64,000 nt of DNA from Actinotalea sp. JY-7876 (GTDB taxonomy: Bacteria > Actinomycetota > Actinomycetes > Actinomycetales > Cellulomonadaceae), in the NCBI RefSeq assembly GCF_014042015.1, contig NZ_CP059493.1, positions 1-64,000 of the forward strand, in the 5' to 3' direction. How positions within the stretch are numbered: position 1 is the stretch's first letter; each line of letters begins with the position of its first letter. Below, one piece after another: positions 1-64,000 of the stretch. Position numbers and translations under genes: made by a program. The notes under the pieces were generated by a model that saw only the letters and a list, made by a program, of their open reading frames with translations, was not told the origin of the DNA and searched no databases.

Positions 1-234
1 GGATGCACTCGTTCGGCCGATTCGGGCCGACGACACACCGATGCAGGATCAGCGCACCACACGCGCACGATCAAGGACGCACGGGCGGCGGGTCGACGTG
101 GACCCCGCCCGGTGCGGGCTTCGCGCACCTCCCAGCACAGCACACAGGGTGTGGAGAACTATGTGGATCACCGCGTGCCGTGCGAGACTCGCCGCCGGAT
201 CTGGCCCCCGCAGCACGCACCAGGAGCGATCACC
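1..234 (+). promoter_or_regulatory. dnaA upstream region with DnaA-box-like sites
   Basis: Non-coding stretch before the dnaA GTG. It holds two closely spaced DnaA-box-like nonamers, TGTGGAGAA at 150-158 and TGTGGATCA at 162-170, consistent with DnaA autoregulation or with an extension of the origin. A clear ribosome binding site (AGGAG, 222-226) precedes the GTG at 235. I see no convincing -35/-10 pair. The gene that normally sits upstream and divergent (rpmH) is not in the window. Confidence 0.5.
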
Positions 235-1716
235 GTGCCCCCACAGGACGACTCGATCGCGCAGGTCTGGGACCGCGCCGTCGGCCGACTCGCCAACGAC
301 CCTGCCACCAGCTCGCAGCAGCTCGCGTTCATCCGTCTCGTCCGCCCGCTCGGGCTGCTCGACGGCACCGCCCTGCTCGCCGTCGGCAACGAGTTCACCA
401 AGGACTACCTCGAGTCCCGGGTGCGCACCGAGCTCAACGCCGCGCTGAGCGAGGTGCTGGGGATGGACGCGCGCTTCGCGGTCACGGTCGACCCGTCCCT
501 CGACACCGAGGCGGCGCGTCCCGCGACCGAGCGCCCGGACCGGCAGGACCGCGACCGCGACGACCGCCTCGACGCGCGCGGGCACGACCGCCACGACGAC
601 GACGACGAGCGGGCTCCGCAGCCCAGCTACGGCGAGCGCTCGCTCGGCCGGGTCACCCCGTCCGCGCGACCCCAGGTCGAGCCGGCGCGCCTCAATCCCA
701 AGTACCTGTTCGAGACCTTCGTCATCGGGGCCTCGAACCGGTTCGCGCACGCCGCCGCCGTCGCCGTCGCGGAGGCACCCGCGAAGGCCTACAACCCGCT
801 GTTCATCTACGGCGACTCCGGCCTGGGCAAGACGCACCTGCTCCACGCGATCGGCCACTACGCGTTCTCGCTGTACCCGGGCGTGCGCGTGCGCTACGTG
901 AACTCCGAGGAGTTCACCAACGACTTCATCAACTCCATCGGTGAGGGCAAGGCCGGCGCGTTCCAGCGCCGCTACCGCGAGGTGGACGTCCTGCTCGTCG
1001 ACGACATCCAGTTCCTGCAGGGCAAGGAACAGACGATGGAGGAGTTCTTCCACACCTTCAACACGCTGCACAACGCGGACAAGCAGGTCGTGATCACGTC
1101 CGACCTGCCGCCCAAGCAGCTCAACGGCTTCGAGGACCGCATGCGGTCGCGCTTCGAGTGGGGCCTGATCACCGACGTCCAGCCGCCGGACCTGGAGACC
1201 CGCATCGCGATCCTGCGCAAGAAGGCGGGCAACGAGAAGCTCCAGGCGCCCGACGACGTGCTGTCCTACATCGCGTCCAAGATCTCCACGAACATCCGCG
1301 AGCTCGAGGGCGCCCTCATCCGCGTCACGGCCTTCGCCAACCTCAACCGGCAGCAGGTCGACCTCGCCCTCGCGGAGATCGTCCTCAAGGACCTCATCAC
1401 CGACGAGGACACCGCCGAGATCACGGCCGCGGCGATCATCGCCCAGACGGCGAACTACTTCGGCCTGACGATCGACGACCTGTGCGGCTCGTCGCGGTCC
1501 CGCGTCCTGGTCACGGCTCGGCAGATCGCCATGTACCTGTGCCGCGAGCTCACCGACATGTCGCTGCCCAAGATCGGTCAGCAGTTCGGCGGCCGCGACC
1601 ACACGACCGTCATGCACGCGAACCGCAAGATCCGTGAGCTCATGGCCGAGCGCCGCTCGATCTACAACCAGGTCACCGAGCTGACGAACCGGATCAAGCA
1701 GCAGCACCGCGGCTGA
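235..1716 (+). CDS. dnaA: Chromosomal replication initiator DnaA
   Basis: DnaA is the AAA+ ATPase that binds DnaA boxes at oriC, opens the duplex and helps load the helicase. The 493-residue product has an N-terminal interaction domain (about 1-80), a highly charged Asp/Arg-rich linker (about 95-130) typical of actinobacterial DnaA, a Walker A motif GDSGLGKT near residue 193, a Walker B stretch LLVDDIQF near 253, and the domain IV DNA-binding signature GGRDHTTVMHANRK near 452. The GTG at 235 is chosen because AGGAG lies 8 bases upstream and the protein then begins at the conserved N-terminus; the frame stays open further upstream to an ATG at 112, which would add an unconserved extension. The oriC region follows directly. 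Confidence 0.97.
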   Translation: MPPQDDSIAQVWDRAVGRLANDPATSSQQLAFIRLVRPLGLLDGTALLAVGNEFTKDYLESRVRTELNAALSEVLGMDARFAVTVDPSLDTEAARPATERPDRQDRDRDDRLDARGHDRHDDDDERAPQPSYGERSLGRVTPSARPQVEPARLNPKYLFETFVIGASNRFAHAAAVAVAEAPAKAYNPLFIYGDSGLGKTHLLHAIGHYAFSLYPGVRVRYVNSEEFTNDFINSIGEGKAGAFQRRYREVDVLLVDDIQFLQGKEQTMEEFFHTFNTLHNADKQVVITSDLPPKQLNGFEDRMRSRFEWGLITDVQPPDLETRIAILRKKAGNEKLQAPDDVLSYIASKISTNIRELEGALIRVTAFANLNRQQVDLALAEIVLKDLITDEDTAEITAAAIIAQTANYFGLTIDDLCGSSRSRVLVTARQIAMYLCRELTDMSLPKIGQQFGGRDHTTVMHANRKIRELMAERRSIYNQVTELTNRIKQQHRG

Positions 1717-2283
1717 CGCCTCGTCCGGGTCGTCCCTCTTTGACCCGTAGGACGACTGTTCACAACTGTGGAGATCCCTGTGGACGACGGTGGACGGGGA
1801 CCGTGCTGGGTGTGGACGCCCGGGGTCCGGCCGGTGGACGGGAGGTGGCCACCCGGCGGCCGTCCACCGCCGCGGGTCGTCGTGCACCGATCGGTCGACA
1901 CCGGGTGCACAGCCGCGCCGGGCGATGTGACCTGCGAGAACGTGGGATCTCCACATCGTCCACAGCACCGATGATGACGACGAGTCTTCTCTTCTCCAGG
2001 GATCCACAACGCCTTCATGGGTGGGGGCGGCGAACGACAGGAACCTGCGATCCGGGCCGCCGACGCCCACCCGGGTCGCGCATCACACGGATGGTGTTCG
2101 TCGCCAGCCCGACTCGCGTACTGTTCAGCCCAGATCAGCGGGCGCAGCGCGCCGTCGTGCCCGTCAGGGCCGCCGCGGCTCGCAGCAACCGGCAGCAGAC
2201 CGGCGCCCGGCTGGACCACCGGCACGGCGCGCCAGCACACGGCCGCACGGGGGAGACCCCGGTGGGGCCCGAAGGGATGAGCG
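1717..2283. other. Chromosomal replication origin (oriC) between dnaA and dnaN
   Basis: A 567-base gene-free region between dnaA and dnaN, the standard actinobacterial oriC position. It carries many DnaA-box-like nonamers in both orientations: TGTGGAGAT 1767-1775, TGTGGACGA 1779-1787, TGTGGACGC 1811-1819, ATCTCCACA 1947-1955, TCGTCCACA 1956-1964 and GGATCCACA 2000-2008. The 1947-1964 pair is the exact reverse complement of the two nonamers at 1767-1787, although there the boxes are separated by 3 bases and here they abut. Several weaker GTGGAC cores lie between. The stretch 1971-1995 is relatively AT-richer for this genome and may be the unwinding element (inference). Confidence 0.88.
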
Positions 2284-3414
2284 ATGAGGTTCAGGGTCGA
2301 CCGTGACGTCCTCGCCGAGGCGGTGACCTGGACGGCACGCTCCCTGCCGACGCGCCCCCCGGTCCCCGTGCTGGCGGGTGTGCGGCTCGAAGCCGATGCG
2401 AGCGGCGTCGTGCAGCTCTCGAGCTTCGACTACGAGGTCTCCGCGCGGTCCGAGATCGCCGCCGACGTGAGCGAGCCCGGCACCGTCCTGGTGTCCGGCC
2501 GACTCCTCGCCGAGATCTCCCGGGCGCTGCCGGCCAAGCCGGTCGACGTCGTGCTCGACGGCACCAAGGTCTCCGTGACGTGCGGCGCCAGCCGCTTCAC
2601 GCTCCTGACGATGCCCGTCGAGGACTACCCCGCCCTGCCCGCGATGCCCGGCGTCGTCGGCACGATCGCCGGCCCCGACCTGGTCGAGGCCGTGGCGCAG
2701 GTGACCGTCGCCGCGAGCCGCGACGACACGCTGCCGCTGCTCACCGGGGTGCGGGTCGAGATCGAGGGCGAGGTCATCACGCTGCTCGCGACGGACCGCT
2801 ACCGCCTCGCGCTGCGGACCGTGGGCTGGTCGCCGGCCGACCCGGCCCACTCGTCGGTCGCGCTGGTCCGGGCGCGGACGCTGTCGGACGCCGCCAAGTC
2901 CCTGGGCTCGAGCGACCGCGTGACGGTCGCGCTCGCCACGGGCGCCGGCGTGGACCTCATCGGGTTCGAGGCCGGCGGCCGGCACACGACCTCGCTCCTG
3001 GTCGACGGCGACTACCCGGCGGTCCGCCGGCTGTTCGCCGCGGAGAAGCCGATCCACGCCGTCGTCTCGACGCAGGCGCTGACGGAGGCCGCCCGGCGCG
3101 TCTCCCTCGTCGCCGAGCGCAACACGCCGATCCGCCTCGCGTTCAGCGAGGGTCAGGTGGTGCTCAACGCCGGCCAGGGCGATGATGCACAGGCCTCGGA
3201 GGCCCTCGAGGCGAGCCTCGTCGGCGAGGACATCGCCGTGGCGTTCAACCCGCAGTTCCTCCTCGACGGCCTCGGCGCGCTGAGCACCGAGTTCGTGCGC
3301 CTCGCGTTCACGCACCCGAACAAGCCGGTCGAGTTCACCGGCCAGCGCGCGCTCGAGGGGGACGACGACCAGAGCTACCGGTACCTGCTCGTCCCGATCC
3401 GTTTCGCCAGCTGA
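2284..3414 (+). CDS. dnaN: DNA polymerase III beta sliding clamp
   Basis: The beta clamp encircles DNA and tethers DNA polymerase III and other repair or replication enzymes. The 376-residue product has the family's usual length and its three-fold repeated architecture, with recognisable segments such as the start MRFRVDRDVLAEAV, the middle-domain stretch LLATDRYRLALR and a C-terminus ending RYLLVPIR, which forms part of the peptide-binding cleft. The ATG at 2284 lies just after oriC with a purine-rich GAAGGG upstream. It heads the dnaN-gnd-recF-dciA run, where gaps are short or negative, suggesting co-transcription. Confidence 0.97.
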   Translation: MRFRVDRDVLAEAVTWTARSLPTRPPVPVLAGVRLEADASGVVQLSSFDYEVSARSEIAADVSEPGTVLVSGRLLAEISRALPAKPVDVVLDGTKVSVTCGASRFTLLTMPVEDYPALPAMPGVVGTIAGPDLVEAVAQVTVAASRDDTLPLLTGVRVEIEGEVITLLATDRYRLALRTVGWSPADPAHSSVALVRARTLSDAAKSLGSSDRVTVALATGAGVDLIGFEAGGRHTTSLLVDGDYPAVRRLFAAEKPIHAVVSTQALTEAARRVSLVAERNTPIRLAFSEGQVVLNAGQGDDAQASEALEASLVGEDIAVAFNPQFLLDGLGALSTEFVRLAFTHPNKPVEFTGQRALEGDDDQSYRYLLVPIRFAS

Positions 3415-3432
3415 CCCCAGGGGGAACCCGGC

Positions 3433-4338
3433 ATGCACCTCGGACTCGTCGGTCTCGGCAAGATGGGCGCGAACATGCGCCAGCGGCTGCGTGACCAGGG
3501 CCTGCAGGTCACCGGGTACGACCGCAACCCCGAGGTGTCCGACGTCGAGAGCCTCGCGGCGCTCGTCGAGGCGCTGCCGCAGGGCCGCCGCGTCGTGTGG
3601 GTCATGGTGCCGTCGGGCGGGCCGACGCGGAGCACCGTCGAGGAGCTCGGCACGCTCCTGACCAGCGGGGACGTCGTCGTCGAGGGCGGGAACTCGTACT
3701 ACAAGGACGACATCGAGCACGCCGCGCGGCTCGCGGAGGCGGGCATCCGCTACGTCGACGTGGGCGTCTCGGGCGGCGTCTGGGGCCTGGCCAACGGCTA
3801 CGGCCTCATGGCCGGCGGGTCCGCCGAGGACGTCGAGCACCTCATGCCGGTGTTCGACGCCCTGCGCCCGGAGGGCCCTCGCGAGGAGGGCTTCGTGCAC
3901 GCGGGCTCGGTGGGCGCCGGGCACTTCGCCAAGATGGTGCACAACGGCATCGAGTACGGCGTGATGCAGGCGTACGCCGAGGGCTACGAGCTGCTCGCCG
4001 CGCAGGACGTCGTCACCGACGTCGTCGGGACCATGCGCGCCTGGAAGCGCGGGACCGTCGTGCGGTCCTGGCTGCTCGACCTGCTCGTGGCCGCGCTCGA
4101 GAAGGACCCGGGCCTGAGCGCGATCGACGACTACGTCGAGGACTCCGGCGAAGGGCGCTGGACGGTGGACGAGGCGATCGACCAGGCCGTCCCGCTGCCC
4201 GTGATCTCGGCCGCGCTCTTCGCGCGGTTCGCCTCGCGTCAGGAGCCCTCCCCCGCGATGAAGGCCGTGGCGGCGCTGCGTCAGCAGTTCGGTGGGCACA
4301 CCGTGCGTCAGGCCGTACCGCCGTCCGAACCCGTCTGA
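3433..4338 (+). CDS. gnd: 6-phosphogluconate dehydrogenase, decarboxylating (short GndA/YqeC type)
   Basis: Oxidative decarboxylation of 6-phosphogluconate to ribulose 5-phosphate in the pentose phosphate pathway. The N-terminus [15 protein letters not shown] is a Rossmann GxGxxG-type dinucleotide fold. Downstream are the substrate-binding signature GGNSYYKDD (about residues 79-87), [10 protein letters not shown] (about 112-121) and the catalytic-helix segment [12 protein letters not shown] (about 164-175). At 301 residues it belongs to the short form of the family, roughly two-thirds the length of the E. coli enzyme, a form often NAD-dependent. It sits 18 bases after dnaN and 10 before recF, a placement typical of Actinobacteria. 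The coenzyme preference cannot be read with confidence from the sequence. Confidence 0.93.
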
Positions 4339-4348
4339 GTCGTCCGCC

Positions 4349-5623
4349 GTGCACGTCAGCCGCCTGTCCCTGACCGACTTCCGGTCCTACGAGCAGGTCG
4401 ACCTCGACCTCGAGCCGGGCGTGACAGCCCTCGTCGGGCCGAACGGCCAGGGCAAGACCAACCTCGTCGAGGCCATCGGGTACGTCGCCACCCTCGGGTC
4501 GCACCGGGTCTCGTCCGACGCCGCCCTGGTGCGCGCGGGTGCGCCGCGCGCCGTCGTGCGGGTGCGGGCCGTGCGCGGTGAGCGGCAGAGCCTCGTCGAG
4601 CTCGAGCTGAACCCGGGCCGGGCCAACCGGGCACAGGTCAACCGCGCACCGGTGCGCCGGCCCCGCGACGTGCTGGGCATCCTGCGCACGGTGCTCTTCG
4701 CGCCGGAGGACCTGGCGCTGGTCAAGGGCGACCCGGACGGGCGCCGGCGGTTCCTCGACGAGCTCATGGTGCAGGTCCAGCCGCGGATGGCGGGCGTGCT
4801 GGCGGACCACGAGCGCGTCCTGCGCCAGCGGGGGGCGCTGCTCAAGACCGCCGGCGCCGCCCGGCGCGGCCGCCGCCACCGCTCCGCGGACGAGGGCGAG
4901 GCGGGCGCGGACCTGCGGACCCTCGACGTGTGGGACAGCAAGCTCGCCGAGATCGGCGCGCAGGTCCTGGCCGCGCGGGTCCGGCTCGTCGAGCAGCTGC
5001 GACCCCACGTCGCGGCGGCCTACGCGCAGGTCAGCGACGGTCAGGGCGAGGCGGTCCTCGGCTACCGGTCCTCGCTCGTGGCCAGCGCGCCGGACGACGA
5101 CGACCGGCCGGGGCGCGCCCAGGTCGGTGGACCGGGCGTCCTCGCCCCGGCCGACGTGCCGCACCTCGATGCCGGCCCCGAGCTGCTCGAGGCGCAGCTG
5201 CTCGAGGCGATGAGCCGCCTGCGGACCCAGGAGATCGACCGCGGCGTGAACCTCGTCGGCCCTCACCGCGACGACCTCGTGCTGACCCTGGGTGGCCTGC
5301 CCGCCAAGGGCTACGCGAGCCACGGGGAGTCGTGGTCGTACGCGCTCGCGCTGCGGCTCGCGTCGTTCGAGCTCCTCACCCACGGCTCGCCCGACGACGA
5401 CGCTGCGCTGGGCATCTCGGACTGGGGCGAGGGCGCGGAGCCGGTGCTCATCCTCGACGACGTCTTCGCCGAGCTCGACGTGCGGCGCCGGGACCGGCTC
5501 GCCGCCCTCGTCGCCCGCGCCGAGCAGGTGCTGGTCACGGCGGCCGTCGCCGAGGACGTGCCCGAGCAGCTCGACGGCGCCCGCGTGGACGTCATGGGCG
5601 GGCGGGTGACCCGTGTCCGGTGA
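4349..5623 (+). CDS. recF: DNA replication and repair protein RecF
   Basis: RecF is an SMC-like ATPase that helps load RecA at single-strand gaps. The product of 424 residues begins [16 protein letters not shown], has a Walker A motif [12 protein letters not shown] near residue 30, and a C-terminal Walker B/D-loop [11 protein letters not shown] near 367. An insertion rich in Arg, Asp and Gly around residues 170-195, and a Pro/Asp-rich one near 250-270, make it slightly longer than enteric RecF. I choose the GTG at 4349, 10 bases after gnd, because it gives the canonical N-terminus; an upstream in-frame ATG at 4292 lies inside gnd. No strong ribosome binding site is visible, so translation may be coupled to gnd. 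The 3' end overlaps dciA by 11 bases. Confidence 0.95.
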
Positions 5624-6242
5624 CGAGGAGCGGCCGGGTGCAGGCGACGCCCAGCGTCACGACGACCCGGGCCACGACGCCCTGGACGACCGGCCGGACG
5701 GCCCGACCGTCGAGCCGGGCCGGCCGGTGGCCGAGGCCCTCGGCCTGACGCCGGCCTCCGAGGTCGCGCGCGCGAGCCTCAACCGCGCCAAGGCGGCCGC
5801 GGCCGCGCGCGGGCTGCGGCCGGGCCACCCCGGCAAGCCGCGGCGTCGGCCCGTGGAGGACGCGCGGTCCGGGCCGGGCCGCGACGGTCGCGACCCGGCG
5901 CTCCTCGGCGACACGCTCGCGCGGCTCGCGGCGGAGCGCGGGTGGCGCGAGGACCTGTCGGTCGGCGGCGTCGTCGGCCGGTGGCGCGAGGTGGTCGGGG
6001 ACCAGGTGGCGGACCACTGCGTCCCGGAGTCGTTCGACGACGGCCTGCTGGTGGTGCGTACGGACTCCACGGCGTGGGCGTCGAATCTCCGCCTGCTCGT
6101 CCCCCAGCTCCTCGCGACCCTGGAGCGGGAGGTCGGGGCCGACGTCGTCCGCGAGGTCAAGGTCCTCGGTCCGGCGGGCCCGGGGTGGGGCCGCGGGAGC
6201 CGGCGGGTGCCGGGCCGCGGGCCCCGGGACACCTACGGCTGA
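5613..6242 (+). CDS. dciA: DUF721 / DciA-like helicase-loading protein
   Basis: The C-terminal half (about residues 90-195) is a DUF721 (DciA) domain: it has [10 protein letters not shown], then [17 protein letters not shown] and a [13 protein letters not shown] helix. DciA interacts with the replicative helicase and is the likely helicase operator in bacteria that lack DnaC or DnaI. The N-terminal 90 residues are Asp/Pro/Arg-rich and probably disordered. The GTG at 5613 overlaps the end of recF by 11 bases, so expression is probably coupled. The recF-dciA-gyrB order is standard for Actinobacteria (the Mycobacterium Rv0004 position). Family assignment is good; the exact function is inferred from homologues. 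Confidence 0.88.
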
Positions 6243-6559
6243 CGCCGCCGCCCCGACCGTGATCACCGACCGCCGGATCCGGCCCTGTGAGGCCTTGACA
6301 CCGAGTCCGTGACCACCCGGTGAGGGGTGCGCATCCCCGGGGCGCCACACCTGTGCGCGGGCGGTCGTGGAGGCCATGACCGGGTAGCATGGGACCTGTC
6401 ATTCCTGGCATCCGGTCCGCCTCGTCCGAGTCAGCACGGCGCGGCGCCCGACGAGCCGCGCCCCCGCGCGGTCAGCGGTGCGCGACCCGGGGCCAGGGAA
6501 CCTTCGTGTCTGCCGCCGTCCGCGTCGGCGTCCGCACCCTGTGAGGAGCACCTCTGCCC
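6243..6559 (+). promoter_or_regulatory. gyrB upstream region
   Basis: A 317-base non-coding stretch. A TTGACA hexamer lies at 6295-6300 but has no acceptable -10 at the right distance. A TAGCAT hexamer at 6385-6390 is a better -10 candidate, with only a weak -35 upstream. A ribosome binding site AGGAG (6544-6548) precedes the gyrB GTG. Gyrase genes are commonly supercoiling-controlled, but nothing here proves it. No small gene is apparent. Confidence 0.35.
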
Positions 6560-8644
6560 GTGGTCGACGAGAGCACGTCCGCAGCCCAGGAGCCGAGCAC
6601 CCCCCGCGTCCCGAACGACGGCACCGTCGCGGCCAACAGCTACGACGCGAGCAACATCACCGTGCTCGAGGGCCTCGAGGCCGTCCGCAAGCGCCCGGGC
6701 ATGTACATCGGGTCCACGGGTCCGCGCGGCCTGCACCACCTCGTCTACGAGGTCGTCGACAACTCGGTCGACGAGGCGCTCGCCGGGTACTGCACCCAGA
6801 TCGACGTCACGCTGCTGGCGGACGGCGGCGTGCGCGTCAGCGACGACGGCCGCGGCATCCCGGTCGCGATCCACCCCACCGAGGGCCGCCCCACGGTCCA
6901 GGTCGTCATGACCATCCTGCACGCCGGCGGCAAGTTCGGCGGCGGCGGCTACGCGGTCTCCGGTGGCCTGCACGGCGTCGGCATCTCCGTCGTCAACGCG
7001 CTGTCCAAGCGCGTCGAGACGGTCGTCAAGCGCGACGGCTACACCTGGTACCAGTCGTTCGCCGACGGCGGGAAGCCCGTCGGCGACCTGCGCCGCGGCG
7101 AGCCGACGCAGGAGACGGGCACGACGCAGACGTTCTGGGCCGACGACTCGATCTTCGAGACGGTCGAGTTCGACTACGAGACGCTGCGGTCGCGGTTCCA
7201 GCAGTACGCGTTCCTCAACAAGGGCCTCAAGATCACGCTGACCGACGAGCGTCCGGCGCACACGGACACGGACGACGAGGTCACCTCGGCGCCCGAGGCG
7301 GAGCAGCCGGCCGGCGCGACGGCGTCGACGGGCACCAACCGGCGCAGCGTCACGTACAAGTACGACAACGGCCTCATCGACTACGTCGCCCACCTCAACT
7401 CGGCCAAGAAGGTCGAGGTCGTGCACCCGCAGGTCATCGACATCGAGTCCGAGGACACCGAGCGCCGCATCTCGGTGGAGATCGCGCTCCAGTGGACCAA
7501 CGCGTACTCGGAGTCCGTGCACACGTACGCCAACACCATCTCGACGACCGAGGGCGGCACCCACGAGGAGGGCTTCCGCTCGGCGATGACGTCGCTCGTC
7601 AACCGCTACGCGCGCGAGAAGAACCTGCTGCGCGAGAAGGACGAGAACCTCACGGGCGAGGACATCCGCGAGGGCCTGACGGCCGTCATCTCGGTCAAGC
7701 TCGGCGAGCCGCAGTTCGAGGGCCAGACGAAGACCAAGCTCGGCAACACCGAGGCGCGCACGTTCGTCCAGAAGGTCGTCAACGAGCAGCTCGGTGACTG
7801 GCTGGGCTCGCACCCCAACGAGGCGCGGGACATCATCCGCAAGTCGATCCAGGCCGCGACCGCTCGCCTGGCGGCGCGCAAGGCGCGCGAGGCCACGCGC
7901 CGCAAGGGCCTGCTCGAGTCCGGCGGCATGCCGGGCAAGCTCCGGGACTGCCAGTCGAACAACCCCCAGGAGTGCGAGATCTTCATCGTGGAGGGCGACT
8001 CGGCCGGCGGCTCCGCCGTCCGGGGGCGCAACCCGCGCACGCAGGCGATCCTCCCCCTGCGCGGCAAGATCCTGAACGTCGAGCGTGCCCGCCTCGACCG
8101 CGCGCTGGGCAACCAGGAGATCCAGGCGCTCATCACGGCCTTCGGCACGGGGATCGGCGAGGACTTCACCGAGGAGAAGCTCCGCTACCACAAGATCGTG
8201 CTCATGGCCGATGCCGACGTCGACGGCCAGCACATCTGCACGCTGCTCCTGACGCTCCTGTTCCGCTACATGCGCCCGCTCATCGAGCGCGGCTACGTCT
8301 ACCTGGCGCAGCCGCCGCTGTACCGGCTCAAGTGGTCGAACGCGCCGCACGACTACGTGTACTCCGACCGGGAGCGCGACGCGTTCCTGGTGGAGGGCCA
8401 GGCCGCGGGCAAGCGGATCCCCAAGGAGAACGGGATCCAGCGCTACAAGGGTCTGGGCGAGATGGACTACTCGGAGCTGTGGGAGACCACGATGGACCCC
8501 GACCAGCGCACCCTGCTCCAGGTCACGCTCGACGACGCCGCCGCGGCGGACGAGATCTTCTCGGTCCTCATGGGCGAGGACGTCGAGTCCCGCCGGTCCT
8601 TCATCCAGCGCAACGCCAAGGACGTGCGGTTCCTCGACATCTGA
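6560..8644 (+). CDS. gyrB: DNA gyrase subunit B
   Basis: ATPase subunit of type II topoisomerase that introduces negative supercoils. The 694-residue product has the GHKL ATP-binding fold ([13 protein letters not shown] near residues 65-77, DDGRGIP near 94), the transducer domain, and the TOPRIM metal site (EGDSAGGSA near 478 and DADVDGQHI near 551). An acidic, Thr/Ala-rich insert of about 30 residues near 232-262 is a feature of actinobacterial GyrB. The start is the GTG at 6560, with AGGAG 11 bases upstream. gyrA follows after a 95-base gap containing a strong hairpin. Confidence 0.97.
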
Positions 8645-8649
8645 GGTTC

Positions 8650-8680
8650 CCCGACCGCGGCGGCGTGCCGCGCGGTCGGG
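8650..8680 (+). terminator. Hairpin between gyrB and gyrA
   Basis: CCCGACCGCG (8650-8659) pairs perfectly with CGCGGTCGGG (8671-8680), and the intervening bases also contain a CGGC/GCCG pair, giving an almost continuous stem. There is no U-tract, so it may act as an attenuator or RNA-processing site between gyrB and gyrA rather than a full terminator. Confidence 0.55.
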
Positions 8681-8739
8681 ACGCGCACGAGCACACGCAG
8701 CACGGGCCCACGACCGGGCCGGACGAGACGAGGTAGACG

Positions 8740-11478
8740 GTGACCGACCAGACTCCCCCCGACGGCGACCTGCCCGAGGTCGGGACGGACTCCCCGGCCG
8801 AGGTGCTGACCGACCGCGTCAGCGCGGTCGACCTCCAGCTGGAGATGCAGCGGTCCTACCTCGACTACGCCATGAGCGTCATCGTGGGTCGTGCGCTGCC
8901 GGACGTCCGCGACGGCCTCAAGCCCGTCCACCGGCGCGTCATCTACGCGATGTATGACGGCGGCTACCGCCCCGACCGCCAGTTCTCCAAGTGCAGCCGC
9001 GTCGTCGGCGACGTCATGGGCAAGTACCACCCCCACGGCGACATCGCCATCTACGACGCCCTGGTGCGACTGGTCCAGGACTGGTCGCTGCGCTACCCGC
9101 TCGTCGCCGGCCAGGGGAACTTCGGCTCCCCCGGCAACGACCCCGCGGCGGCCCCGCGGTACACCGAGTGCAAGATGGCGCCCATCGCGATGGAGATGGT
9201 GCGCGACATCGACGAGGAGACCGTCGACTTCCGCGACAACTACGACGGCCGCACGCAGGAACCCTCGGTGCTGCCCTCCCGGTTCCCGAACCTGCTGGTC
9301 AACGGCAGCTCCGGCATCGCCGTCGGCATGGCGACGAACATCCCCCCGCACAACCTGCGGGAGGTCGCGGCCGGCATCGCGTGGCACCTGGAGAACCCGG
9401 CGGCCTCGAAGGAGGAGCTCCTCGAGGCGCTCATCGAGCGGATCCCGGGGCCCGACTTCCCGACGGGCGCCACCATCCTGGGCAGGCGCGGCATCGAGGA
9501 GGCGTACCGCACGGGTCGCGGCTCGATCACCATGCGCGCGGTCGTCACGGTCGAGGAGATCCAGAACCGGATCTGCCTCGTCGTGACCGAGCTGCCCTAC
9601 CAGGTGAACCCCGACACGCTCGCGGCCAAGATCGCCGACCTCGTCAAGGAGGGCCGCATCCAGGGGATCGCGGACATCCGCGACGAGACCTCGGGCCGCA
9701 CCGGCCAGCGCCTGGTCATCGTGCTCAAGCGCGACGCCGTCGCGAAGGTCGTGCTCAACAACCTCTACAAGCACACCCAGCTGCAGGACAACTTCGGCGC
9801 GAACATGCTCGCGCTGGTCGACGACGTCCCGCGCACGCTGAGCATCGACGCGTTCGTGCGGCACTGGGTCACCCACCAGCTCGACGTGATCGTGCGCCGC
9901 ACCGCGTACCGCCTGCGTCAGGCGCAGGAGCGCGCGCACATCCTGCGCGGCTACCTCAAGGCGCTCGACGCTCTCGACGAGGTCATCGCGCTCATCCGTG
10001 CGTCGGCCACGGTCGAGGAGGCCCGCGACGGGCTCATGGCGCTGCTCGACGTGGACGAGATCCAGGCGCGCGCGATCCTCAACCTCCAGCTGCGCCAGCT
10101 CGCGGCCCTCGAGCGCCAGAAGATCACCGACGAGTACGACGGCCTCATGGTCAAGATCGCCGACTACGAGAGCATCCTGGCGGACCCGCAGCGCCAGCGG
10201 GACATCGTGCAGACCGAGCTCGACGAGATCGTCGCCAAGTACGGCGACGACCGCCGCACGCAGATCCTGCCGTTCGCCGGCGAGGTCTCCATGGAGGACC
10301 TCATCGCCGAGGAGGAGGTCGTCGTGACGATCACCCGCGGCGGCTACGCCAAGCGCACGCGCAGCGACCAGTACCGGGTGCAGAAGCGCGGCGGCAAGGG
10401 CGTGCGCGGCGCACAGCTGCGCGCGGACGACGTCGTCGAGCACTTCGGCGTCACGACGACGCACCACTGGCTGCTCTTCTTCACCAACCTCGGCCGCGTG
10501 TACCGCGCCAAGACGTACGAGCTGCCCGAGGGCGGGCGGGACTCCAAGGGTCAGCACGTCGCCAACCTGCTGGCCTTCCAGCCGGGCGAGCAGATCGCCA
10601 AGGTCATCGACCTGCGCGACTACGACCAGGCGGAGTACCTCGTCCTGGCGACCCGCCGCGGCCTGGTGAAGAAGACGCGGCTGTCGGACTACGACTCGAA
10701 CCGCTCGGGCGGCCTCATCGCGATCAACCTGCGCGAGGACGAGGACGGCACGCCGGACGAGCTGGTCTCCGCCGTGCTCGCGGACGAGGACTCCGAGCTG
10801 CTGCTCGTGTCCCGCAAGGGCCAGGCCGTGCGCTTCCACGCGTCGGCCGACCAGCTCCGTCCCATGGGCCGCGCGACGTCGGGCGTCACGGGCATGAAGT
10901 TCAAGACCGACGACGACGAGCTGCTGTCGATGCACGTCATCGAGGAGGGCTCCTACCTCGTCACCGTGACCGACGGCGGCACGGCGAAGCGCTCGGACAT
11001 GCACCGGGTGAACCGCGACGGGAACCTGGAGTACCGCCGGACCAACCGCGGCACGCAGGGCGTGCGCGCCGCCAGGCTGCCCGACGACCGCGGCAAGCTC
11101 GTCGGCGCGATCATGGCGCACCAGGACGACGAGATCCTCGTGGTGATGGAGCGCGGCAAGGTCGTGCGCTCCCAGGTGGGCGAGCTGCCCGTGCACGGGC
11201 GCGACGCGACGGGCGTCATCCTCGCCAAGCCGGACGCGGGTGACCACATCCTGGCCGTCGCGCGCAACGTGGAGCGCAACCTCGCGGGAGATGCGGCTAC
11301 CGTGGGGGACGAGGCCGACGTCGACGGTCCCGAGGTCGTCCTGGAGTCTGACGTGGACGGCGACGAGGCCGGTGCAGAATCGTCCGGGCCGGCCACGTCC
11401 GACGAGCAGCCCGGAGACGAGCAGTCCACCGACGACCCGGGTGACGCGCAGCCGGCACCGATCGAGGGAGACCGATGA
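8740..11478 (+). CDS. gyrA: DNA gyrase subunit A
   Basis: DNA cleavage and rejoining subunit of gyrase. The catalytic tyrosine is Tyr141 in APRYTE. The breakage-reunion domain (about 30-500) is followed by a beta-pinwheel C-terminal domain with gyrase-box-type repeats (for example [10 protein letters not shown] near 548). The last 60 or so residues form an acidic, Asp/Glu/Ser-rich tail. In the quinolone-resistance region the sequence is [10 protein letters not shown], so Ile102 occupies the position of E. coli Ser83, while the Asp87 equivalent (Asp106) is retained. The GTG start at 8740 follows a run ending in GAGGTAGACG. Its stop overlaps the next gene's ATG (ATGA), indicating coupling. No intein is present. 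Confidence 0.97.
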
Positions 11479-12155
11479 GCACCGACGGGACCCAGCCGCC
11501 GTCCATCGCACCGCAGCGCCCCGCGGCCAAGCCGGGCTCGACCGGAGCCGGCACGGCGGTGCGGCCCGGCGCGGCTCCGGCCACCGGGACGCCGTCGACC
11601 CCGGCGCGGGAGCCGGACGAGTCCGGCGCGAGCGGACGGTCCTTCACCGAGCGGATGAAGCAGTCGGCGCAGGGCGCGGTGGAGACGGCGCGCACGGCGC
11701 TGCCCACCAAGGACGCCACGGAGCCGGCGAAGCCCGCACGGACCTCCACGAAGCCGGCCGCCGCGGCCGCCACGTCGTCGATCTCGGGATCGGGCCCGCG
11801 CCGCGTGCGGCTGTCCGTCGCCCGGATCGACCCGTGGTCGGTCATGAAGCTGTCGTTCCTGCTGTCCGTCGCGGTCGGGATCATGATCGTCGTCGCGGCC
11901 GCGGTCGTCTGGTACACCCTCGACGGCCTGCACGTGTTCGCCTCGGTGAACGACATCGCCGCGACCCTCTCGGGCTCGGAGACGTTCTTCCGCGTCGAGG
12001 ACTACCTCGGCTTCGAGCGGATCATCTCGCTGGCGACCATGGTCGGCGTCATCGACATCGTGCTGCTCACGGCGCTGTCGACCATCGGGGCGTTCCTCTA
12101 CAACATCGTCGCCGCGCTCGTCGGCGGCGTGCACCTGACCCTCACCGACGACTGA
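11475..12155 (+). CDS. DUF3566 transmembrane protein
   Basis: Product of 226 residues. The first 110 residues are low-complexity (Pro, Ala, Thr, Ser) and probably disordered and cytoplasmic. The C-terminal DUF3566 domain begins near [17 protein letters not shown] and has two hydrophobic segments, about 130-155 and 190-220. The gene overlaps gyrA by ATGA and occupies the place of mycobacterial Rv0007, next to the tRNA-Ile/tRNA-Ala pair. It is an integral membrane protein of unknown biochemical role; its conserved position beside replication and envelope genes suggests cell-envelope work, which is inference only. Confidence 0.85.
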
Positions 12156-12160
12156 CGGGT

Positions 12161-12190
12161 TTGGGCGGCGCCCGCACGCTGGGGTACTCT
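12161..12190 (+). promoter_or_regulatory. Putative promoter of tRNA-Ile
   Basis: TTGGGC (12161-12166) and TACTCT (12185-12190), 18 bases apart, form a reasonable housekeeping-type promoter ending 23 bases before the mature tRNA-Ile. Confidence 0.4.
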
Positions 12191-12213
12191 CGTGCGGCGC
12201 CGTCTCGGTGCTC

Positions 12214-12287
12214 GGGCCTATAGCTCAGACGGTTAGAGCGCTTCCCTGATAAGGAAGAGGTCAGAGGTTCAAGTCCTCTTAGGCCCA
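12214..12287 (+). tRNA. tRNA-Ile (GAT)
   Basis: A complete cloverleaf of 74 bases: acceptor GGGCCTA paired with TAGGCCC, D-arm GCTCAGACGGTTAGAGC, anticodon loop CTGATAA giving anticodon GAT, T-arm AGAGGTTCAAGTCCTCT and discriminator A. The 3' CCA is not encoded (ACCC follows). The tRNA-Ile/DLW-39/tRNA-Ala order after gyrA is conserved in Actinobacteria. Confidence 0.97.
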
Positions 12288-12312
12288 CCCCCTCGCACCA
12301 CCGGAGGAACGC

Positions 12313-12432
12313 ATGAAGAAGCTCCTCATCGCCCTGCTGGCTGCCGCCGCGGGCTACCTGGTGTGGCGCACGTACGCGGAGGACCGCGACGAGCGCGACC
12401 TGTGGACCGAGGTCACCGACGAGCTCGACTGA
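12313..12432 (+). CDS. DLW-39 family small membrane protein
   Basis: A 39-residue protein starting MKKLLIALLAAAAGYLVWR, a single hydrophobic helix, and ending with a charged tail containing DRDERDLWTEVTDELD, which carries the DLW signature that names this actinobacterial family. GGAGG lies 6 bases before the ATG at 12313. Its location between tRNA-Ile and tRNA-Ala is also that of the family. The N-terminal helix could be an uncleaved signal anchor with the acidic tail on either side of the membrane. No function is known to me; the length match and conserved tail make it a real gene despite its size. Confidence 0.9.
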   Translation: MKKLLIALLAAAAGYLVWRTYAEDRDERDLWTEVTDELD

Positions 12433-12461
12433 GCCGTCGCCGGTCCCGGCCGGTCCACCCG

Positions 12462-12534
12462 GGGGCCATGGCGCAATTGGTAGCGCACCTGCTTTGCAAG
12501 CAGGGGGTTAGGGGTTCGAGTCCCCTTGGCTCCA
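12462..12534 (+). tRNA. tRNA-Ala (TGC)
   Basis: A 73-base cloverleaf: acceptor GGGGCCA paired with TGGCTCC (one G-U), D-arm beginning GGCGCAATTGGTAGCGCC-like, anticodon stem CTGCT/AGCAG with loop TTTGCAA giving anticodon TGC, T-arm AGGGGTTCGAGTCCCCT and discriminator A. CCA is not encoded. Confidence 0.97.
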
Positions 12535-12594
12535 CCCCGTGATCGCACGCCCTGTGCGCGCGCCGGCCGGCGCCGTGGGCGAGGATGGTCGGCG

Positions 12595-13230
12595 ATGCAG
12601 ACCCAGACCGTCGACTTCGGCCCGCTCCTCGTGACGTTCGACGAGCGGGTGCTGCGCCCCCGTCCGTGGACGCTGCTCCAGGCACGCTGGGCGGCCGAGG
12701 TGGCCGCAGGACTGCCGCCCGGGGCGATCCTCGAGCTGTGCTCCGGTGCGGGGCAGATCGGGCAGGCCGCCGCCGTGCTCGCTCGCCGGGACCTGGTCCA
12801 GGTCGACGTCGACCCGCACGCGTGCCGGCTGGCGACGGCCAACGCGCGCGCGAACGTCACGGACGTCTCGGTCGAGGTCCGCTGCGGCGCGATGGAGTCG
12901 GCCGTCGGGCCCCACGAGCGGTTCGCCGTCGTGCTGGCGGACCCGCCCTACGTGCCCCGCGAGGACGTGGACGCGTGGCCGCAGGACCCGGTGGTCGCGA
13001 TCGACGGCGGGCCCGACGGCCTCGACCTGCCGCGCCGGTGCCTGGCGGTCGCGGGGGCGCACGTCGCGCCGGGCGGCGTGGTGCTCCTCCAGGCGCTGGG
13101 CAGCGCCCAGGTGGCGGCGCTCGCCGACGACATCGCCGCCGCGGGCCTGGAGGTGGCCGACGTCCGGTCGCAGGACGACCGCCGGGCCGTCGCGCTCCTG
13201 CGTCCCCGACGACGAGGTCCCGCCGGGTAG
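12595..13230 (+). CDS. HemK/PrmC-like class I methyltransferase
   Basis: SAM-dependent methyltransferase of 211 residues. Motif I is ILELCSGAGQIGQ near residue 44, and the catalytic motif is DPPYVP near 114, followed by AIDGGPDGLD near 134, which is characteristic of the HemK/PrmC family of glutamine N5-methyltransferases. The canonical NPPY is DPPY here, so the substrate may be something other than release-factor glutamine. It lacks the separate PrmC N-terminal helical domain, being about 80 residues shorter than PrmC. The ATG at 12595 is chosen because an upstream in-frame ATG overlaps tRNA-Ala; GAGGA lies just upstream. Confidence 0.75.
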   Translation: MQTQTVDFGPLLVTFDERVLRPRPWTLLQARWAAEVAAGLPPGAILELCSGAGQIGQAAAVLARRDLVQVDVDPHACRLATANARANVTDVSVEVRCGAMESAVGPHERFAVVLADPPYVPREDVDAWPQDPVVAIDGGPDGLDLPRRCLAVAGAHVAPGGVVLLQALGSAQVAALADDIAAAGLEVADVRSQDDRRAVALLRPRRRGPAG

Positions 13231-13265
13231 CGACGGGACCGGTCGGGTGCCGCTAGCGTCCGGTC

Positions 13266-14438
13266 ATGAGATGGCGCGTGAGCCGCCGGAGCGCGTCGAC
13301 CACCGGCGCCGCGCTCGTCGGCGGGTCCGCGGACATCCTCGACTTCCTCCTGCCGCTGTGGGTCGGGGCCGCGCTGGGCGCGACGCCGACGCAGATCGGT
13401 GCCCTGGTCGCCCTCGAGCTCGCGGTCTCGTTCGCCGCCCGGCCGGTCGCGGGCAGGCTGGTCGACACGCGTGAGCGCTCGCGGGTGGCCGCGGCCGGTG
13501 CCGTGCTCTGCGCGCTGGCGTGCGGGGGGTACGCCGTGGCACCCGGGCTCGGCGTCGCGTTCGTGGCGGCGGTGGCGAGCGGCGCCGGCGGCGCGCTGCT
13601 GTGGGTCGCGGTCCGGGCGATCACCGCCGAACGCCTCGAGGAGGACGACGGCGCGTTCGCCGGCCTGTACTCGGCCGTCGCCTTCGCGTCGTGGTTCTTC
13701 TGGGTTCCCTCGCTCGTGCTCCTGCCCACGCTCGGCTACCGCGGGGTCTTCGCCGCCCTGGGCGTCGCCTGCCTCGTCGCGGCGGCGCTGCTGATGCGCT
13801 CCGTCCGCCGCGAGCCCGTCCAGCACCCACCGGACGCCTCGGTGTGGCGAGACGTGCGGCGCATGTCGCCGCTGCTCGCCGTCGTGGCGCTCACCTCGGT
13901 GGCGGAGGCCGGCGTCGGCCTGATCCTCCTGCTGCACCTGCAGCGCGCCTTCGAGCTCGAGGTCCACGAGATCGCGCTGGTCTTCCTGCCGGGTGGGATC
14001 GCGATGACGGTGCTGCCGAGGGCGCTGCACCGCCTCACCGGGCGGCACGGGCGGCGCGCGGTGTACGCCGCGGGCTCGATCGGCTCGGCGCTCTTCGCCG
14101 CCGGGCTCGCGCTGGCACCGGGCCCGCTGGTGATCGCGGCGCTGTGGGTCCTCACCGCCACGGCGTGGGCGGCGCTGACGCCGATCCACGAGGCCGCCGT
14201 CGCGCACGTCAGCGGTACGCGCACCGGCCGCGGCATGAGCCTGCTCGGGAACGCGGGACTCGCGGGCGCGGCCACCGGGTCGCTGCTGGCCGGCGCCCTG
14301 TACGAGGCGACGTCGTGGCAGGTGGTGTGCGGGCTGCTGGCGGCGCTGATCGCGGTCGGCGCGATCGCCGGCCCGCTCGCCCTCGCGCGGCTCGGCGTCC
14401 CGGACCGCCCGCGGCCGGCGCCGGTCCCGGCCGGCTGA
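13266..14438 (+). CDS. Major facilitator superfamily transporter
   Basis: A 390-residue integral membrane protein with about 12 hydrophobic segments. The N-half has RPVAGRLVDTRERSRVAAAG, the MFS loop 2-3 type motif (small residues followed by D and R/K-rich turn), and a similar region RLTGRHGRRAVYAAG occurs in the second half, consistent with the two six-helix repeats. Such proteins are commonly drug or metabolite exporters, but the sequence gives no substrate. It is transcribed in the same direction as the methyltransferase before it (35-base gap) and the xylanase after it, without obvious functional linkage. Confidence 0.85.
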   Translation: MRWRVSRRSASTTGAALVGGSADILDFLLPLWVGAALGATPTQIGALVALELAVSFAARPVAGRLVDTRERSRVAAAGAVLCALACGGYAVAPGLGVAFVAAVASGAGGALLWVAVRAITAERLEEDDGAFAGLYSAVAFASWFFWVPSLVLLPTLGYRGVFAALGVACLVAAALLMRSVRREPVQHPPDASVWRDVRRMSPLLAVVALTSVAEAGVGLILLLHLQRAFELEVHEIALVFLPGGIAMTVLPRALHRLTGRHGRRAVYAAGSIGSALFAAGLALAPGPLVIAALWVLTATAWAALTPIHEAAVAHVSGTRTGRGMSLLGNAGLAGAATGSLLAGALYEATSWQVVCGLLAALIAVGAIAGPLALARLGVPDRPRPAPVPAG

Positions 14439-14510
14439 CCCCCGCACCGCCCCGGGCGTCCGGGCTCTGTTCATCGTTACCCTGATCGCCTCGACGACGA
14501 GGAGACGCCC

Positions 14511-15812
14511 GTGCCCAGCTCCCCCACGCCCGACCCGACCTTCGCGCACCGCACCGCTGACGCGACGCTGACCGTCCTGGGGCCCGACGGCGCCCCGCTG
14601 CGCGACGCGGACGTCGTCGTCGCCCAGACGCGGCACGCGTTCGGCCTCGGAAACATCGGGTTCGAGTTCATCCCGCTCGCGAACGACGAGCTGAGCGACG
14701 ACGGCGCGCCGGCGGGCGGCCGGCCGGCGCTGGGCGAGGCCGAGGGCACGCGGCTGTCGCGTGGGCAGGCGCAGCACCTCGCCGACCTGTGGCTGGACGT
14801 GTTCAACACGGCGACCCTCCCCTTCTACTGGGGCCGGTTCGAGCCCGTGCGCGGCAGACCCGACACGGCCCGCCTGCGCCGGACGGCCGAGTGGTTCGCC
14901 GAGCGCGGGGTCGCGCTCAAGGGCCACCCGCTCATGTGGCACACGGTCCAGCCGGACTGGCTGCTCGACCTGCCGACCGACGAGGTGGAGCGCCTCCAGC
15001 GCGAGCGCATCCGGCGCGAGGTCGGCGACTTCTCGGGGCTGATCGACACGTGGGACGCGATCAACGAGGTCGTGATCATGCCCGTGTTCGAGAACGGCGC
15101 CAACGGCATCACGCCGCTGGCGCGCGAGCGCGGCCGCATCGCGACCATCCGCCTCGCCTTCGAGGAGGCGCGCGCGACCAACCCGTCCGCGACCCTGCTC
15201 CTCAACGACTTCGACATGTCCACGGCGTACGAGTGCCTCATCGAGGGAGTGCTCGAGGCGGGCATCCAGGTCGACGTCCTGGGCCTGCAGAGCCACATGC
15301 ACCAGGGCTACTGGGGCGAGGAGAAGACGCTCGCGATCCTCGACCGGTTCTCGCGCTACGGGCTGCCGATCCACTTCACCGAGACCACGCTGCTGTCGGG
15401 GCACCTCATGCCGCCCGAGCTCGAGGACCTCAACGACTACCAGATCCCCCACTGGCCCTCGACGCCCGACGGCGAGGCGCGGCAGGCGGACGAGGTCGAG
15501 CGGCACTACCGCACGCTCGCCTCGCACCCCTCGGTGCAGGGCGTCACCTACTGGGGCCTGTCCGACGGCGACATGTGGCTCGGCGCGCCCGGCGGCCTCG
15601 TGCGCGCGGACGGCACGCCCAAGCCCTCGTACGACGCGCTGCGCCGCCTGGTCAAGGACGAGTGGTGGCTGGCGCCCACGGCGCTGCGCACGGATGCGCA
15701 GGGCCGCGTGGGCGTCGGTGGCTGGCTCGGCGACTACGAGGTGCGCGCCGACGGGCGTGCGGCGGCGTTCACGCTCGAGGCGGGGGCAGCGCCCGAGGTC
15801 ACGCTGGGTTGA
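14511..15812 (+). CDS. Glycoside hydrolase family 10 (endo-1,4-beta-xylanase-like)
   Basis: GH10 enzymes hydrolyse beta-1,4-xylan with retention. The acid/base is Glu186 in TWDAINEV and the nucleophile is Glu291 in IHFTETT; LKGHPLMWHT near 142 and VQGVTYWGLSDGDMW near 344 line the active site. Residues 1-60 form a small N-terminal beta domain typical of some actinobacterial GH10 proteins. The product is 433 residues with no signal peptide and no carbohydrate-binding module, so it probably acts inside the cell on imported xylo-oligosaccharides, or is exported by an unknown route. The GTG at 14511 has GAGGAG upstream. It supports a plant-biomass-degrading lifestyle. Confidence 0.9.
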   Translation: MPSSPTPDPTFAHRTADATLTVLGPDGAPLRDADVVVAQTRHAFGLGNIGFEFIPLANDELSDDGAPAGGRPALGEAEGTRLSRGQAQHLADLWLDVFNTATLPFYWGRFEPVRGRPDTARLRRTAEWFAERGVALKGHPLMWHTVQPDWLLDLPTDEVERLQRERIRREVGDFSGLIDTWDAINEVVIMPVFENGANGITPLARERGRIATIRLAFEEARATNPSATLLLNDFDMSTAYECLIEGVLEAGIQVDVLGLQSHMHQGYWGEEKTLAILDRFSRYGLPIHFTETTLLSGHLMPPELEDLNDYQIPHWPSTPDGEARQADEVERHYRTLASHPSVQGVTYWGLSDGDMWLGAPGGLVRADGTPKPSYDALRRLVKDEWWLAPTALRTDAQGRVGVGGWLGDYEVRADGRAAAFTLEAGAAPEVTLG

Positions 15813-15857
15813 GCGATACCCCTGTGCCGTGTCGGCGCGCGGGGGTACCGTCGCCGG

Positions 15858-16874
15858 GTGAGCGCAGAGGCGGATGCACTGCCCGGCACCGGTGAACCGC
15901 GACCCGAGTTCGAGGAGCTCGTCGCGCCACTGCGGCGCGAGCTCACGGCGCACTGCTACCGGATGGTCGGCTCGGTGCACGAGGCCGAGGACCTGGTCCA
16001 GGAGACCTACCTGCGCGCCTGGCGGGCCTACGACGGCTTCGAGCACCGCTCGTCCGTCCGCACCTGGATGTACCGCATCGCCACCAACGCATGCCTCACC
16101 GCGCTCGAGGGCCGCGCGCGGCGCCCGCTGCCCGTCGGGCTCGGCGCTCCGCCGGCGGACCCCCGCGGCGACCTGCACGCGCAGCGCGAGACGGCGTGGG
16201 TCGAGCCGCTGCCCGACGCGGTGGTCTGGGCGTCACCCGAGGAGGACCCGGCCGATGTCGCCGTGAGCCGGGAGAGCGTGCGGCTCGCGCTCGTCGCGGC
16301 GCTGCAGGAGCTCACGGCGCAGCAGCGCGCCGTCGTGCTGCTGTGCGACGTCCTGCGCTGGCGTGCCGCGGAGGCGGCGGCCGCGCTCGGCCTGAGCGTC
16401 GGCGCCGTGACCAGCACCCTGCAGCGCGCCCGCAACCACCTCGCGCGCCGGCGCGAGGACGAGCCCGTCGCGCTGGACGCCGGCGACCCGCGCGCCGCCG
16501 AGCTGCTGGCGCGCTACCAGCGCGCCTTCGAGGACTACGACATGGACGGCCTCGTGGGCGTCCTCACCGAGGACGCCCAGTGGCAGATGCCGCCGTTCCT
16601 CGAGTGGTTCCAGGGCGGGGCGGACATCGCCGACCTGATCCGCACCCGCTGCCCGGCCCAGCGCGCCGGGGACATGCGCTTCGTCTCGACGTCCGCCAAC
16701 GGGGTCCCCGCGCTCGCGATGTACATGCGCGGGCCCGACGGGGTGCACCGCGCGTTCCAGATCCAGCACCCCGTGGTCACGGCCGACGGCGTGGCCCACG
16801 TGACCGCCTGGTTCGGCGAGCACCACTTCACCGCGCTCGGCCTGCCGCTCGAGCTGGCGACCGACCCGGCCTGA
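15858..16874 (+). CDS. ECF-type sigma-70 factor with C-terminal SnoaL-like domain
   Basis: Alternative sigma factor of 338 residues. Region 2 (about 20-85) has HCYRMVGSVHEAEDLVQE and a RSSVRTWMYRIATNACL helix; region 4 (about 150-200) has LTAQQRAVVLLCDVLRW followed by GLSVGAVTSTLQRAR, a helix-turn-helix. The last 120 residues (about 215-335) look like a SnoaL/NTF2-type fold (LLARYQRAFEDYDMDGLVGVLTEDAQWQMPP). This layout matches actinobacterial SigG/SigJ-type factors (TIGR02960-like) in which the tail modulates activity in place of a separate anti-sigma factor. No anti-sigma gene is adjacent, in keeping with that. The GTG at 15858 is 45 bases after the xylanase gene. Confidence 0.88.
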   Translation: MSAEADALPGTGEPRPEFEELVAPLRRELTAHCYRMVGSVHEAEDLVQETYLRAWRAYDGFEHRSSVRTWMYRIATNACLTALEGRARRPLPVGLGAPPADPRGDLHAQRETAWVEPLPDAVVWASPEEDPADVAVSRESVRLALVAALQELTAQQRAVVLLCDVLRWRAAEAAAALGLSVGAVTSTLQRARNHLARRREDEPVALDAGDPRAAELLARYQRAFEDYDMDGLVGVLTEDAQWQMPPFLEWFQGGADIADLIRTRCPAQRAGDMRFVSTSANGVPALAMYMRGPDGVHRAFQIQHPVVTADGVAHVTAWFGEHHFTALGLPLELATDPA

Positions 16875-16879
16875 CGGAC

Positions 16880-17845
16880 CTACGCACCGTCCCCGGGCGC
16901 CGGCGGTGGACCGAGCTCCTCGAGCGCGGCCCCGAGCATCCCGGTCGCGTCGACGGACACGCGGTCGGACCCCAGGCGCGTGACCTGCTCCCACGCACCG
17001 TCGCGCCAGAAGTAGACGTGCGGGCTCAGCGTCCCCACGGCGGTCACCTCCTCGCGCGTGACGCGCAGCATGGTCTCGAGCGCCCCGACGATGTCCCACT
17101 CCGTCACCGGGTGCACCACCACGAGGTGCCGGTTCGGCACCGCGACCAGGACGCCGTGCCGCGGCGTCTCCAGCCGGAAGTCCTCCGCCAGCAGGTGCTC
17201 CATCACCAGCACCCGGCTGGCGTGGAAGAAGCCGCCGGTGCTCAGGCGCACCCCGAAGGCGAGCTCCGCCGTCATCTCCGCACGCTGGGTACGCAGGTTG
17301 GCCAGACCCAGCCGCTCGACCACGTCCCACCCGCCCAGCTCGTCGACCGCCGGCCCCGCGGCGAGCGTGCGCACGTGCTCGGGGTGGTCCACGGCCGCGA
17401 CAGCGACCAGGTCGCCGACGACGTGCCGCCGGGGACCCTCGGCGGGGAGCGCGTCCGTCGGCAGGAGCCGGAGGAAGAGGTGGGACGGGACGTCGTCCAG
17501 GCCCGCGAAGGGGTCCGGCCCCAAGGCGCCGATCATGGTGCGGGCGTGCCTGGCCAACAGCTCCGGCCACTCGTGCTCGGGGAGCCGCGCCGCCGCGGCC
17601 GCGACGTTGTCGAGCCCGTAGACGGCCTCGATCCCGCGCAGCACCGCGCCGTCGGGCGTCGTCTCCACGCCCGCCGCGGCGAACGCCTCGCGGGCGCCGG
17701 CGCGGAGCAGGGCGGCCCGATGCCGGTCGAGCACGGGCAGGTCGGGGTCCGGAAGGCGGCGAGTGTCCGCGTCCGCCGGTGCGGGCGCGGGCGTGGGCGT
17801 CGCGGACTGGGGCGGGCGTGACGAGCGGCGACGGAACCAGCGCAT
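16880..17845 (-). CDS. Conserved protein of unknown function
   Basis: A 321-residue soluble protein. It begins MRWFRRRSSRP, a short basic head, then a Pro/Ala-rich linker, then a mixed alpha/beta body. The segment VLVAVPNRHLVVVHPV near residues 225-240 recalls the YtpQ/DUF1444-like families, but I do not recognise it firmly. The start at 17845 is chosen because the region upstream codes for an unconserved Gly/Arg-rich stretch and overlaps the hairpin of the next gene. It converges with the ECF sigma gene (5-base gap). No signal peptide or membrane helix is evident, so it is probably cytoplasmic. Function unknown. Confidence 0.7.
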   Translation of the reverse strand: MRWFRRRSSRPPQSATPTPAPAPADADTRRLPDPDLPVLDRHRAALLRAGAREAFAAAGVETTPDGAVLRGIEAVYGLDNVAAAAARLPEHEWPELLARHARTMIGALGPDPFAGLDDVPSHLFLRLLPTDALPAEGPRRHVVGDLVAVAAVDHPEHVRTLAAGPAVDELGGWDVVERLGLANLRTQRAEMTAELAFGVRLSTGGFFHASRVLVMEHLLAEDFRLETPRHGVLVAVPNRHLVVVHPVTEWDIVGALETMLRVTREEVTAVGTLSPHVYFWRDGAWEQVTRLGSDRVSVDATGMLGAALEELGPPPAPGDGA

Positions 17846-17910
17846 CCACCCACCCTGGCCGCCGCTCCCCCGGCGCGTCACCGCCGATCGGGTGCCGAGA
17901 CCACCGACGA

Positions 17911-17948
17911 CGGCGGGGCCCGGCACCGTGAGGTGCCGGGCCCCGCCG
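17911..17948 (-). terminator. Strong hairpin terminator after the 17973-18944 gene
   Basis: A perfect 17-base-pair stem (17911-17927 with 17932-17948) closed by the tetraloop GTGA on the plus strand. It lies 25 bases beyond the stop codon of the minus-strand gene 17973-18944 and ahead of the next minus-strand gene, so it separates the two. No U-tract is present, as is common in very GC-rich genomes. Confidence 0.8.
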
Positions 17949-17972
17949 GGTCGTGCTGTGGACGTCAGGCGC

Positions 17973-18944
17973 TCAGCCGTCCGAGCCCTTCGCGGTGTGC
18001 GAGGGGTCGTCCGTCTGGCCCGGCACGTCGGTCGGGATCTTGTCCGCGTCGAGCGGCAGCCCGCTGTGGTCGCTCGGCTCGTCCGTCGCGCCAGGTGCCG
18101 TGCCGCTGCCCGTCTTGTCCGTGCTCATGGTGCCCTCCGGTGTCTCGATCGCCTCGGTGACCTCGTCGTCCCCGAGCACGGCGTCTGCCCGGCCGGCGGC
18201 GCGGCGCCGCGGCGAGGCCTTGCGTGCCTTCTCGGCGGCCTCGCGCGCCAGCGCGGCGGCCCTCTCCGTCGCCTCACGCGTGCGGGCGACGGTCTCGCCC
18301 GCCGCCTCGCCGACCGTCTCGGCCGCGTCGGCGAGCTCGTAGCGGACGTCGGCGGCGGCGGCCTTGAGCCGCTCCGAGCCGGTGTCCTCGGTCTCCCACG
18401 GCTGCTCGGCCCACGGGTCCGTCGTCGGACGGCTGCGGCGCCAGGCCCCGACGGCCCCCACGATGCCGACGACCCCGGCGACGAGCCAGAACACCTTCGC
18501 GAACCGGTGCGACTTCGGCGGGGCCGGCGGCTCGACGTGGGCGATCTCGCTCAGCTTGGTGGACGCGGCGTCGCGGGCCTTGTCGGCCCCGGCCGCGGCG
18601 GCGACGGCGGCCGCGTTGACGGCCGCGACGATCTTCGGCAGGAGCTCGTCGACGAAGCGGTCGTGCGCGGACTCGACGATCGGCAGCGACTTCTCGGCGG
18701 CCTTCTCGACGCGCGGGGCGGCGGCGGCCGTGGCGTCGTGCAGGGCCTTCTCGACGCGCGGCGTCGCCCACCCCTTCGCCTGCAGCGCGGCGGCCTTGGC
18801 CTCTTCGCCGAGGCGGGCCGCGGCCATGCCGGCCTGTGCTGACGCGTCGGCGAGGGCGGCCTGGACGTGGGCGGCGTGTGCCTTGAGGTCATCCACCTCC
18901 ACGACGGGTACGGCTGTCGTACGGCGGCGAATGCGGTCGAACAT
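17973..18944 (-). CDS. Helix-rich single-pass membrane protein of unknown function
   Basis: A 323-residue protein starting MFDRIRRRTTAVPVVEVDDLK, with AGGGAG-type ribosome binding sequence upstream. Residues 20-150 are long Ala/Glu/Lys-rich amphipathic helices with repeated PRVEKA blocks (about 60-80), like apolipoprotein or phasin-type helices. A hydrophobic segment FAKVFWLVAGVVGIVGAVGAW follows near 148-168, then more charged helices with an ARTREATERAAALAREAAEKARKA stretch split by small residues, a basic block, and an acidic Ser/Thr/Asp-rich tail. Similar proteins are frequent in Actinobacteria without assigned function. It is divergent from ppiA. Confidence 0.75.
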   Translation of the reverse strand: MFDRIRRRTTAVPVVEVDDLKAHAAHVQAALADASAQAGMAAARLGEEAKAAALQAKGWATPRVEKALHDATAAAAPRVEKAAEKSLPIVESAHDRFVDELLPKIVAAVNAAAVAAAAGADKARDAASTKLSEIAHVEPPAPPKSHRFAKVFWLVAGVVGIVGAVGAWRRSRPTTDPWAEQPWETEDTGSERLKAAAADVRYELADAAETVGEAAGETVARTREATERAAALAREAAEKARKASPRRRAAGRADAVLGDDEVTEAIETPEGTMSTDKTGSGTAPGATDEPSDHSGLPLDADKIPTDVPGQTDDPSHTAKGSDG

Positions 18945-19065
18945 GGTCGACTCCCTGCTTTCGGCGGACGGGGACCCGCCCGGTGCCAGCCCGGGCGCTC
19001 GTGCTGGTGCCCATCGTGCCACCGTCGGGCGGGCTGCGCCCTGCGCTGCGTGCGAGGATGTGGTC

Positions 19066-19602
19066 ATGTTCGCGACCCTTCACACGACCGCAGGCGACAT
19101 CCGCGTCGAGCTCTTCCCGAACCAGGCGCCCAAGACGGTGAAGAACTTCACCGGGCTGGCCACCGGCACCACGACGTGGACGGACCCGGCCACGGGTGCC
19201 GAGCGGAACGACCCGCTGTACGACGGCGTCGTCTTCCACCGCGTCATCCCCGGGTTCATGATCCAGGGCGGCGACCCGCTGGGCACCGGCACCGGCGGCC
19301 CCGGCTACAGCTTCGACGACGAGATCTCCGAGCTCCGCTTCGACCAGCCCTACCTGCTGGCCATGGCCAACGCCGGCCTGCGCCGCGACCCGGTCACGGG
19401 CCGCACCGGCGGCACCAACGGCTCGCAGTTCTTCATCACGGTGACGCCCACGCCGCACCTCAACGGCAAGCACACGATCTTCGGCAAGGTCGCCGACGAC
19501 GAGAGCCGCGCCGTGGTCGACGCGATCGCCGCGACGCGCACGGGCCGCGGCGACCGGCCCGTCGAGGACATCGTCATCACCTCGGTGACCGTCGAGGAGT
19601 GA
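19066..19602 (+). CDS. ppiA: Cyclophilin-type peptidyl-prolyl cis-trans isomerase
   Basis: Catalyses proline isomerisation during protein folding. The 178-residue product spans a complete cyclophilin fold: FHRVIPGFMIQGGDP (about 45-59) contains the catalytic Arg, and NGSQFFITVTPTPHLNGKHTIFGKV (split here around residues 119-143) contains the Gln/Phe and His of the active site. It has no signal peptide and is therefore cytoplasmic. The ATG at 19066 gives the family's usual start (MFATLHTTAGDI). The stop overlaps the next GTG (GTGA). The ppiA-rhomboid-crgA neighbourhood equals mycobacterial Rv0009-Rv0011c. Confidence 0.95.
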   Translation: MFATLHTTAGDIRVELFPNQAPKTVKNFTGLATGTTTWTDPATGAERNDPLYDGVVFHRVIPGFMIQGGDPLGTGTGGPGYSFDDEISELRFDQPYLLAMANAGLRRDPVTGRTGGTNGSQFFITVTPTPHLNGKHTIFGKVADDESRAVVDAIAATRTGRGDRPVEDIVITSVTVEE

Positions 19603-20462
19603 GCACTCCGTCGGCCGCACCGGGACCCGCCTACGGCGCGGTCCCGGTGTGCCCGCGCCACCCCGACCGCGTCTCGTACGTCCGGTGCCAGCGCTGCGAG
19701 CGCCCCGTGTGCGCCGAGTGCCAGCGCCCTGCCGCCGTCGGCGTGCACTGCGTCGACTGCGTGCGCGAGGCGTCCCGCACGGCGCCGGCGCGCCGCACGG
19801 TCTTCGGTGCCCCCGTGCGCACAGGGCCCCCGGTGGTGACCCTGACCCTCATCGGGCTGTGCGTCGTCAGCTACCTCCTGCAGTGGGCCGTGGGCTGGCC
19901 GTGGACCGAGCGGCTCGTGTTCCAGCCGGCCGCCGCCGAGGCCCAGCCGTGGCGCTTCCTCACCGCGGGGTTCCTGCACTCCACCCAGGGGTACCTCGCG
20001 TTCACCCACATCGCGTTCAACATGTACGCGCTGTGGCTGCTCGGGCGTGAGCTGGAGCTGGCCCTCGGCCGGTGGCGCTTCCTCACGCTGTACCTCGCCT
20101 CCGTCCTCGGCGGCAACGTGCTGTACCTGCTCCTGGCGGACGGTGCGAGCTGGTGGCAGATCGTCCTGGGGGCGTCGGGCGGGGTCTTCGGGCTCTTCGG
20201 CGCGATCGTCGTCGTGCTCCGTCGCATGGGCCGCAGCGCGCGTCCCATCCTGGCGATCATCGGCATCAACGCGGTCATCGGCTTCGTGGTCCCCAACGTG
20301 GCCTGGCAGGGTCACCTCGGCGGGCTGCTCGTGGGCCTCGCGCTCGGCGCCGCCTACGCCTACGCACCGCGGGAGCGGCGCACGCTCGTGGGCGTCGGGG
20401 CGAGCATGCTGGTCGTCGTCGTCCTCGTCCTGCTGGCGGCGCTGCGGTACGCCACGGTGTGA
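19599..20462 (+). CDS. Rhomboid family intramembrane serine protease with N-terminal zinc-ribbon
   Basis: Membrane-embedded protease of 287 residues. The catalytic dyad is Ser193 in GASGGVFG and His239 in WQGHLGG. Six to seven hydrophobic helices run from about residue 75 to the end, and the conserved HIAFNMYALW segment near 130 precedes the catalytic helix. The N-terminal 60 residues contain CPRHP, CQRCERPVC, CAECQRP and CVDC, a B-box-like zinc-binding ribbon seen in many actinobacterial rhomboids and probably cytoplasmic. The GTG start at 19599 overlaps the ppiA stop, so the two are translationally coupled. Substrates are unknown. Confidence 0.9.
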   Translation: MSTPSAAPGPAYGAVPVCPRHPDRVSYVRCQRCERPVCAECQRPAAVGVHCVDCVREASRTAPARRTVFGAPVRTGPPVVTLTLIGLCVVSYLLQWAVGWPWTERLVFQPAAAEAQPWRFLTAGFLHSTQGYLAFTHIAFNMYALWLLGRELELALGRWRFLTLYLASVLGGNVLYLLLADGASWWQIVLGASGGVFGLFGAIVVVLRRMGRSARPILAIIGINAVIGFVVPNVAWQGHLGGLLVGLALGAAYAYAPRERRTLVGVGASMLVVVVLVLLAALRYATV

Positions 20463-20626
20463 ACCGTCCACAGGCGGGTCACACCGGGGGAACTACACGG
20501 GTGTAGTTATCCACAGAGTTGTGCACTCCTGGGGAGAACTCTCGGCGGCGCCGGACGCACGAGAGCCCTCGTCCCGGGGGACGAGGGCTCTCGGAGCGCG
20601 GGGCCGGCCGTCAGGGGCCGGCGCCG
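20463..20626. other. Convergent intergenic region with DnaA boxes and a palindrome
   Basis: Lies between the 3' ends of the rhomboid gene and crgA, so it is not a promoter region. It has a perfect consensus DnaA box TTATCCACA (20507-20515), a second close match CCGTCCACA (20464-20472), a poorer one TTGTGCACT (20519-20527), and an 18-base palindrome AACTACACGGGTGTAGTT (20491-20508) whose right arm overlaps the perfect box by two bases. Confidence 0.7.
20560..20593 (-). terminator. crgA terminator hairpin
   Basis: A perfect 15-base-pair stem (20560-20574 with 20579-20593), loop CGGG, 33 bases past the crgA stop on the minus strand. It could also stop read-through from the rhomboid gene on the plus strand. 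Confidence 0.8.
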
Positions 20627-20872
20627 TCAGTGCCAGCGCGTGGTGAGCGAGAATCCGGCGATGATGAGCACGAACCCGACCGCGAGGTTCCAGCTGCCGA
20701 TGCCCGGGATCGGGTACTGCGACTGGAAGATGTAGGTCACGACGACCCAGATCAGGCCGACGATCATCAGACCCAGCATCGTGGGGACGAGCCAGCGGGG
20801 GTTGGTCTTCGGCCCCTGCGCCGCGGGCGGCGGGACGTACGCCGGCTTCTTGCGCGGCTTCGACTCGGGCAC
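20627..20872 (-). CDS. crgA: Cell division protein CrgA
   Basis: CrgA is a small actinobacterial membrane protein that interacts with FtsZ and FtsI-type septum proteins and controls septation. The 81-residue product starts MPESKPRKKPAYVPP, the family's basic Pro-rich head, then has two hydrophobic helices (about 30-52 and 60-78) separated by a short loop with PIPGIGSWN. The GTG at 20872 is chosen over an upstream ATG at 20905 because AGGAG lies 7 bases before it and the head then matches the family. It is divergent from the DUF881 gene. Confidence 0.93.
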   Translation of the reverse strand: MPESKPRKKPAYVPPPAAQGPKTNPRWLVPTMLGLMIVGLIWVVVTYIFQSQYPIPGIGSWNLAVGFVLIIAGFSLTTRWH

Positions 20873-20965
20873 GGTGGATCTCCTGGCGCAGCGGTGGTCC
20901 GGCACGGGAGGCCGGAGGTTCGTCGTCTAGCGTAGTGGCACGGTCCGGGCCCGGAGGGAGGCGAC

Positions 20966-21790
20966 ATGTCGGAGCGAGGCAAGCACGCCCACGACGCCGT
21001 CGACCCCGCTCCCGAGACCGACCACGCCGAGGACCGGACCGGCGGGCGGGCACCGTGGGGCGGCGCGGTCGCCGTGAGCCTCGTGCTGGTGATGGCGGGC
21101 TTCCTGTTCGCCGCCAACGCCCGCCTCGCGGGAGGGCCCGACGGCCGTCAGCCGCAGGACCTCGCCGGCCTGGTCGAGGTGGAGTCGGCGCGGCTGGGAG
21201 AGATCGAGGCGGAGGTGCGTGACCTCGAGGCGGAGGTGGGCCTGCTCACGGACGCCCAGGTGGGCGACCTGCCCATGCTCGACCCGACGACCGCCGAGCT
21301 GGAGGCGCTGGCCGCGGGGCTCCAGCCGGTCGAGGGTCCGGGCCTGACGGTGCGCCTCAGCGACGCGCCGGCGAACGTGCCCCGCCCCGACGACGTGACC
21401 AACGACGACCTCGTCGTGCACCAGCAGGACCTCCAGGCGGTCATCAACGGCCTCTGGGCGGGCGGGGCGGAGGCCATGACGCTGCAGGGCCAGCGCGTGG
21501 TCGCGACGTCCGCCTTCCGGTGCGTCGGCAACGTGCTGCTGCTCCACGGGCGCACCTACTCCCCGCCCTTCGTGGTGCGCGCCGTCGGGGACCCCGACGA
21601 GCTGCGCGCCTCACTGCTCCAGTCGCCCGCGATCCAGGAGTACCTGCAGTGGGTCGACGCCGTCGGTCTCGGGTGGTCCACGACGGTGGAGGGTGACCTG
21701 GAGCTCCCCGCCTACGAGGGCAGCGCCGACCTGCAGTACGCCGACGTCCCGGACGGCGTCGACGTCTTCGCGGCGGGGAGCGCGTCATGA
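20966..21790 (+). CDS. DUF881 family membrane protein
   Basis: A 274-residue protein with a cytoplasmic charged head, one membrane helix (about residues 32-52, VAVSLVLVMAGFLFAANA), a coiled-coil stretch (about 70-110, RLGEIEAEVRDLEAEVGLL) and a DUF881 domain (about 115-260, with NDLVVHQQDLQAVINGLWAGGAEAMTLQGQ split around 150-175). It corresponds to mycobacterial Rv0012. DUF881 proteins are extracytoplasmic and unassigned, some linked to division. Its stop overlaps the sortase ATG (ATGA), so it forms a unit with srtE, the 51-aa membrane protein and pabA. Confidence 0.88.
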   Translation: MSERGKHAHDAVDPAPETDHAEDRTGGRAPWGGAVAVSLVLVMAGFLFAANARLAGGPDGRQPQDLAGLVEVESARLGEIEAEVRDLEAEVGLLTDAQVGDLPMLDPTTAELEALAAGLQPVEGPGLTVRLSDAPANVPRPDDVTNDDLVVHQQDLQAVINGLWAGGAEAMTLQGQRVVATSAFRCVGNVLLLHGRTYSPPFVVRAVGDPDELRASLLQSPAIQEYLQWVDAVGLGWSTTVEGDLELPAYEGSADLQYADVPDGVDVFAAGSAS

Positions 21791-22593
21791 CCGTCGCCGA
21801 CCAGCGGCCCGCCGCGGCCCGTCACCGGCAGCCCGAGCGGAGGGCGACCGGCCACCGTGGCGCGACGGTCGTGGGCGTCCTGGGCGAGGTGCTCATCACC
21901 CTCGGCGTGCTCCTCGCGCTGTTCGTGGTCTGGCAGCTGTGGTGGACCGACGTCGCGGCGGGAGCCGACCAGCGCAGGGCCATCGCCGACCTCGACTGGG
22001 TCGTCTCCGAGCCGGAGGCACGGGACGAGGCGGAGACGGAGACGGAGACGACCGGACCGCGCTACGACGAGCCCGCGCCGGTCATGGCGGAGCCGGCGAA
22101 CCTGACGACGTTCGCGACGCTGCAGGTCCCGCGGTTCGGGCCGGACTTCATGCCGACCATCACCCAGGGGACCAGCCGGCCCGACGTGCTCGACAAGGGC
22201 GGCCTCGGCCACTACGAGGGCACGGCCATGCCGGGCCAGATCGGGAACTTCGCCGTCGCGGGCCACCGCACGACGTACGGCAAGCCGCTCAACCGCGCGG
22301 CCGAGCTCCAGGTGGGCGACCCCCTCATCGTCCAGACGCCGGACGCCTGGTACGTCTACCGGGTCACCGGCCACGAGATCGTGCTGCCGCACCAGGTCGA
22401 GGTCGTCGCGCCGGTGCCGAACGACCCGGGCGCGACCCCGACCGTCGCGAGCATGACGCTGACGACGTGCCACCCGATGTTCTCCGCGCGGGAGCGCTAC
22501 GTCGTCCACTCCGAGCTCGACTACTGGATGCCGGTCGCGGACGGCGTGCCGCCGGACCTCGTGGCCCCCGCCGACCCCTCCGGAGGTGCCTGA
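21787..22593 (+). CDS. srtE: Class E sortase
   Basis: Cysteine transpeptidase that attaches secreted proteins to peptidoglycan; class E enzymes in GC-rich Actinobacteria usually recognise LAXTG-type signals. The catalytic triad is His160 in FAVAGHRTTYGKP, Cys228 in TLTTCHP and an Arg in ARERYVVHS (Arg237 or Arg235). A membrane anchor lies near residues 33-55. The linker (about 72-98) is acidic with repeated Glu-Thr. Total length 268 is normal. It is coupled to the DUF881 gene upstream and to a 51-aa membrane protein downstream. No sortase substrate gene is adjacent. Confidence 0.92.
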   Translation: MTVADQRPAAARHRQPERRATGHRGATVVGVLGEVLITLGVLLALFVVWQLWWTDVAAGADQRRAIADLDWVVSEPEARDEAETETETTGPRYDEPAPVMAEPANLTTFATLQVPRFGPDFMPTITQGTSRPDVLDKGGLGHYEGTAMPGQIGNFAVAGHRTTYGKPLNRAAELQVGDPLIVQTPDAWYVYRVTGHEIVLPHQVEVVAPVPNDPGATPTVASMTLTTCHPMFSARERYVVHSELDYWMPVADGVPPDLVAPADPSGGA

Positions 22594-22748
22594 TGTACGC
22601 CTGGCTGTGGCGTGCCCTCCCCGGCCCGGCGTGGGTCCGGGCGCTGATCATGGTGGCGCTCGCCGCGGCGGTCGTCGCCGCCTGCTTCACGTGGGTCTTC
22701 CCGGCGATCGCCCCCCTCATGCCCTTCAACGAGACCACGGTGGACTGA
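22593..22748 (+). CDS. Small single-pass membrane protein of unknown function
   Basis: A 51-residue protein starting MYAWLWRALPGPAWVRALIM and continuing with an Ala/Val-rich hydrophobic helix (about 17-42), ending FNETTVD. The ATG overlaps the srtE stop (TGATG) and its own stop is one base before the pabA ATG, so it is embedded in the operon; CGGAGG precedes it. Similar mini-proteins occupy this place in related actinobacteria, which argues it is real. It could be a sortase partner or a membrane assembly factor, but nothing in the sequence shows that. Confidence 0.75.
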   Translation: MYAWLWRALPGPAWVRALIMVALAAAVVAACFTWVFPAIAPLMPFNETTVD

Positions 22749-22749
22749 C

Positions 22750-23400
22750 ATGACCCGGATCCTCGTCGTGGACAACTACGACTCCTTCGTCTACACGATC
22801 GTCGGCTACCTCGACCAGCTCGGGGCCGAGACCGTCGTCGTGCGCAACGACGCCGTGCCGCCGCTCGCCGAGCGCGAGGGGTACGACGGCGTCCTCATCT
22901 CACCCGGTCCGGGTACGCCCCGTGCGGCCGGCCAGAGCATGGACGTCATCCGCGACTGCGCGGGCACGGGCACGCCCATGCTCGGCGTCTGCCTCGGGCA
23001 CCAGGCCCTGGCGGAGGTCTACGGCGCGACGGTCACGCACGCGCCGGAGCTGATGCACGGCAAGACCAGCGCGGTCCAGCACGACGGCGCGGGGGTCCTG
23101 GCGGGCCTGGACGCGCCGTTCACGGCGACGCGGTACCACTCCCTCGCCGTGGTGGACGGCACCGTCCCGGACGACCTCGTCGTGACCGCGCGCACGGCGC
23201 CCGGTGCGGGGCCCGGGGTGATCATGGGTCTGCAGCACCGTGAGCTGCCGCTCCACGGCGTCCAGTTCCACCCCGAGTCGGTGCTCACCGAGGGCGGCCA
23301 CCGGCTCCTCGCGAACTGGCTCGAGGTCTGCGGGCTGGACGGTGCTGTCGAGGCGTCGGCGGGCATGGCGCCCCTGGTGCGCGAGGCCGCGCGCTCCTGA
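22750..23400 (+). CDS. pabA: Aminodeoxychorismate/anthranilate synthase component II (glutamine amidotransferase)
   Basis: Class I glutamine amidotransferase that supplies ammonia for anthranilate (tryptophan) or 4-amino-4-deoxychorismate (folate) synthesis. The catalytic triad is visible: Cys81 in GVCLGHQ, His174 and Glu176 in HPES. The N-terminus ILVVDNYDSFVYT is diagnostic for the TrpG/PabA family. Length 216. The partner component I gene is not in the window, so it is likely to be amphibolic between folate and tryptophan, as reported for several bacteria; the locus is called trpG in mycobacteria. Two bases follow the previous stop, so it is in the same operon. Confidence 0.92.
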   Translation: MTRILVVDNYDSFVYTIVGYLDQLGAETVVVRNDAVPPLAEREGYDGVLISPGPGTPRAAGQSMDVIRDCAGTGTPMLGVCLGHQALAEVYGATVTHAPELMHGKTSAVQHDGAGVLAGLDAPFTATRYHSLAVVDGTVPDDLVVTARTAPGAGPGVIMGLQHRELPLHGVQFHPESVLTEGGHRLLANWLEVCGLDGAVEASAGMAPLVREAARS

Positions 23401-23413
23401 CGGCGGACGGACG

Positions 23414-23445
23414 AAGGGCCCGCCGCGTGTGCGCGGCGGGCCCTT
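23414..23445. terminator. Bidirectional terminator between pabA and pknB
   Basis: A perfect 14-base-pair stem (23414-23427 with 23432-23445), loop TGTG, flanked by AA on the left and TT on the right of the stem. It lies between the converging pabA and pknB genes and can serve both. Confidence 0.85.
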
Positions 23446-23466
23446 CTCGTCGTCGTCAGCCGAGGG

Positions 23467-25509
23467 CTACGCGTCGTCGTCGGGGGCCGGCTCCTTGCCC
23501 TTGGACAGGATGACCGTCACCGTCGATCCTTCGTCCACCGAGGTCCCTGCTGCGGGCTCCGTGCGCACGACGCGGCCCTCCGGCTGCGTGGCGTCGAAGA
23601 CGGCCTCGCCGGCGACGGAGTTGAGGCCCGCGGCGCCGAGCTGCGCCGCCGCCTCGTCGTAGCGCTTGCCCGTCACGTCCGGCACGGAGACCTTCTCGAT
23701 GACCGGCGCGGTCGCGACCGTGATGCCGACCTCCGAGCCCTGCGGCACGGGGCCCGGCGTGCGGCTCTGTGCGATGACCGTCCCGGGGGGCGCGTCGCCT
23801 GTCGCCTCCTCGCTGATCGAGGGGATGAGGCCGAGGGCGACGAGCTCGCCGCGCGCCTGCTCGAGCGTGCGGGGCGGGTCGAGGAGGTTCGGCAGCTGGA
23901 CGAGGCCCGTGGACAGCACGAGCGTCACGGGGGTGGCGGTGGGGTCCACGGCGGTCCCCGCGGCGGGGTCCGTGCGGATCACCCGGTCCTTGTCGACGTC
24001 CGGGCTGTCCTCGGTCGACACCGAGATGTCCGTGAAGCCGAGCCGCTCGAGCTCCGCGCGGGCCTGCTGCTGCGTGTAGTTCGACATGTCGGGGATCTCG
24101 ACCGCCTCGGCGCCCTCCGAGACCACGACCTGCACGGTGGCTCCCTCGTCGACCTGCTCGTCGGCGCCGGGGTCCGTGCTGATGACGAAGCCGGCCTGCA
24201 CCTCGAGGCTCGGCTCGCTGACGCGCTCGAACTCCAGGCCGAGGTCGGTGATGGCTGCGCGCGCCTGCGCCTCGTCCATCCCCACGACGTTGGGGACGGT
24301 GACGAGCACCGGTTCCTCCTCGCCGCCGCCCTGGGTCAGCACGATCGCGATGCCGATCACGGCCGCGAGGGCGACGCCGATGAGGACCCACAGGATCCAG
24401 CGCCGCCTGGGCGCCTCGTCCTCGTCGGGGTCCGTGCCCTGCGTCGTCCTGGTCGTGGTGCCCGTGCCGGCACCCCCGACCTGGGACCAGGGCGCGGCCC
24501 CGGTCGGCGGCAGCGCCTGCGTGGCACCCGCGCCGGCACCCATCACCTGGGTCGCGGCGGTCTGCGGGCTGGGGCGCAGCACCTCGGTCGCCGCGGCCCC
24601 AGCGAGGGCCCCGGCGGCGAGGGCGCCGACCGCGGGTGCGTTGACGTGCCCGCCCCGCAGGGCCGACTCGAGGTCCGCACGGAACTCGGCCGCGGAGCTG
24701 TAGCGCTGGTCCCGGTCCTTGGCGAGGGCCTTGGACGTGATGCGGTCCAGCGCCTCCGGGATGTCGGACGCGAACGTGCTGGGCGGCGGCGCCTGCTCGC
24801 GCGCGTGCTGGTAGGCCACGGCCACCGGCGAGTCGCCGATGAAGGGCGGGCGGCCCGTCAGCAGCTCGAACAGCAGGCAGCCGGTCGAGTACAGGTCGCT
24901 GCGGGAGTCGACCTGCTCGCCGCGAGCCTGCTCGGGGGAGAGGTACTGGGCCGTCCCGATGACGGCCTGCGTCTGCGTCATCGTCCCGGCGGAGTCGGCC
25001 ATCGCGCGGGCGATGCCGAAGTCCATGACCTTGACCGCGCCGGTGGGCGTCAGCATGACGTTCGCGGGCTTGATGTCGCGGTGCACGATGCCGGCGTGGT
25101 GGGAGTACTCGAGCGCCGAGAGCACGCCGGCGGTGATCTCGACGGCCTCCTCGATCGGCACGGCCGTGCCGTCCCGCAGGATGTCGCGGACCGTGTGGCC
25201 CTCGACGTACTCCATGACGATGAACGGCACGTGCGAGACGGCGCCGCCGGGCTCGGTGAAGATGTCCTCGCCGGTGTCGTAGACGGCGACGATCGCCGGG
25301 TGGTTGAGCGAGGCAGCCGCCTGCGCCTCCCGGCGGAAGCGGGCCTGGAAGGACGGGTCGCGCGCGAGGTCCGAGCGGAGGATCTTGATCGCGACCGTGC
25401 GGCCCAGGCGCGTGTCGTGGCCGATGTGGACCTCGGCCATCCCGCCGCGCCCGATGAGCTCGCCGACCTCGTAGCGGCCGCCGAGGATTCGGGGTGCGTC
25501 GTCCACCAC
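23467..25509 (-). CDS. pknB: Ser/Thr protein kinase PknB with four PASTA repeats
   Basis: Membrane receptor kinase that senses peptidoglycan fragments and controls growth. The kinase domain (about 12-280) has the Gly-rich loop LIGRGGMAEV, Lys42 in VAIKIL, HRD with Asp145, DFG with Asp163, and activation-loop threonines in AGTMTQTQ (176-180). A linker leads to one membrane helix (371-391, WILWVLIGVALAAVIGIAIV). Four PASTA domains (about 402-675) start at VTVPNVVGM, VEIPDMSNY, VQLPNLLDP and VSVPDVTGK. Length 680 is normal for actinobacterial PknB. The start is the GTG at 25509, overlapping the pknA stop by one base (TAGTG); GAGGAA lies upstream. It closes the fhaA-to-pknB operon. Confidence 0.96.
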   Translation of the reverse strand: MVDDAPRILGGRYEVGELIGRGGMAEVHIGHDTRLGRTVAIKILRSDLARDPSFQARFRREAQAAASLNHPAIVAVYDTGEDIFTEPGGAVSHVPFIVMEYVEGHTVRDILRDGTAVPIEEAVEITAGVLSALEYSHHAGIVHRDIKPANVMLTPTGAVKVMDFGIARAMADSAGTMTQTQAVIGTAQYLSPEQARGEQVDSRSDLYSTGCLLFELLTGRPPFIGDSPVAVAYQHAREQAPPPSTFASDIPEALDRITSKALAKDRDQRYSSAAEFRADLESALRGGHVNAPAVGALAAGALAGAAATEVLRPSPQTAATQVMGAGAGATQALPPTGAAPWSQVGGAGTGTTTRTTQGTDPDEDEAPRRRWILWVLIGVALAAVIGIAIVLTQGGGEEEPVLVTVPNVVGMDEAQARAAITDLGLEFERVSEPSLEVQAGFVISTDPGADEQVDEGATVQVVVSEGAEAVEIPDMSNYTQQQARAELERLGFTDISVSTEDSPDVDKDRVIRTDPAAGTAVDPTATPVTLVLSTGLVQLPNLLDPPRTLEQARGELVALGLIPSISEEATGDAPPGTVIAQSRTPGPVPQGSEVGITVATAPVIEKVSVPDVTGKRYDEAAAQLGAAGLNSVAGEAVFDATQPEGRVVRTEPAAGTSVDEGSTVTVILSKGKEPAPDDDA

Positions 25510-27167
25510 TACAGGTTCCTCGCTGTCGTCGTCTGCGGTGCGCGGTTCGCCGCGCCGCCCTGGTGCGCGCCCGGTCGGGCGCCGTGCTCTGGGTCAGCGC
25601 TCGCGGGCGCTGCGGCGTCCAGGGTACGCAGCGGCAGCATCCCACGTCCCGTGGCGTCCGTGCCGGACGCCACGACGGCGGGGGCACCCTGGCCGAGGCC
25701 GCCGGCGGCCGGCGCGCCCCACACCCGGTCCGCGAAGACGGCGCCGAGGACCGCGAAGAGCACCACGAGGACCAGCGCGACGAGCGGGCGCGACACCCGT
25801 CCCCAGCGCTTGCCGGTCGTCGTGGAGGTGCGCGGGGGACCGGACGGTCCCCGTGCCGGGCGACCCGGGGCGGGCGGCACGGCACGGGGCGCCGCGAACA
25901 CCCGCGGGTGGCTGGCGTCCTCGTCCGCCGTGAGCGCCTCGGCGACGGCCTCGGCCGCACGCTCCCACGCCGCGGCCTCGGGCCGCTGCGCGGGGGCCGC
26001 GGGCACCGTGCGCGGCGGCAGCGTCCGGGGCGCGTCCGGTGCGGGGGCCGCGGCCGGCGGTGGGCCGGGCTGCGGCGGCGAGACGGTTGGCGGCCCGGCC
26101 TGCGGCGGCAGCACGGGCGGGGGAGCGGCCTGGGCCGGGAGCGCGGGTGGCGGCCCGGCCTGCGCGGGCGCGATCACCGGGGCGTCGACCACGGAGGGCC
26201 CGGACGGCACGCTCGGCGACGCGGGCTCCGCCGCGCGGCCGGGCACCCGGGTGGGCCGCGTCGGCGTGTCGGCCAGCTCGGCGGCGTCCATGAGGTCGAC
26301 GGTGCGCGCGTGCCGGCCGTACGCCGCCATCGGGACGCCCCCGGGAGGGGTCCGGTCCAGCATGCCGTCGAGCATCCGGGCGAGCGACGCGGCCGAGCGC
26401 GGCCGGGCCTCGGGCTCCTTGGCCAGCATCCGCATGACCAGGGCGGACAGCTCCGGGTCGATGTCGCCGGGCAGCGGCGGCACCGGCGTGTTGACGTGCG
26501 CGATGGCGATGTCGACCGCGGTGGGCCCGGTGAAGGGCCGGTTCCCGACGAGCGCCTCGTAGGCGACGATCCCGAGCGAGTACACGTCCGAGGCGGGCGT
26601 GGCGGCGCGCCCGATCGCCTGCTCCGGCGAGAGGTACTGCGCGGTGCCCATGACCATGCCCGAGGCCGTCATCGGGATCTGGTTGCTCGCGGTCGAGATG
26701 CCGAAGTCGGTGATCTTCACGCGGCCCGAGCGGGCGAGCAGGATGTTGCCCGGCTTGACGTCCCGGTGCACGACGCCGGCGACGTGCGCGGCGTGCAGCG
26801 CTCGCGCCGTCTGCGCGAGGATCGGCAGCAGCCGCCGGGTGGGCAGCACCGGCTGGCGGTCGAGCAGGTCCGACATGGGCTCGCCGAGCACGAGCTCCAT
26901 GACCAGGAAGCCCGACCCGTCCTGCTCGCCGTAGTCGTAGAGCTGGGCGATGTTGGGGTGGGAGAGCTGGGCGCTGTTGCGGGCCTCCGTGCGGAACCGC
27001 TCGAGGAAGCCGGCGTCGCCCGCGAACTCCTCGCGCAGCACCTTGACGGCCACGTCGCGCGCGAGGGCCTCGTCGTGCCCGACCCAGACCTCGCCCATGC
27101 CGCCCACGGCGATGCGCGAGACCAGGCGGTAGCGCCCTCCCAGGGCGACGGCGACGGCGGGCTTCAC
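25509..27167 (-). CDS. pknA: Ser/Thr protein kinase PknA
   Basis: Kinase of 552 residues paired with PknB. The catalytic domain (about 10-270) has RIAVGGMGEVW, Lys42 in VAVKVL, HRD with Asp136 in VVHRDVKPGN and DFG with Asp154. A long Pro/Ala-rich linker (about 300-455) with repeated PPxxxPxQA units leads to one membrane helix (462-480, LVALVLVVLFAVLGAVF) and a short extracytoplasmic tail of about 70 residues without PASTA domains, as in mycobacterial PknA. The GTG at 27167 overlaps the pbpA stop (GTGA). The frame stays open for another 222 codons upstream, but that part lies inside pbpA. Targets elsewhere include division and wall-synthesis proteins. Confidence 0.95.
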   Translation of the reverse strand: MKPAVAVALGGRYRLVSRIAVGGMGEVWVGHDEALARDVAVKVLREEFAGDAGFLERFRTEARNSAQLSHPNIAQLYDYGEQDGSGFLVMELVLGEPMSDLLDRQPVLPTRRLLPILAQTARALHAAHVAGVVHRDVKPGNILLARSGRVKITDFGISTASNQIPMTASGMVMGTAQYLSPEQAIGRAATPASDVYSLGIVAYEALVGNRPFTGPTAVDIAIAHVNTPVPPLPGDIDPELSALVMRMLAKEPEARPRSAASLARMLDGMLDRTPPGGVPMAAYGRHARTVDLMDAAELADTPTRPTRVPGRAAEPASPSVPSGPSVVDAPVIAPAQAGPPPALPAQAAPPPVLPPQAGPPTVSPPQPGPPPAAAPAPDAPRTLPPRTVPAAPAQRPEAAAWERAAEAVAEALTADEDASHPRVFAAPRAVPPAPGRPARGPSGPPRTSTTTGKRWGRVSRPLVALVLVVLFAVLGAVFADRVWGAPAAGGLGQGAPAVVASGTDATGRGMLPLRTLDAAAPASADPEHGARPGAHQGGAANRAPQTTTARNL

Positions 27168-28615
27168 CGGGCGAGCACCGCCTGGATCACCGCGCGGGCG
27201 ATGGGCGCCGCCACGGCGCCGCCCGTCGCCTCGCTGCCCATGGCACCGCCGTGCTCCACGACGACGGCGACGGCGACCTGCGGCGCGTCGGCCGGCGCGA
27301 ACGCGGTGAACCAGGCGTGCGGCGCGGCCTCCTCCGTCGTCTGCGCCGTGCCGGTCTTGCCGGCGACCTGCACGCCCGGGATCCGGGCCGCCGTGCCCGT
27401 GCCGCTCTCGACGACGCCGACCATCATGTCCCGCAGGGACGCGGCCGTCGCCGCGCTCACGGGGCGCGCGAGCTCCGTCGGCCTGGTCTCCTCCACCACC
27501 GTGAGGTCCTGGCTGCGCACCGAGCGCACCAGGTACGGCCGCATCTGCTCGCCGTCGTTGGCGACGGCCGCCGAGATCATCGCCACCTCCAGCGGGGTCA
27601 CGCGCACCTCGTACTGCCCGATCGCCGAGAGAGCCGTCTGCGGCGCGTCGAGCTGGTCGGGGAAGTGGCTCTCCGCCACCCTCATCGGCACGTCGAGGGG
27701 CGTGTCGAAGCCGAACGCGTCGGCCTGCTCGCGCAGCGCGTCCTGGCCCAGGTCGAGCCCGAGCTGGCCGAAGGCCGTGTTGCAGGAGATCCGCAGCGCG
27801 TCGGCCAGCGTCGTCGTGCCGGTGGGGCTGCACGCGCTGCTGCCGAAGTTGCGCAGGGTCGCCGTCGTCTCCGGCAGGTCCAGCTCGACGGGGGCCGCGA
27901 TCTCGGACGCCGGGGTCAGGCCGCCCTCGAGCGCGGCCGCCGCGGTGACGAGCTTGAACGTCGAGCCGGGTGGGTACGTGTTGCCGGCGATCGCCCGGTT
28001 GGCGAGCGGGTCACCCTCGGCCGCCTCCAGCGCCTGCCAGGCCTCGTTGACCGCGCGGGTGTCGTGGCTGGCCAGGACGTTGGGGTCGTAGGACGGCTTG
28101 GACACCATGGCCAGGATCGCGCCGGTGCTCGGATCCAGGGCGATGACGGCGCCGCGCTGGTCGCCGAGGGCGTCCCAGGCGGCCTGCTGGACGGCGGGGT
28201 CGATCGTCAGCTCGACGATCGCGCCCTGGGGCTGGCGCCCCGTGACGAGGTCCTGGATGCGCGAGTAGAACAGCGAGTCGGCGGTCCCGTTGAGCTCGGT
28301 GTTCATCGCGCGCTCGATCGCGCTGCGGCCGAAGACGATCGAGTAGTAGCCGGTGACGTGCCCGTAGAGCTCGCCGTAGGGGTAGCTCCGCTGGTACCCG
28401 AACGGGTCGTCCACGGGGGTGGAGACGGCGATCGCCTCGCCGCCCACGACGATCGGCCCGCGCGGGTGCCCGTACTCGCGGTACAGGGTGCGCACGTTGC
28501 GCGGGTCGTTGTTGAGCGTCCCCGCCTGGAAGTACTGCACGGCGGTGCTGCCGGCCATGAGGGCCATGAACATCACGATGACGACGGAGGCCAGGCGGCG
28601 CAGGGGCGTGTTCAC
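27164..28615 (-). CDS. pbpA: Penicillin-binding protein PbpA (FtsI/PBP2 family transpeptidase)
   Basis: Class B penicillin-binding protein that cross-links peptidoglycan, working with the SEDS glycosyltransferase encoded just upstream. The 483-residue product has an N-terminal anchor (about 9-29), a dimerisation domain, and the transpeptidase motifs SxxK with Ser218 and Lys221 (PPGSTFK), SxN at 277-279 (ISCNTAF) and KTG at 420-422. The GTG at 28615 overlaps the rodA stop (GTGA). The order fhaA-fhaB-pstP-rodA-pbpA-pknA-pknB is one of the most conserved in Actinobacteria. Confidence 0.96.
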   Translation of the reverse strand: MNTPLRRLASVVIVMFMALMAGSTAVQYFQAGTLNNDPRNVRTLYREYGHPRGPIVVGGEAIAVSTPVDDPFGYQRSYPYGELYGHVTGYYSIVFGRSAIERAMNTELNGTADSLFYSRIQDLVTGRQPQGAIVELTIDPAVQQAAWDALGDQRGAVIALDPSTGAILAMVSKPSYDPNVLASHDTRAVNEAWQALEAAEGDPLANRAIAGNTYPPGSTFKLVTAAAALEGGLTPASEIAAPVELDLPETTATLRNFGSSACSPTGTTTLADALRISCNTAFGQLGLDLGQDALREQADAFGFDTPLDVPMRVAESHFPDQLDAPQTALSAIGQYEVRVTPLEVAMISAAVANDGEQMRPYLVRSVRSQDLTVVEETRPTELARPVSAATAASLRDMMVGVVESGTGTAARIPGVQVAGKTGTAQTTEEAAPHAWFTAFAPADAPQVAVAVVVEHGGAMGSEATGGAVAAPIARAVIQAVLAR

Positions 28616-30066
28616 GCGCGGCCTCCTTCGAGGTGGATGACCTCGGTGGCCTGGCGGTCGTCGCCGGACGCGGACCCGCCGGACCCGCCGTGGTCCGCTG
28701 ACGACGCGACCTCGGGCGCGCCCGGCGGGGGAGCGGGGCGGCGGGCGCTGTCGGAGATGCGCAGCAGGAGCGCCGCGATGACCCAGTTGGCGAGCAGGGA
28801 CGAGCCGCCGTAGGCGAGGAACGGCATGGTCAGGCCGGTCAGCGGGATGAGCCGGGTGACGCCGCCGACGACCACGAAGCACTGGAATGCGACGACGAAC
28901 GCCATGCCGCCCGCGAAGAGCTTGCCGAAGCCGTCGCGCACGCCGATCGCCGTCCGCAGGCCGCGCTCCGCGAGCACGAGGTACAGCACGAGGATCGCGA
29001 GCAGGCCGGTGAGGCCGAGCTCCTCCCCGAGCGAGGCGATGATGAAGTCGGACTCCGCGTACGGCACCAGGTCCGGGCGCCCCTGGCCCCAGCCGGTCCC
29101 GAACAGCCCGCCATTCGCCATGCCGTACAGGCCGTACACCAGCTGTCCGGAGCCGCCGGGCGAGGCGTAGAAGACGTCGTCGTCGAAGGCGTTGAGCCAG
29201 GCCTCGAAGCGGGCGCCGACGTGGCTGAAGGTGCTCGCGGCGAGCGCCGCCCCGCCGAGGAACAGGCCGAGGCCGATGACGACCCAGCTCAGCCGCTCGG
29301 TCGCCAGGTACAGCATGGCGACGAACAGCCCGAAGAAGAGCAGCGAGGTGCCGAGGTCCCGCTGGAAGACGAGGACCGCCAGCGACGCCGCCCACGCGAG
29401 GAGGATCGGGCCGAGGTCGCGCGGGCGGGGCAGCTGCAGGCCCAGCACCTTCGGCCCGGCCAGGGCCAGGGTGTCGCGCGTCGTGACCAGGTAGCCCGCG
29501 AAGAAGACGGCCAGGGCGATCTTGGCGAACTCGGCAGGCTGGAACGAGTACCCGCCGATGCGGATCCAGATGCGCGCGCCGTTGACCAGCGCCCCGAGCC
29601 CGGGGATCAGCGGCAGCACGAGGAGCACGAGACCCACGACCATCGCCGTGTAGGTGTACCGGCGCAGCGTGCGGTGGTCGCGCAGCAGCGCGACGACGAC
29701 GGCGGCCAGGACCATGCCCAGCGCGGTCCAGGCGAGCTGCCGCTCCGCGAACGTGGACTGCTGGCCGCCGACGCTCTCCGCGACGTCGATCCGGTAGATC
29801 ATCGCGAGCCCGATGCCGTTGAGCGCGACCGCGACCGGGAGGATGACCGGGTCCGCGTACGGGGCGCGCCACCGCATCACCAGGTGCAGGCCGAGCGAGA
29901 GGCCCACGAGGCCCGCGCTGTAGCCGAAGATGTCCGCCGGCAGGGTGCCCGTCGTCGCGGTGCCGACCAGCGCGTACGCGCTGACGCCGATCGCGAGGGC
30001 GATCGCGAGGAGCCCGAGCTCCATGGTGCGCCCGGGACGCACGCGGTGGGGTGCGACCGTCGCCAT
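28612..30066 (-). CDS. rodA: SEDS peptidoglycan glycosyltransferase RodA/FtsW
   Basis: Polymerises lipid II into glycan strands during elongation. The 484-residue protein has 10 or more hydrophobic helices, with SEDS landmarks including ERQLAWTALGM near 105, the WIRIGGYSFQPAEFAKI segment near 165-181, FQRDLGTSLLFFGLF near 232, and the C-terminal LPFLAYGGSSLLANW-type signature near 435. A Pro-rich, Ser/Gly-rich tail of about 45 residues follows. The ATG at 30066 has GGGGGG 7 bases upstream; a GTG directly before it is also possible. It lies 34 bases after pstP and overlaps pbpA. Confidence 0.95.
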   Translation of the reverse strand: MATVAPHRVRPGRTMELGLLAIALAIGVSAYALVGTATTGTLPADIFGYSAGLVGLSLGLHLVMRWRAPYADPVILPVAVALNGIGLAMIYRIDVAESVGGQQSTFAERQLAWTALGMVLAAVVVALLRDHRTLRRYTYTAMVVGLVLLVLPLIPGLGALVNGARIWIRIGGYSFQPAEFAKIALAVFFAGYLVTTRDTLALAGPKVLGLQLPRPRDLGPILLAWAASLAVLVFQRDLGTSLLFFGLFVAMLYLATERLSWVVIGLGLFLGGAALAASTFSHVGARFEAWLNAFDDDVFYASPGGSGQLVYGLYGMANGGLFGTGWGQGRPDLVPYAESDFIIASLGEELGLTGLLAILVLYLVLAERGLRTAIGVRDGFGKLFAGGMAFVVAFQCFVVVGGVTRLIPLTGLTMPFLAYGGSSLLANWVIAALLLRISDSARRPAPPPGAPEVASSADHGGSGGSASGDDRQATEVIHLEGGRA

Positions 30067-30100
30067 CACGACACCCCCCGTGCGCGGGACGGTCGAACCG

Positions 30101-31354
30101 TCACGACGTCTCGTCCGCCTCGGACCCGAGGTCCTCGGCGCGCTCGCGGGCGGCGGTGAGGGTCTCCGCGGGGATCGTCTGCTCGAGGCGGTCCTGCATG
30201 AAGCCCGGCAGGTCGGCGACGCGCGTGGGGGTCGTCTCCACGACGGAGGACAGCGGGATCGGGCCGATCGTCTGGGGGATACCGCGGAAGACGGCGACCC
30301 GGCCGTCGTCGATGCCCACGTAGTACTGGTCCTGCGTCCAGCGGTACCCGAGCCAGCCGGCCGTGCCGATGAGCGCCAGGAGCACGACGACGACCGCGGC
30401 GGCGACGATGCGCCGGCGTCGGCGAACCGGGCGCTCGTCGTCCTCCTCCTCGTCGGCGGGGGGCGGGGACGGCTCGGCGGCCTCCTGCTCGGCGCGCGCC
30501 CGGGCGGCGTGCTCGGCCGCGCGGGCGGCGGCGCCCGTGCCGCCCATGGTGGGCCGGTTGCGGTCCAGCGCGGCGGCGCCGACGACGTGCGTCCCGGTGC
30601 CCGGCCCCGACCCGTCGGGAAGGGTGTCGACCTCGACGACGTCGCCCAGGACGACCGTGACGTTGTCCGGCGCGCCGCCGCGCAGCGCGAGCTGGACGAG
30701 CTGGTCGGCGCACGCGTCGACGTCGGTCACCGTGCGCATGGTCTCGGCGAGGGTGTCCGCGCTGACGACGCCGGAGAGGCCGTCGGAGCAGAGCAGCCAC
30801 CGGTCGCCGACGCGCGCCTCGCGCACCGACATGTCGGGGACGATCTCCATGTCGAAGTCGCCGAGGACGCGCAGGAGGACGGACCGCTGGGGGTGGCGCT
30901 CGGCCTCCTCCGCGGTGATCTTGCCGGTGTTGACCAGGTGCTGCACGAAGGAGTGGTCGGTCGTGACCTGCGTGAGCTCGCCGTCGCGCAGCAGGTAGGC
31001 GCGCGAGTCGCCGATGTGGGCCATGGCCAGCTTGTTGCCCGAGCGCAGCAGGGCCGTGACCGTGGTGCCGAGGCCGGCGAGCTCGGGGTTCTCCTCGGCG
31101 CGCGCGAGCAGCTCGTCGTGCGCCGTGGTGAGCGCCTGGCTGAGCTCGGCGAGGGCGTCGTCGGGCCCGTGCGCCTCGTCGTCGAGCGGCGCGAGGTGGG
31201 CGACGGCGACCGACGAGGCGACGTCGCCGCCGGCGTGCCCGCCCATGCCGTCGGCGACCGCGAGCAGGCGCGGACCGGCGTACGCGGAGTCCTGGTTGTT
31301 GGCGCGCACGAGGCCGACGTCGGAACGGGCGGCGTACCGCAGGGCGATGGTCAC
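30101..31354 (-). CDS. pstP: PP2C-family Ser/Thr phosphatase PstP
   Basis: The phosphatase that reverses PknA/PknB phosphorylation. The PP2C domain (about 1-235) carries RSDVGLVRANNQDS at the start with a metal-binding Asp, VADGMGGHAGG (Asp35), and the GLSGVVSADTLAE and GAPDNVTVVL motifs. An acidic/basic linker with an Ala/Glu-rich helix (about 260-300) precedes one membrane helix (316-335). The extracytoplasmic part of about 80 residues contains GRVAVFRGIPQTIGPI, a conserved feature of actinobacterial PstP. Total 417. The GTG start lies 6 bases after fhaB. Confidence 0.95.
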   Translation of the reverse strand: MTIALRYAARSDVGLVRANNQDSAYAGPRLLAVADGMGGHAGGDVASSVAVAHLAPLDDEAHGPDDALAELSQALTTAHDELLARAEENPELAGLGTTVTALLRSGNKLAMAHIGDSRAYLLRDGELTQVTTDHSFVQHLVNTGKITAEEAERHPQRSVLLRVLGDFDMEIVPDMSVREARVGDRWLLCSDGLSGVVSADTLAETMRTVTDVDACADQLVQLALRGGAPDNVTVVLGDVVEVDTLPDGSGPGTGTHVVGAAALDRNRPTMGGTGAAARAAEHAARARAEQEAAEPSPPPADEEEDDERPVRRRRRIVAAAVVVVLLALIGTAGWLGYRWTQDQYYVGIDDGRVAVFRGIPQTIGPIPLSSVVETTPTRVADLPGFMQDRLEQTIPAETLTAARERAEDLGSEADETS

Positions 31355-31360
31355 GGGCGC

Positions 31361-31864
31361 CTACCGCTGCAGCTCGAGGATGGACTGCCCGACCTTGATC
31401 TGCGCACCGGCGCGGACGGGCGTGGGCGCGGTGACCTTCTCGCGGCCCAGGAACGTGCCGTTCGTGGACCCGAGGTCCTCGACCCACCACTCGCCGTCCT
31501 GGGGAAAGACGCGGGCGTGCCGCGAGGAGGAGTAGTCGTCGTCGAGCACGAGCGTGCACGACGGCGCGCGGCCGATGAGGATCGCCGACGAGCCGAGCGG
31601 CAGCGTCGTGCCGCGCAGCGGTCCGGCCGTGACGACGAGCCGGCGCGGAGTGACCTCACGCCGCGGGAACGGGGCGGCCTTGGCGTCGGTCGCGACGGCC
31701 GGCGCGGGTCGCGGCGCGACCGCCGCGGTGCCGCGGCGCAGGCGCCGGTTGACGATGCGCGTGCCGTACAGGTCGCGGCGCAGCACGCCGATCGCCGCGA
31801 GGACGAACACCCAGAGCAGCACCAGGTAGCCCAGCCGCAGCAGGGTGATCGTGAGCTCACTCAT
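31361..31864 (-). CDS. fhaB: FHA-domain protein FhaB (FipA-like)
   Basis: A 167-residue protein with a membrane helix at about 8-28 (LLRLGYLVLLWVFVLAAIGVL) followed by a linker and a forkhead-associated domain (about 80-165) showing the phosphothreonine-binding landmarks GRAPSCTLVL, SSRHARVF and LGSTNGT. FHA domains read the phosphorylation made by PknA/PknB; the mycobacterial homologue connects FtsZ and wall synthesis. The ATG at 31864 lies 9 bases after fhaA. Confidence 0.94.
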   Translation of the reverse strand: MSELTITLLRLGYLVLLWVFVLAAIGVLRRDLYGTRIVNRRLRRGTAAVAPRPAPAVATDAKAAPFPRREVTPRRLVVTAGPLRGTTLPLGSSAILIGRAPSCTLVLDDDYSSSRHARVFPQDGEWWVEDLGSTNGTFLGREKVTAPTPVRAGAQIKVGQSILELQR

Positions 31865-31873
31865 GCCCGGCGG

Positions 31874-32581
31874 TCACCCGTCCTCGTCCTCGTCCGCACC
31901 CGTCCAGAACAGGATCCGGGTGCGGCCGATCGTGATGGTGTTGCCGTCGACGAGCGTGGCCGCGGGGACCTGGTGCCCCTCCACGAACGTGCCGTTGGTC
32001 GAGCCGAGGTCGGACGCGACGACGCCGTCGGGCGTGACGCGGATCTCGAGGTGACGCCGGGAGATGCCCGGGTCGTCCACGATGATGTCCGCCTCGCTGC
32101 CGCGCCCGATGACGGTCACGGGACCGGTGAGGAGGTACCGCTGGCCGTCGATGTCCACCAGCGGGTGGCGCGGGCTGGCGGCGACGGACGCGGCCGGGGC
32201 GACGGCGCCGCGCACGGTGGCGCTGCGGACCTGGAACCGGCCGGTCTCGAGCTCGTCGTCCTCGACGAACGCGACGGTCACCGGCCCGACGAACGCGTAG
32301 CGCTGCTGCGTCGCGTACTCGGTGACGTTGGCCGCGAGCTCGTCCGCGAGCGGCTCCGCCCCCCAGTCCTGCACGTGGTCGTGGTCGGCGGGGGAGAGCT
32401 CGATCGTGAACTCGTTGGGCACGACCGTGCGGTCGCGACCGACGACGGCGGCGCGGTCGTCGACCTCGCGGCGCAGGGCGCTCGCCAGCTCGACCGGCTT
32501 GACCTCGCTCTTGAAGGCCTTGGCGAACGCGCTGCTCACGACGCGTTCGACGCCCTTCTCGAACCTGTCGAGAACTCCCAT
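31874..32581 (-). CDS. fhaA: FHA-domain protein FhaA (DUF3662-FHA)
   Basis: A 235-residue protein with an N-terminal DUF3662 domain (about 1-115; starts MGVLDRFEKGVERVV) and a C-terminal FHA domain (about 140-225) with GRGSEADIIVDDPGISRRH split around residues 160-180 and LGSTNGT near 195. Mycobacterial FhaA is much longer because of a central linker; here the linker is short. The ATG at 32581 has GGAGGAGG upstream and gives the canonical start. It is the first gene of the minus-strand kinase/elongation operon, so the promoter should lie between 32582 and 32867. Confidence 0.94.
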   Translation of the reverse strand: MGVLDRFEKGVERVVSSAFAKAFKSEVKPVELASALRREVDDRAAVVGRDRTVVPNEFTIELSPADHDHVQDWGAEPLADELAANVTEYATQQRYAFVGPVTVAFVEDDELETGRFQVRSATVRGAVAPAASVAASPRHPLVDIDGQRYLLTGPVTVIGRGSEADIIVDDPGISRRHLEIRVTPDGVVASDLGSTNGTFVEGHQVPAATLVDGNTITIGRTRILFWTGADEDEDG

Positions 32582-32867
32582 GCCACCTCCTCCCGTCGGC
32601 GGCGGACCAGCACCGGGCTGACCCGCGGACGGCCTCGTCATCGGGGGGTGCGCCGACGGGGGGCCGACGGACCGCCCCAGAGGTCCGCTGCCGATCGTAT
32701 CCGCCGACGGCGCCGTTCGGCCGCGACGGCGCGTGCGGCGCGCGGGCGGGGCGTTGGCCGGGGTCCGCGCAGCGCACGCGCGCCGGCGCGGCGCGACCGC
32801 CTGGCGCCGCGTCACCCGGCCCGGGCCGGTCCGGGGGCCCGCCCTGATCGTGCTAGCCTGCTTCGGC
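32582..32867. promoter_or_regulatory. Divergent region between fhaA and tRNA-Leu
   Basis: A 286-base non-coding stretch. On the minus strand a TACGAT hexamer (32699-32694) could be the -10 of the fhaA operon, without a good -35. On the plus strand TAGCCT (32854-32859) sits 9 bases before tRNA-Leu and may be its -10. Both are weak. I see no hairpin or repeat of note. Confidence 0.3.
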
Positions 32868-32950
32868 GCGCGAGTGGCGAAATGGCAGACGCGCTGGCTT
32901 CAGGTGCCAGTGTCCGAAAGGACGTGGGGGTTCAAGTCCCCCCTCGCGCA
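32868..32950 (+). tRNA. tRNA-Leu (CAG)
   Basis: An 83-base class II tRNA: acceptor GCGCGAG paired with CTCGCGC, anticodon stem CTGGC/GCCAG with loop TTCAGGT giving anticodon CAG, a long variable arm (TGTCCGAAAGGACGT), T-arm GGGGGTTCAAGTCCCCC and discriminator A. CCA is not encoded. Confidence 0.96.
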
Positions 32951-32987
32951 CAGTGGGCCCCTTGGATGATCAAGGAGCCGAAGTTCG

Positions 32988-33027
32988 GACAACCCCCGAT
33001 CGGACCCAGGTCCGGCCGGGGGTTGTC
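32988..33027 (+). terminator. tRNA-Leu terminator
   Basis: GACAACCCCCG (32988-32998) pairs with CGGGGGTTGTC (33017-33027); the bases between contain a smaller nested hairpin (GGAC/GTCC, 33002-33013). It lies about 40 bases after the tRNA. Confidence 0.8.
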
Positions 33028-33136
33028 TCGTTGGTGGGCCCGTGGCCCGAGAAGTGGCACGCTGGCGTGCTAGATGGGCTTGTTTGACCATCCATTGCCT
33101 TGCGCGATCAGGGAGCAGGTCGTCATTCCGTGCGGG

Positions 33137-33685
33137 TCATCCGCGCGTGACACCGGAACGGGCCTCGCTCGCCGGCGCGGCGAGCGAGGACAGGCCCAGG
33201 AGCAGGCCCGCCACCAGCCCGGTCTGCGTGTGCGGCAGCCGGACGCCGCGTGCGCGGCGCCGCTCGCCCCAGCGGTAGATCGCCCGCTCGAGGGCGACGG
33301 TGCCGGCCACCGTCGCCACGGTGCCGGCCAGGACGGCGGCGCCGATGAGGAGCACCCGGGTGCGGTCCGGGGGCGGCGGGGGACCCGCGGCGCCGGCGTC
33401 GAGGACCGGGACGGTCGAGGTCAGGGCTCGGATGCGAGCGAGCGCGGCCTCCTCGGGCGTGGTCGCGGTGTCCGCCGTGGCCTCGTCCGCCGCGCCGTCG
33501 GCCTCCTGCCGCTCGCGCCGGGCCAGCGCGACCCCGTACGCGCCACCGGCGGCCACGAGGGCCGTCTTGAGCACGACGCGACGTCCCCGCGAGCGGACGA
33601 CGTCCGGCAGCGCGTACCAGAGCGCTGCCACCGTCCCCGCGACGACGCCCTCCACGACCGCGCCCTTGCTCGGCCGACCACCCAT
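33137..33685 (-). CDS. Small membrane protein of unknown function
   Basis: A 182-residue protein beginning MGGRPSKGAVVEGVVAGTVA, with a hydrophobic stretch at about 8-25, another weak one at 34-48, a charged Ala/Glu/Thr-rich middle (about 50-90), a clear helix at about 110-130 (VLLIGAAVLAGTVATVAGTVAL) and a C-terminal hydrophobic helix (about 156-172, GLVAGLLLGLSSLA). GGGGGAT before the ATG at 33685 could be its ribosome binding site. I do not recognise the family. It is probably an independent gene, as the tRNA-Leu terminator and the divergent 72-aa gene flank it. Confidence 0.65.
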   Translation of the reverse strand: MGGRPSKGAVVEGVVAGTVAALWYALPDVVRSRGRRVVLKTALVAAGGAYGVALARRERQEADGAADEATADTATTPEEAALARIRALTSTVPVLDAGAAGPPPPPDRTRVLLIGAAVLAGTVATVAGTVALERAIYRWGERRRARGVRLPHTQTGLVAGLLLGLSSLAAPASEARSGVTRG

Positions 33686-33908
33686 GAGATCCCCCGCTCG
33701 TCGTCCTGCACCTGCCTCCCGAACGGCGCGCACGCGCGGGAGGTTCCCGTCCGGCGCCACGGACCGCCCCCACCGGCCAGAGGGTGCGGAGCGGCGCAGG
33801 CCGCGGGCCTGAGGACGGTCGGGTGTGGTCGGGTCGTCGCGCGGGCCGGTTCGGCGGTGCGGGCCGTGGGTCGGTACGGTCGTCGCAGACGTGCCGAGAG
33901 GAGCCACC

Positions 33909-34127
33909 ATGGATGCGCGCGACGAGCGCCGGGACGACCCGGACCCCTTCACCACCCACCCCGCACCCTCGCGGGTGGTGATGTTCCTGGTGACCTTCGT
34001 GGCCCTGCTCGGCGGGTTCTACCTCATGGGCGTCGGCATCGACGACGAGTCGCCGTGGCTCTTCACCGGCGGCATGGTCCTCGCGGGCGGCGCGTTCGCG
34101 CTGCCGATGCGCGAGAGCCGCGCCTGA
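33909..34127 (+). CDS. Small two-helix membrane protein
   Basis: A 72-residue protein starting MDARDERRDDPDPFTTHPAPS, an acidic head, followed by two hydrophobic helices (about 25-43 and 49-66) with a short loop GVGIDDESPW. AGAGGAG lies 7 bases before the ATG at 33909. The family is not one I recognise; the layout is common among actinobacterial membrane mini-proteins. Its stop is 4 bases before the DsbA-like gene, so the two may be co-transcribed. Confidence 0.7.
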   Translation: MDARDERRDDPDPFTTHPAPSRVVMFLVTFVALLGGFYLMGVGIDDESPWLFTGGMVLAGGAFALPMRESRA

Positions 34128-34131
34128 CCGC

Positions 34132-34857
34132 GTGACCGACGCGACCGGCGCCCCCGGCGCGACCGGCGCACCCGACGTCCTGGCCGTCGACGTCTGGTCC
34201 GACGTCGCGTGCCCCTGGTGCTACCTGGGCACCCGCCGCTTCGCGGAGGGGGTGCGCCGGTTCGCCGGGGCGCGCGCCGCCGAGGGCCGTGCCGTGCCCG
34301 AGGTCCGCCTCACGCACCACTCGTTCGAGCTGTCCCCGGACACGCCCGTGGACTTCGACGGCACCGCGGCGGACTTCCTCGCCCGCCACAAGGGCGTGCC
34401 GATGGCGCAGGCGGTGCAGATGCAGGCGCAGGTCGCGGAGCTGGCGGCCGACGCGGGCCTGACCATGGACTTCGCGCGCGTCCGGCACACGAAGACGCTC
34501 ACGGCGCACGAGCTGATCCACCTCGCGCACGCGCACGGGCGTCAGGCCGAGATGGTCGAGCGGCTCTTCCGCGCGTACTTCACGGAGGGCCGGCACGTCG
34601 GCCGGACCGAGGACCTCGCCGACCTGGCCGCCGACGTGGGCCTGGACCGCGACGAGGTCGTGGCCGCGCTCGAGGCCGGCACCTACGCCGACGCGGTGGC
34701 CGCCGACGTCGCGCAGGCCCGGGTGTACGGCATCACCGGCGTGCCGTTCTTCGTCCTGGACGGGCGCTACGGGGTCTCCGGCGCGCAGGACCCGGCGGTC
34801 TTCGCCGCCGGCCTCGAGCAGGCGGCGTCGGACTCCACGTCCGGAGCCGACGACTGA
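34132..34857 (+). CDS. DsbA/FrnE-like thioredoxin-fold oxidoreductase
   Basis: Cytoplasmic thiol oxidoreductase of the DsbA superfamily (FrnE group). The active site is Cys27-Pro-Trp-Cys30 in DVACPWCYLG. After the helical insertion, the cis-Pro loop appears as GITGVPFFVLDGRYGVSGAQ (about 201-220). Length 241 is typical and there is no signal peptide. FrnE-type proteins are implicated in polyketide biosynthesis or oxidative stress, but no such genes surround it, so a general redox role is likelier. The GTG at 34132 gives a short Gly/Ala/Thr-rich lead. It converges with the EAL/HDOD gene, only 6 bases apart, with no terminator between. Confidence 0.88.
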   Translation: MTDATGAPGATGAPDVLAVDVWSDVACPWCYLGTRRFAEGVRRFAGARAAEGRAVPEVRLTHHSFELSPDTPVDFDGTAADFLARHKGVPMAQAVQMQAQVAELAADAGLTMDFARVRHTKTLTAHELIHLAHAHGRQAEMVERLFRAYFTEGRHVGRTEDLADLAADVGLDRDEVVAALEAGTYADAVAADVAQARVYGITGVPFFVLDGRYGVSGAQDPAVFAAGLEQAASDSTSGADD

Positions 34858-34863
34858 CGCGCG

Positions 34864-36123
34864 CTAGCGGCGGACCGGTGCCAGCGGGTCGTCGGCCAGC
34901 TCGCCGCCGATCGCCCGTGCCGTGGCGAGCGCCTCGGCCAGGCACCGCATGTAGGCGGCGGAGACCTCGGCGGGGAGCATCCCGGCCGTGAGCACCCCGG
35001 TGGAGTCCTTGCGCTCGTGGGCCCGCACGGCGACGAGGGCGGCGCCGAGCGCGCCCTCGCCGCGAACCGCACCACGCACGACCTCGGACACGCCGACCTT
35101 GTCGAGCAGCACGTCGACGGGGACGGCGATCTGGCCGGCGAGCGCGGTGAGCATGCCGACCGTGTAGCCCGCAGGGTCGCCCGTGAGCGTCTCGCACGTC
35201 AGCGCGCGGGCGAGGATGAACCACAGGCTGTCCATCGCCCCCGGCCGGGCGCCGAGGAGGAGGCCCGAGACGAGGGTGGTGACCTCGCGGGCCCCGAGCA
35301 GGACCACCGCCTGGTGTGCGGTGTCGACCGGCGCCGCGAGCGAGAACGCGCCGCTGTTCACGAGGTGGAGCAGGCGCAGCGTGAGCACGGGGTCCGTGTC
35401 GACGACCTGCGCGACCTCCGCCATGGGGGTCTCCGGCTGCTGAAGCAGGTGGAGCAGGGCCAGGCACTGGAGCTCGCCGGCGCGCAGCACGCGCTCCGGC
35501 GGCGGCGGCTCGGCCTGGGCCCGCACGGCGTGGCCGCCGTAGAGGGCGTCGACACCGGCCGCGCGGCACTCACGCACCGCGGCGTCGTCGTGCACGTCCG
35601 GCGCCAGCGCTCGCACGCCGGCCCGGTGCAGCCGGTGGACGAGCACCGACAGGGGGAGCGCGGTCCGCCGGTCGACGACGGCGTAGCCGACGGAGCCGAG
35701 CAGCGCGTCCTGCGCGGGCAGCCCGCGGTAGCCGGTCAGCGCGAGGTCGACGCCCAGGGCGCGCAGCACGGCCGTGCGCTCGCGGGCGTCGTCCCGGTCC
35801 TCGAAGCCGAGCGGCAGCTCGAGCACGAGGCGGCCGGGGGCCGACGGCGCGGGCAGGTGCCCGTCGAGCATGGCCGGCGTGGCGGGCAGGAACGCGTAGC
35901 GGTCCGCGACGACGTCGGGCAGGTGCAGGGCGAGGTAGTGGTCGTGCGCGTCGGGGTGCTCCGCCTCGGTCTCGGGCCCGCGCTGCGCCGGCACGACCGG
36001 GGGTGCCGGCGCGACGGAGACGACGTACCCGACGACGCGGCCGTCGAGCGTCGTGACCGGGTCACGGTGGATCGTGGGGCCCTGGGGCCGCGCCTCAGCC
36101 GGCGCCGCGGCCGCCACCGTCAC
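34864..36123 (-). CDS. Degenerate EAL plus HDOD signalling protein
   Basis: A 419-residue protein of the YuxH type. The N-terminal half (about 15-205) has an EAL-like fold: IHRDPVTTLDGRVVGYVV matches the start of such domains, but the EAL motif and the metal-binding Glu/Asp residues are absent, so it is probably not a c-di-GMP phosphodiesterase. The C-terminal half (about 210-400) is an HDOD domain with LLHLLQQPETPMAEVAQVV, DPVLTLRLLHLVNSGAF and VLLGAREVTTLV. The GTG at 36123 overlaps the fliW stop (GTGA), making it the last gene of the flgN-flgK-flgL-fliW operon. The context suggests a role in flagellar or chemotaxis control. Domain calls are solid; function is inference. Confidence 0.85.
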   Translation of the reverse strand: MTVAAAAPAEARPQGPTIHRDPVTTLDGRVVGYVVSVAPAPPVVPAQRGPETEAEHPDAHDHYLALHLPDVVADRYAFLPATPAMLDGHLPAPSAPGRLVLELPLGFEDRDDARERTAVLRALGVDLALTGYRGLPAQDALLGSVGYAVVDRRTALPLSVLVHRLHRAGVRALAPDVHDDAAVRECRAAGVDALYGGHAVRAQAEPPPPERVLRAGELQCLALLHLLQQPETPMAEVAQVVDTDPVLTLRLLHLVNSGAFSLAAPVDTAHQAVVLLGAREVTTLVSGLLLGARPGAMDSLWFILARALTCETLTGDPAGYTVGMLTALAGQIAVPVDVLLDKVGVSEVVRGAVRGEGALGAALVAVRAHERKDSTGVLTAGMLPAEVSAAYMRCLAEALATARAIGGELADDPLAPVRR

Positions 36124-36542
36124 GCCGCCGTCAGCGGCGCGCGCAGGGGCCACCTGTCGTCGTCGAGCACCACCTGCAGGGCCGTCCCGGTCGAGGCGTT
36201 GACGGCGACCGGCGCGAGGAGGTTCGCGGTCGGCGGCGCGTCGCCCTGGCCCGGGTGGACGACGACCAGCAGGACGGCGTCGTCGGTGCCGAGGGTCTCG
36301 CGCGTCGAGCCGTCCAGCTCGGGCGCGTAGTCCGGGAAGTACGCGCGCGGCGGCACGAGGAAGAGCCGGACGTCGGGCTCCTGCGTGCTGCGCAGCGTGA
36401 AGAGGTAGCCGGTGTCGTCGACCGCCGCGAGCGAGAAGGTGCGCAGGTCCCGCAGGCCCGGCGGCGGCGTGGCGAAGTCGAGGACGTCGGCGACGGTCCG
36501 GGCGTGCGGGGGCGTCGCGGTGTCGGTCACGGTCACGGTCAT
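36120..36542 (-). CDS. fliW: Flagellar assembly factor FliW
   Basis: FliW binds flagellin and the RNA-binding regulator CsrA; free FliW releases flagellin mRNA from CsrA repression. The 140-residue product has the family's beta-barrel features, with VLDFATPPPGLRDLRTFSL (about 20-38) and LLAPVAVNASTGTALQVVLDD (split around 107-127) as landmarks. The ATG at 36542 overlaps the flgL stop (ATGA). Being co-transcribed with flgK and flgL, which like flagellin are exported filament components, fits a checkpoint that measures export. csrA itself is not in the window and would be expected nearby. Confidence 0.93.
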   Translation of the reverse strand: MTVTVTDTATPPHARTVADVLDFATPPPGLRDLRTFSLAAVDDTGYLFTLRSTQEPDVRLFLVPPRAYFPDYAPELDGSTRETLGTDDAVLLVVVHPGQGDAPPTANLLAPVAVNASTGTALQVVLDDDRWPLRAPLTAA

Positions 36543-37426
36543 CGCAGGAACTCCATCAGGCTGGGCTGCAGGACGCGGGCGGCGGCGCCGAGGGCGCCCT
36601 GGTAGGCGACCTCCTGCATCTGCAGCTCGACGATGACCTCGGCGAGGTCGATGTCCTCGATCGCGGACAGCTGGCTCTTGAGGTCGGCGTCGACCTTCTG
36701 CAGCGACGTCTGCGCGGTCAGGGCGGCGTTGTGGCGGGTGCCGACCCCGGCGAGCTCGCCCAGCATGGTGGTCATCCGCTGGTCGATCTCGCCGAGCCGG
36801 GGCCCGACCTCCACGCCCGCGCGGAGATCCGCGACGATCGAGTCGATGAGCGCGAACACGGAGTCGGCGCCGTCGCCGAAGGCCTGGGAACCGTCATGGT
36901 CCGCGCGCACGAGCGACTCGGGTCCGAGGCGGCGCTGGACCGTCCCGTCGGTGGTGCCCTGCCATGCGTAGGAGCCCTCGGTGAACGCCTGCGGCCGGTC
37001 CGAGGTCCCGGCGAAGACCGAGCGGCCGTTGTACCGCGTGTTCGCCTGGCTGAGCAGGCCGTCCCGGATGCCCTCGAGCTCGACCGCGATGGCCTCGCGG
37101 GAGATGGCGTTGAGGGTGCCGCTGCTGGCGCCCTGGACCGTGAGGTCGCGCGCCTTGCGGAGCGAGGCGACCGAGGTCTGCAGCGCGGAGTCGACGGTCG
37201 TGAGCCAGGCGACGGCGTCGTCCGCGTTGCGGGCGTGCTGCTCGGCGGCACGGCGCTCGGCGCGCAGCTGCATCGCCTGGCCGGTGCCGCCGGGGTCGTC
37301 CGACGGCTTGGTGATGACCTTGCCGCCGGACATGCGGCCCTGCAGGTCGGCCATCCTGGACAGGTTGACCTGCAGGTTCGCGAGCGTCGAGCGCTGCACG
37401 GTCTGGTGCGTCACGCGGTTGATCAC
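36539..37426 (-). CDS. flgL: Flagellar hook-associated protein 3 FlgL
   Basis: Junction protein between hook and filament. The 295-residue product starts MINRVTHQTVQRSTLANLQ and has the flagellin-like N-terminal coiled coil with GKVITKPSDDPGGTGQAMQLR split around 35-55, and a C-terminal helix LAEVIVELQMQEVAYQGALGA ending in a conserved LQPSLMEFL. The GTG at 37426 is chosen because it gives the canonical start directly after the flgK stop; the frame remains open far upstream inside flgK. Overlaps fliW by ATGA. Confidence 0.94.
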   Translation of the reverse strand: MINRVTHQTVQRSTLANLQVNLSRMADLQGRMSGGKVITKPSDDPGGTGQAMQLRAERRAAEQHARNADDAVAWLTTVDSALQTSVASLRKARDLTVQGASSGTLNAISREAIAVELEGIRDGLLSQANTRYNGRSVFAGTSDRPQAFTEGSYAWQGTTDGTVQRRLGPESLVRADHDGSQAFGDGADSVFALIDSIVADLRAGVEVGPRLGEIDQRMTTMLGELAGVGTRHNAALTAQTSLQKVDADLKSQLSAIEDIDLAEVIVELQMQEVAYQGALGAAARVLQPSLMEFLR

Positions 37427-37428
37427 GT

Positions 37429-38856
37429 CTACCTCCCCACCACGCCGGTGCGGTTGATGAGCACGTCGAGCATCTCGTCGATCGCCGTGAGGACGCGGGC
37501 GGCCCCCTCGTAGGCCCGCTGGAACGCGAGCATGTTCACCGACTCCTCGTCGAGGTCGACGCTGGCCTGCGAGAGCTGGAGATTCTCGGCGGTCGCGCGG
37601 GTCGTCTCGGTGACGGCGGCGCGCTGCGCGGCGGACCGGCTCGTGACCCCGAGGTCCACGACCCACGCACGCCAGCTCGCGTCCGGGCCGTCCGACGCCG
37701 TGGCGAGCTGCGAGATGCGGTCGGCGACCGAGCCGTCGAAGGCACCCTTGCCGGCGTCGCCCGCCGCGATCTGGCCGGCGTCGGTCACCGCGAGCGAGAG
37801 CCCGAGCGCGGCCGGCTGACCGGCGCCGAGCGTGAAGAAGTCGCCGCCCGCGGCTCCCGCGGGGGTCTGCGCGCCGGCGTGGATCGCGTTGACGGCGTCG
37901 TGGAGCGTGCGCGCGACGTCGTCCCACGCGTTCGCGGCGTCGGCGAGCAGGCCGCCGGAGGACGCCGGCGCCAGGGTCGCGAGGTGCCCGGCGATCGCGC
38001 CGCCCTCCAGGGGCAGCGGCGTGCCGTCGGCCCAGCGGACCGCCACGGGATCGGGAGTCGAGGGCGGCTGGCCGATGCCGCCGGCCATCTCGCGCGATCC
38101 GGTCAGGACCAGGCTCGTGGCAGTGGTGCCGCGGACCAGCATGTTGCCGCCGACGACGACGTCCATGGTCCCGTCCGCGCGCTCGCGGCCCGTGGCGCCC
38201 ACGAGCCCCGAGAGCGTCGTGACCAGCTGGTCGCGCCGGTCCATGAGCTCGTTGGCCGAGCCGCCCGCGACGAGCACCGAGCGGATGGAGTCGTTGAGCT
38301 CGGCGATCGCCGTGGCCGTCGTGTTCACGTCGGCGACCAGGGCCTCCGCCTGGGTGCGGGTCTGGGTCCACTGCGTCTGCACGGCGCGGTAGCCGTCGGA
38401 GACCTGCGTGACCAGGGCGCGGGCGTCGCCGAGGAGGACCTCGCGGGCCGCCGGGTCGTTCGCGTTGTTGCCGACGCCCTGCCACGCGGCCCAGAAGGCA
38501 CTCAGCGCGGCGGCCGGTCCCGTCGTGCCGGGCTCGGTGACGCTGGCCTCGAGCCGGCCGAGGGCCGCCGCGCGGGTGTTCTGGAAGGAGGCGCTCGACG
38601 TCGTCGCGCGCAGGCGGGCGTCGAGGAAGGCGTCGTCCATGCGCGTGATGCCCGTGACGCGCACGCCGTTGCCCGCGCCCTGCGGCGTGGAGAACATCGA
38701 CGGCGCGGACAGCGCGCTGACCGACTCCGTCGTGGTGCGCTGACGCGTGTAGCCGGCGGTGTTCGCGTTCGCCATGTTCTGGCCGGCGACCTCGAGCGCC
38801 TGGCGCTGGGCGATGAGGGACGAGAGGGCGGTCCCGAGCCCCGAGAACGTGCTCAC
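37429..38856 (-). CDS. flgK: Flagellar hook-associated protein 1 FlgK
   Basis: Hook-filament junction protein of 475 residues. The N-terminus MSTFSGLGTALSSLIAQRQAL followed by NMANANTAGYTRQRT is the flagellar rod/hook (FlgB-FlgK type) signature, and the C-terminus has SVNMLAFQRAYEGAARVLTAIDEML split over about 440-465, the shared axial-protein C-terminal helix. Exported by the flagellar type III system, so no Sec signal peptide. The GTG at 38856 overlaps the flgN stop (GTGA). The stop lies 2 bases before the flgL GTG. Confidence 0.94.
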   Translation of the reverse strand: MSTFSGLGTALSSLIAQRQALEVAGQNMANANTAGYTRQRTTTESVSALSAPSMFSTPQGAGNGVRVTGITRMDDAFLDARLRATTSSASFQNTRAAALGRLEASVTEPGTTGPAAALSAFWAAWQGVGNNANDPAAREVLLGDARALVTQVSDGYRAVQTQWTQTRTQAEALVADVNTTATAIAELNDSIRSVLVAGGSANELMDRRDQLVTTLSGLVGATGRERADGTMDVVVGGNMLVRGTTATSLVLTGSREMAGGIGQPPSTPDPVAVRWADGTPLPLEGGAIAGHLATLAPASSGGLLADAANAWDDVARTLHDAVNAIHAGAQTPAGAAGGDFFTLGAGQPAALGLSLAVTDAGQIAAGDAGKGAFDGSVADRISQLATASDGPDASWRAWVVDLGVTSRSAAQRAAVTETTRATAENLQLSQASVDLDEESVNMLAFQRAYEGAARVLTAIDEMLDVLINRTGVVGR

Positions 38857-39332
38857 AGCGCCTGGTCGAGCAGCACGCTGCCCGTGGTCGTCGCGGCCGC
38901 GCCGCGGGGGTCGTAGGTCTGGACGCTCTCCTGCAGGCTCATCAGCGTCTCCTGCGTGGCCCGGTGGGAGGTCGCGAGCAGGTCGCGGTTGCTCTCGGCG
39001 AGGCCGTTGATCTGGTCCGTGAGGGAGACGAAGGCCGCGTGGTGCTCGGCGAGGAGCTCGTCCCAGGGGGACGGCGCGTGCCGCGCGAGCTCGAGGAGGC
39101 TCGCTCCCTCGGTCCGGCCCAGCTCGCGGGCGGCGGCGTCGGCCTCGGCGGACCGGCCCAGCTCGGCCGTGCGGATCTGGGCGAGGACCGACTCGACCTC
39201 GCGCGTCGCGTGGCCCAGCCACTGCGTGCGGCCGCTGCTGAGCACCAGCTGCTCTTCCTCCAGCTTGAACAGCAGGAGCTCGAGGAGCTGGCGCTCGTGC
39301 CACAGCACCGCGGAGAGCGCGTTGAGGGCCAT
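38853..39332 (-). CDS. flgN: Flagellar chaperone FlgN
   Basis: Export chaperone for FlgK and FlgL, encoded directly ahead of them. The 159-residue product is almost wholly alpha-helical with heptad-like LLELLLFKLEEEQLVL near the N-terminus and an LTDQINGLAESNRDLLATSH helix (about 105-124), the usual FlgN pattern. Sequence conservation in this family is low, so the call rests on length, helicity and operon position. The ATG at 39332 has AAGAAGGA upstream. It heads the minus-strand operon under a sigma-28-type promoter at 39396-39423. Confidence 0.85.
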   Translation of the reverse strand: MALNALSAVLWHERQLLELLLFKLEEEQLVLSSGRTQWLGHATREVESVLAQIRTAELGRSAEADAAARELGRTEGASLLELARHAPSPWDELLAEHHAAFVSLTDQINGLAESNRDLLATSHRATQETLMSLQESVQTYDPRGAAATTTGSVLLDQAL

Positions 39333-39395
39333 GAGGTCAGTCCTTCTTCCGTGCGGTCACGTCGACGGGCAGCGGGAGCCGCTGTCCTGACCGGA

Positions 39396-39423
39396 TGATC
39401 GGCCGGACGGCGCCCTGTGTGAC
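39396..39423 (-). promoter_or_regulatory. Sigma-28-type promoter of flgN-flgK-flgL-fliW
   Basis: On the minus strand GTCAC, then 15 bases, then GCCGATCA. The -10 is identical to those of fliC and fliM and the spacing is the same; only the first base of the -35 differs. Predicted transcript start near 39389, leaving a leader of about 57 bases before the flgN ATG. Confidence 0.6.
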
Positions 39424-39459
39424 CCTTTCCGTTGGGCCATCTGAGCATCGGCGGCCAAA

Positions 39460-39475
39460 TGTGACGCACGTCACA
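39460..39475. promoter_or_regulatory. Perfect CRP/GlxR-type operator
   Basis: TGTGACGCACGTCACA is a perfect 7-base inverted repeat that fits the cAMP-receptor-protein consensus TGTGA-N6-TCACA exactly. It lies between the divergent flgN and fliA genes. Confidence 0.7.
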
Positions 39476-39532
39476 CAACCGGGTCGGACATGGGCGTCCG
39501 CGTCCGGTTCGTCCTGGGACGTAACCGGGCAA

Positions 39533-39548
39533 TGTGAGCGCCAACACA
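39533..39548. promoter_or_regulatory. Second CRP/GlxR-type operator (one mismatch)
   Basis: TGTGAGCGCCAACACA matches TGTGA-N6-TCACA with one changed base in the right arm. Its centre lies 73 bases from that of the first site, about seven helical turns, so two bound dimers would face the same side of the DNA. Confidence 0.5.
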
Positions 39549-39559
39549 GGGTCCCGGCA

Positions 39560-39568
39560 TGTGGACAA
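39560..39568 (-). promoter_or_regulatory. DnaA box upstream of fliA
   Basis: TGTGGACAA, the reverse complement of the actinobacterial consensus TTGTCCACA, is a perfect nonamer 70 bases before the fliA start and next to the second CRP-type site. Confidence 0.5.
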
Positions 39569-39637
39569 CCCTGGGGAAAGGGCTTTCACCCGCGACGACT
39601 CCTCAAGGGTGATCATGCCGGTCCCGAGAACCACCCG

Positions 39638-40516
39638 GTGACCATCGCAGACCAGGCCGACGCGGCTCTCATCGTCGAGAACCTCCCGCTCGTCGGCTAC
39701 CACGTCAACGCCACCCTCAGCCGCGTGCCGTCGTACGTGTCGCGCTCGGACCTCGCGTCCGCCGGAGCGTTCGCGCTGGTCAAGGCCGCGAAGGCCTACG
39801 ACGCCAGCACCGGCGTCCCCTTCTCGCGCTACGCCTCGCTGCGCATCAAGGGCGCGCTGATCGACGAGCTCCGCGGCATGGACTGGGTCTCGCGCGGCGC
39901 CCGCCGCCGGGCCCGCCGCCTCGGCGAGGTCGTCGACGACCTGACCGCCACGCTGGGCCGCGCACCGTCCCGCACCGAGGTCGCCGAGGCGACCGGGATG
40001 ACGGTCGACGAGGTCGACGCCGCGCGCAGCGACGCCGACGTGCGCGTCGTGAGCATCGACGCGTTCGACGGCGTCGTCGCCGACCAGGTCGTCGCCGTCG
40101 GCGCCGGCCCGGAGGAGAGCCTGCTCGCCGCCGAGCGCCTGCAGTACCTGCACGCCGGCGTCGAGGCCCTGCCCGAGCGCATGCGGTACGTCGTGGAGGA
40201 GCTGTTCTTCCACGACCGCCCCGTCGTGGAGCTCGCCGAGGAGCTCGGCGTCACGCAGTCCCGGATCAGCCAGCTGCGCACGGCTGCCCTGCAGATGCTG
40301 CGCGACGGCATGAACGCGAGCCTCGACCCCGCGCTGGTCCAGCAGGCGGACCGGCCCGACGGCGTCGCGGAGCGCCGGCGCCAGGCGTACTACGCGGACG
40401 TCGCGGCGCGGGCCGCCGGTGCCGCGCACGCGAGCACGGTGAAGGTCGTCCCGCGTCCGCACGACGGCGCGCACGACGTCGCCGCGTCGCGCCGGCACGC
40501 GCTCGCCGTCGGCTGA
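39638..40516 (+). CDS. fliA: Flagellar sigma factor FliA (sigma-28/WhiG type)
   Basis: Alternative sigma factor for late flagellar genes. The 292-residue product has region 2 (about 15-85: LVGYHVNATLSRVPSYVSRSDL split around 17-38, then GVPFSRYASLRIKGALIDELR around 60-80), region 3 (about 95-160: RTEVAEATGMTVDEVDAA) and region 4 (about 180-225: LPERMRYVVEELFFHDRPV followed by LGVTQSRISQLRTAALQ, a helix-turn-helix). An extra Arg/Ala-rich tail of about 50 residues is unusual for FliA. The GTG at 39638 is chosen because it starts just ahead of the conserved core; the frame is open upstream through the control region. No flgM anti-sigma gene is seen in the window. Confidence 0.93.
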   Translation: MTIADQADAALIVENLPLVGYHVNATLSRVPSYVSRSDLASAGAFALVKAAKAYDASTGVPFSRYASLRIKGALIDELRGMDWVSRGARRRARRLGEVVDDLTATLGRAPSRTEVAEATGMTVDEVDAARSDADVRVVSIDAFDGVVADQVVAVGAGPEESLLAAERLQYLHAGVEALPERMRYVVEELFFHDRPVVELAEELGVTQSRISQLRTAALQMLRDGMNASLDPALVQQADRPDGVAERRRQAYYADVAARAAGAAHASTVKVVPRPHDGAHDVAASRRHALAVG

Positions 40517-40557
40517 GCCGGGCTCCCGGGCACTCGAAAAAAAGATCCGGCGGAAAC

Positions 40558-40585
40558 CTCATCGCCCGTCGGGCACCGCCGATCA
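40558..40585 (+). promoter_or_regulatory. Sigma-28-type promoter of fliC
   Basis: CTCAT (40558-40562), 15 bases, then GCCGATCA (40578-40585), with a seven-A tract at 40537-40543 that may serve as an UP element. Predicted start near 40592. The -10 and the next five bases (GTCGG) are the same as in the fliM promoter. Confidence 0.75.
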
Positions 40586-40595
40586 GTCGGGTGCT

Positions 40596-40611
40596 CGCCC
40601 ATGGATGGGCG
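40596..40611 (+). promoter_or_regulatory. ANGGA-loop hairpin in the fliC leader (candidate CsrA site)
   Basis: CGCCC and GGGCG pair perfectly around the hexaloop AUGGAU, presenting GGA as CsrA sites do. It begins about 4 bases after the predicted transcript start and lies 30 bases from the GGA of the Shine-Dalgarno sequence (AAGGAGGA, 40631-40638), a two-site layout like that of B. subtilis hag. CsrA itself is not in the window. Confidence 0.5.
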
Positions 40612-40643
40612 GCGACGTCCGACCCGTCTCAAGGAGGATTCTC

Positions 40644-41465
40644 ATGGGTCTCTCGATCAACCAGAACATCGCGGCGGTCAACAGCTACCGCAACCTGTCC
40701 AACACGCAGAACGACCTGAGCAAGTCGCTCGAGAAGCTCTCGTCCGGCTTCCGCATCAACCGCGCTGCGGACGACGCGGCCGGCCTGGCGATCTCCGAGG
40801 GCCTGCGCTCGCAGGTCGGTGGCCTCAAGGTCGCCGCCCGCAACGCCCAGGACGGCATCTCGGTCGTGCAGACCGCAGAAGGCGCCATGACCGAGGTCCA
40901 CGCCATCCTGCAGCGCCAGCGCGACCTGGCCGTGCAGGCCGGTAACGACTCGAACAACGAGGCTGCCCGCACCAACATCAAGGCCGAGTCGGACAGCCTC
41001 TCGCTGGAGCTGACCCGGATCGCCGACTCCACGAACTTCAACGGCGCCGAGCTGCTCAAGGGCGGCACGATGACGTTCCAGGTCGGGGCCGGCGCGGACG
41101 CCGCCACCAACCAGATCGAGGTCGACCTCGCGGACATCTCGGGTCTTGGCACCACCATCGGTAACCTGACCTTCGACACGGCGGAGAACGCCGCGCTGTC
41201 GATCGCCGCGATCGACACGGCGATCAGCTCCGTCTCGTCCGCTCGTGCCGGCTTCGGTTCGGTCCAGAACCGGTTCGAGCACACCATCAAGAACATCAAC
41301 GTCGCGGTGGAGAACCTGTCCGCGTCGGAGTCCCGCATCCGCGACACCGACATGGCGTCGGAGATGGTCTCGTTCACGCGGGCCCAGATCCTGTCGCAGG
41401 CCGGCACGTCGATGCTCGCGCAGGCCAACCAGATCCCCCAGGGCGTCCTCTCGCTCCTGCGCTGA
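40644..41465 (+). CDS. fliC: Flagellin
   Basis: Filament subunit, 273 residues. The N-terminal D0/D1 region (1-140) starts MGLSINQNIAAVNSYRNL and has KLSSGFRINRAADDAAGLAIS (split about 30-50) and the TLR5-type stretch LQRQRDLAVQAGNDSNN. The C-terminal D1/D0 (about 190-273) ends TSMLAQANQIPQGVLSLLR. The hypervariable middle is only about 50 residues, so domains D2/D3 are missing, giving a thin filament. The ATG at 40644 has the strong AAGGAGGA site; an in-frame ATG at 40605 lies inside the leader hairpin and is unlikely. It is a single-gene unit with its own promoter, leader hairpin and terminator. Confidence 0.97.
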   Translation: MGLSINQNIAAVNSYRNLSNTQNDLSKSLEKLSSGFRINRAADDAAGLAISEGLRSQVGGLKVAARNAQDGISVVQTAEGAMTEVHAILQRQRDLAVQAGNDSNNEAARTNIKAESDSLSLELTRIADSTNFNGAELLKGGTMTFQVGAGADAATNQIEVDLADISGLGTTIGNLTFDTAENAALSIAAIDTAISSVSSARAGFGSVQNRFEHTIKNINVAVENLSASESRIRDTDMASEMVSFTRAQILSQAGTSMLAQANQIPQGVLSLLR

Positions 41466-41524
41466 TCCGGGCCGCTCCGGCGGCACCTGAGCCAGCTCGG
41501 TACGACCAGCACGTCAGTGCACCA

Positions 41525-41567
41525 CCGGCCGACGGCGGGATGACGACGTCACCCCGCCGTCGGCCGG
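41525..41567 (+). terminator. fliC terminator
   Basis: A perfect 15-base-pair stem (41525-41539 with 41553-41567), loop containing a small TGAC/GTCA pair. It begins 60 bases after the fliC stop. Confidence 0.85.
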
Positions 41568-41618
41568 AGCCGTTCCGCCTTGCGAACACGAGGCGGCCTG
41601 ATCAGGAAGGAGTGAGTC

Positions 41619-43013
41619 GTGGCCGGAATGGGTGTCGACGGACTCGCCTCCGGCCTCAACACGACCGACCTCATCAACCAGCTGATGCAGGTCGAGGCGA
41701 TGCCTCAGACGCTGCTGAAGTCGAAGCAGTCGCAGTCGCAGTCGCTCGTGGCGGGCCTGCAAGGGCTCAACACCCGCATCGCCTCCCTCGCCGAGGCTGC
41801 CCGGAACACCGCCAAGGTCGAGTCGTGGAACGCCTACTCCGCGACCAGCTCGGCGACGGGCACGACCGCCGTCGCCGGCAGCACCGCACAGCCCGGCACG
41901 GTGACCTTTCATGTCGACAGGATCGCGACGACGCAGGTGAGCGTCAGTGCAGCCACACGGGACGACGGCTCGTTCGTCACGTCCGACCCGCCGGCGCTCA
42001 CGATCAGGAAGAAGGACGGGACGCTCGTCACCGTCGAGGCAAGGACGGGCAGCCTGAGCGACCTCGCCAAGGCCCTCAACGACTCCCCCGACGCGGGCGT
42101 CAAGGCGACCGTCGTGCGAGTCTCGAACGGGACGGAGCCGACGTACCGCCTCCAGCTCACGGGGACGCAGACGGGCGAGGACGGCTCCTTCGAGCTCTTC
42201 GCCGGCGCCGGGTCCGAGGTTGCGGCGGGCACGGCACCCTCGCTCCTCGAGGTGCAGGTCCGTGCCGCGGAGAACGCCCAGGTGACGCTCTGGAAGGGCG
42301 TGGCGGGTCTGGAGCAGACCTACAGCCAGTCCTCCAACACCTTCTCCGGTCTCATGGCCGGCGTCGACGTGACCGTCTCGAAGGCCACGGCGGCCGACGA
42401 GGAGCAGACGACCATCACCGTCGGTCGCGACGACGCCGCCCTCACCAAGCTCGCCTCGGGCCTGGTGGGCGCGATGGGCGTCGTCCTGTCCGAGATCACG
42501 TCCCGGACCGCGACCACGACCAAGACCAACGCCGACGGCACCACGTCGGTCACGGGCGGCCTCTTCAGCGCCGACAGCGCGGTTCGCGGCATCCAGCAGC
42601 AGCTCACGACCGCCATGTCCCTGCCCGTCGACGGCCGCTCGCCGTCCGAGGTCGGCATCGTCATCGGCCGCGACGGCACCTTCACGTTCGACGAGAAGGT
42701 CTTCGGCGAGGCACTCGCGGCGGATCCGGCCAAGGTTCAGTCGATGGTCAGCCAGCTCGCTGCGCGGGTTGCGGACGTCGCCGGTGCGACCTCCGACAAG
42801 TACGAGGGCAGCCTCACGCTCAAGATCCAGAGCCAGGAAGGCCTGGTCAAGGACATGGGAAGCCAGATCGAGGGCTGGGACCGCCGCCTGGAGGTGCGCC
42901 GTCAGTCGCTCTCACGGACGTACGCGGCGCTCGAGGTGACCCTGAACAAGATGCAGTCCCAGTCGAGCTGGCTCGCCGGTCAGCTTGCCTCCCTCCCGAC
43001 CTACGGCTCCTGA
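41619..43013 (+). CDS. fliD: Flagellar filament cap protein FliD
   Basis: Caps the filament tip and inserts flagellin. The 464-residue product has the FliD N-domain (MAGMGVDGLASGLNTTDLIN, then a QVEAMPQTLLKSKQSQSQSL coiled coil, about 1-50), a central beta-rich region, and the C-domain (about 220-440) with a SLSRTYAALEVTLNKMQSQSSW helix split around 430-455. The GTG at 41619 has AAGGAG upstream. It follows the fliC terminator; no sigma-28 motif is visible directly ahead, so transcription may come from partial read-through. fliS follows after 11 bases. Confidence 0.94.
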   Translation: MAGMGVDGLASGLNTTDLINQLMQVEAMPQTLLKSKQSQSQSLVAGLQGLNTRIASLAEAARNTAKVESWNAYSATSSATGTTAVAGSTAQPGTVTFHVDRIATTQVSVSAATRDDGSFVTSDPPALTIRKKDGTLVTVEARTGSLSDLAKALNDSPDAGVKATVVRVSNGTEPTYRLQLTGTQTGEDGSFELFAGAGSEVAAGTAPSLLEVQVRAAENAQVTLWKGVAGLEQTYSQSSNTFSGLMAGVDVTVSKATAADEEQTTITVGRDDAALTKLASGLVGAMGVVLSEITSRTATTTKTNADGTTSVTGGLFSADSAVRGIQQQLTTAMSLPVDGRSPSEVGIVIGRDGTFTFDEKVFGEALAADPAKVQSMVSQLAARVADVAGATSDKYEGSLTLKIQSQEGLVKDMGSQIEGWDRRLEVRRQSLSRTYAALEVTLNKMQSQSSWLAGQLASLPTYGS

Positions 43014-43024
43014 GGAGCTCTGCC

Positions 43025-43492
43025 ATGAACTACGCCGCCGTGCGCACCCGCTACGTGGACGACACCGTCGCCACGGCCTCGCCGGCCAAGCTGCTGACGA
43101 TGCTCTACGACCGCCTGGTGCTGGACCTCCAGCGTGCCGAGCACGAGCAGCGGGCGGGCAACCGCGGAGCGGCCGGCACCCACCTCACGCACGCGCAGGA
43201 CATCGTCGGCGAGCTCGCCTCGACGCTCGACGTCTCCGCGTGGGACGGCGCCCAGCAGCTGCTCTCGATCTACACGTTCCTCCTGACGGAGCTGGTCTCC
43301 GCCAACGTCTCGGGCGACGCCGATCGCACCGCGGCCTGCCGCGCCCTCGTGGAGCCGCTGGCCGACGCCTGGCACCAGGCCGCGGCGCAGCTCGGCGGGA
43401 CGCTCGAGCCCGCCGTCGCGGCGTCCCCCGCGCGCAACCCCTTCGCGACGGCGGCCGCCGGCGGCTCGCTCGGCGAGCTCGGCGTCGGCTGA
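43025..43492 (+). CDS. fliS: Flagellin export chaperone FliS
   Basis: Binds the C-terminus of flagellin in the cytoplasm and hands it to the export gate. The 155-residue product begins MNYAAVRTRYVDDTVATASPAKLLTMLYD (split by position 20), the FliS signature with the Y-x-x-x-x-V pattern and LLTMLYDRLVLDL helix. The tail after residue 125 is Ala/Gly-rich and longer than in most FliS. The ATG at 43025 lies 11 bases after fliD with GAGGAG upstream. Confidence 0.93.
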   Translation: MNYAAVRTRYVDDTVATASPAKLLTMLYDRLVLDLQRAEHEQRAGNRGAAGTHLTHAQDIVGELASTLDVSAWDGAQQLLSIYTFLLTELVSANVSGDADRTAACRALVEPLADAWHQAAAQLGGTLEPAVAASPARNPFATAAAGGSLGELGVG

Positions 43493-43493
43493 C

Positions 43494-43838
43494 ATGATCG
43501 CCCAGGCCCCGCCGGCCACCCGTCCGGCGCCCGGGTGGGACGCCGCGTGGGAGGCGGCGCTCGCGACGCTCGAGATGGACGTCGCGCAGGCCGAGGCCAT
43601 GCTCGCGCTCGACCGCATCGCCGAGGCGCCCCCGCGCGACCCCTGGTCCCCGCCCTCGGGCCTGGGCCCCCTGCCGCTCGCCCTCGCGGACCGCGCCCGC
43701 ACCCTGCTGGACCGCCAGATCGACGTCGGGCGCCGGTTGGCGGAGGCCGCGGAGCTGAGCCGGCGCCACCACCGCGCCGCGCAGGCGCTGCGCCAGGCGC
43801 CGCCCTCGGTGCCCGTGTACCTCGACACCCCGGCCTGA
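43494..43838 (+). CDS. Unknown helical protein in FliT position
   Basis: A 114-residue protein one base after the fliS stop. It is mostly helical: AWEAALATLEMDVAQAEAML (about 18-37) and LALADRARTLLDRQIDVGRRL (split around 62-82) with a Pro-rich loop between. Position, size and helicity resemble FliT, the FliD chaperone that often follows fliS, but I cannot confirm sequence similarity. The ATG start at 43494 gives a short Pro/Ala-rich head. I treat it as a probable flagellar accessory protein. Confidence 0.65.
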   Translation: MIAQAPPATRPAPGWDAAWEAALATLEMDVAQAEAMLALDRIAEAPPRDPWSPPSGLGPLPLALADRARTLLDRQIDVGRRLAEAAELSRRHHRAAQALRQAPPSVPVYLDTPA

Positions 43839-43842
43839 CGCA

Positions 43843-43863
43843 CGCCCGGCCAGAGCCCGGGCG
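43843..43863 (+). terminator. Hairpin after the fliD-fliS unit
   Basis: CGCCCGG (43843-43849) pairs with CCGGGCG (43857-43863) around a 7-base loop, directly after the stop at 43838, upstream of the flgB promoter. Confidence 0.55.
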
Positions 43864-43940
43864 CCACCGGGTGAATGTCCGGAACAGGGCGGTACGGGAT
43901 CGCCCACGCGGGTGACCTGCGAAGACGCGGCCCCGGAACG

Positions 43941-43968
43941 CTCATGGTCGAGGCCAGGACGCCGATGA
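43941..43968 (+). promoter_or_regulatory. Sigma-28-type promoter of the flgB operon
   Basis: CTCAT (43941-43945), 15 bases, GCCGATGA (43961-43968), the same layout as the fliC and fliM promoters. Predicted start near 43975. Confidence 0.72.
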
Positions 43969-43972
43969 CCAC

Positions 43973-43993
43973 GACGAGCACGGATTGCTCGTC
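43973..43993 (+). promoter_or_regulatory. ACGGA-loop hairpin in the flgB leader (candidate CsrA site 1)
   Basis: GACGAGCA and TGCTCGTC form a perfect 8-base-pair stem (at least 6 remain if transcription starts at 43975) closing a CGGAU loop, so GGA is exposed at the very 5' end of the message. Confidence 0.45.
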
Positions 43994-43998
43994 CCGAA

Positions 43999-44013
43999 GG
44001 CCATGGAACGGCC
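43999..44013 (+). promoter_or_regulatory. AUGGA-loop hairpin in the flgB leader (candidate CsrA site 2)
   Basis: GGCC (43999-44002) and GGCC (44010-44013) pair around AUGGAAC. The stem is short (4 pairs), but the loop sequence matches those in the fliC and flbD leaders. Confidence 0.35.
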
Positions 44014-44047
44014 GTACCGCCCCTCGCACCTTGAGGTGGACCCGGCT

Positions 44048-44389
44048 GTGTTCGACTCGGTCTCCTTCGTCGCCATGAGCAGCGCGCTCGACGGGCTCGC
44101 CCTGCGCCAGCGCGTCATCGCCGACAACGTCGCGAACATCCAGACCCCCGGCTACCGCGCCGGGCGCGTCAGCTTCGAGGCCGCGCTCGCCCGCGCCGTG
44201 GGCGACGGCTCCGGCGCCGTCACCGCGAGCCGGTCGCAGTCGCTGGACCCGACCCGCCTGGACGGCAACAACGTCAACCTCGACACCGAGACGCTGACCA
44301 ACATCGAGACGAACCTGCGGTACGAGCTGGCCACGCGCGCGATGGACGGCACGTTCAGCAAGCTCCGCACCGCGATGCGGACCGCGTGA
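44048..44389 (+). CDS. flgB: Flagellar basal-body rod protein FlgB
   Basis: Proximal rod subunit, 113 residues. MFDSVSFVAMSSALDGLAL is followed by RQRVIADNVANIQTPGYRA, the rod-protein signature. The GTG at 44048 is chosen because GAGGTGG lies about 8 bases upstream and the protein then starts with the usual MFD; an in-frame ATG at 43985 lies in the leader hairpin and would add an unconserved stretch. First gene of the eleven-gene operon to flgE. The stop overlaps the flgC start. Confidence 0.93.
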   Translation: MFDSVSFVAMSSALDGLALRQRVIADNVANIQTPGYRAGRVSFEAALARAVGDGSGAVTASRSQSLDPTRLDGNNVNLDTETLTNIETNLRYELATRAMDGTFSKLRTAMRTA

Positions 44390-44787
44390 TGAGCATCTTC
44401 GGGGCGATCAACACCGCCGGCAGCGGCATGACCACGTACCGCACGTGGCTCGACGCCATCTCCGACAACCTCGCCAACCTCAACACCGTGCGCAGCACGG
44501 ACGAGGAGGCCTTCCGGGCCCGGTACGTCGTCGCCCAGTCCGTCGAGGACGGCGACCGGGGCGTGCGGGTCGCCGGCGCGGTGTTCGGGTCGGCCGAGGG
44601 CCGCCTCGTCTACGAGCCCGCCAACCCGCTGGCAGACGCCGAGGGCTACGTGCGCTACCCCGACATCGACATGTCGAGCCAGATGACCCAACTGATCATG
44701 GCGCAGCGCGGCTACCAGGCGAACGCCGCCGTGGTCGACCGCGCCCGCGAGACCTACACCGCAGCACTGCAGATCGGACGTGGCTGA
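44389..44787 (+). CDS. flgC: Flagellar basal-body rod protein FlgC
   Basis: Rod subunit of 132 residues: MSIFGAINTAGSGMTTYRTW, then ISDNLANLNTVRSTDEEAFR and the C-terminal axial helix MTQLIMAQRGYQANAAVVDR split across about 103-125. The ATG at 44389 shares a base with the flgB stop (TGATG); a GTG directly before it is also possible. Stop overlaps fliE. Confidence 0.94.
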   Translation: MSIFGAINTAGSGMTTYRTWLDAISDNLANLNTVRSTDEEAFRARYVVAQSVEDGDRGVRVAGAVFGSAEGRLVYEPANPLADAEGYVRYPDIDMSSQMTQLIMAQRGYQANAAVVDRARETYTAALQIGRG

Positions 44788-45113
44788 TGAGCATCGACGC
44801 GATCGGGGGCATGTCTCCCGCCGGCCTGCTCGGCGCGCTGTCCCCCCTCGGTGGCGCGAGCGCCGCGCCGACGGGCCCGACGGCGGGCACGGGTGCCGCC
44901 TTCGGCACCACGCTCGCCGGGTCCATCGACCAGCTCCAGGCCATGCAGTCGACGTCGGACGCCCTCGGCGTCGCGGCCGTCACGGGTGACCTCGACGACG
45001 TGCACGACTACACGATCGCGTCCTCCCAGGCGGCGGTCGCCCTCGAGCTGACCGCGGCGCTGCGCAACAAGGCCGTCGACGCGTTCACCGAGATCATGCG
45101 GATGCAGGCCTGA
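44787..45113 (+). CDS. fliE: Flagellar hook-basal body complex protein FliE
   Basis: Adapter between the MS-ring and the rod, 108 residues. The Gly/Ala/Pro-rich N-terminal half is followed by the conserved helical C-terminus: DLDDVHDYTIASSQAAVALE, then LRNKAVDAFTEIMRMQ. The ATG at 44787 overlaps the flgC stop and the stop overlaps the fliF ATG (TGATG). Confidence 0.92.
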   Translation: MSIDAIGGMSPAGLLGALSPLGGASAAPTGPTAGTGAAFGTTLAGSIDQLQAMQSTSDALGVAAVTGDLDDVHDYTIASSQAAVALELTAALRNKAVDAFTEIMRMQA

Positions 45114-46693
45114 TGCCCGCGCAGCTCTCCGGCCTGGTCGGCCGGGTCCGCGCGACGATCGGGGCCTTCACCCTCGCTCAGCGCACCCTCGCGCTCATCG
45201 GCCTCGCCGGGCTCGTGCTCGGCGCGGTCGCGCTGTCCGCGTGGGCCGCGAAGCCGACGATGACGCCCCTGTTCACGGGCCTGGCCGCGAGCGACGCGAG
45301 CGCCATCGTCGACCAGCTCGAGTCCGAGGGCGTGCCCTACGAGCTGGCCGACGGCGGCTCGAGCGTCATGGTCCCGGCCGACGACGTCTACGCGATGCGC
45401 CTCGTCGCCGCCGCGGCGGGCCTGCCGACGGCGTCGGACGGCGCGGGCTACTCGCTGCTGGACGACATGGGCATGACGTCGTCCGAGTTCCAGCAGCAGG
45501 TCACCTACCAGCGCGCCCTCGAGGGCGAGCTCGCCAAGACGATCCAGTCGCTCGCGGGCGTCGAGACCGCCACCGTGCGGCTCGCGCTGCCCGAGGAGAG
45601 CGTGTTCGTCTCGGAGACCGCCGACCCGACCGCGTCCGTCTTCATCAAGACCAAGGCCGGCGCGACGGTGGACAGCGACAAGGTCCAGGCGATCGTCCAC
45701 CTCGTCTCGGCCGGCATCGAGGGCATGGACCCGACCGACGTCGCGGTGGTCGACGCGAACGGCACCGTGCTGTCCGCCGTCGGCGGCACGCAGGCCGGGG
45801 GGATGCAGGGCGGACAGACCGCCGAGTACGAGGCGCGCGTCGCCAGCAACGTCCAGGGGATGCTCGAGCGCATCGTCGGCGCCGGCAACGCGGTCGTCAG
45901 CGTCACGGCGGACCTGGACTACGACCAGATCGCCCGGACCAGCGAGACGTACACGCCGGCCGAGGGCGCGCCGCCGTCGTCCGCGCAGACCAGCGTCGAG
46001 GAGTACACGGGCGGCGCCGAGGCAGGGGCGACCGGGATCCTGGGCCCGGACGGGCAGCCCCAGGGCGCCGCCGGCGGCGAGGGCGAGTACCGCAAGGAGA
46101 GCTCGACGGTGAACAACACCGTCAACAAGACGGTCGAGCAGCTCACCTCGACCCCGGGCGCCGTGCGCCGGCAGTCCGTCTCCGTGGTCGTCTCCGCCGA
46201 CGCGGGCGGCGCGCTGAACATGGGTGACCTGCAGCAGGCCGTCGTGGCCGCCGCCGGCATCGACGAGGCGCGCGGCGACGTCGTCTCCGTGTCCCGCATG
46301 GCCTTCGACACCACGACGGCCGAGGCCGCGCAGACGGCGATCGCAGCCGCCGAGGCCGAGGCGCAGACCGCGCAGCAGTCGGAGCTCATCCGCACGGCAG
46401 CCATCGCGGGCATCGTGCTGCTGGCGCTCATCGCCGCTGCGGTCATGGGTGCCCGTCGCAGCCGCCGGGCGCGGCGCGAGGCGATCGACCTCGGCGCGAT
46501 CGAGCTGGTCGAGGCCGCGCAGCGGCAGGTCATCGAGCCCGAGCCGGAGCCCGCGTACGTGCTGCCGCCGGCGCGGGACCTGGCCGCGGACGAGCTCGCC
46601 GCCAAGCGCGAGGACGTCATGGCCCTCGCGGCCGACCAGCCGGCCGAGGTGGCCGAGGTCCTGCGGGGCTGGCTCGTGGGCGGACGCCGCTGA
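45113..46693 (+). CDS. fliF: Flagellar MS-ring protein FliF
   Basis: Forms the membrane-embedded MS ring, the base for assembly. The 526-residue product has an N-terminal membrane helix (about 22-42, TLALIGLAGLVLGAVALSAW), YscJ/FliF ring-building domains (about 50-230, with YQRALEGELAKTIQSLAGVE split near 131-150), and a C-terminal membrane helix (about 427-446) followed by a cytoplasmic tail that binds FliG. Length is typical for Gram-positive FliF. Start and stop overlap neighbours by one base each. Confidence 0.95.
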   Translation: MPAQLSGLVGRVRATIGAFTLAQRTLALIGLAGLVLGAVALSAWAAKPTMTPLFTGLAASDASAIVDQLESEGVPYELADGGSSVMVPADDVYAMRLVAAAAGLPTASDGAGYSLLDDMGMTSSEFQQQVTYQRALEGELAKTIQSLAGVETATVRLALPEESVFVSETADPTASVFIKTKAGATVDSDKVQAIVHLVSAGIEGMDPTDVAVVDANGTVLSAVGGTQAGGMQGGQTAEYEARVASNVQGMLERIVGAGNAVVSVTADLDYDQIARTSETYTPAEGAPPSSAQTSVEEYTGGAEAGATGILGPDGQPQGAAGGEGEYRKESSTVNNTVNKTVEQLTSTPGAVRRQSVSVVVSADAGGALNMGDLQQAVVAAAGIDEARGDVVSVSRMAFDTTTAEAAQTAIAAAEAEAQTAQQSELIRTAAIAGIVLLALIAAAVMGARRSRRARREAIDLGAIELVEAAQRQVIEPEPEPAYVLPPARDLAADELAAKREDVMALAADQPAEVAEVLRGWLVGGRR

Positions 46694-47718
46694 TGACCCT
46701 CGTGACCACCACCCCCGGGCTGACCGGCCGGCAGAAGGCCGCCCTCATGCTCATCCAGCTCGGCAAGGAGCAGGCTTCGCGCGTCATGGCGCAGCTCGAC
46801 GACGCCGAGATCGAGGAGCTCACCGCGGAGATCGCGCGCTTCGAGCGCGTGGACGCCAGCGTCGCGAACAGCGTGCTCGAGGAGTTCCACGCCGCCTCCC
46901 TCGGGGGCAGCGGCGCCGTCAGCCGCGGCGGGCTCGGCCTCGCGCAGCAGCTGCTCGAGGCCTCCGTCGGGCGCGAGCGGGCGGCCGGGATGCTCGAGCG
47001 GCTCGCGAGCACGCTCCAGGGGCAGCCGTTCGAGTTCCTGCAGTACGCCGACGCCCGCCAGGTCGTCTCCCTGCTCTCGGGCGAGCACCCGCAGACCGTC
47101 GCCCTCGTGCTCGCGCACCTGCGGGCCGAGCACGCGTCGGGGATCATGGCCGGCCTGCCGGCCGCGGTCCAGGCCGACGTCGCCCACCGCATCGCACTCA
47201 TGGAGCGCGCCTCGCCCGACGTCGTCCAGCTCGTCGCCGAGTCGCTCCAGCGCAAGGCCTCGGCCGTCCTGACGCCGCAGGAGCTCTCCGCCGTCGGCGG
47301 CGTGCAGCCCCTCGTCGAGATCATCAACCGCGCGGACCCGGGCACCGAGAAGGCGATCCTGGAGGGCCTCGAGGAGCGCGACAAGGCCCTCGCCGAGGAG
47401 GTCCGCAGCCGGATGTTCGTCTTCGGCGACATCGTCCTGCTCGAGGACCGCGCCATCCAGCTCGTGCTGCGCGGGGTCGAGATGGCCTCGCTCGCGACGG
47501 CGCTCAAGGGCGTCGACGAGGCGGTGCGGGAGAAGATCCTGCGCAACCTGTCCCAGCGCGCGGCCGAGAACCTCGCCGAGGAGATCGAGCTCCTGGGTCC
47601 GGTCCGGCTGTCCATGGTCGAGGAGGCGCGGGCCGCCGTCGTGCAGGTCATCCGCCGCCTCGAGGAGAGCGGGCAGATCGTCATCCGCCGCGAGGGCGAG
47701 GACGAGTATGTCGCCTGA
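46693..47718 (+). CDS. fliG: Flagellar motor switch protein FliG
   Basis: Rotor protein that couples stator action to rotation. The 341-residue product begins with the FliF-binding domain (LTGRQKAALMLIQLGKEQAS, about 8-27), the middle domain with EHPQTVALVLAHLRAEHA (about 131-148) and the C-terminal torque helix with LLEDRAIQLVLRGVEMASLA and REKILRNLSQRAAENLAEEI, each split over about 253-300. Charged residues there face MotA. The stop overlaps fliH by 11 bases. Confidence 0.95.
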   Translation: MTLVTTTPGLTGRQKAALMLIQLGKEQASRVMAQLDDAEIEELTAEIARFERVDASVANSVLEEFHAASLGGSGAVSRGGLGLAQQLLEASVGRERAAGMLERLASTLQGQPFEFLQYADARQVVSLLSGEHPQTVALVLAHLRAEHASGIMAGLPAAVQADVAHRIALMERASPDVVQLVAESLQRKASAVLTPQELSAVGGVQPLVEIINRADPGTEKAILEGLEERDKALAEEVRSRMFVFGDIVLLEDRAIQLVLRGVEMASLATALKGVDEAVREKILRNLSQRAAENLAEEIELLGPVRLSMVEEARAAVVQVIRRLEESGQIVIRREGEDEYVA

Positions 47719-48367
47719 GACCGCGGCCCCGACCGCCCCCGAGTTCCGCGCCGTCGCGCTGCCCAGCGTCGCGTCGGCCTCCGCGACCGCCGAGGCCGAG
47801 CGCGCCCGCGTCGCGGGCTTCGCCGCCGGGTGGGCCGCGGGTGCGCGCGCCGCGGCGCAGGCCGCCGAGCTCCAGGCGCGTCAGCTCGAGCTGCGGGCCG
47901 CCGAGGCGCAGGCCGGGCAGCGGGCGTCCCTCGCCGCGGCGGTCGCCGTGCTCGAGCGTGCCGCCGCCGCGGCCGAGGCGCGCACGGTCCCCGTCGTCGA
48001 GGAGGTCCGCCGCGGCGTCCAGGAGGCCGGCCTCGCGCTCGCCGAGGCCGTGCTGCGACGCGAGCTCACCCCCGGTCCGACGTCGGCCCGGGCCGTCCTC
48101 GAGCGCGCGCTCGCGGTCCCCGCCGGCGTGGACGTGCACACCGTGCGCCTGAACCCGGCCGACCTCGCGCACGTCCGGGCGCTGCTCGCCGAGGCCGGCA
48201 CGGACCCGGCCGACGGCGTCCGCGTCCCCCAGGGCGTCCAACTGGTCGCGGACGCCGGCCTGGCGCCCGGCGACGCCGTGAGCGAGCACCCCACGGGCTT
48301 CCTCGACGCGCAGGTCGCCACCGCGCTGGCCCGGGCGCGCGAGGCGCTGCTCGGGGAGGACCTGTGA
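47708..48367 (+). CDS. fliH: Flagellar assembly protein FliH
   Basis: Regulator of the export ATPase FliI, 219 residues. The Ala/Glu/Arg-rich centre (about 25-110) is a long coiled coil with glycine spacing typical of FliH, followed by a C-terminal domain with GVDVHTVRLNPADLAHVRAL (about 138-157). Sequence identity in the family is low; the call rests on position between fliG and fliI, length and pattern. Its ATG lies within fliG and its stop overlaps the fliI GTG (GTGA). Confidence 0.88.
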   Translation: MSPETAAPTAPEFRAVALPSVASASATAEAERARVAGFAAGWAAGARAAAQAAELQARQLELRAAEAQAGQRASLAAAVAVLERAAAAAEARTVPVVEEVRRGVQEAGLALAEAVLRRELTPGPTSARAVLERALAVPAGVDVHTVRLNPADLAHVRALLAEAGTDPADGVRVPQGVQLVADAGLAPGDAVSEHPTGFLDAQVATALARAREALLGEDL

Positions 48368-49677
48368 CCGCCCTGCTGGCCGACGAGCGCTTCACCCGCG
48401 CCCTCGCCGCCGCCGCGCCGCAGCCGGTGGGGACCGTCGATGCCGTCGTCGGGCTCTCGGTCGACGTCGCCGGGCTGCGCGGCGCGGTCGGTGACCTGGT
48501 GCTGATCGACGACCGGATCGCGGCCGAGGTGGTCGCCGTGACGACCCGCGCGCTGCGCTGCATGCCGCTCGGTGCCGTCCACGGCCTGCGCACCGGCCTG
48601 CCCGTGCGCTCGACGGGCCGGCCCCTGACCGCGCCGACCGGACCCGCGCTCCTCGGGCGCGTGCTCGACGGCCTCGGCCGGCCGATCGACGGCCGTGGCC
48701 CCCTCGACGGCGCCCCCCGCACGAGCGTCAGCGGCAGCGCGCCCTCGGCCCTGGGCCGCGCGCGCGTCGACACCCCGCTCTCCCTCGGCGTGCGCGCGCT
48801 CGACACGCTCGTCACCGCGGGCCGCGGCCAGCGCCTCGGGCTGTTCGCCGGCTCCGGCGTGGGCAAGTCGAGCCTGCTCTCGATGATCGCGCGCGGGACC
48901 GAGGCGCAGGTCTCCGTCATCGCGCTCGTCGGTGAGCGCGGCCGCGAGGTGCGCGAGTTCCTCGAGGACGACCTCGGCCCCGAGGGCCTGGCGCGCAGCG
49001 TCGTCGTCGTCGCGACGTCCGACGAGCCGCCGCTGGTCCGGCTGCGCGCGGCGTTCGTCGCCACCCGGATCGCCGAGTCCTTCCGGGACGAGGGCGCCGA
49101 CGTCGTCCTGATGATGGACTCGCTGACGCGCGTGGCGATGGCGCAGCGCGAGATCGGCCTGTCCGTCGGGGAGCCGCCCGCCACGCGCGGCTACCCGCCG
49201 TCGACCTTCTCGCTGCTCGCGCAGCTGCTCGAGCGCGCGGGCACCGCCGAGCGCGGCTCGGTGACGGGCATCTACACCGTCCTGGTCGACGGCGACGACC
49301 ACAACGAGCCGATCGCGGACGCCGCGCGATCCATCCTCGACGGCCACGTCGTGCTGACGCGCGACCTCGCCGTGGCGGGCCACTTCCCGAGCGTCGACGT
49401 GCTCGGCTCCGTCTCGCGCGTGGCCGGCCGGGTGAGCACGCCCGAGCAGAAGGCCCTGGCCGCGCGCCTGCGCCAGGTCATGGCGGCGCGCCGTCGCGCG
49501 CAGGACCTGCTCGACGTCGGTGCCTACGCGGCCGGCTCCAACCCGCTGGTCGACGCGGCCGTCGCGAACGCCGACGCCATCGACGCCTTCCTGCGCCAGG
49601 GCATGGACGAGGCCGCCCCGGCCGGCGAGTCGTGGGAGCACCTGCGGCGCCTCGTCGGCCAGATGGGTGGCCTGTGA
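48364..49677 (+). CDS. fliI: Flagellum-specific ATPase FliI
   Basis: F1-beta-like ATPase of the flagellar type III export system. The 437-residue product has the Walker A motif GLFAGSGVGKSSLL near 159-172, ERGREVREF near 192, Walker B VVLMMDSLTRVA near 246-257, and the family-specific GEPPATRGYPPSTFSLL near 270-286. Length is normal. The GTG at 48364 overlaps the fliH stop; the stop overlaps fliJ (TGATG). Confidence 0.96.
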   Translation: MTALLADERFTRALAAAAPQPVGTVDAVVGLSVDVAGLRGAVGDLVLIDDRIAAEVVAVTTRALRCMPLGAVHGLRTGLPVRSTGRPLTAPTGPALLGRVLDGLGRPIDGRGPLDGAPRTSVSGSAPSALGRARVDTPLSLGVRALDTLVTAGRGQRLGLFAGSGVGKSSLLSMIARGTEAQVSVIALVGERGREVREFLEDDLGPEGLARSVVVVATSDEPPLVRLRAAFVATRIAESFRDEGADVVLMMDSLTRVAMAQREIGLSVGEPPATRGYPPSTFSLLAQLLERAGTAERGSVTGIYTVLVDGDDHNEPIADAARSILDGHVVLTRDLAVAGHFPSVDVLGSVSRVAGRVSTPEQKALAARLRQVMAARRRAQDLLDVGAYAAGSNPLVDAAVANADAIDAFLRQGMDEAAPAGESWEHLRRLVGQMGGL

Positions 49678-50123
49678 TGGCCACCCCCTTCCGGCTGGCC
49701 GGCCTCCTGCGCCTGCGCGGCATGCAGGAGGAGCAGGCCGCCGCCGAGCTCGAGCGGGCCAACGCGTCACTGCGCGCGGCCGAGCGGCGTGAGCGCCGCT
49801 CCGCCCAGGCGCTCGCGGCGGCGGAGCTCCCCGAGCGGTCCGACGAGATCACCTGGCAGGCGGCGGTGGCGGCTCGGGCCGCGGCCAGCGGCCTGTTCAC
49901 CGAGGCCGTGGCGGCGAGGGACGTCGTCGACTTCCGCGTGCGCCGGGCGACCGACGACTGGAGCGACGCCCGCGCCCGCGCGCTCATGATCCGCAAGCTC
50001 GCCGATCGCCACGAGGCCGTGGTCGCCGTCGAGGAGCTCCGTTCGGAGCAGCTCGCGCTCGACGAGGCGGCCCTGCGCCGCGCCGGCGCCGCGCCCGGAC
50101 CCACGACCGAGGAGGACCGGTGA
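49677..50123 (+). CDS. fliJ: Flagellar export protein FliJ
   Basis: Export chaperone escort, 148 residues, almost completely helical coiled coil. MATPFRLAGLLRLRGMQEEQ at the start and RALMIRKLADRHEAVVAVEE (about 101-120) near the end follow the FliJ pattern. The call rests on position directly after fliI, size and coiled coil. The stop overlaps the fliK GTG (GTGA). Confidence 0.88.
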   Translation: MATPFRLAGLLRLRGMQEEQAAAELERANASLRAAERRERRSAQALAAAELPERSDEITWQAAVAARAAASGLFTEAVAARDVVDFRVRRATDDWSDARARALMIRKLADRHEAVVAVEELRSEQLALDEAALRRAGAAPGPTTEEDR

Positions 50124-51385
50124 CCGTCGTCGCCCCGCCCGCTGCCCCGCCCCGCCCGGCACGGCCCGAGCCCGAGCGCGCCGGGCGTCCCGACGCGGAC
50201 CCGAAGGCGTTCGCGCGCACGCTGGACGCCGCCGACGCCGGTGAGCGAGCCGACGCGGGCGAGCGGGCCGACGCCCGGGCCGACGCCCGGGCCGACGCCC
50301 GGACCGACGCCGGCGAGCGAGCCGACGCGCGGCCCGCGGAGGACGGCGCGACCGTGACCGGCGGGACCGGCGGGACCGGCGACGCGTCGGCCGAGGCCGG
50401 CGAGGTCGGTGCCCCGGGCGTGAGCGCGGGCCCCCCGGCCGGCGCCGCGACGCCCGTGACGATGACGGTCGAGCAGATCGTCCTCGCGGCGATGCAGGCG
50501 CTGGCCCGCAGCGGTGAGTCGGGCACGCCGTCCGCCGGGCCCGCAGCGGACGACGCGGCCACGGGTCAGGGCGCCGGCACCGCGACGTCGAGCGGCGCCG
50601 TCCCCGGCGCCCCGACCCCGGCCCCGGTGCCGGGTGCCGCCGCGGGCAACCAGGCCGCCGCCGTCGCGCCGGTTCTCCCGCCCTCCGCCGGGGGTGCCGA
50701 CGGCGAGGCCACGGCCACGCCGGCGCCGACCGCGGCGGCGGCCGGGGCGCCGAGCGCAGCGGCGGCCGCGACGGCGTCGGAGCCGGCGACCGCGGACGGG
50801 GCACGCGCGGACGTGGCACGGACGGACGGAGCGAGGGTGGAGGGGGCGAGCGCGCACGGCGTCCCGCCGACCGCGGCGCCGTCGTCCGCCGCTCCGGTGC
50901 GCGGCACCGACGCGGCGCTGCCGACGCCGCGGGCGCCCGTCGAGCCACCTGTCGTCGCCGCGCAGCTCGCCACCCGGCTGGTCGCCCTGCGCGCCGCCCC
51001 GGCGGGCGAGCACGTCATGGTGCTGCGGATCCAGCCCGAGTCCATCGGGCCGGTCCGCGTGGTCGCGCACATCGGTCCCGAGGGCGGCGTGCGGATCGAG
51101 CTCCTCGGCGCGACCGACCAGGCGCGCGACGCACTGCGGGCCGCGCTGCCCGACCTGCGCCGCGACCTGGTCGCGGCCGGCCTGCCCCCGCACCTCGACC
51201 TCGGGGCGCGGAGCCAGCACGGGGCCGCGGGCCACGGCGGTCCGGGCACCCAGCCCGGCGGCCACGGTCCCGACGCCGGTCGCTCCGGCGTCGCGGACGA
51301 GGTCACCGCCCAGCCGCCGGCGACCGGCGACGCGCCCACCAACCACCTGCCGACCGGCCGCCGCGGCCTCGACCTCGTCGTCTGA
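50120..51385 (+). CDS. fliK: Flagellar hook-length control protein FliK
   Basis: Molecular ruler of 421 residues. The N-terminal 270 residues are extremely Ala/Asp/Gly/Pro-rich and disordered, with imperfect Asp-Ala-Gly-Glu-Arg-Ala and Asp-Ala-Arg-Ala repeats at about residues 34-72 (50228-50335). The C-terminal FliK domain (about 285-360) has VMVLRIQPESIGPVRVVAHI and a GVRIELLGATDQARDALRAA stretch. The GTG at 50120 overlaps fliJ. Weak conservation outside the C-domain is normal. Confidence 0.9.
   Translation: MTVVAPPAAPPRPARPEPERAGRPDADPKAFARTLDAADAGERADAGERADARADARADARTDAGERADARPAEDGATVTGGTGGTGDASAEAGEVGAPGVSAGPPAGAATPVTMTVEQIVLAAMQALARSGESGTPSAGPAADDAATGQGAGTATSSGAVPGAPTPAPVPGAAAGNQAAAVAPVLPPSAGGADGEATATPAPTAAAAGAPSAAAAATASEPATADGARADVARTDGARVEGASAHGVPPTAAPSSAAPVRGTDAALPTPRAPVEPPVVAAQLATRLVALRAAPAGEHVMVLRIQPESIGPVRVVAHIGPEGGVRIELLGATDQARDALRAALPDLRRDLVAAGLPPHLDLGARSQHGAAGHGGPGTQPGGHGPDAGRSGVADEVTAQPPATGDAPTNHLPTGRRGLDLVV
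50228..50335 (+). repeat. Tandem short repeat inside fliK
   Basis: GCCGACGCCCGG and close variants recur in tandem on a 12-base period, interspersed with GACGCCGGCGAGCG units, all in frame with fliK. Such repeats can expand or contract without frameshift. Confidence 0.75.
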
Positions 51386-51394
51386 GAGGACATC

Positions 51395-51889
51395 ATGACC
51401 AGCATCCCGCTCACGGGCCCCGTCACCGCCCCACCGGCGGGCGCCACCAGCGTCCACGCCACGGGCACGACGTCGACCGCCAAGAAGGAGATGGACCAGG
51501 AGGTCTTCCTGGCCCTGCTCGTCGCCCAGCTGCGTCACCAGGACCCGACGGCGCCCATGGACACCGCCGCGATGATGGCCCAGTCGACGCAGCTGGCCTC
51601 GATGGAGCAGCTCACGGCGATGGCGGAGACGTCACGCGAGGGCTTCGCGCTCCAGATGCGCGTCGCCGCGGGCGGGATGGTCGGCCAGGAGGTCGGCTAC
51701 GTCGACGCCGCGGGCGTCGCCCGCACGGGGACCGCCGAGTCCGTCTCCTTCGCCGGTCCCGTCCCGATGCTGCGCGTCGCGGGCACCGACGTCCCGCTCG
51801 ACGGCGTCACGCTCGTCCGCAGCCGCACCGCACCCGCGGTGCCCGCACCCACGACCCCCGCCGCTGTGCCGGCCACCCCTGCCGCCTGA
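51395..51889 (+). CDS. flgD: Flagellar hook capping protein FlgD
   Basis: Scaffold that caps the growing hook. The 164-residue product has MDQEVFLALLVAQLRHQDPT and MDTAAMMAQSTQLASMEQL (about 30-70), the FlgD N-terminal signature, followed by a short beta-rich region with GQEVGYVDAAGVARTGTAES (about 94-113) and a Pro/Ala/Thr-rich tail. It is a short FlgD. GAGAGGAC precedes the ATG, 9 bases after fliK. Confidence 0.93.
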   Translation: MTSIPLTGPVTAPPAGATSVHATGTTSTAKKEMDQEVFLALLVAQLRHQDPTAPMDTAAMMAQSTQLASMEQLTAMAETSREGFALQMRVAAGGMVGQEVGYVDAAGVARTGTAESVSFAGPVPMLRVAGTDVPLDGVTLVRSRTAPAVPAPTTPAAVPATPAA

Positions 51890-51921
51890 CCAGGCCGCGA
51901 CACCATCCGAAGGGAACTGAC

Positions 51922-53100
51922 ATGCTCCGCTCGCTCTTCTCCGGGATCAGCGGCCTCCGCGCCCACCAGACCATGCTCGACGTGACCGGCAACAACATCG
52001 CCAACGTCAACACGACCGGCTTCAAGTCCTCGCAGGCCCAGTTCCAGGACACGCTCTCGCAGGTGGTCACGAACGCGGGCGGCCCCCAGGCCGGCGTCGG
52101 CGGCACCAACCCCGCGCAGGTCGGCCTGGGCGTGCGGATCGCCGGCATCACGACCAACTTCCAGCAGGGCGCCGCCCAGCTCACCAACCGCTCGACGGAC
52201 ATGATGATCTCGGGCGACGGCTTCTTCGTCGTCGAGAAGGGCGGCGAGCAGTTCTACTCGCGGGCCGGCGCGTTCGACTTCGACGCGACCGGTCAGCTCG
52301 TGACCCCCGACGGTGGTCTCGTCCAGGGCTGGGCCGCCGCGGCCGACGGCACGATCGACGTCAACGGCCCGCTCACCGACATCCGCCTGCCCATCGCGAC
52401 GCTCATGGGCGCCGCGGCGACCGGTAGCGCCACCTTCGAGGGCAACCTGCCGTCGGACGCGGCGGCCGGCACCGTGCTCAACCGCGCGATCGAGGTCCAC
52501 GGCGAGGACGGCACGGCGTCGTCGCTCAACCTCGCGTTCACGCGCACCGCGACCGGCTGGGACGTCACCGCGACGCGCGGCGGGGCGACGGTCGGCACGG
52601 GCGCGCTGGCGTTCGACGCGGCCGGCAACCTCACGGGTGGTGCCTCGCTCGCCGCGGGGCCCGTCACCGTGGACCTCGCCGCCCTCACCGGCTACGCCGG
52701 TCTGACGACCGTCGAGGCCTCGGTGCAGGACGGCCGCGCCGCCGGCACGCTCCAGTCCTTCATGATCAACGCCGACGGCACGCTGCTCGGCACGTTCAGC
52801 AACGGCCTGAAGCAGCCGCTCGGCAAGGTCTCGCTGGCGACCTTCACGAACCCGGCCGGCCTCGAGAAGGCGGGCGGCTCGCTCTACCGGACCACCGTCA
52901 ACTCCGGGGACCCGCAGGTCGGGGCCGCCGGGTCGGGCGGCCGCGGCGCGCTCTCGGGCGGCACGCTGGAGATGTCGAACGTCGACCTCTCGGCCGAGTT
53001 CACCAACCTGATCATCGCCCAGCGCGGGTTCCAGGCGAACTCGCGCGTCATCACGACGTCCGACGAGATGCTCCAGGAGCTCGTCAACCTCAAGCGCTGA
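51922..53100 (+). CDS. flgE: Flagellar hook protein FlgE
   Basis: Hook subunit of 392 residues. MLRSLFSGISGLRAHQTML plus GNNIANVNTTGFKSSQAQFQ is the rod/hook signature, a FlgE/F/G middle repeat appears near MISGDGFFVVEKGGEQFYSR (about 94-113), and the C-terminal helix VDLSAEFTNLIIAQRGFQAN (about 355-374) closes it. The single FlgE-type gene of the window; no flgF or flgG is present. AGGGAAC precedes the ATG at 51922. Last gene of the flgB operon; a large inverted repeat follows. Confidence 0.95.
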   Translation: MLRSLFSGISGLRAHQTMLDVTGNNIANVNTTGFKSSQAQFQDTLSQVVTNAGGPQAGVGGTNPAQVGLGVRIAGITTNFQQGAAQLTNRSTDMMISGDGFFVVEKGGEQFYSRAGAFDFDATGQLVTPDGGLVQGWAAAADGTIDVNGPLTDIRLPIATLMGAAATGSATFEGNLPSDAAAGTVLNRAIEVHGEDGTASSLNLAFTRTATGWDVTATRGGATVGTGALAFDAAGNLTGGASLAAGPVTVDLAALTGYAGLTTVEASVQDGRAAGTLQSFMINADGTLLGTFSNGLKQPLGKVSLATFTNPAGLEKAGGSLYRTTVNSGDPQVGAAGSGGRGALSGGTLEMSNVDLSAEFTNLIIAQRGFQANSRVITTSDEMLQELVNLKR

Positions 53101-53131
53101 CGCGCCACCCACCGCTCGCTGTCGGCGCTTC

Positions 53132-53218
53132 CGTGCGGGGCGTGGTGCTCGTGGTGCTGCTGGGGCCGGTGTGACTCACACCGTCCCCAGCCGTCACTCC
53201 AGCACCATGCCCCGCACG
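53132..53218 (+). terminator. Nested inverted repeats after flgE
   Basis: An outer pair (53132-53149 with 53201-53218) matches over 18 bases with one G-U, and encloses an inner hairpin (53160-53174 with 53176-53190) of about 15 pairs with one mismatch. The whole is a strong terminator or RNA-stabilising fold at the end of the flgB-flgE operon. Confidence 0.75.
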
Positions 53219-53248
53219 CAAGCGCGCACGCGACGCACGCAAGCGCGC
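53213..53248 (+). repeat. 15-base direct repeat
   Basis: CGCACGCAAGCGCGC occurs at 53213-53227 and again at 53234-53248, a 21-base period (two helical turns), between the flgE terminator and the flbD promoter. Function unknown. Confidence 0.7.
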
Positions 53249-53309
53249 GCCCCACGCACCGATGGGCGCCGCGCACGGGCGGCAGGTGCGACTCCGCAGC
53301 CGCGGAAGC

Positions 53310-53336
53310 CTCACATCGGGGCGCACCCGCCGATGG
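53310..53336 (+). promoter_or_regulatory. Sigma-28-type promoter of flbD-motA-motB-fliL
   Basis: CTCAC (53310-53314) followed after 14 bases by GCCGATGG (53329-53336). The spacer is one base shorter than in the fliC, flgB and fliM promoters. Predicted start near 53343. Confidence 0.6.
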
Positions 53337-53347
53337 AAACGTCAGCA

Positions 53348-53365
53348 GGGCTCATGGACGGGCCC
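53348..53365 (+). promoter_or_regulatory. AUGGA-loop hairpin in the flbD-motA leader (candidate CsrA site)
   Basis: GGGCUC and GGGCCC pair (six pairs, one G-U) around the hexaloop AUGGAC, beginning about 5 bases after the predicted transcript start. A second GGA lies in the Shine-Dalgarno region (AGGGACGGA, 53379-53387). Confidence 0.45.
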
Positions 53366-53394
53366 CGAGGCATCACCCAGGGACGGATACAGCC

Positions 53395-53670
53395 ATGATC
53401 GTCGTCACGCGCCTGAACGGGCCGCGCTTCGCGGTGAACCCCGACCTGCTCCAGCGCGCCGAGAGCACGCCGGACACGATCCTCACGCTCATCGACGGCA
53501 CCAAGTACATCGTCACGGAGTCGCTCGAGGAGATCACCGAGCTCGTCATCCGGTACCGCGCGCGTGTCGCCGCCGCCACGCTCGACGCGTCGCGGGAGAC
53601 GGCCGAGCTCGCCCCCGTCACCGACCTGCGCCATGCGCGGGCGCTGAGCGCCGTCCCGGAGGCCGACTGA
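53395..53670 (+). CDS. flbD: FlbD-family flagellar protein
   Basis: A small protein of 91 residues; the first 60 (MIVVTRLNGPRFAVNPDLLQ, then a TLIDGTKYIVTESLEEITEL stretch near 28-47) are the short FlbD/SwrD family domain found in Gram-positive flagellar operons, where B. subtilis SwrD is required for full motor torque. It is not the Caulobacter transcription factor of the same name. The extra 30-residue tail is Ala-rich. It is co-encoded with the stator genes motA and motB, which fits a torque-related role. The ATG at 53395 has AGGGACGGA upstream; its stop overlaps motA (TGATG). Confidence 0.9.
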   Translation: MIVVTRLNGPRFAVNPDLLQRAESTPDTILTLIDGTKYIVTESLEEITELVIRYRARVAAATLDASRETAELAPVTDLRHARALSAVPEAD

Positions 53671-54461
53671 TGGATCCGGCAACCCTGGGCGGTATCGGCT
53701 TCGCGTTCGCGATGGTCCTGCTCTCGATCTTCCTCGAGGGCTCGAGCCCCATGTCCGTGGTGCTCCCCGCGCCGATGATCCTGGTGATCGGCGGCACGAT
53801 CGGCGCCGGCCTGGCGTCCACGACGCTGGCCGACTTCACGCTCGCGTTCACGACCCTCAAGGGCTGGCTCACGTTCAAGCGACCGGACCTCGACGAGACG
53901 GTCGACGTCGTCGTCGGCCTGGCCGACCGCGCCCGGCGCGAGGGCCTGCTCTCCCTCGAGGACGCCGCGCGCACGGTCGAGAACCCCTTCCTGCGCTCGG
54001 GCCTGCAGTCCGCGATCGACGGCACGGACCCCGACGACCTGCGCGAGATGCTCGAGGACCGCATCGCGAGCAAGCGCGCGCAGGACAAGAGCATCGCCAA
54101 GGTCTTCAACAACATGGGCGGCTACGCCCCGACGATCGGCATCATCGGCACGGTCGTCTCGCTCGTCCACGTGCTCGAGAACCTCTCGAGCCCCGACGAG
54201 CTCGGGCACATGATCGCCGCGGCCTTCGTGGCGACGCTGTGGGGCCTGCTGTCCGCGAACCTCGTGTGGCTGCCCCTCGGGGCCCGCGTGGGCCGCGCGT
54301 CCGAGCTGGAGATCGCGCACATGGAGCTCGTCGTCGAGGGCCTCCTGGCCATCCAGTCCGGCGCGAACCCGCGCCTGGTCGGTCAGCGTCTGCGCAGCCT
54401 CATGCCGCCCGCGGCCGTGGCCGCCGCCGACGGCAGGACAGGCAAGAAGGCCGCGGCATGA
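53670..54461 (+). CDS. motA: Flagellar motor stator protein MotA
   Basis: Proton-channel stator subunit of 263 residues with four membrane helices (about 8-25, 33-52, 150-172 and 182-204). The cytoplasmic loop (about 65-145) with RREGLLSLEDAARTVENPFL carries the charged residues that act on FliG, and NNMGGYAPTIGIIGTVVSL near 146-164 is the MotA/TolQ/ExbB signature. The ATG at 53670 overlaps flbD; the stop overlaps motB (ATGA). Confidence 0.95.
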   Translation: MDPATLGGIGFAFAMVLLSIFLEGSSPMSVVLPAPMILVIGGTIGAGLASTTLADFTLAFTTLKGWLTFKRPDLDETVDVVVGLADRARREGLLSLEDAARTVENPFLRSGLQSAIDGTDPDDLREMLEDRIASKRAQDKSIAKVFNNMGGYAPTIGIIGTVVSLVHVLENLSSPDELGHMIAAAFVATLWGLLSANLVWLPLGARVGRASELEIAHMELVVEGLLAIQSGANPRLVGQRLRSLMPPAAVAAADGRTGKKAAA

Positions 54462-55339
54462 GCGCCGGCCACGGCTCCGGGGGACACGGGCGCAAGTCGC
54501 GCGTCGTCCACGAGGAGGAGCACGAGAACCACGAGCGCTGGGCCGTGAGCTACGCGGACATGATGACCGTGCTCGTCGGCCTCTTCATCGTGCTCTACGC
54601 GATCAGCCAGGTCGACCAGGTCAAGTTCGAGCAGCTGCGCCAGTCGCTGGCGTCCGGCTTCGGGCAGCCGGCGCCCGTCGCGCTCGAGGGCAGCACGGGC
54701 CCGCTCACGGGTGTCGAGGCGATCCAGATCACGCCCGACCTCCGCTCGGAGGCCGGTGTGGAGGCCGAGCAGATCGCCGCGCCGTCGCCCGAGATCGCCG
54801 AGGCCGAGGCGCGCTCGCAGGCGGCGACCACGGAGTACCAGCGCCTCGACGCGATCGCGGACCAGATCTCGGCCGCGCTCACCCCGGCGGGGCTCGCCGA
54901 CCGCGTCCGGTTCCGGGTCACCGAGCGCGGCCTGGTCATCGGGATGGTCGCCGACGACGTCTTCTTCCGCGCCGCGAGCGCGGAGCTCACCGACACCGCG
55001 CGGCGCATCGTCGACACGACGGCGCCGGTCCTCGCCTCGATCCCCGACGAGATCTCCGTCGAAGGCCACACCAACGACATCCCGGTCTCCGGGCGCTACC
55101 CGACGAACTGGGAGCTCTCGTCCGACCGCGCCACGCAGGTCCTGCGCCGCCTGGTCGAGGCCGGCGGCGTCGCACCTCAGCGCATCGCGGCGGTCGGCTT
55201 CGGGGAGGCCCGGCCGATGGCCGAGCCCGGCGAGGACCCGCTCGAGGCCAACCGCCGCGTCGACCTCGTGGTGCTCTCCTCCGTCCCGGAGGACGTCCGC
55301 GCCCTCCTCCCGTCCATCGCCGCAGCACAGCAGGGGTGA
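54458..55339 (+). CDS. motB: Flagellar motor stator protein MotB
   Basis: Stator anchor of 293 residues. After a His/Glu-rich head, one membrane helix (about 31-50) starts WAVSYADMMTVLVGLFIVLY and contains the proton-binding aspartate in SYADMM. The periplasmic OmpA-like peptidoglycan-binding domain (about 155-285) has VEGHTNDIPV, LSSDRATQVLRRLVEAGG and ANRRVDLVVL. The ATG at 54458 overlaps motA and the stop overlaps fliL (GTGA). Confidence 0.95.
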   Translation: MSAGHGSGGHGRKSRVVHEEEHENHERWAVSYADMMTVLVGLFIVLYAISQVDQVKFEQLRQSLASGFGQPAPVALEGSTGPLTGVEAIQITPDLRSEAGVEAEQIAAPSPEIAEAEARSQAATTEYQRLDAIADQISAALTPAGLADRVRFRVTERGLVIGMVADDVFFRAASAELTDTARRIVDTTAPVLASIPDEISVEGHTNDIPVSGRYPTNWELSSDRATQVLRRLVEAGGVAPQRIAAVGFGEARPMAEPGEDPLEANRRVDLVVLSSVPEDVRALLPSIAAAQQG

Positions 55340-55848
55340 GCATGCCGACCGAACAGCGGATCATCGCGTCCAAGACCGCCAAGGGCGCGTCCCAGCGCAT
55401 CGGCGCGCCCACGGTGGCGGCCGAGGAGGAGCCGCCCCAGCGCAGCCGCAAGAAGCTCGTGCTCGTGCTCGCCCTGCTCCTCGCGCTGGCCGGCGGAGCC
55501 GCCTGGTACCTCCTCCTGGGCCCCGGGGCCGGCGAGCCGGCCGAGGTCGCCGAGCCCGCACCCGTGCCCGGCGAGGTCGTCACGGTCGAGGCCGTGAGCA
55601 TCAACCTCGCGGCGGGGCACTACCTGCGCCTGGGCTTCGCCCTCCAGCTGACCGAGGAGGTCCACGAGGAGGTGTCGACCGCGCATGCGCTCGACGTCGC
55701 CATCGACCTCTTCTCGGGCCGCACCGTGGAGGAGGTCGGCTCCGCCGAGGGCCGCGCGGCGCTCAAGGACCAGCTCCGCCACCAGCTCGTCGAGGGCTAC
55801 GAGGGGGAGGTGATGGACGTCTACCTGACGGACTACGTCACGCAGTGA
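55336..55848 (+). CDS. fliL: Flagellar basal body-associated protein FliL
   Basis: Stator-associated membrane protein of 170 residues (168 from the alternative ATG at 55342). A basic head leads into one membrane helix (about 38-58, KKLVLVLALLLALAGGAAWY) and a periplasmic FliL domain (about 75-170) with LRLGFALQLTEEVHEEV and LKDQLRHQLVEGYEGEVMDV. I list the GTG at 55336, which overlaps the motB stop as other junctions here do. It ends the flbD unit; fliM follows after 201 bases with its own promoter. Confidence 0.92.
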   Translation: MSMPTEQRIIASKTAKGASQRIGAPTVAAEEEPPQRSRKKLVLVLALLLALAGGAAWYLLLGPGAGEPAEVAEPAPVPGEVVTVEAVSINLAAGHYLRLGFALQLTEEVHEEVSTAHALDVAIDLFSGRTVEEVGSAEGRAALKDQLRHQLVEGYEGEVMDVYLTDYVTQ

Positions 55849-55894
55849 CCTGAGCGTGCGACCGGCCCGACGGGCCCGGCCGTACCAGCACGGA

Positions 55895-55938
55895 ACCGGC
55901 ACGGAGGCCGGTGCAGTCGAGGCGCCACGGAGGGCGCC
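55895..55938 (+). promoter_or_regulatory. Twin hairpins with identical ACGGAG loops between fliL and fliM
   Basis: ACCGGC/GCCGGT (55895-55912) and GGCGCC/GGCGCC (55921-55938) are 6-base-pair stems that each close an ACGGAG hexaloop, separated by 8 bases. They lie after the fliL stop and ahead of the fliM promoter, so they would be in the 3' end or read-through part of the motor transcript. A further short hairpin (55864-55876) precedes them. Confidence 0.5.
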
Positions 55939-56015
55939 ACCTCACCCGCACGCCGCACGACGGCGAGCGGGGGCACGACACGCGGTCACCGCGTGCACCC
56001 ACGTGCCCTGGACTC

Positions 56016-56043
56016 CTCATGACGCCCGCGCGCGTGCCGATCA
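56016..56043 (+). promoter_or_regulatory. Sigma-28-type promoter of the fliM operon
   Basis: CTCAT (56016-56020), 15 bases, GCCGATCA (56036-56043), followed by GTCGG as in the fliC promoter. The expected start point about 7 bases later coincides with the fliM GTG at 56050. Confidence 0.78.
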
Positions 56044-56049
56044 GTCGGC

Positions 56050-57006
56050 GTGACCGTCACTGAGGCAGCAGCCGCGCCGCCGACCCACGCCGGGCGCCGC
56101 GCCCCCGGCGCGCCGCCACGCGCGCCCGAGCTGTACGACTTCCGTCGTCCGATGACGCTCGCGCGCGAGCACGGCCGTGTCCTGGAGATGGCCTTCGAGA
56201 CCTACGCCCGCCAGTGGAGCACCCTGCTCACCTCACGGCTGCGCGTCGTCGCGTCCGCGACGCTGGTGTCCGTCCAGCTGCACTCGTACGACGAGTACGT
56301 CCGGCCGCTGCCCACGCACACCGCGATGATCCTGTGCGGCGTCGAGCAGGGCCGGTCCACGGCCGTCGTGCAGCTCCCCGTGGACACCGCGACGCTGTGG
56401 GTCGACTACCTGCTCGGCGGGCCGGGCATCGCGCTGCCGGACACGGAGCGTGAGCTCACCGACATCGAGTGGCGCCTCGTGCGCGACCTGGTCCAGGTCT
56501 CCCTCGGCGACCTCGCCTACGCCTTCGCCGCCGTGCGCGAGCTCGACGTGCACGTGAAGTCGGTCCAGTACGCACCCCAGTTCGTCCAGGCGGCCGGCGC
56601 GTCCGACCCCGTCCTGGTCGCGCGCTTCGAGCTCGTCACGGGGGAGCGGCGCTCGACGGCGACCCTCATGCTCCCCGCCGACGTCCTGCTGGCGCCGCTG
56701 CGGGCAGGCGAGAACGCCGTCGTCCGCTCCGTCGACGAGGTCCGCCAGCACGACGACGCCCTCGCGCGCCTCGCCGCGCAGGTCCACGAGGTCCCGGTGC
56801 GGGTCAGCGTCCGCCTGGCACCCGTGACGGTCACCCCCGCGCAGCTCACCGACCTCGCGGTCGGCGACCTCGTCCCCCTCACCCACCGCGTCGGCACGCC
56901 GCTCGACGTCGTCGTCGACGACGTCGTCCTGGCCGGTGCCGCGCTCGGGAGCAACGGCTCCCGTCTCGCCTGCCTGGTCGTCACCTCCGAGGAGAGCACC
57001 CGATGA
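56050..57006 (+). CDS. fliM: Flagellar motor switch protein FliM
   Basis: C-ring protein that binds CheY-P and sets rotation direction. The 318-residue product has a middle CheC-like domain (about 30-225, with ELYDFRRPMTLAREHGRVLE near the start) and a C-terminal SpoA domain (about 240-315, with VRVSVRLAPVTVTPAQLTDL and LTDLAVGDLVPLTHRVGTPL). The N-terminal CheY-binding motif (LSQxEIDxL) is absent, as the head is Ala/Pro-rich, so CheY contact may lie elsewhere, for instance on FliN. The GTG at 56050 sits where the transcript is predicted to begin and has no ribosome binding site, consistent with a leaderless mRNA. Confidence 0.92.
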   Translation: MTVTEAAAAPPTHAGRRAPGAPPRAPELYDFRRPMTLAREHGRVLEMAFETYARQWSTLLTSRLRVVASATLVSVQLHSYDEYVRPLPTHTAMILCGVEQGRSTAVVQLPVDTATLWVDYLLGGPGIALPDTERELTDIEWRLVRDLVQVSLGDLAYAFAAVRELDVHVKSVQYAPQFVQAAGASDPVLVARFELVTGERRSTATLMLPADVLLAPLRAGENAVVRSVDEVRQHDDALARLAAQVHEVPVRVSVRLAPVTVTPAQLTDLAVGDLVPLTHRVGTPLDVVVDDVVLAGAALGSNGSRLACLVVTSEESTR

Positions 57007-57767
57007 CAGCCCTGCCCGCCGACCTGCCGGTCAGCCCGGCCGTCCGCGCCGCGCACGACGCCGAGGCCCTGGCCACCGCGCACACGGTCGCCACCGAGCT
57101 CGCACGGCTGCTGCCGTCGACCTCCGCGCTGACCGTGGCGCTCCACGACCCCGCCTCGGCGCCGCTCGCGGGCACGTCCGCGGTGCGCGCGTCGTTCGTC
57201 GGCGCGACCAGCGCCGAGATCGTCGTCGTCGCGGACGCGGCGGTCGCCGAGGCGATCGCCGGCGCCGGCGCGGGCGTCTCCGTGGCCGACGCGCTGCGAC
57301 CCGCGCTCGAGGGCGCGGTCGCCGTGCTCGGCCCGGGAGTCCTCGACACCGCCACGGTGGGCCCTCTCGGCAGCGCGCTCGACGAGGACGGCGTGGTCGC
57401 CTTCGCGCTCGCCGGCCCCGCGGGCCCCCAGGCCTGGTGCGGCGTGCGGCTGCGCGCCGCGGACCGCGTGCCCTCCCAGCGCGGCGCCGCCGCACCGCCG
57501 CGGCGCCCGGCCGACGGCGGCGCGACCCTGCGCATGCTGCAGCACGTCGAGATGACCCTGACCGCGGAGATCGGCCGGACCCGGATGCCCGTGCGGCAGG
57601 TCCTCGAGCTCGTGCCCGGCACGGTGCTCGAGCTGGACCGTGAGGCCGGCGCGCCGGCCGACGTCATGGTCAACGGCCGGCTCGTGGCGCGCGGCGAGGT
57701 CGTCGTCGTCGACGAGCACTACGGCATCCGCATCACCGAGATCGTCTCCTCGGAGCCGGGCGCCTGA
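57003..57767 (+). CDS. fliN: Flagellar motor switch protein FliN with N-terminal extension
   Basis: C-ring protein of 254 residues. The C-terminal SpoA domain (about 175-250) is typical FliN: LQHVEMTLTAEIGRTRMPVR, then LVPGTVLELDREAGAPADVM and VNGRLVARGEVVVVDEHYGI. The first 150 residues form an additional alpha/beta domain that recalls the CheC/CheX-like part of FliY but lacks the usual Glu-x-x-Asn phosphatase signature. Classical FliN is about 130 residues, so this is a FliY-like form. ATGA overlap with fliM; stop overlaps fliO. Confidence 0.92.
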   Translation: MTALPADLPVSPAVRAAHDAEALATAHTVATELARLLPSTSALTVALHDPASAPLAGTSAVRASFVGATSAEIVVVADAAVAEAIAGAGAGVSVADALRPALEGAVAVLGPGVLDTATVGPLGSALDEDGVVAFALAGPAGPQAWCGVRLRAADRVPSQRGAAAPPRRPADGGATLRMLQHVEMTLTAEIGRTRMPVRQVLELVPGTVLELDREAGAPADVMVNGRLVARGEVVVVDEHYGIRITEIVSSEPGA

Positions 57768-58294
57768 TGGACTCCTCGGCGCTCGTGCTGGGCCTGCGGG
57801 TGGCGCTCGCGCTCGCCTGCGTGCTCGGCCTCCTGTGGTTCCTCGGCCGTCGCGCCGCGGGGACCGGGGCGGTCAAGCGGTCCCGGCAGGCCGCCATGAG
57901 CGTCGTGGCCAAGCAGTCGCTCGGGGGCCGCGCCGGCATCGCGCTCGTCGAGGTCTCGGGCCGCCGCCTCCTGCTCGGCGTGACCGAGCACGGCGTCAAC
58001 CTGCTCACCGAGGTCGACGTGCCCCTGCCCGAGGCGGCTGACGTGCGCGAGCGCGTCGAGCTCGACCCGGCCGTCCTGGAGGCTGCCGTCCTGGAGGCGG
58101 ACACCGCCCCCGACGTCGTGCCGGACAACCCGGTCACGGGCGCCGTCCCGGCCCGCCCGACCCACCCGTCCACCCCCGCGGCACGGATGCCCGCGGTCCC
58201 CACGCCCCGCAGCCCTCTCGAGGGATCGGTCCTGAGCGCCACCACGTGGCGCCAGGCGATGGTTGCGGTGCAGGAACGGACCATCCGTCGTTGA
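57767..58294 (+). CDS. fliO: Flagellar biosynthetic protein FliO
   Basis: Assembly factor for the export gate, 175 residues. One membrane helix at the N-terminus (about 5-24, ALVLGLRVALALACVLGLLW) is followed by a SpoA-like cytoplasmic segment with VVAKQSLGGRAGIALVEVSG (about 44-63) and RLLLGVTEHGVNLL, the FliO signature; the last 80 residues are Pro/Ala-rich. It overlaps fliN by one base. Its stop overlaps the proposed TTG of fliP. Confidence 0.9.
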   Translation: MDSSALVLGLRVALALACVLGLLWFLGRRAAGTGAVKRSRQAAMSVVAKQSLGGRAGIALVEVSGRRLLLGVTEHGVNLLTEVDVPLPEAADVRERVELDPAVLEAAVLEADTAPDVVPDNPVTGAVPARPTHPSTPAARMPAVPTPRSPLEGSVLSATTWRQAMVAVQERTIRR

Positions 58295-59157
58295 GCCAGA
58301 CCCTCACCGCGCGCGCTGCGTCCGCAGCGACCGGTCCGAGCCGGACCGCGCGCCTGGTCCTCGTGCTGCTCGCGCTCGCGCTCGCCGCCGTGCTGGCGGT
58401 CGCCCTCGCGGGCGGTGCGCACGCGGCACCCGAGGCGCCCGCCGACCCCGCCGACCCCACCGCGCCCGTCGCGCCGACCGACCCGGCTGACGGCCCCACC
58501 GTCTCCATCGACCTCAACGGGATCAACGGTGGGCCGAGCAGCTCGATCGTCGTCCTGCTGACCATCACGCTGCTGTCCGTCGCGCCCTCGCTGCTGCTGA
58601 TGATGACGAGCTTCACCAAGATCTTCGTCGTCCTCGCCCTGACGCGGAACGCGCTCGGCCTGCAGGGCGTGCCGCCCAACCAGGTGCTGGCCGGCCTCGC
58701 GCTCTTCCTCAGCCTCTTCGTCATGGCGCCCGTGCTGGGTGACATCAACGACGTCGGCGTCCAGCCCTACCTCGACGGCACGGCGACGTTCTCGCAGGCC
58801 GTGGAGTGGGGCACCGTGCCGCTGCGTGAGTTCATGCTCGGCCAGACCCGCGAGGCGGACCTGGCGCTCACCACGCGGGCCGCGGACCAGGTGAACCCGG
58901 AGTCGCCCGAGACGGTGCCGATGACCACGCTCATCCCGGCGTTCATGCTCTCCGAGCTGCGCTCCGCGTTCATCATCGGCTTCGTCGTCTTCGTGCCGTT
59001 CCTGGTCATCGACCTGGTCGTCTCGGCCTCGCTGATGTCGATGGGCATGATGATGCTGCCGCCGGTCATGGTGTCCCTGCCGTTCAAGCTCCTCCTCTTC
59101 GTCCTCGTCGACGGCTGGGGCCTCATCGTCACGGCGCTGGTCGGGAGCTACGGGTGA
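58291..59157 (+). CDS. fliP: Flagellar type III secretion protein FliP
   Basis: Core export-gate membrane protein. From the TTG at 58291 it has 288 residues: a basic head, a signal peptide (about 20-45, ending GGAHAAPEA), a Pro/Asp/Thr-rich stretch, and then the FliP body (about 85-288) with LLMMTSFTKIFVVLALTRNA, MTTLIPAFMLSELRSAFIIG and MSMGMMMLPPVMVSLPFKLL, four membrane helices. The TTG is preferred because TTGA overlaps the fliO stop, like other junctions in the operon; an in-frame GTG at 58246 would add 15 residues. FliP proteins often carry cleaved signal peptides. Confidence 0.93.
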   Translation: MSQTLTARAASAATGPSRTARLVLVLLALALAAVLAVALAGGAHAAPEAPADPADPTAPVAPTDPADGPTVSIDLNGINGGPSSSIVVLLTITLLSVAPSLLLMMTSFTKIFVVLALTRNALGLQGVPPNQVLAGLALFLSLFVMAPVLGDINDVGVQPYLDGTATFSQAVEWGTVPLREFMLGQTREADLALTTRAADQVNPESPETVPMTTLIPAFMLSELRSAFIIGFVVFVPFLVIDLVVSASLMSMGMMMLPPVMVSLPFKLLLFVLVDGWGLIVTALVGSYG

Positions 59158-59426
59158 ACACCACCGCGGTCCTCGACATCGGGATGCAGGCGCTGGTCCT
59201 CGCGGGCAAGCTCTGCGCGCCCGTCCTGGTCACGGCGCTCGTCGTCGGCTTCACCGTGTCCCTGCTGCAGTCGATCACCCAGATCCAGGAGGTGACGCTG
59301 AGCTTCGTGCCCAAGGCCCTCGCGGTCGCGGTCGCGCTCCTCGTCGCGGGCCACTGGATGATCTCGGAGACCGTCGCCTTCACGCACGAGATGTTCGAGC
59401 GCATCCCCACGCTCCTCGGGGGCTGA
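59154..59426 (+). CDS. fliQ: Flagellar export protein FliQ
   Basis: Export-gate component of 90 residues with two membrane helices (about 18-38 and 52-74) and the diagnostic VGFTVSLLQSITQIQEVTLS (about 35-54) and FVPKALAVAVALL. The GTG at 59154 overlaps the fliP stop (GTGA). Stop is 3 bases before fliR. Confidence 0.96.
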   Translation: MNTTAVLDIGMQALVLAGKLCAPVLVTALVVGFTVSLLQSITQIQEVTLSFVPKALAVAVALLVAGHWMISETVAFTHEMFERIPTLLGG

Positions 59427-59429
59427 GCC

Positions 59430-60212
59430 GTGGGCGTGACCATCCCCCTCGCGTGGCTCGAGGTCGTCATGCTCGCGGGCGTGCGCATCGCCGCGTTCCT
59501 GGTGATCGCCCCGCCGTTCGCCCACCGGGCCATCCCGGGGCAGGTCAAGGCCATGCTCGCCGTCGGCCTGGGCGTGCTCGCCGCGCCCGGCGCGACGGCG
59601 GCCGCCGGGCCCGAGCTCGGCACGGCGATCGCGACGGGGACGGCGCGCTTCCTGGGCGACGTCGTGCTGCAGGTGCTCGTCGGGGCCGCGCTGGGCTTCC
59701 TCGTGGCCCTCGTGTTCTCCGCCGTGCAGGCGGCCGGCACGCTCATCGACCTGTTCGGCGGGTTCCAGCTCGCCGCCGCCTTCGACCCCATGAGCATGAG
59801 CAACGGCGCGCAGTTCACGCGCCTGTACCAGCTCACCGCGATCGTCCTGCTCTTCGCCTCGGACGCCCACCACATCGTCATCGCCGGGCTCGTGCGCAGC
59901 TTCGAGGCGCTGCCGCTCGGCACGCCGCTCGACCTCGCCGCGATGGCCGAGACCATCACGCACGGGCTGACCGACATGTTCCTCGCCGCCCTCCAGGTCG
60001 CCGGGCCGCTCATCGCGGTGCTCTTCCTGGCCGACGTCGGCCTCGGCCTGCTCACGCGCGTCGCGCCCGCGCTCAACGCGTTCGCCCTCGGTTTCCCGCT
60101 GAAGATCCTGCTCACGGTCCTGCTCGGCGTCACCGCGTACCTCGCGCTGCCGCAGGTCGTGGCGTCGCTGACGGACGCGGCGATCACGGACCTCGGGCGG
60201 GTGACGCGATGA
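59430..60212 (+). CDS. fliR: Flagellar biosynthetic protein FliR
   Basis: Export-gate protein of 260 residues with about six hydrophobic helices. RIAAFLVIAPPFAHRAIPGQ (about 18-37), LFGGFQLAAAFDPMSMSNGA (about 107-126) and a RVAPALNAFALGFPLKILLT stretch (about 210-229) are family landmarks. GTG start at 59430; the stop overlaps flhB (ATGA). Confidence 0.95.
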   Translation: MGVTIPLAWLEVVMLAGVRIAAFLVIAPPFAHRAIPGQVKAMLAVGLGVLAAPGATAAAGPELGTAIATGTARFLGDVVLQVLVGAALGFLVALVFSAVQAAGTLIDLFGGFQLAAAFDPMSMSNGAQFTRLYQLTAIVLLFASDAHHIVIAGLVRSFEALPLGTPLDLAAMAETITHGLTDMFLAALQVAGPLIAVLFLADVGLGLLTRVAPALNAFALGFPLKILLTVLLGVTAYLALPQVVASLTDAAITDLGRVTR

Positions 60213-61315
60213 GCTCCGGCGGCGAGGACAAGTCCGAGAAGGCCACACCCAAGCGGATGAAGCAGCTGCGCCGCGACGGCGCGCTGCAGCGCTCGCAGGA
60301 CGTCTCCGCGTGGCTCGGCATCGGCACGGGTGCGCTCATGCTGCCGATGGTGCTCGGCGCCGGCTCGGGCGCGGCGACCGACCAGCTCGCCGTCGTGCGC
60401 GACGCCATCGCCGACCCCACCCCCGAGATCGCGGTCGCCGCGCTGTGGCAGGGCATGGGGTCGATCCTCTCGACGCTCGCTCCGCTCATGGCCGTGGTCG
60501 TCATCGCGGCGATCGCCGCGTCGGCCGCGCAGGGCGGGCTCCACATCTCGAGCAAGAAGCTCAAGCCGTCCTTCAAGCAGTTCAACCTCGCGAAGGGCGT
60601 CAAGAACACGTTCGGCCCCCAGGCGGGGTGGAACGGCGCCAAGGCGGCGCTCAAGACGGCGGCCATCGGGCTGGTGCTGTGGACGGTCGTCCAGGGCTTC
60701 GTGCCGATGCTGCTCGGCTCGGGCACGCACTCGCTGTCCCAGATCCTCGCCGCCGCGGGCGGCGGCGTGGCGGACGTCATCCGCACGGCCGTGGTCGCGG
60801 GCCTCGTGCTCGCCGCCCTCGACGTCCTCGTGGTCATGAAGCGCAACCGCAAGCAGTCGCGCATGACCAAGAAGGAGATCAAGGACGAGCACAAGCAGTC
60901 CGAGGGCGACCCGCTGCTCAAGGGCGCGATCCGCTCCAAGCAGATCGCGATGAGCCGCAACCGCATGATCGCGGAGGTCGCCACGGCCGACGTCGTCCTG
61001 GTCAACCCGACGCACGTCGCCGTCGCGCTGCGCTACGAGCCCGGCAAGGGCGCGCCGCGCGTGGTCGCGAAGGGCTCCGGCCACGTCGCCGCGCGCATCC
61101 GCGCGGTCGCGGGCGACAAGCGTGTCCCGATGGTCGAGGACGTCCCGCTGGCCCGCGCCCTGCACGCGGCGTGCGAGCTGGGCCAGGAGGTCCCGTCCCA
61201 CCTGTTCGTCGCCGTCGCGAAGGTCCTCGCCTTCGTCATGGCCCTGCGCCGCCGCGGCTCCGCGGCGGGCACCCACCGGGCCCCCGGCGGGCCGACCCGC
61301 CTGGAGGCCGCATGA
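60209..61315 (+). CDS. flhB: Flagellar export switch protein FlhB
   Basis: Controls the switch from hook to filament substrates. The 368-residue product starts MSSGGEDKSEKATPKRMKQL, the FlhB head, has four membrane helices (about 35-52, 85-107, 145-165, 185-205), the conserved MTKKEIKDEHKQSEGDPLLK segment (about 220-239), and the autocleavage site Asn266-Pro267 in LVNPTHVAVAL. The C-terminal tail ends RLEAA. The ATG at 60209 overlaps fliR. flhA follows after 34 bases. Confidence 0.96.
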   Translation: MSSGGEDKSEKATPKRMKQLRRDGALQRSQDVSAWLGIGTGALMLPMVLGAGSGAATDQLAVVRDAIADPTPEIAVAALWQGMGSILSTLAPLMAVVVIAAIAASAAQGGLHISSKKLKPSFKQFNLAKGVKNTFGPQAGWNGAKAALKTAAIGLVLWTVVQGFVPMLLGSGTHSLSQILAAAGGGVADVIRTAVVAGLVLAALDVLVVMKRNRKQSRMTKKEIKDEHKQSEGDPLLKGAIRSKQIAMSRNRMIAEVATADVVLVNPTHVAVALRYEPGKGAPRVVAKGSGHVAARIRAVAGDKRVPMVEDVPLARALHAACELGQEVPSHLFVAVAKVLAFVMALRRRGSAAGTHRAPGGPTRLEAA

Positions 61316-61349
61316 GCGCCCCGACCGTCACGACGCAGGAGGACCCCCG

Positions 61350-63407
61350 ATGAAGGCCAAGCAGATCATGGCCCTGGGCGTGCCCGTCGGCGTCGTCGGC
61401 ATCGTCCTGCTGCTCGTCGTGCCGCTGCCGGCGGCGCTGCTCGACGTGCTGCTCGTCCTCAACATCACGATCTCGCTCGTGGTGCTGCTGACCAGCATGT
61501 ACGTCAAGCGCCCGCTCGACTTCTCGGTGTTCCCGTCGCTCCTGCTGGTCCTGACCCTGTTCCGCCTCGGCCTCAACGTGGCCTCCACGCGGCTCGTGCT
61601 GCGTGACGGCTTCGCGGGCGAGGTCATCGAGGCGTTCGGCCACTTCGTCGTCGGCGGCTCGATCGTCATCGGCCTCGTGATCTTCCTGATCCTCGTGGTC
61701 ATCCAGTTCGCCGTCATCACCAACGGCGCGGGCCGCGTGGCCGAGGTCGGCGCCCGCTTCACGCTCGACGCGATGCCCGGCAAGCAGATGGCGATCGACG
61801 CGGACCTCAACTCGGGCCTCATCGACGAGGACACCGCGCGCAAGCGCCGCGCGGACGTCGCCGCCGAGGCCGACTTCTACGGCGCGATGGACGGTGGCTC
61901 CAAGTTCGTCAAGGGCGACGCCATCGCGGGCATCATCATCACGGTCATCAACCTGCTCGGCGGGTTCGCGATCGGCATGATGCAGATGGGCATGTCCGCG
62001 GGGGAGGCGCTCGAGCGGTTCAGCCTCCTGACCATCGGCGACGGCCTCGTCACCCAGATCCCCGCCCTGCTGATGTCCGTCTCCACCGGTCTCATCGTCA
62101 CGCGTGCCACCGCCGAGGCGGACATGGGCACCGCGGCCGGCTCGCAGCTGACCCAGTCGCGGACCGCGCTGCAGATCGCCGGCGCCGCCGCGATCGCCCT
62201 CGCGCTGATCCCCGGCCTGCCCAAGATCCCGTTCGTGCTCGTCGGCGCGCTCCTGCTCGTGGGCGCGTGGCGCGTCGGCATCTCCCAGGCTGCCGCTGCC
62301 GCGGCAGAGGTGGCAGACGTCGCCGACCCGACGCGTCCCGCGCAGGCCGAGACGCCCGAGGCCCTCATCGAGCAGATGCGCGTGCACGCGCTGGAGATCC
62401 TGCTCGCGCCGGACCTCGTGGACATGGTGGGCTCCGGCACCGACCAGGACCTGCTGGCGCGCGTGCGCGGCCTGCGGCGCAAGGTCGCGATGGAGCTCGG
62501 CTTCGTCGTCCCGCCGGTGCGCACGCGCGACTCGGTGGACCTGCCGCGCTCGACCTACGCCGTGCGGATCGCTGGCGTGGAGGTGGGCCGCGGCGAGGCG
62601 CCGGGCGGCCGCCTGCTCGCGCTCGGCGACAACCTCGAGGGCATCGGCGGCACGCCTGTCGTCGAGCCCGTCTTCGGGCTGCCGGGCAAGTGGATCCCCG
62701 CCGAGCTGCGCCACTCGGCCGAGATGATGGGCGCGACGGTCGTCGACCGGGTCTCGGTGCTCATCACCCACCTCGGCGCGATCATCGACGCCAACGCCTC
62801 GCGCCTGCTCTCCCGCGAGGACGTGCGCGTGCTGACGGAGGGCGTCAAGCAGGTCAACCCGTCGGTCGTCGAGGAGCTCGTGCCCAACCTGCTGACGCTC
62901 GGCGAGATCCAGCGCGTGCTGCAGGGCCTGCTCGCCGAGCAGGTCCCGGTGCGCGACCTCTCGCGCATCTACGAGGGCCTGACGCTGCGCGCGAAGGTCA
63001 GCACGGACCCCGAGGGCCTGGTCGAGGCCGCGCGCCGCGCGCTCGGGCCTGCGCTCGCGGCGCCGTACGCGCAGGACGGCGTGCTCCGCGTCGTGACCCT
63101 CGACCCCTCCCTCGAGCAGCAGCTCGTCGAGTCCGTGCGTCCGGGCGACGGCGGCTCCCAGCTGCTGGTCGACCCGAACCGGCTCGAGCGCCTCCTCGCC
63201 TCGCTGCGCCAGGTCGTCGCGCAGGGCGAGGCGAGCGGCCGGGAGGCGGTGCTCGTGTGCGCCCCCGCCCTGCGGCCCGCCCTGCGCCGTACGGTGGCGC
63301 TGGCGCTCCCGCGCCTGGCGGTGCTCTCCTACGGCGAGGTCACCGGTGCCGGCCTGCAGATCGAGACCGTGGGGGTGCTGAGCGATGCCCACGCGATTGC
63401 TGCTTGA
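61350..63407 (+). CDS. flhA: Flagellar biosynthesis protein FlhA
   Basis: Largest export-gate component, 685 residues. The N-terminal membrane part (about 1-320) has eight helices with the FHIPEP signature LVLTLFRLGLNVASTRLVLR split near 61-80, ITNGAGRVAEVGARFTLDAM (about 126-145) and MDGGSKFVKGDAIAGIIITV (about 179-198). The cytoplasmic part (about 340-685) docks chaperones and substrates. The ATG at 61350 has CAGGAGG upstream. It overlaps flhF by 23 bases. Confidence 0.96.
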   Translation: MKAKQIMALGVPVGVVGIVLLLVVPLPAALLDVLLVLNITISLVVLLTSMYVKRPLDFSVFPSLLLVLTLFRLGLNVASTRLVLRDGFAGEVIEAFGHFVVGGSIVIGLVIFLILVVIQFAVITNGAGRVAEVGARFTLDAMPGKQMAIDADLNSGLIDEDTARKRRADVAAEADFYGAMDGGSKFVKGDAIAGIIITVINLLGGFAIGMMQMGMSAGEALERFSLLTIGDGLVTQIPALLMSVSTGLIVTRATAEADMGTAAGSQLTQSRTALQIAGAAAIALALIPGLPKIPFVLVGALLLVGAWRVGISQAAAAAAEVADVADPTRPAQAETPEALIEQMRVHALEILLAPDLVDMVGSGTDQDLLARVRGLRRKVAMELGFVVPPVRTRDSVDLPRSTYAVRIAGVEVGRGEAPGGRLLALGDNLEGIGGTPVVEPVFGLPGKWIPAELRHSAEMMGATVVDRVSVLITHLGAIIDANASRLLSREDVRVLTEGVKQVNPSVVEELVPNLLTLGEIQRVLQGLLAEQVPVRDLSRIYEGLTLRAKVSTDPEGLVEAARRALGPALAAPYAQDGVLRVVTLDPSLEQQLVESVRPGDGGSQLLVDPNRLERLLASLRQVVAQGEASGREAVLVCAPALRPALRRTVALALPRLAVLSYGEVTGAGLQIETVGVLSDAHAIAA

Positions 63408-64000
63408 CGGTGAGGACCTGCGCTCGCTGATGCTGCGGGTCAAGACCGAGATGGGTCCGGGCGCCCGCATCGTCAAGGCGGAGCGGATCCGCACCGGCGG
63501 CATCGGCGGGTTCTTCGCCAAGGAGCACTACGAGCTGACCGTCGAGGTCCCGGACGCGCCCCACCGCGTGCACCCCGGCCGCCGGATCCACCAGCGCGGC
63601 GCGCGGCCCGGCGACGCGGCCGGGGCCGACGGCGGCGCGGCGGGCATCGAGGCGCTGCTGGACGCGGCGGACGCCGCCGAGGCGGCCGAGGCGGTGACGG
63701 CCCCGGAGCCCGAGATCTCGACGACCAGCCCGTCGTTCGCCGAGGTCCTCGAGTCGCTGGGCCAGATCGTCGGGCCCCAGGCCCGCACCGCGGCACCGGC
63801 CGACGACGTCGCCGTCGCGGTGGACGACGTCGTGCTCGCGGACGACGTCGTGGACGACGCCGTGCCGGACCGCGCGTCGCCGCCGCTCACGCCCGACCCT
63901 GCGCCACCCGCCCCGCCCGCGGCGGGTGCGACCGTCGGGCTGCTGCTCGAGCTCGGCCTGCCGACGTCGTACCTGGCGGGCCTGGGCGACCTGCACGCGG
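63385..64000 (+). CDS. flhF: FlhF-like signal-recognition-type GTPase, N-terminal part (runs off window)
   Basis: Partial gene of at least 205 residues. The start MPTRLLLDGEDLRSLMLRV, followed by MGPGARIVKAERIRTGGIGG and FFAKEHYELTVEV, matches the FlhF N-terminal B domain (ELGPDA..., GGFFG..., E.EVT pattern). An Ala/Asp-rich linker (about 60-175) follows, then a TVGLLLELGLPTSYLAGLGD helix that would precede the N-G GTPase domain; the GTP-binding motifs lie beyond the window. FlhF localises the flagellum and promotes export-gate assembly. The ATG at 63385 lies inside the 3' end of flhA. Confidence 0.82.
   Translation, partial: MPTRLLLDGEDLRSLMLRVKTEMGPGARIVKAERIRTGGIGGFFAKEHYELTVEVPDAPHRVHPGRRIHQRGARPGDAAGADGGAAGIEALLDAADAAEAAEAVTAPEPEISTTSPSFAEVLESLGQIVGPQARTAAPADDVAVAVDDVVLADDVVDDAVPDRASPPLTPDPAPPAPPAAGATVGLLLELGLPTSYLAGLGDLHA

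Follow-up and report, generated by a model that had tools for sequence, protein, structure and literature searches.

The leader of the flagellin gene fliC in Actinotalea sp. JY-7876 is very probably a 5' untranslated region repressed by CsrA and, since the same leader design stands before flbD-motA-motB-fliL, the same switch most likely gates this stator operon too. We base this reading on sequence comparison and on analogy with Bacillus subtilis and Campylobacter jejuni, having begun from a window of 64,000 nucleotides, by which we mean the whole stretch of DNA that was analysed. Comparison gives good support for control of flagellin by CsrA and its antagonist FliW.

The flagellin leader and its conserved hairpin

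The fliC gene (40644-41465, forward strand; ATG at 40644) is identified by matches to Pfam Flagellin_N and Flagellin_C, and the closest named flagellins are those of Actinotalea sp. C106 (94%) and Cellulomonas humilata (90%). Immediately upstream on the same strand lies a sigma factor gene, fliA-type by position (39395-40516; Pfam Sigma70 regions 2, 3 and 4). A pattern scan placed a sigma28-like promoter, CTCA-N16-GCCGAT, at 40558-40583 (forward strand); this call, like that at 53310-53334 described below, depends on what we take to be the sigma28 consensus, and the hag gene of B. subtilis has a promoter of the same class. Given this promoter, the hairpin described next lies near the expected 5' end of the transcript. 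A scan for sigma70 promoters and terminators gave no match, and Rfam release 15, searched at gathering thresholds with the window and six loci, yielded tRNAs and nothing else.

The candidate CsrA site is a hairpin at 40595-40612 (forward strand), with the loop AUGGAU (40601-40606) closed by the stem CGCCC (40596-40600) and GGGCG (40607-40611) and an optional sixth pair, U40595-G40612. The second site is found in the Shine-Dalgarno sequence AAGGAGGA (40631-40638, forward strand), where AAGGAGG at 40631-40637 includes another ANGGA. A preliminary description of this DNA had reported a five-base-pair hairpin presenting AUGGAU at 40596-40611 and a second GGA 30 bases away; both statements are exact, the two GGA triplets starting at 40603 and 40633. 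A hairpin of this size is not rare in itself, ANGGAN loops with at least five pairs (G-U allowed) occurring six times on the forward strand of the 64 kb and never on the reverse strand, compared with an average of 2.2 per strand for 30 random sequences with matching dinucleotide frequencies, and hence the weight of the case rests on position and conservation. Such hairpins at 15690, inside an open reading frame, and at 38285 were treated as chance. The fold energy of the whole fliC leader is no better than that of shuffled sequences (z -0.74).

Conservation was assessed in 219 flagellin leaders (201 unique) from genomes of the family and from 80 named actinobacterial loci, among them Cellulomonas, Demequina, Microbacterium, Curtobacterium, Arthrobacter, Nocardioides, Aeromicrobium and Dactylosporangium; some genomes enter this set twice (for example, L033 and L183). 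An ANGGAN hexaloop on at least four continuous pairs, 25-85 bases before the start codon, is present in 208 of the 219 leaders, compared with 22 of 4020 dinucleotide shuffles, and the named loci alone have it in 80 of 87 leaders, 28-80 bases before the start. Inspection by eye of the 11 leaders that fail shows that seven retain an ANGGA hairpin with an interrupted stem, that L113 has the loop UUGGAC and that the start of L093 was wrongly set. Divergent second flagellins in multi-flagellin genomes (L160:358 and L167:351, 46-47% identity) are without the hairpin, and so may escape CsrA. Anchoring with the stem disregarded placed an ANGGA 35-65 bases ahead of the start in 216 of the 219 leaders.

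The stem itself covaries around this loop. In an alignment (A1) of 150 of the 158 unique hairpins, in which the aligner displaced a few rows (L181 clearly), covariation scores 0.325, compared with 0.097 ± 0.011 after shuffling (reached in 0 of 500 shuffles) and at most 0.121 in slid controls. The third and fourth pairs from the loop are formed in 149 and 153 of the 158 unique hairpins, against 60% and 84% expected from the composition of the columns, and the third pair alone occurs as CG (105), GC (22), AU (9) and UA (7). One of five covariation measures, the count of pair types, shows no excess (147 of 500 shuffles do as well), and the outer pairs are often open, the fifth in 66 and the sixth in 58 of 149 rows. 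Stems such as GAGACC-ACGGAU-GGUCUC, GAGUCC-ACGGAU-GGACUC and AGCCC-ACGGAU-GGGCU share the loop and the closing C-G pairs and little else. The covariation around an ANGGA loop that the preliminary description had proposed to look for in relatives is thus borne out, and the lack of conservation that it named as contrary evidence did not occur.

The Shine-Dalgarno site is conserved as well. Its GGA reads ANGGA in 204 of the 219 leaders, including 92 that carry ACGGAGGA, in which ACGGAGG departs from AAGGAGG and the second ANGGA is still present. In the named loci and the window, where GGAGG is present, the base there is A for 74 of 85 flagellin genes and for 44 of 251 other open reading frames, which were called mechanically and some of which are surely not genes; the hairpin occurs in two of the 251 other leaders, one of which actually belongs to a flagellin, leaving 1 in 250. 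The distance from GGA to GGA ranges from 22 to 44 bases, and is 25-31 in 175 of 216 leaders; a single CsrA dimer could bridge such a distance. Where a -10 element is recognised, the A of the loop lies 15-19 nucleotides behind it in 154 of 168 leaders, while in 48 of 216 the motif list used recognises none. Across a sample of the phylum containing three genomes of the window's order, its remaining flagellated genomes belonging to other classes, the hairpin (at least four pairs) is patchy, being present in 30 of 65 unique leaders (31 of 3250 at random), and the Shine-Dalgarno GGA reads ANGGA in 59 of 63. As a separate observation, the fliC leaders of L205 (genome G282), L038 and L098 have two GGA hairpins in tandem before the Shine-Dalgarno sequence.

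A second leader and its stator operon

From an alignment of fliC leaders (A2), comprising 62 of 64 sequences and with L038 and L098 misaligned, we built a covariance model, R1. Within its own genome the model matches fliC best (47.1 bits), and its second match (28.9 bits, E 1.6e-5), at 53347-53397, ends on the start codon of flbD; the matches ranked third to fifth (L258-L260) have no hairpin and were rejected. Applied to the phylum sample as a count of presence, R1 was too loose (176 of 396 genomes at E <= 0.1) and this use was abandoned, its scores therefore being taken as leads only and conservation as decisive. Four of the seven best matches outside the window's genome are flagellin leaders; the other three (L268, L270 and L271) were discarded: to the eye their reading frames seem not to be flagellar, and they have no ANGGAN hairpin, L271 showing four pairs around the loop CUGGAA. 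Since chance matches of similar or better score occur in other genomes, the flbD leader was likewise judged by conservation.

All features of this second locus lie on the forward strand. The pattern scan gives a sigma28-like promoter, CTCA-N15-GCCGAT, at 53310-53334, followed by the hairpin GGGCUC-AUGGAC-GGGCCC at 53348-53365, a candidate CsrA site, and by a Shine-Dalgarno region with two overlapping ANGGA motifs (AGGGACGGA) at 53379-53387. The genes that follow have overlapping ends: flbD, or swrD (53395-53670; Pfam FlbD, E 1e-24), the stator genes motA (53670-54461; Pfam MotA_ExbB) and motB (54458-55339; Pfam MotB_plug and OmpA), and fliL (55336-55848; Pfam FliL). FlbD/SwrD affects motor power in B. 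subtilis. In Actinosynnema, a passage of one published account deduces that swrD-motA-ompA-fliL is one operon (PMC9019756).

In the family, 52 of 65 flbD leaders have an ANGGAN hairpin of at least five pairs, compared with 4 of 2600 shuffles. Where a -10 is recognised, the A of the loop is 16-20 nucleotides behind it in 49 of 52 flbD leaders. The resemblance to fliC in promoter, spacing and hairpin is close enough to suggest a relic, that is, a sigma28 promoter with its leader, duplicated from fliC and simply inherited since, with no role in stator control. We consider this unlikely. It would sit well with the genera that keep flbD and lack the hairpin, which is absent from 10 leaders of the family (G007 and G015, both in the genus of the window, and genera g5, g8 and g15) and irregular in three, and with the two pairs next to the loop, which change on one side only. 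Against it, ANGGA recurs at the expected place behind the -10 in 55 of 65 leaders when the stem is disregarded, 51 of them with at least five pairs, and the covariation score, 0.349, is reached by none of 500 shuffles (0.206 ± 0.016) and by none of the slid controls (at most 0.192). This score comes from a stem-blind alignment (A5) of all 44 family hairpins that had been picked, among them the mis-anchored L326, together with the window (44 distinct rows), in which four of six pairs show two-sided changes (a number reached by 17 of 500 shuffles) and the count of pair types is reached by 7 of 500. We prefer A5 to an alternative alignment (A3), which drops L326 and adds two leaders chosen for having a hairpin (L341 and L346), and which gives 0.415 compared with 0.197 and two-sided changes in all six pairs. 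The fold energy of the whole flbD leader is no better than that of shuffles (z +1.55).

Leaders from other families further disfavour mere descent, because they show the hairpin on other stems. Those of G282 (L341; CGGCGGUC-ACGGAC-GACCGCCG) and G271 (L346; GGGCAG-AAGGAU-CUGCCC) keep the loop 41-42 bases before flbD with different stems; by eye, that of G305 (L339) has one bulged base, and those of G478 (L354) and G382 (L343) a seven-base loop, G382 being bulged too. The flbD leader of G536, from another family, has no hairpin. By eye also, the flbD leaders L289 and L297 (G158 and G157) carry a long AGUCCGUCCGUG inverted repeat that spans the promoter and the ACGGACGGACU site and replaces the usual hairpin.

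Two further hairpins lie on the forward strand between fliL and fliM, 26 bases apart: ACCGGC-ACGGAG-GCCGGU at 55895-55912 and GGCGCC-ACGGAG-GGCGCC at 55921-55938. Both come from the scan for ANGGAN loops, are seen in the fold of the region and recur at the same place in L358 and L359, so that the pair is kept in all three same-genus genomes examined as a near-identical island between diverged flanks. The region folds with z -2.17, and 6 of 200 shuffles fold as well; the three genomes offer practically no covariation, and the pair was not seen between fliL and fliM in the four regions from other families where both genes were located (G282, G305, G382 and G478). GGA stem-loops in a row are also the form of the sequestering RNAs of the CsrB/RsmZ type (according to passages of PMC4894983), from which the present case differs in having two hairpins only, in its position 3' of a protein-coding operon and in an organism with FliW. 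That this region is a putative CsrA-binding element, and perhaps a small sponge, is a guess from the sequence to which we give modest weight. A third, G+C-rich hairpin found by folding (55945-55971, forward strand), with no U run, is possibly the end of the operon transcript. Further downstream, fliM seems to have its own sigma28-like promoter within 56016-56050, the -10 ending about nine bases before the GTG, with similar spacing in L359, so that its transcript may be leaderless.

CsrA and FliW in the genome, family and phylum

The gene for FliW, the CsrA antagonist, lies within the window on the reverse strand (36120-36542), where the preliminary description had put it (Pfam FliW, E 3e-24). 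That description had also expected csrA just beyond position 64000, near flhF, and had counted a genome lacking csrA against its proposal. The gene is present at 64603-64854 in contig numbering, which is also that of the window, 603 bases past the window's end (Pfam CsrA, 79 bits), and is preceded by flhA (Pfam FHIPEP) and an open reading frame of 398 residues and followed by a cheA-like gene. The supposed neighbour is less certain: the 398-residue frame has no Pfam match and is flhF-like only by its position and the general character of the family. An AUGGAG loop with five pairs lies over the start codon of the cheA-like gene (L002:4925; contig 64925).

The predicted CsrA has 83 residues, being longer than that of Escherichia coli, and carries R44, of the RNA pocket, together with V51 and N55. 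Available passages on C. jejuni CsrA describe the role of R44 in RNA binding and state that V51 and N55 are required to bind FliW (PMC7829508). Among the actinobacterial CsrA proteins of the collected loci, N55 was found by eye at a fixed position in 24 of 27, the other three having insertions that shift the numbering. Nine solved relatives include the CsrA chain of a CsrA-FliW complex (5dmb_D of PDB entry 5DMB), which matches residues 2-73 with E 1.7e-10, and the FliW of the window matches the partner chain of the same entry (5dmb_A) with E 7.2e-11; taken by itself, the C-terminal portion of CsrA gives a weak match to 5DMB (E 0.48).

Through the family the two genes follow the flagellum. The 221 genomes comprise 119 with a match to Flagellin_N, a profile that also matches FlgL, 116 with fliW, 106 with csrA and 105 with all three, and neither csrA nor fliW is found in any of the 102 genomes that Flagellin_N does not match. 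We considered the 13 genomes with a Flagellin_N match and no csrA match as natural knock-outs and dropped the idea, as 12 of them are assemblies of at least 170 contigs (G048 has seven) and the fliC leaders seen, from 11 of the 13, keep the hairpin, bar one divergent paralog in G111. One genome, G208 (L255), has csrA, flgL and a fliC with the hairpin, and no recognisable fliW, including in the 17 kb of L255; another CsrA antagonist may be at work there. Of the 396 genomes in the phylum sample, 60 match Flagellin_N, 73 match csrA (72 above the cut-off) and 58 match both; 15 of the 73 have no Flagellin_N match, which implies that CsrA has other duties in them. Several actinobacterial genomes of other classes (for example, G240 and G341) have csrA directly upstream of fliC, unlike the window.

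This co-occurrence of csrA with flagellar genes bears on whether the hairpin concerns CsrA at all. It could instead be a mere 5' stabiliser, protecting abundant sigma28-dependent mRNAs from decay at the 5' end with no part for CsrA. Flagellin mRNA must indeed be abundant, and in both leaders the hairpin stands within a few bases of where the 5' end is expected, the A of the loop being mostly 15-20 nucleotides behind the recognised -10. We find this account very unlikely, for a stabiliser needs no fixed loop, whereas ANGGA holds its place in 216 of 219 fliC leaders irrespective of the stem, and the Shine-Dalgarno sequence has its second ANGGA even in the 92 leaders where ACGGAGG replaces AAGGAGG. 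That CsrA binds the leaders and acts positively or on stability, shielding them from nucleases as its leader binding stabilises the E. coli flhDC mRNA (passage in PMC2587704), seems scarcely probable, given that the second ANGGA overlaps the Shine-Dalgarno sequence in 204 of 219 leaders, as in the repressed hag and flaA genes, so far as the published passages describe them, and that csrA is accompanied by fliW, which encodes an anti-CsrA protein.

Known checkpoints and the proposed circuit

Repression by CsrA, our preferred reading, has two close precedents. The passages available on B. subtilis hag describe two CsrA sites in the flagellin leader, one over the Shine-Dalgarno sequence, with FliW as antagonist (PMC7652899, PMC6529632), and those on C. 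jejuni flaA describe a short leader with one ANGGA in a stem-loop and one over the ribosome-binding site, FliW again antagonising CsrA and the stem-loop being backed by compensatory changes within that genus (PMC4894983). Compared with B. subtilis, csrA here lies apart from fliW and fliC, following flhA and another open reading frame, the upstream site takes the form of a strict hexaloop hairpin (hag being known to us by description, not by sequence) and a second operon, flbD-motA-motB-fliL, has the same type of leader. C. jejuni belongs to another phylum, and its Shine-Dalgarno site is itself within a stem-loop, as far as the passages show (PMC4894983). In both species the checkpoint, as described in these sources, centres on flagellin; C. 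jejuni CsrA binds other flagellar mRNAs too, and in a table of its co-immunoprecipitated transcripts motA reaches a 10.3-fold enrichment, though in just one of the four columns (PMC4894983).

A CsrA/FliW checkpoint on flagellin had been called little described in actinomycetes, which is right in so far as little has appeared; it is not, however, undescribed. In the passages of Bagwell et al. 2008 at hand, hag-like repression of flagellin by CsrA is proposed for an actinobacterium, Kineococcus radiotolerans, and three further Actinobacteria are noted to have csrA next to flagellar genes (PMC2587704). That proposal differs from ours in resting on a match of 9 of 12 bases to a BS2-like Shine-Dalgarno site in one genome, and the same passages contain no hairpin, FliW, comparison of leaders or stator operon (PMC2587704). 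An excerpt of Zere et al. 2015 lists Actinobacteria among the phyla possibly using FliW (PMC4682653), and a survey of actinobacterial flagella used CsrA, FliW and SwrD as queries, its available portions having nothing further on them (PMC10746217). The portions available of three other papers have nothing on fliC or flbD leaders (PMC3720852, PMC8602919, PMC7858070). Among the matches listed in the literature search, which covers titles, the start of abstracts and passages and leaves many subscription journals outside its coverage, there is no description of the hairpin or of a CsrA leader before flbD-motAB. We read the conserved leader of the stator operon and the tandem 3' hairpins as new, and as extending a known checkpoint from the filament to the stator operon.

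In the model set out for B. subtilis and C. jejuni, as far as the passages available give it, CsrA blocks the ribosome, free FliW disarms CsrA and flagellin titrates FliW (PMC7652899, PMC6529632, PMC4894983, PMC7829508). From these two species we infer CsrA binding, repression and relief by FliW in Actinotalea. One pocket of a CsrA dimer would hold the loop AUGGAU and the other the ANGGA of the Shine-Dalgarno sequence, keeping the ribosome off the flagellin mRNA; FliW free of flagellin would bind CsrA beside the RNA pocket, at V51 and N55, and lift the block; and a build-up of flagellin in the cytoplasm would titrate FliW and let the block return. Through the flbD-motA-motB-fliL leader, with its own sigma28-like promoter, the same switch would gate the operon for torque, so that the torque parts would follow flagellin export. 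A fuller version, in which FliW and CsrA gate both filament (fliC) and torque (flbD-motA-motB-fliL), stators are translated only during flagellin export and the two-hairpin 3' element of the stator mRNA in this genus competes for CsrA and so tunes the switch, is offered tentatively, as one against which we would lean slightly.

The sites, loop bases and proteins involved are small and defined, which makes the claim directly testable in a phylum whose flagellar regulation has received little attention. The part available of a 2020 review of CsrA leaves as a question whether any one species uses FliW and CsrA-binding RNAs jointly (PMC7652899). The tandem hairpins bear on whether the two cooperate within one species and, if their proposed role is true, a protein antagonist and an RNA sponge would belong to one circuit. 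With a conserved leader on the stator operon as well, the checkpoint would be one of late assembly, coupling motor power to filament export.
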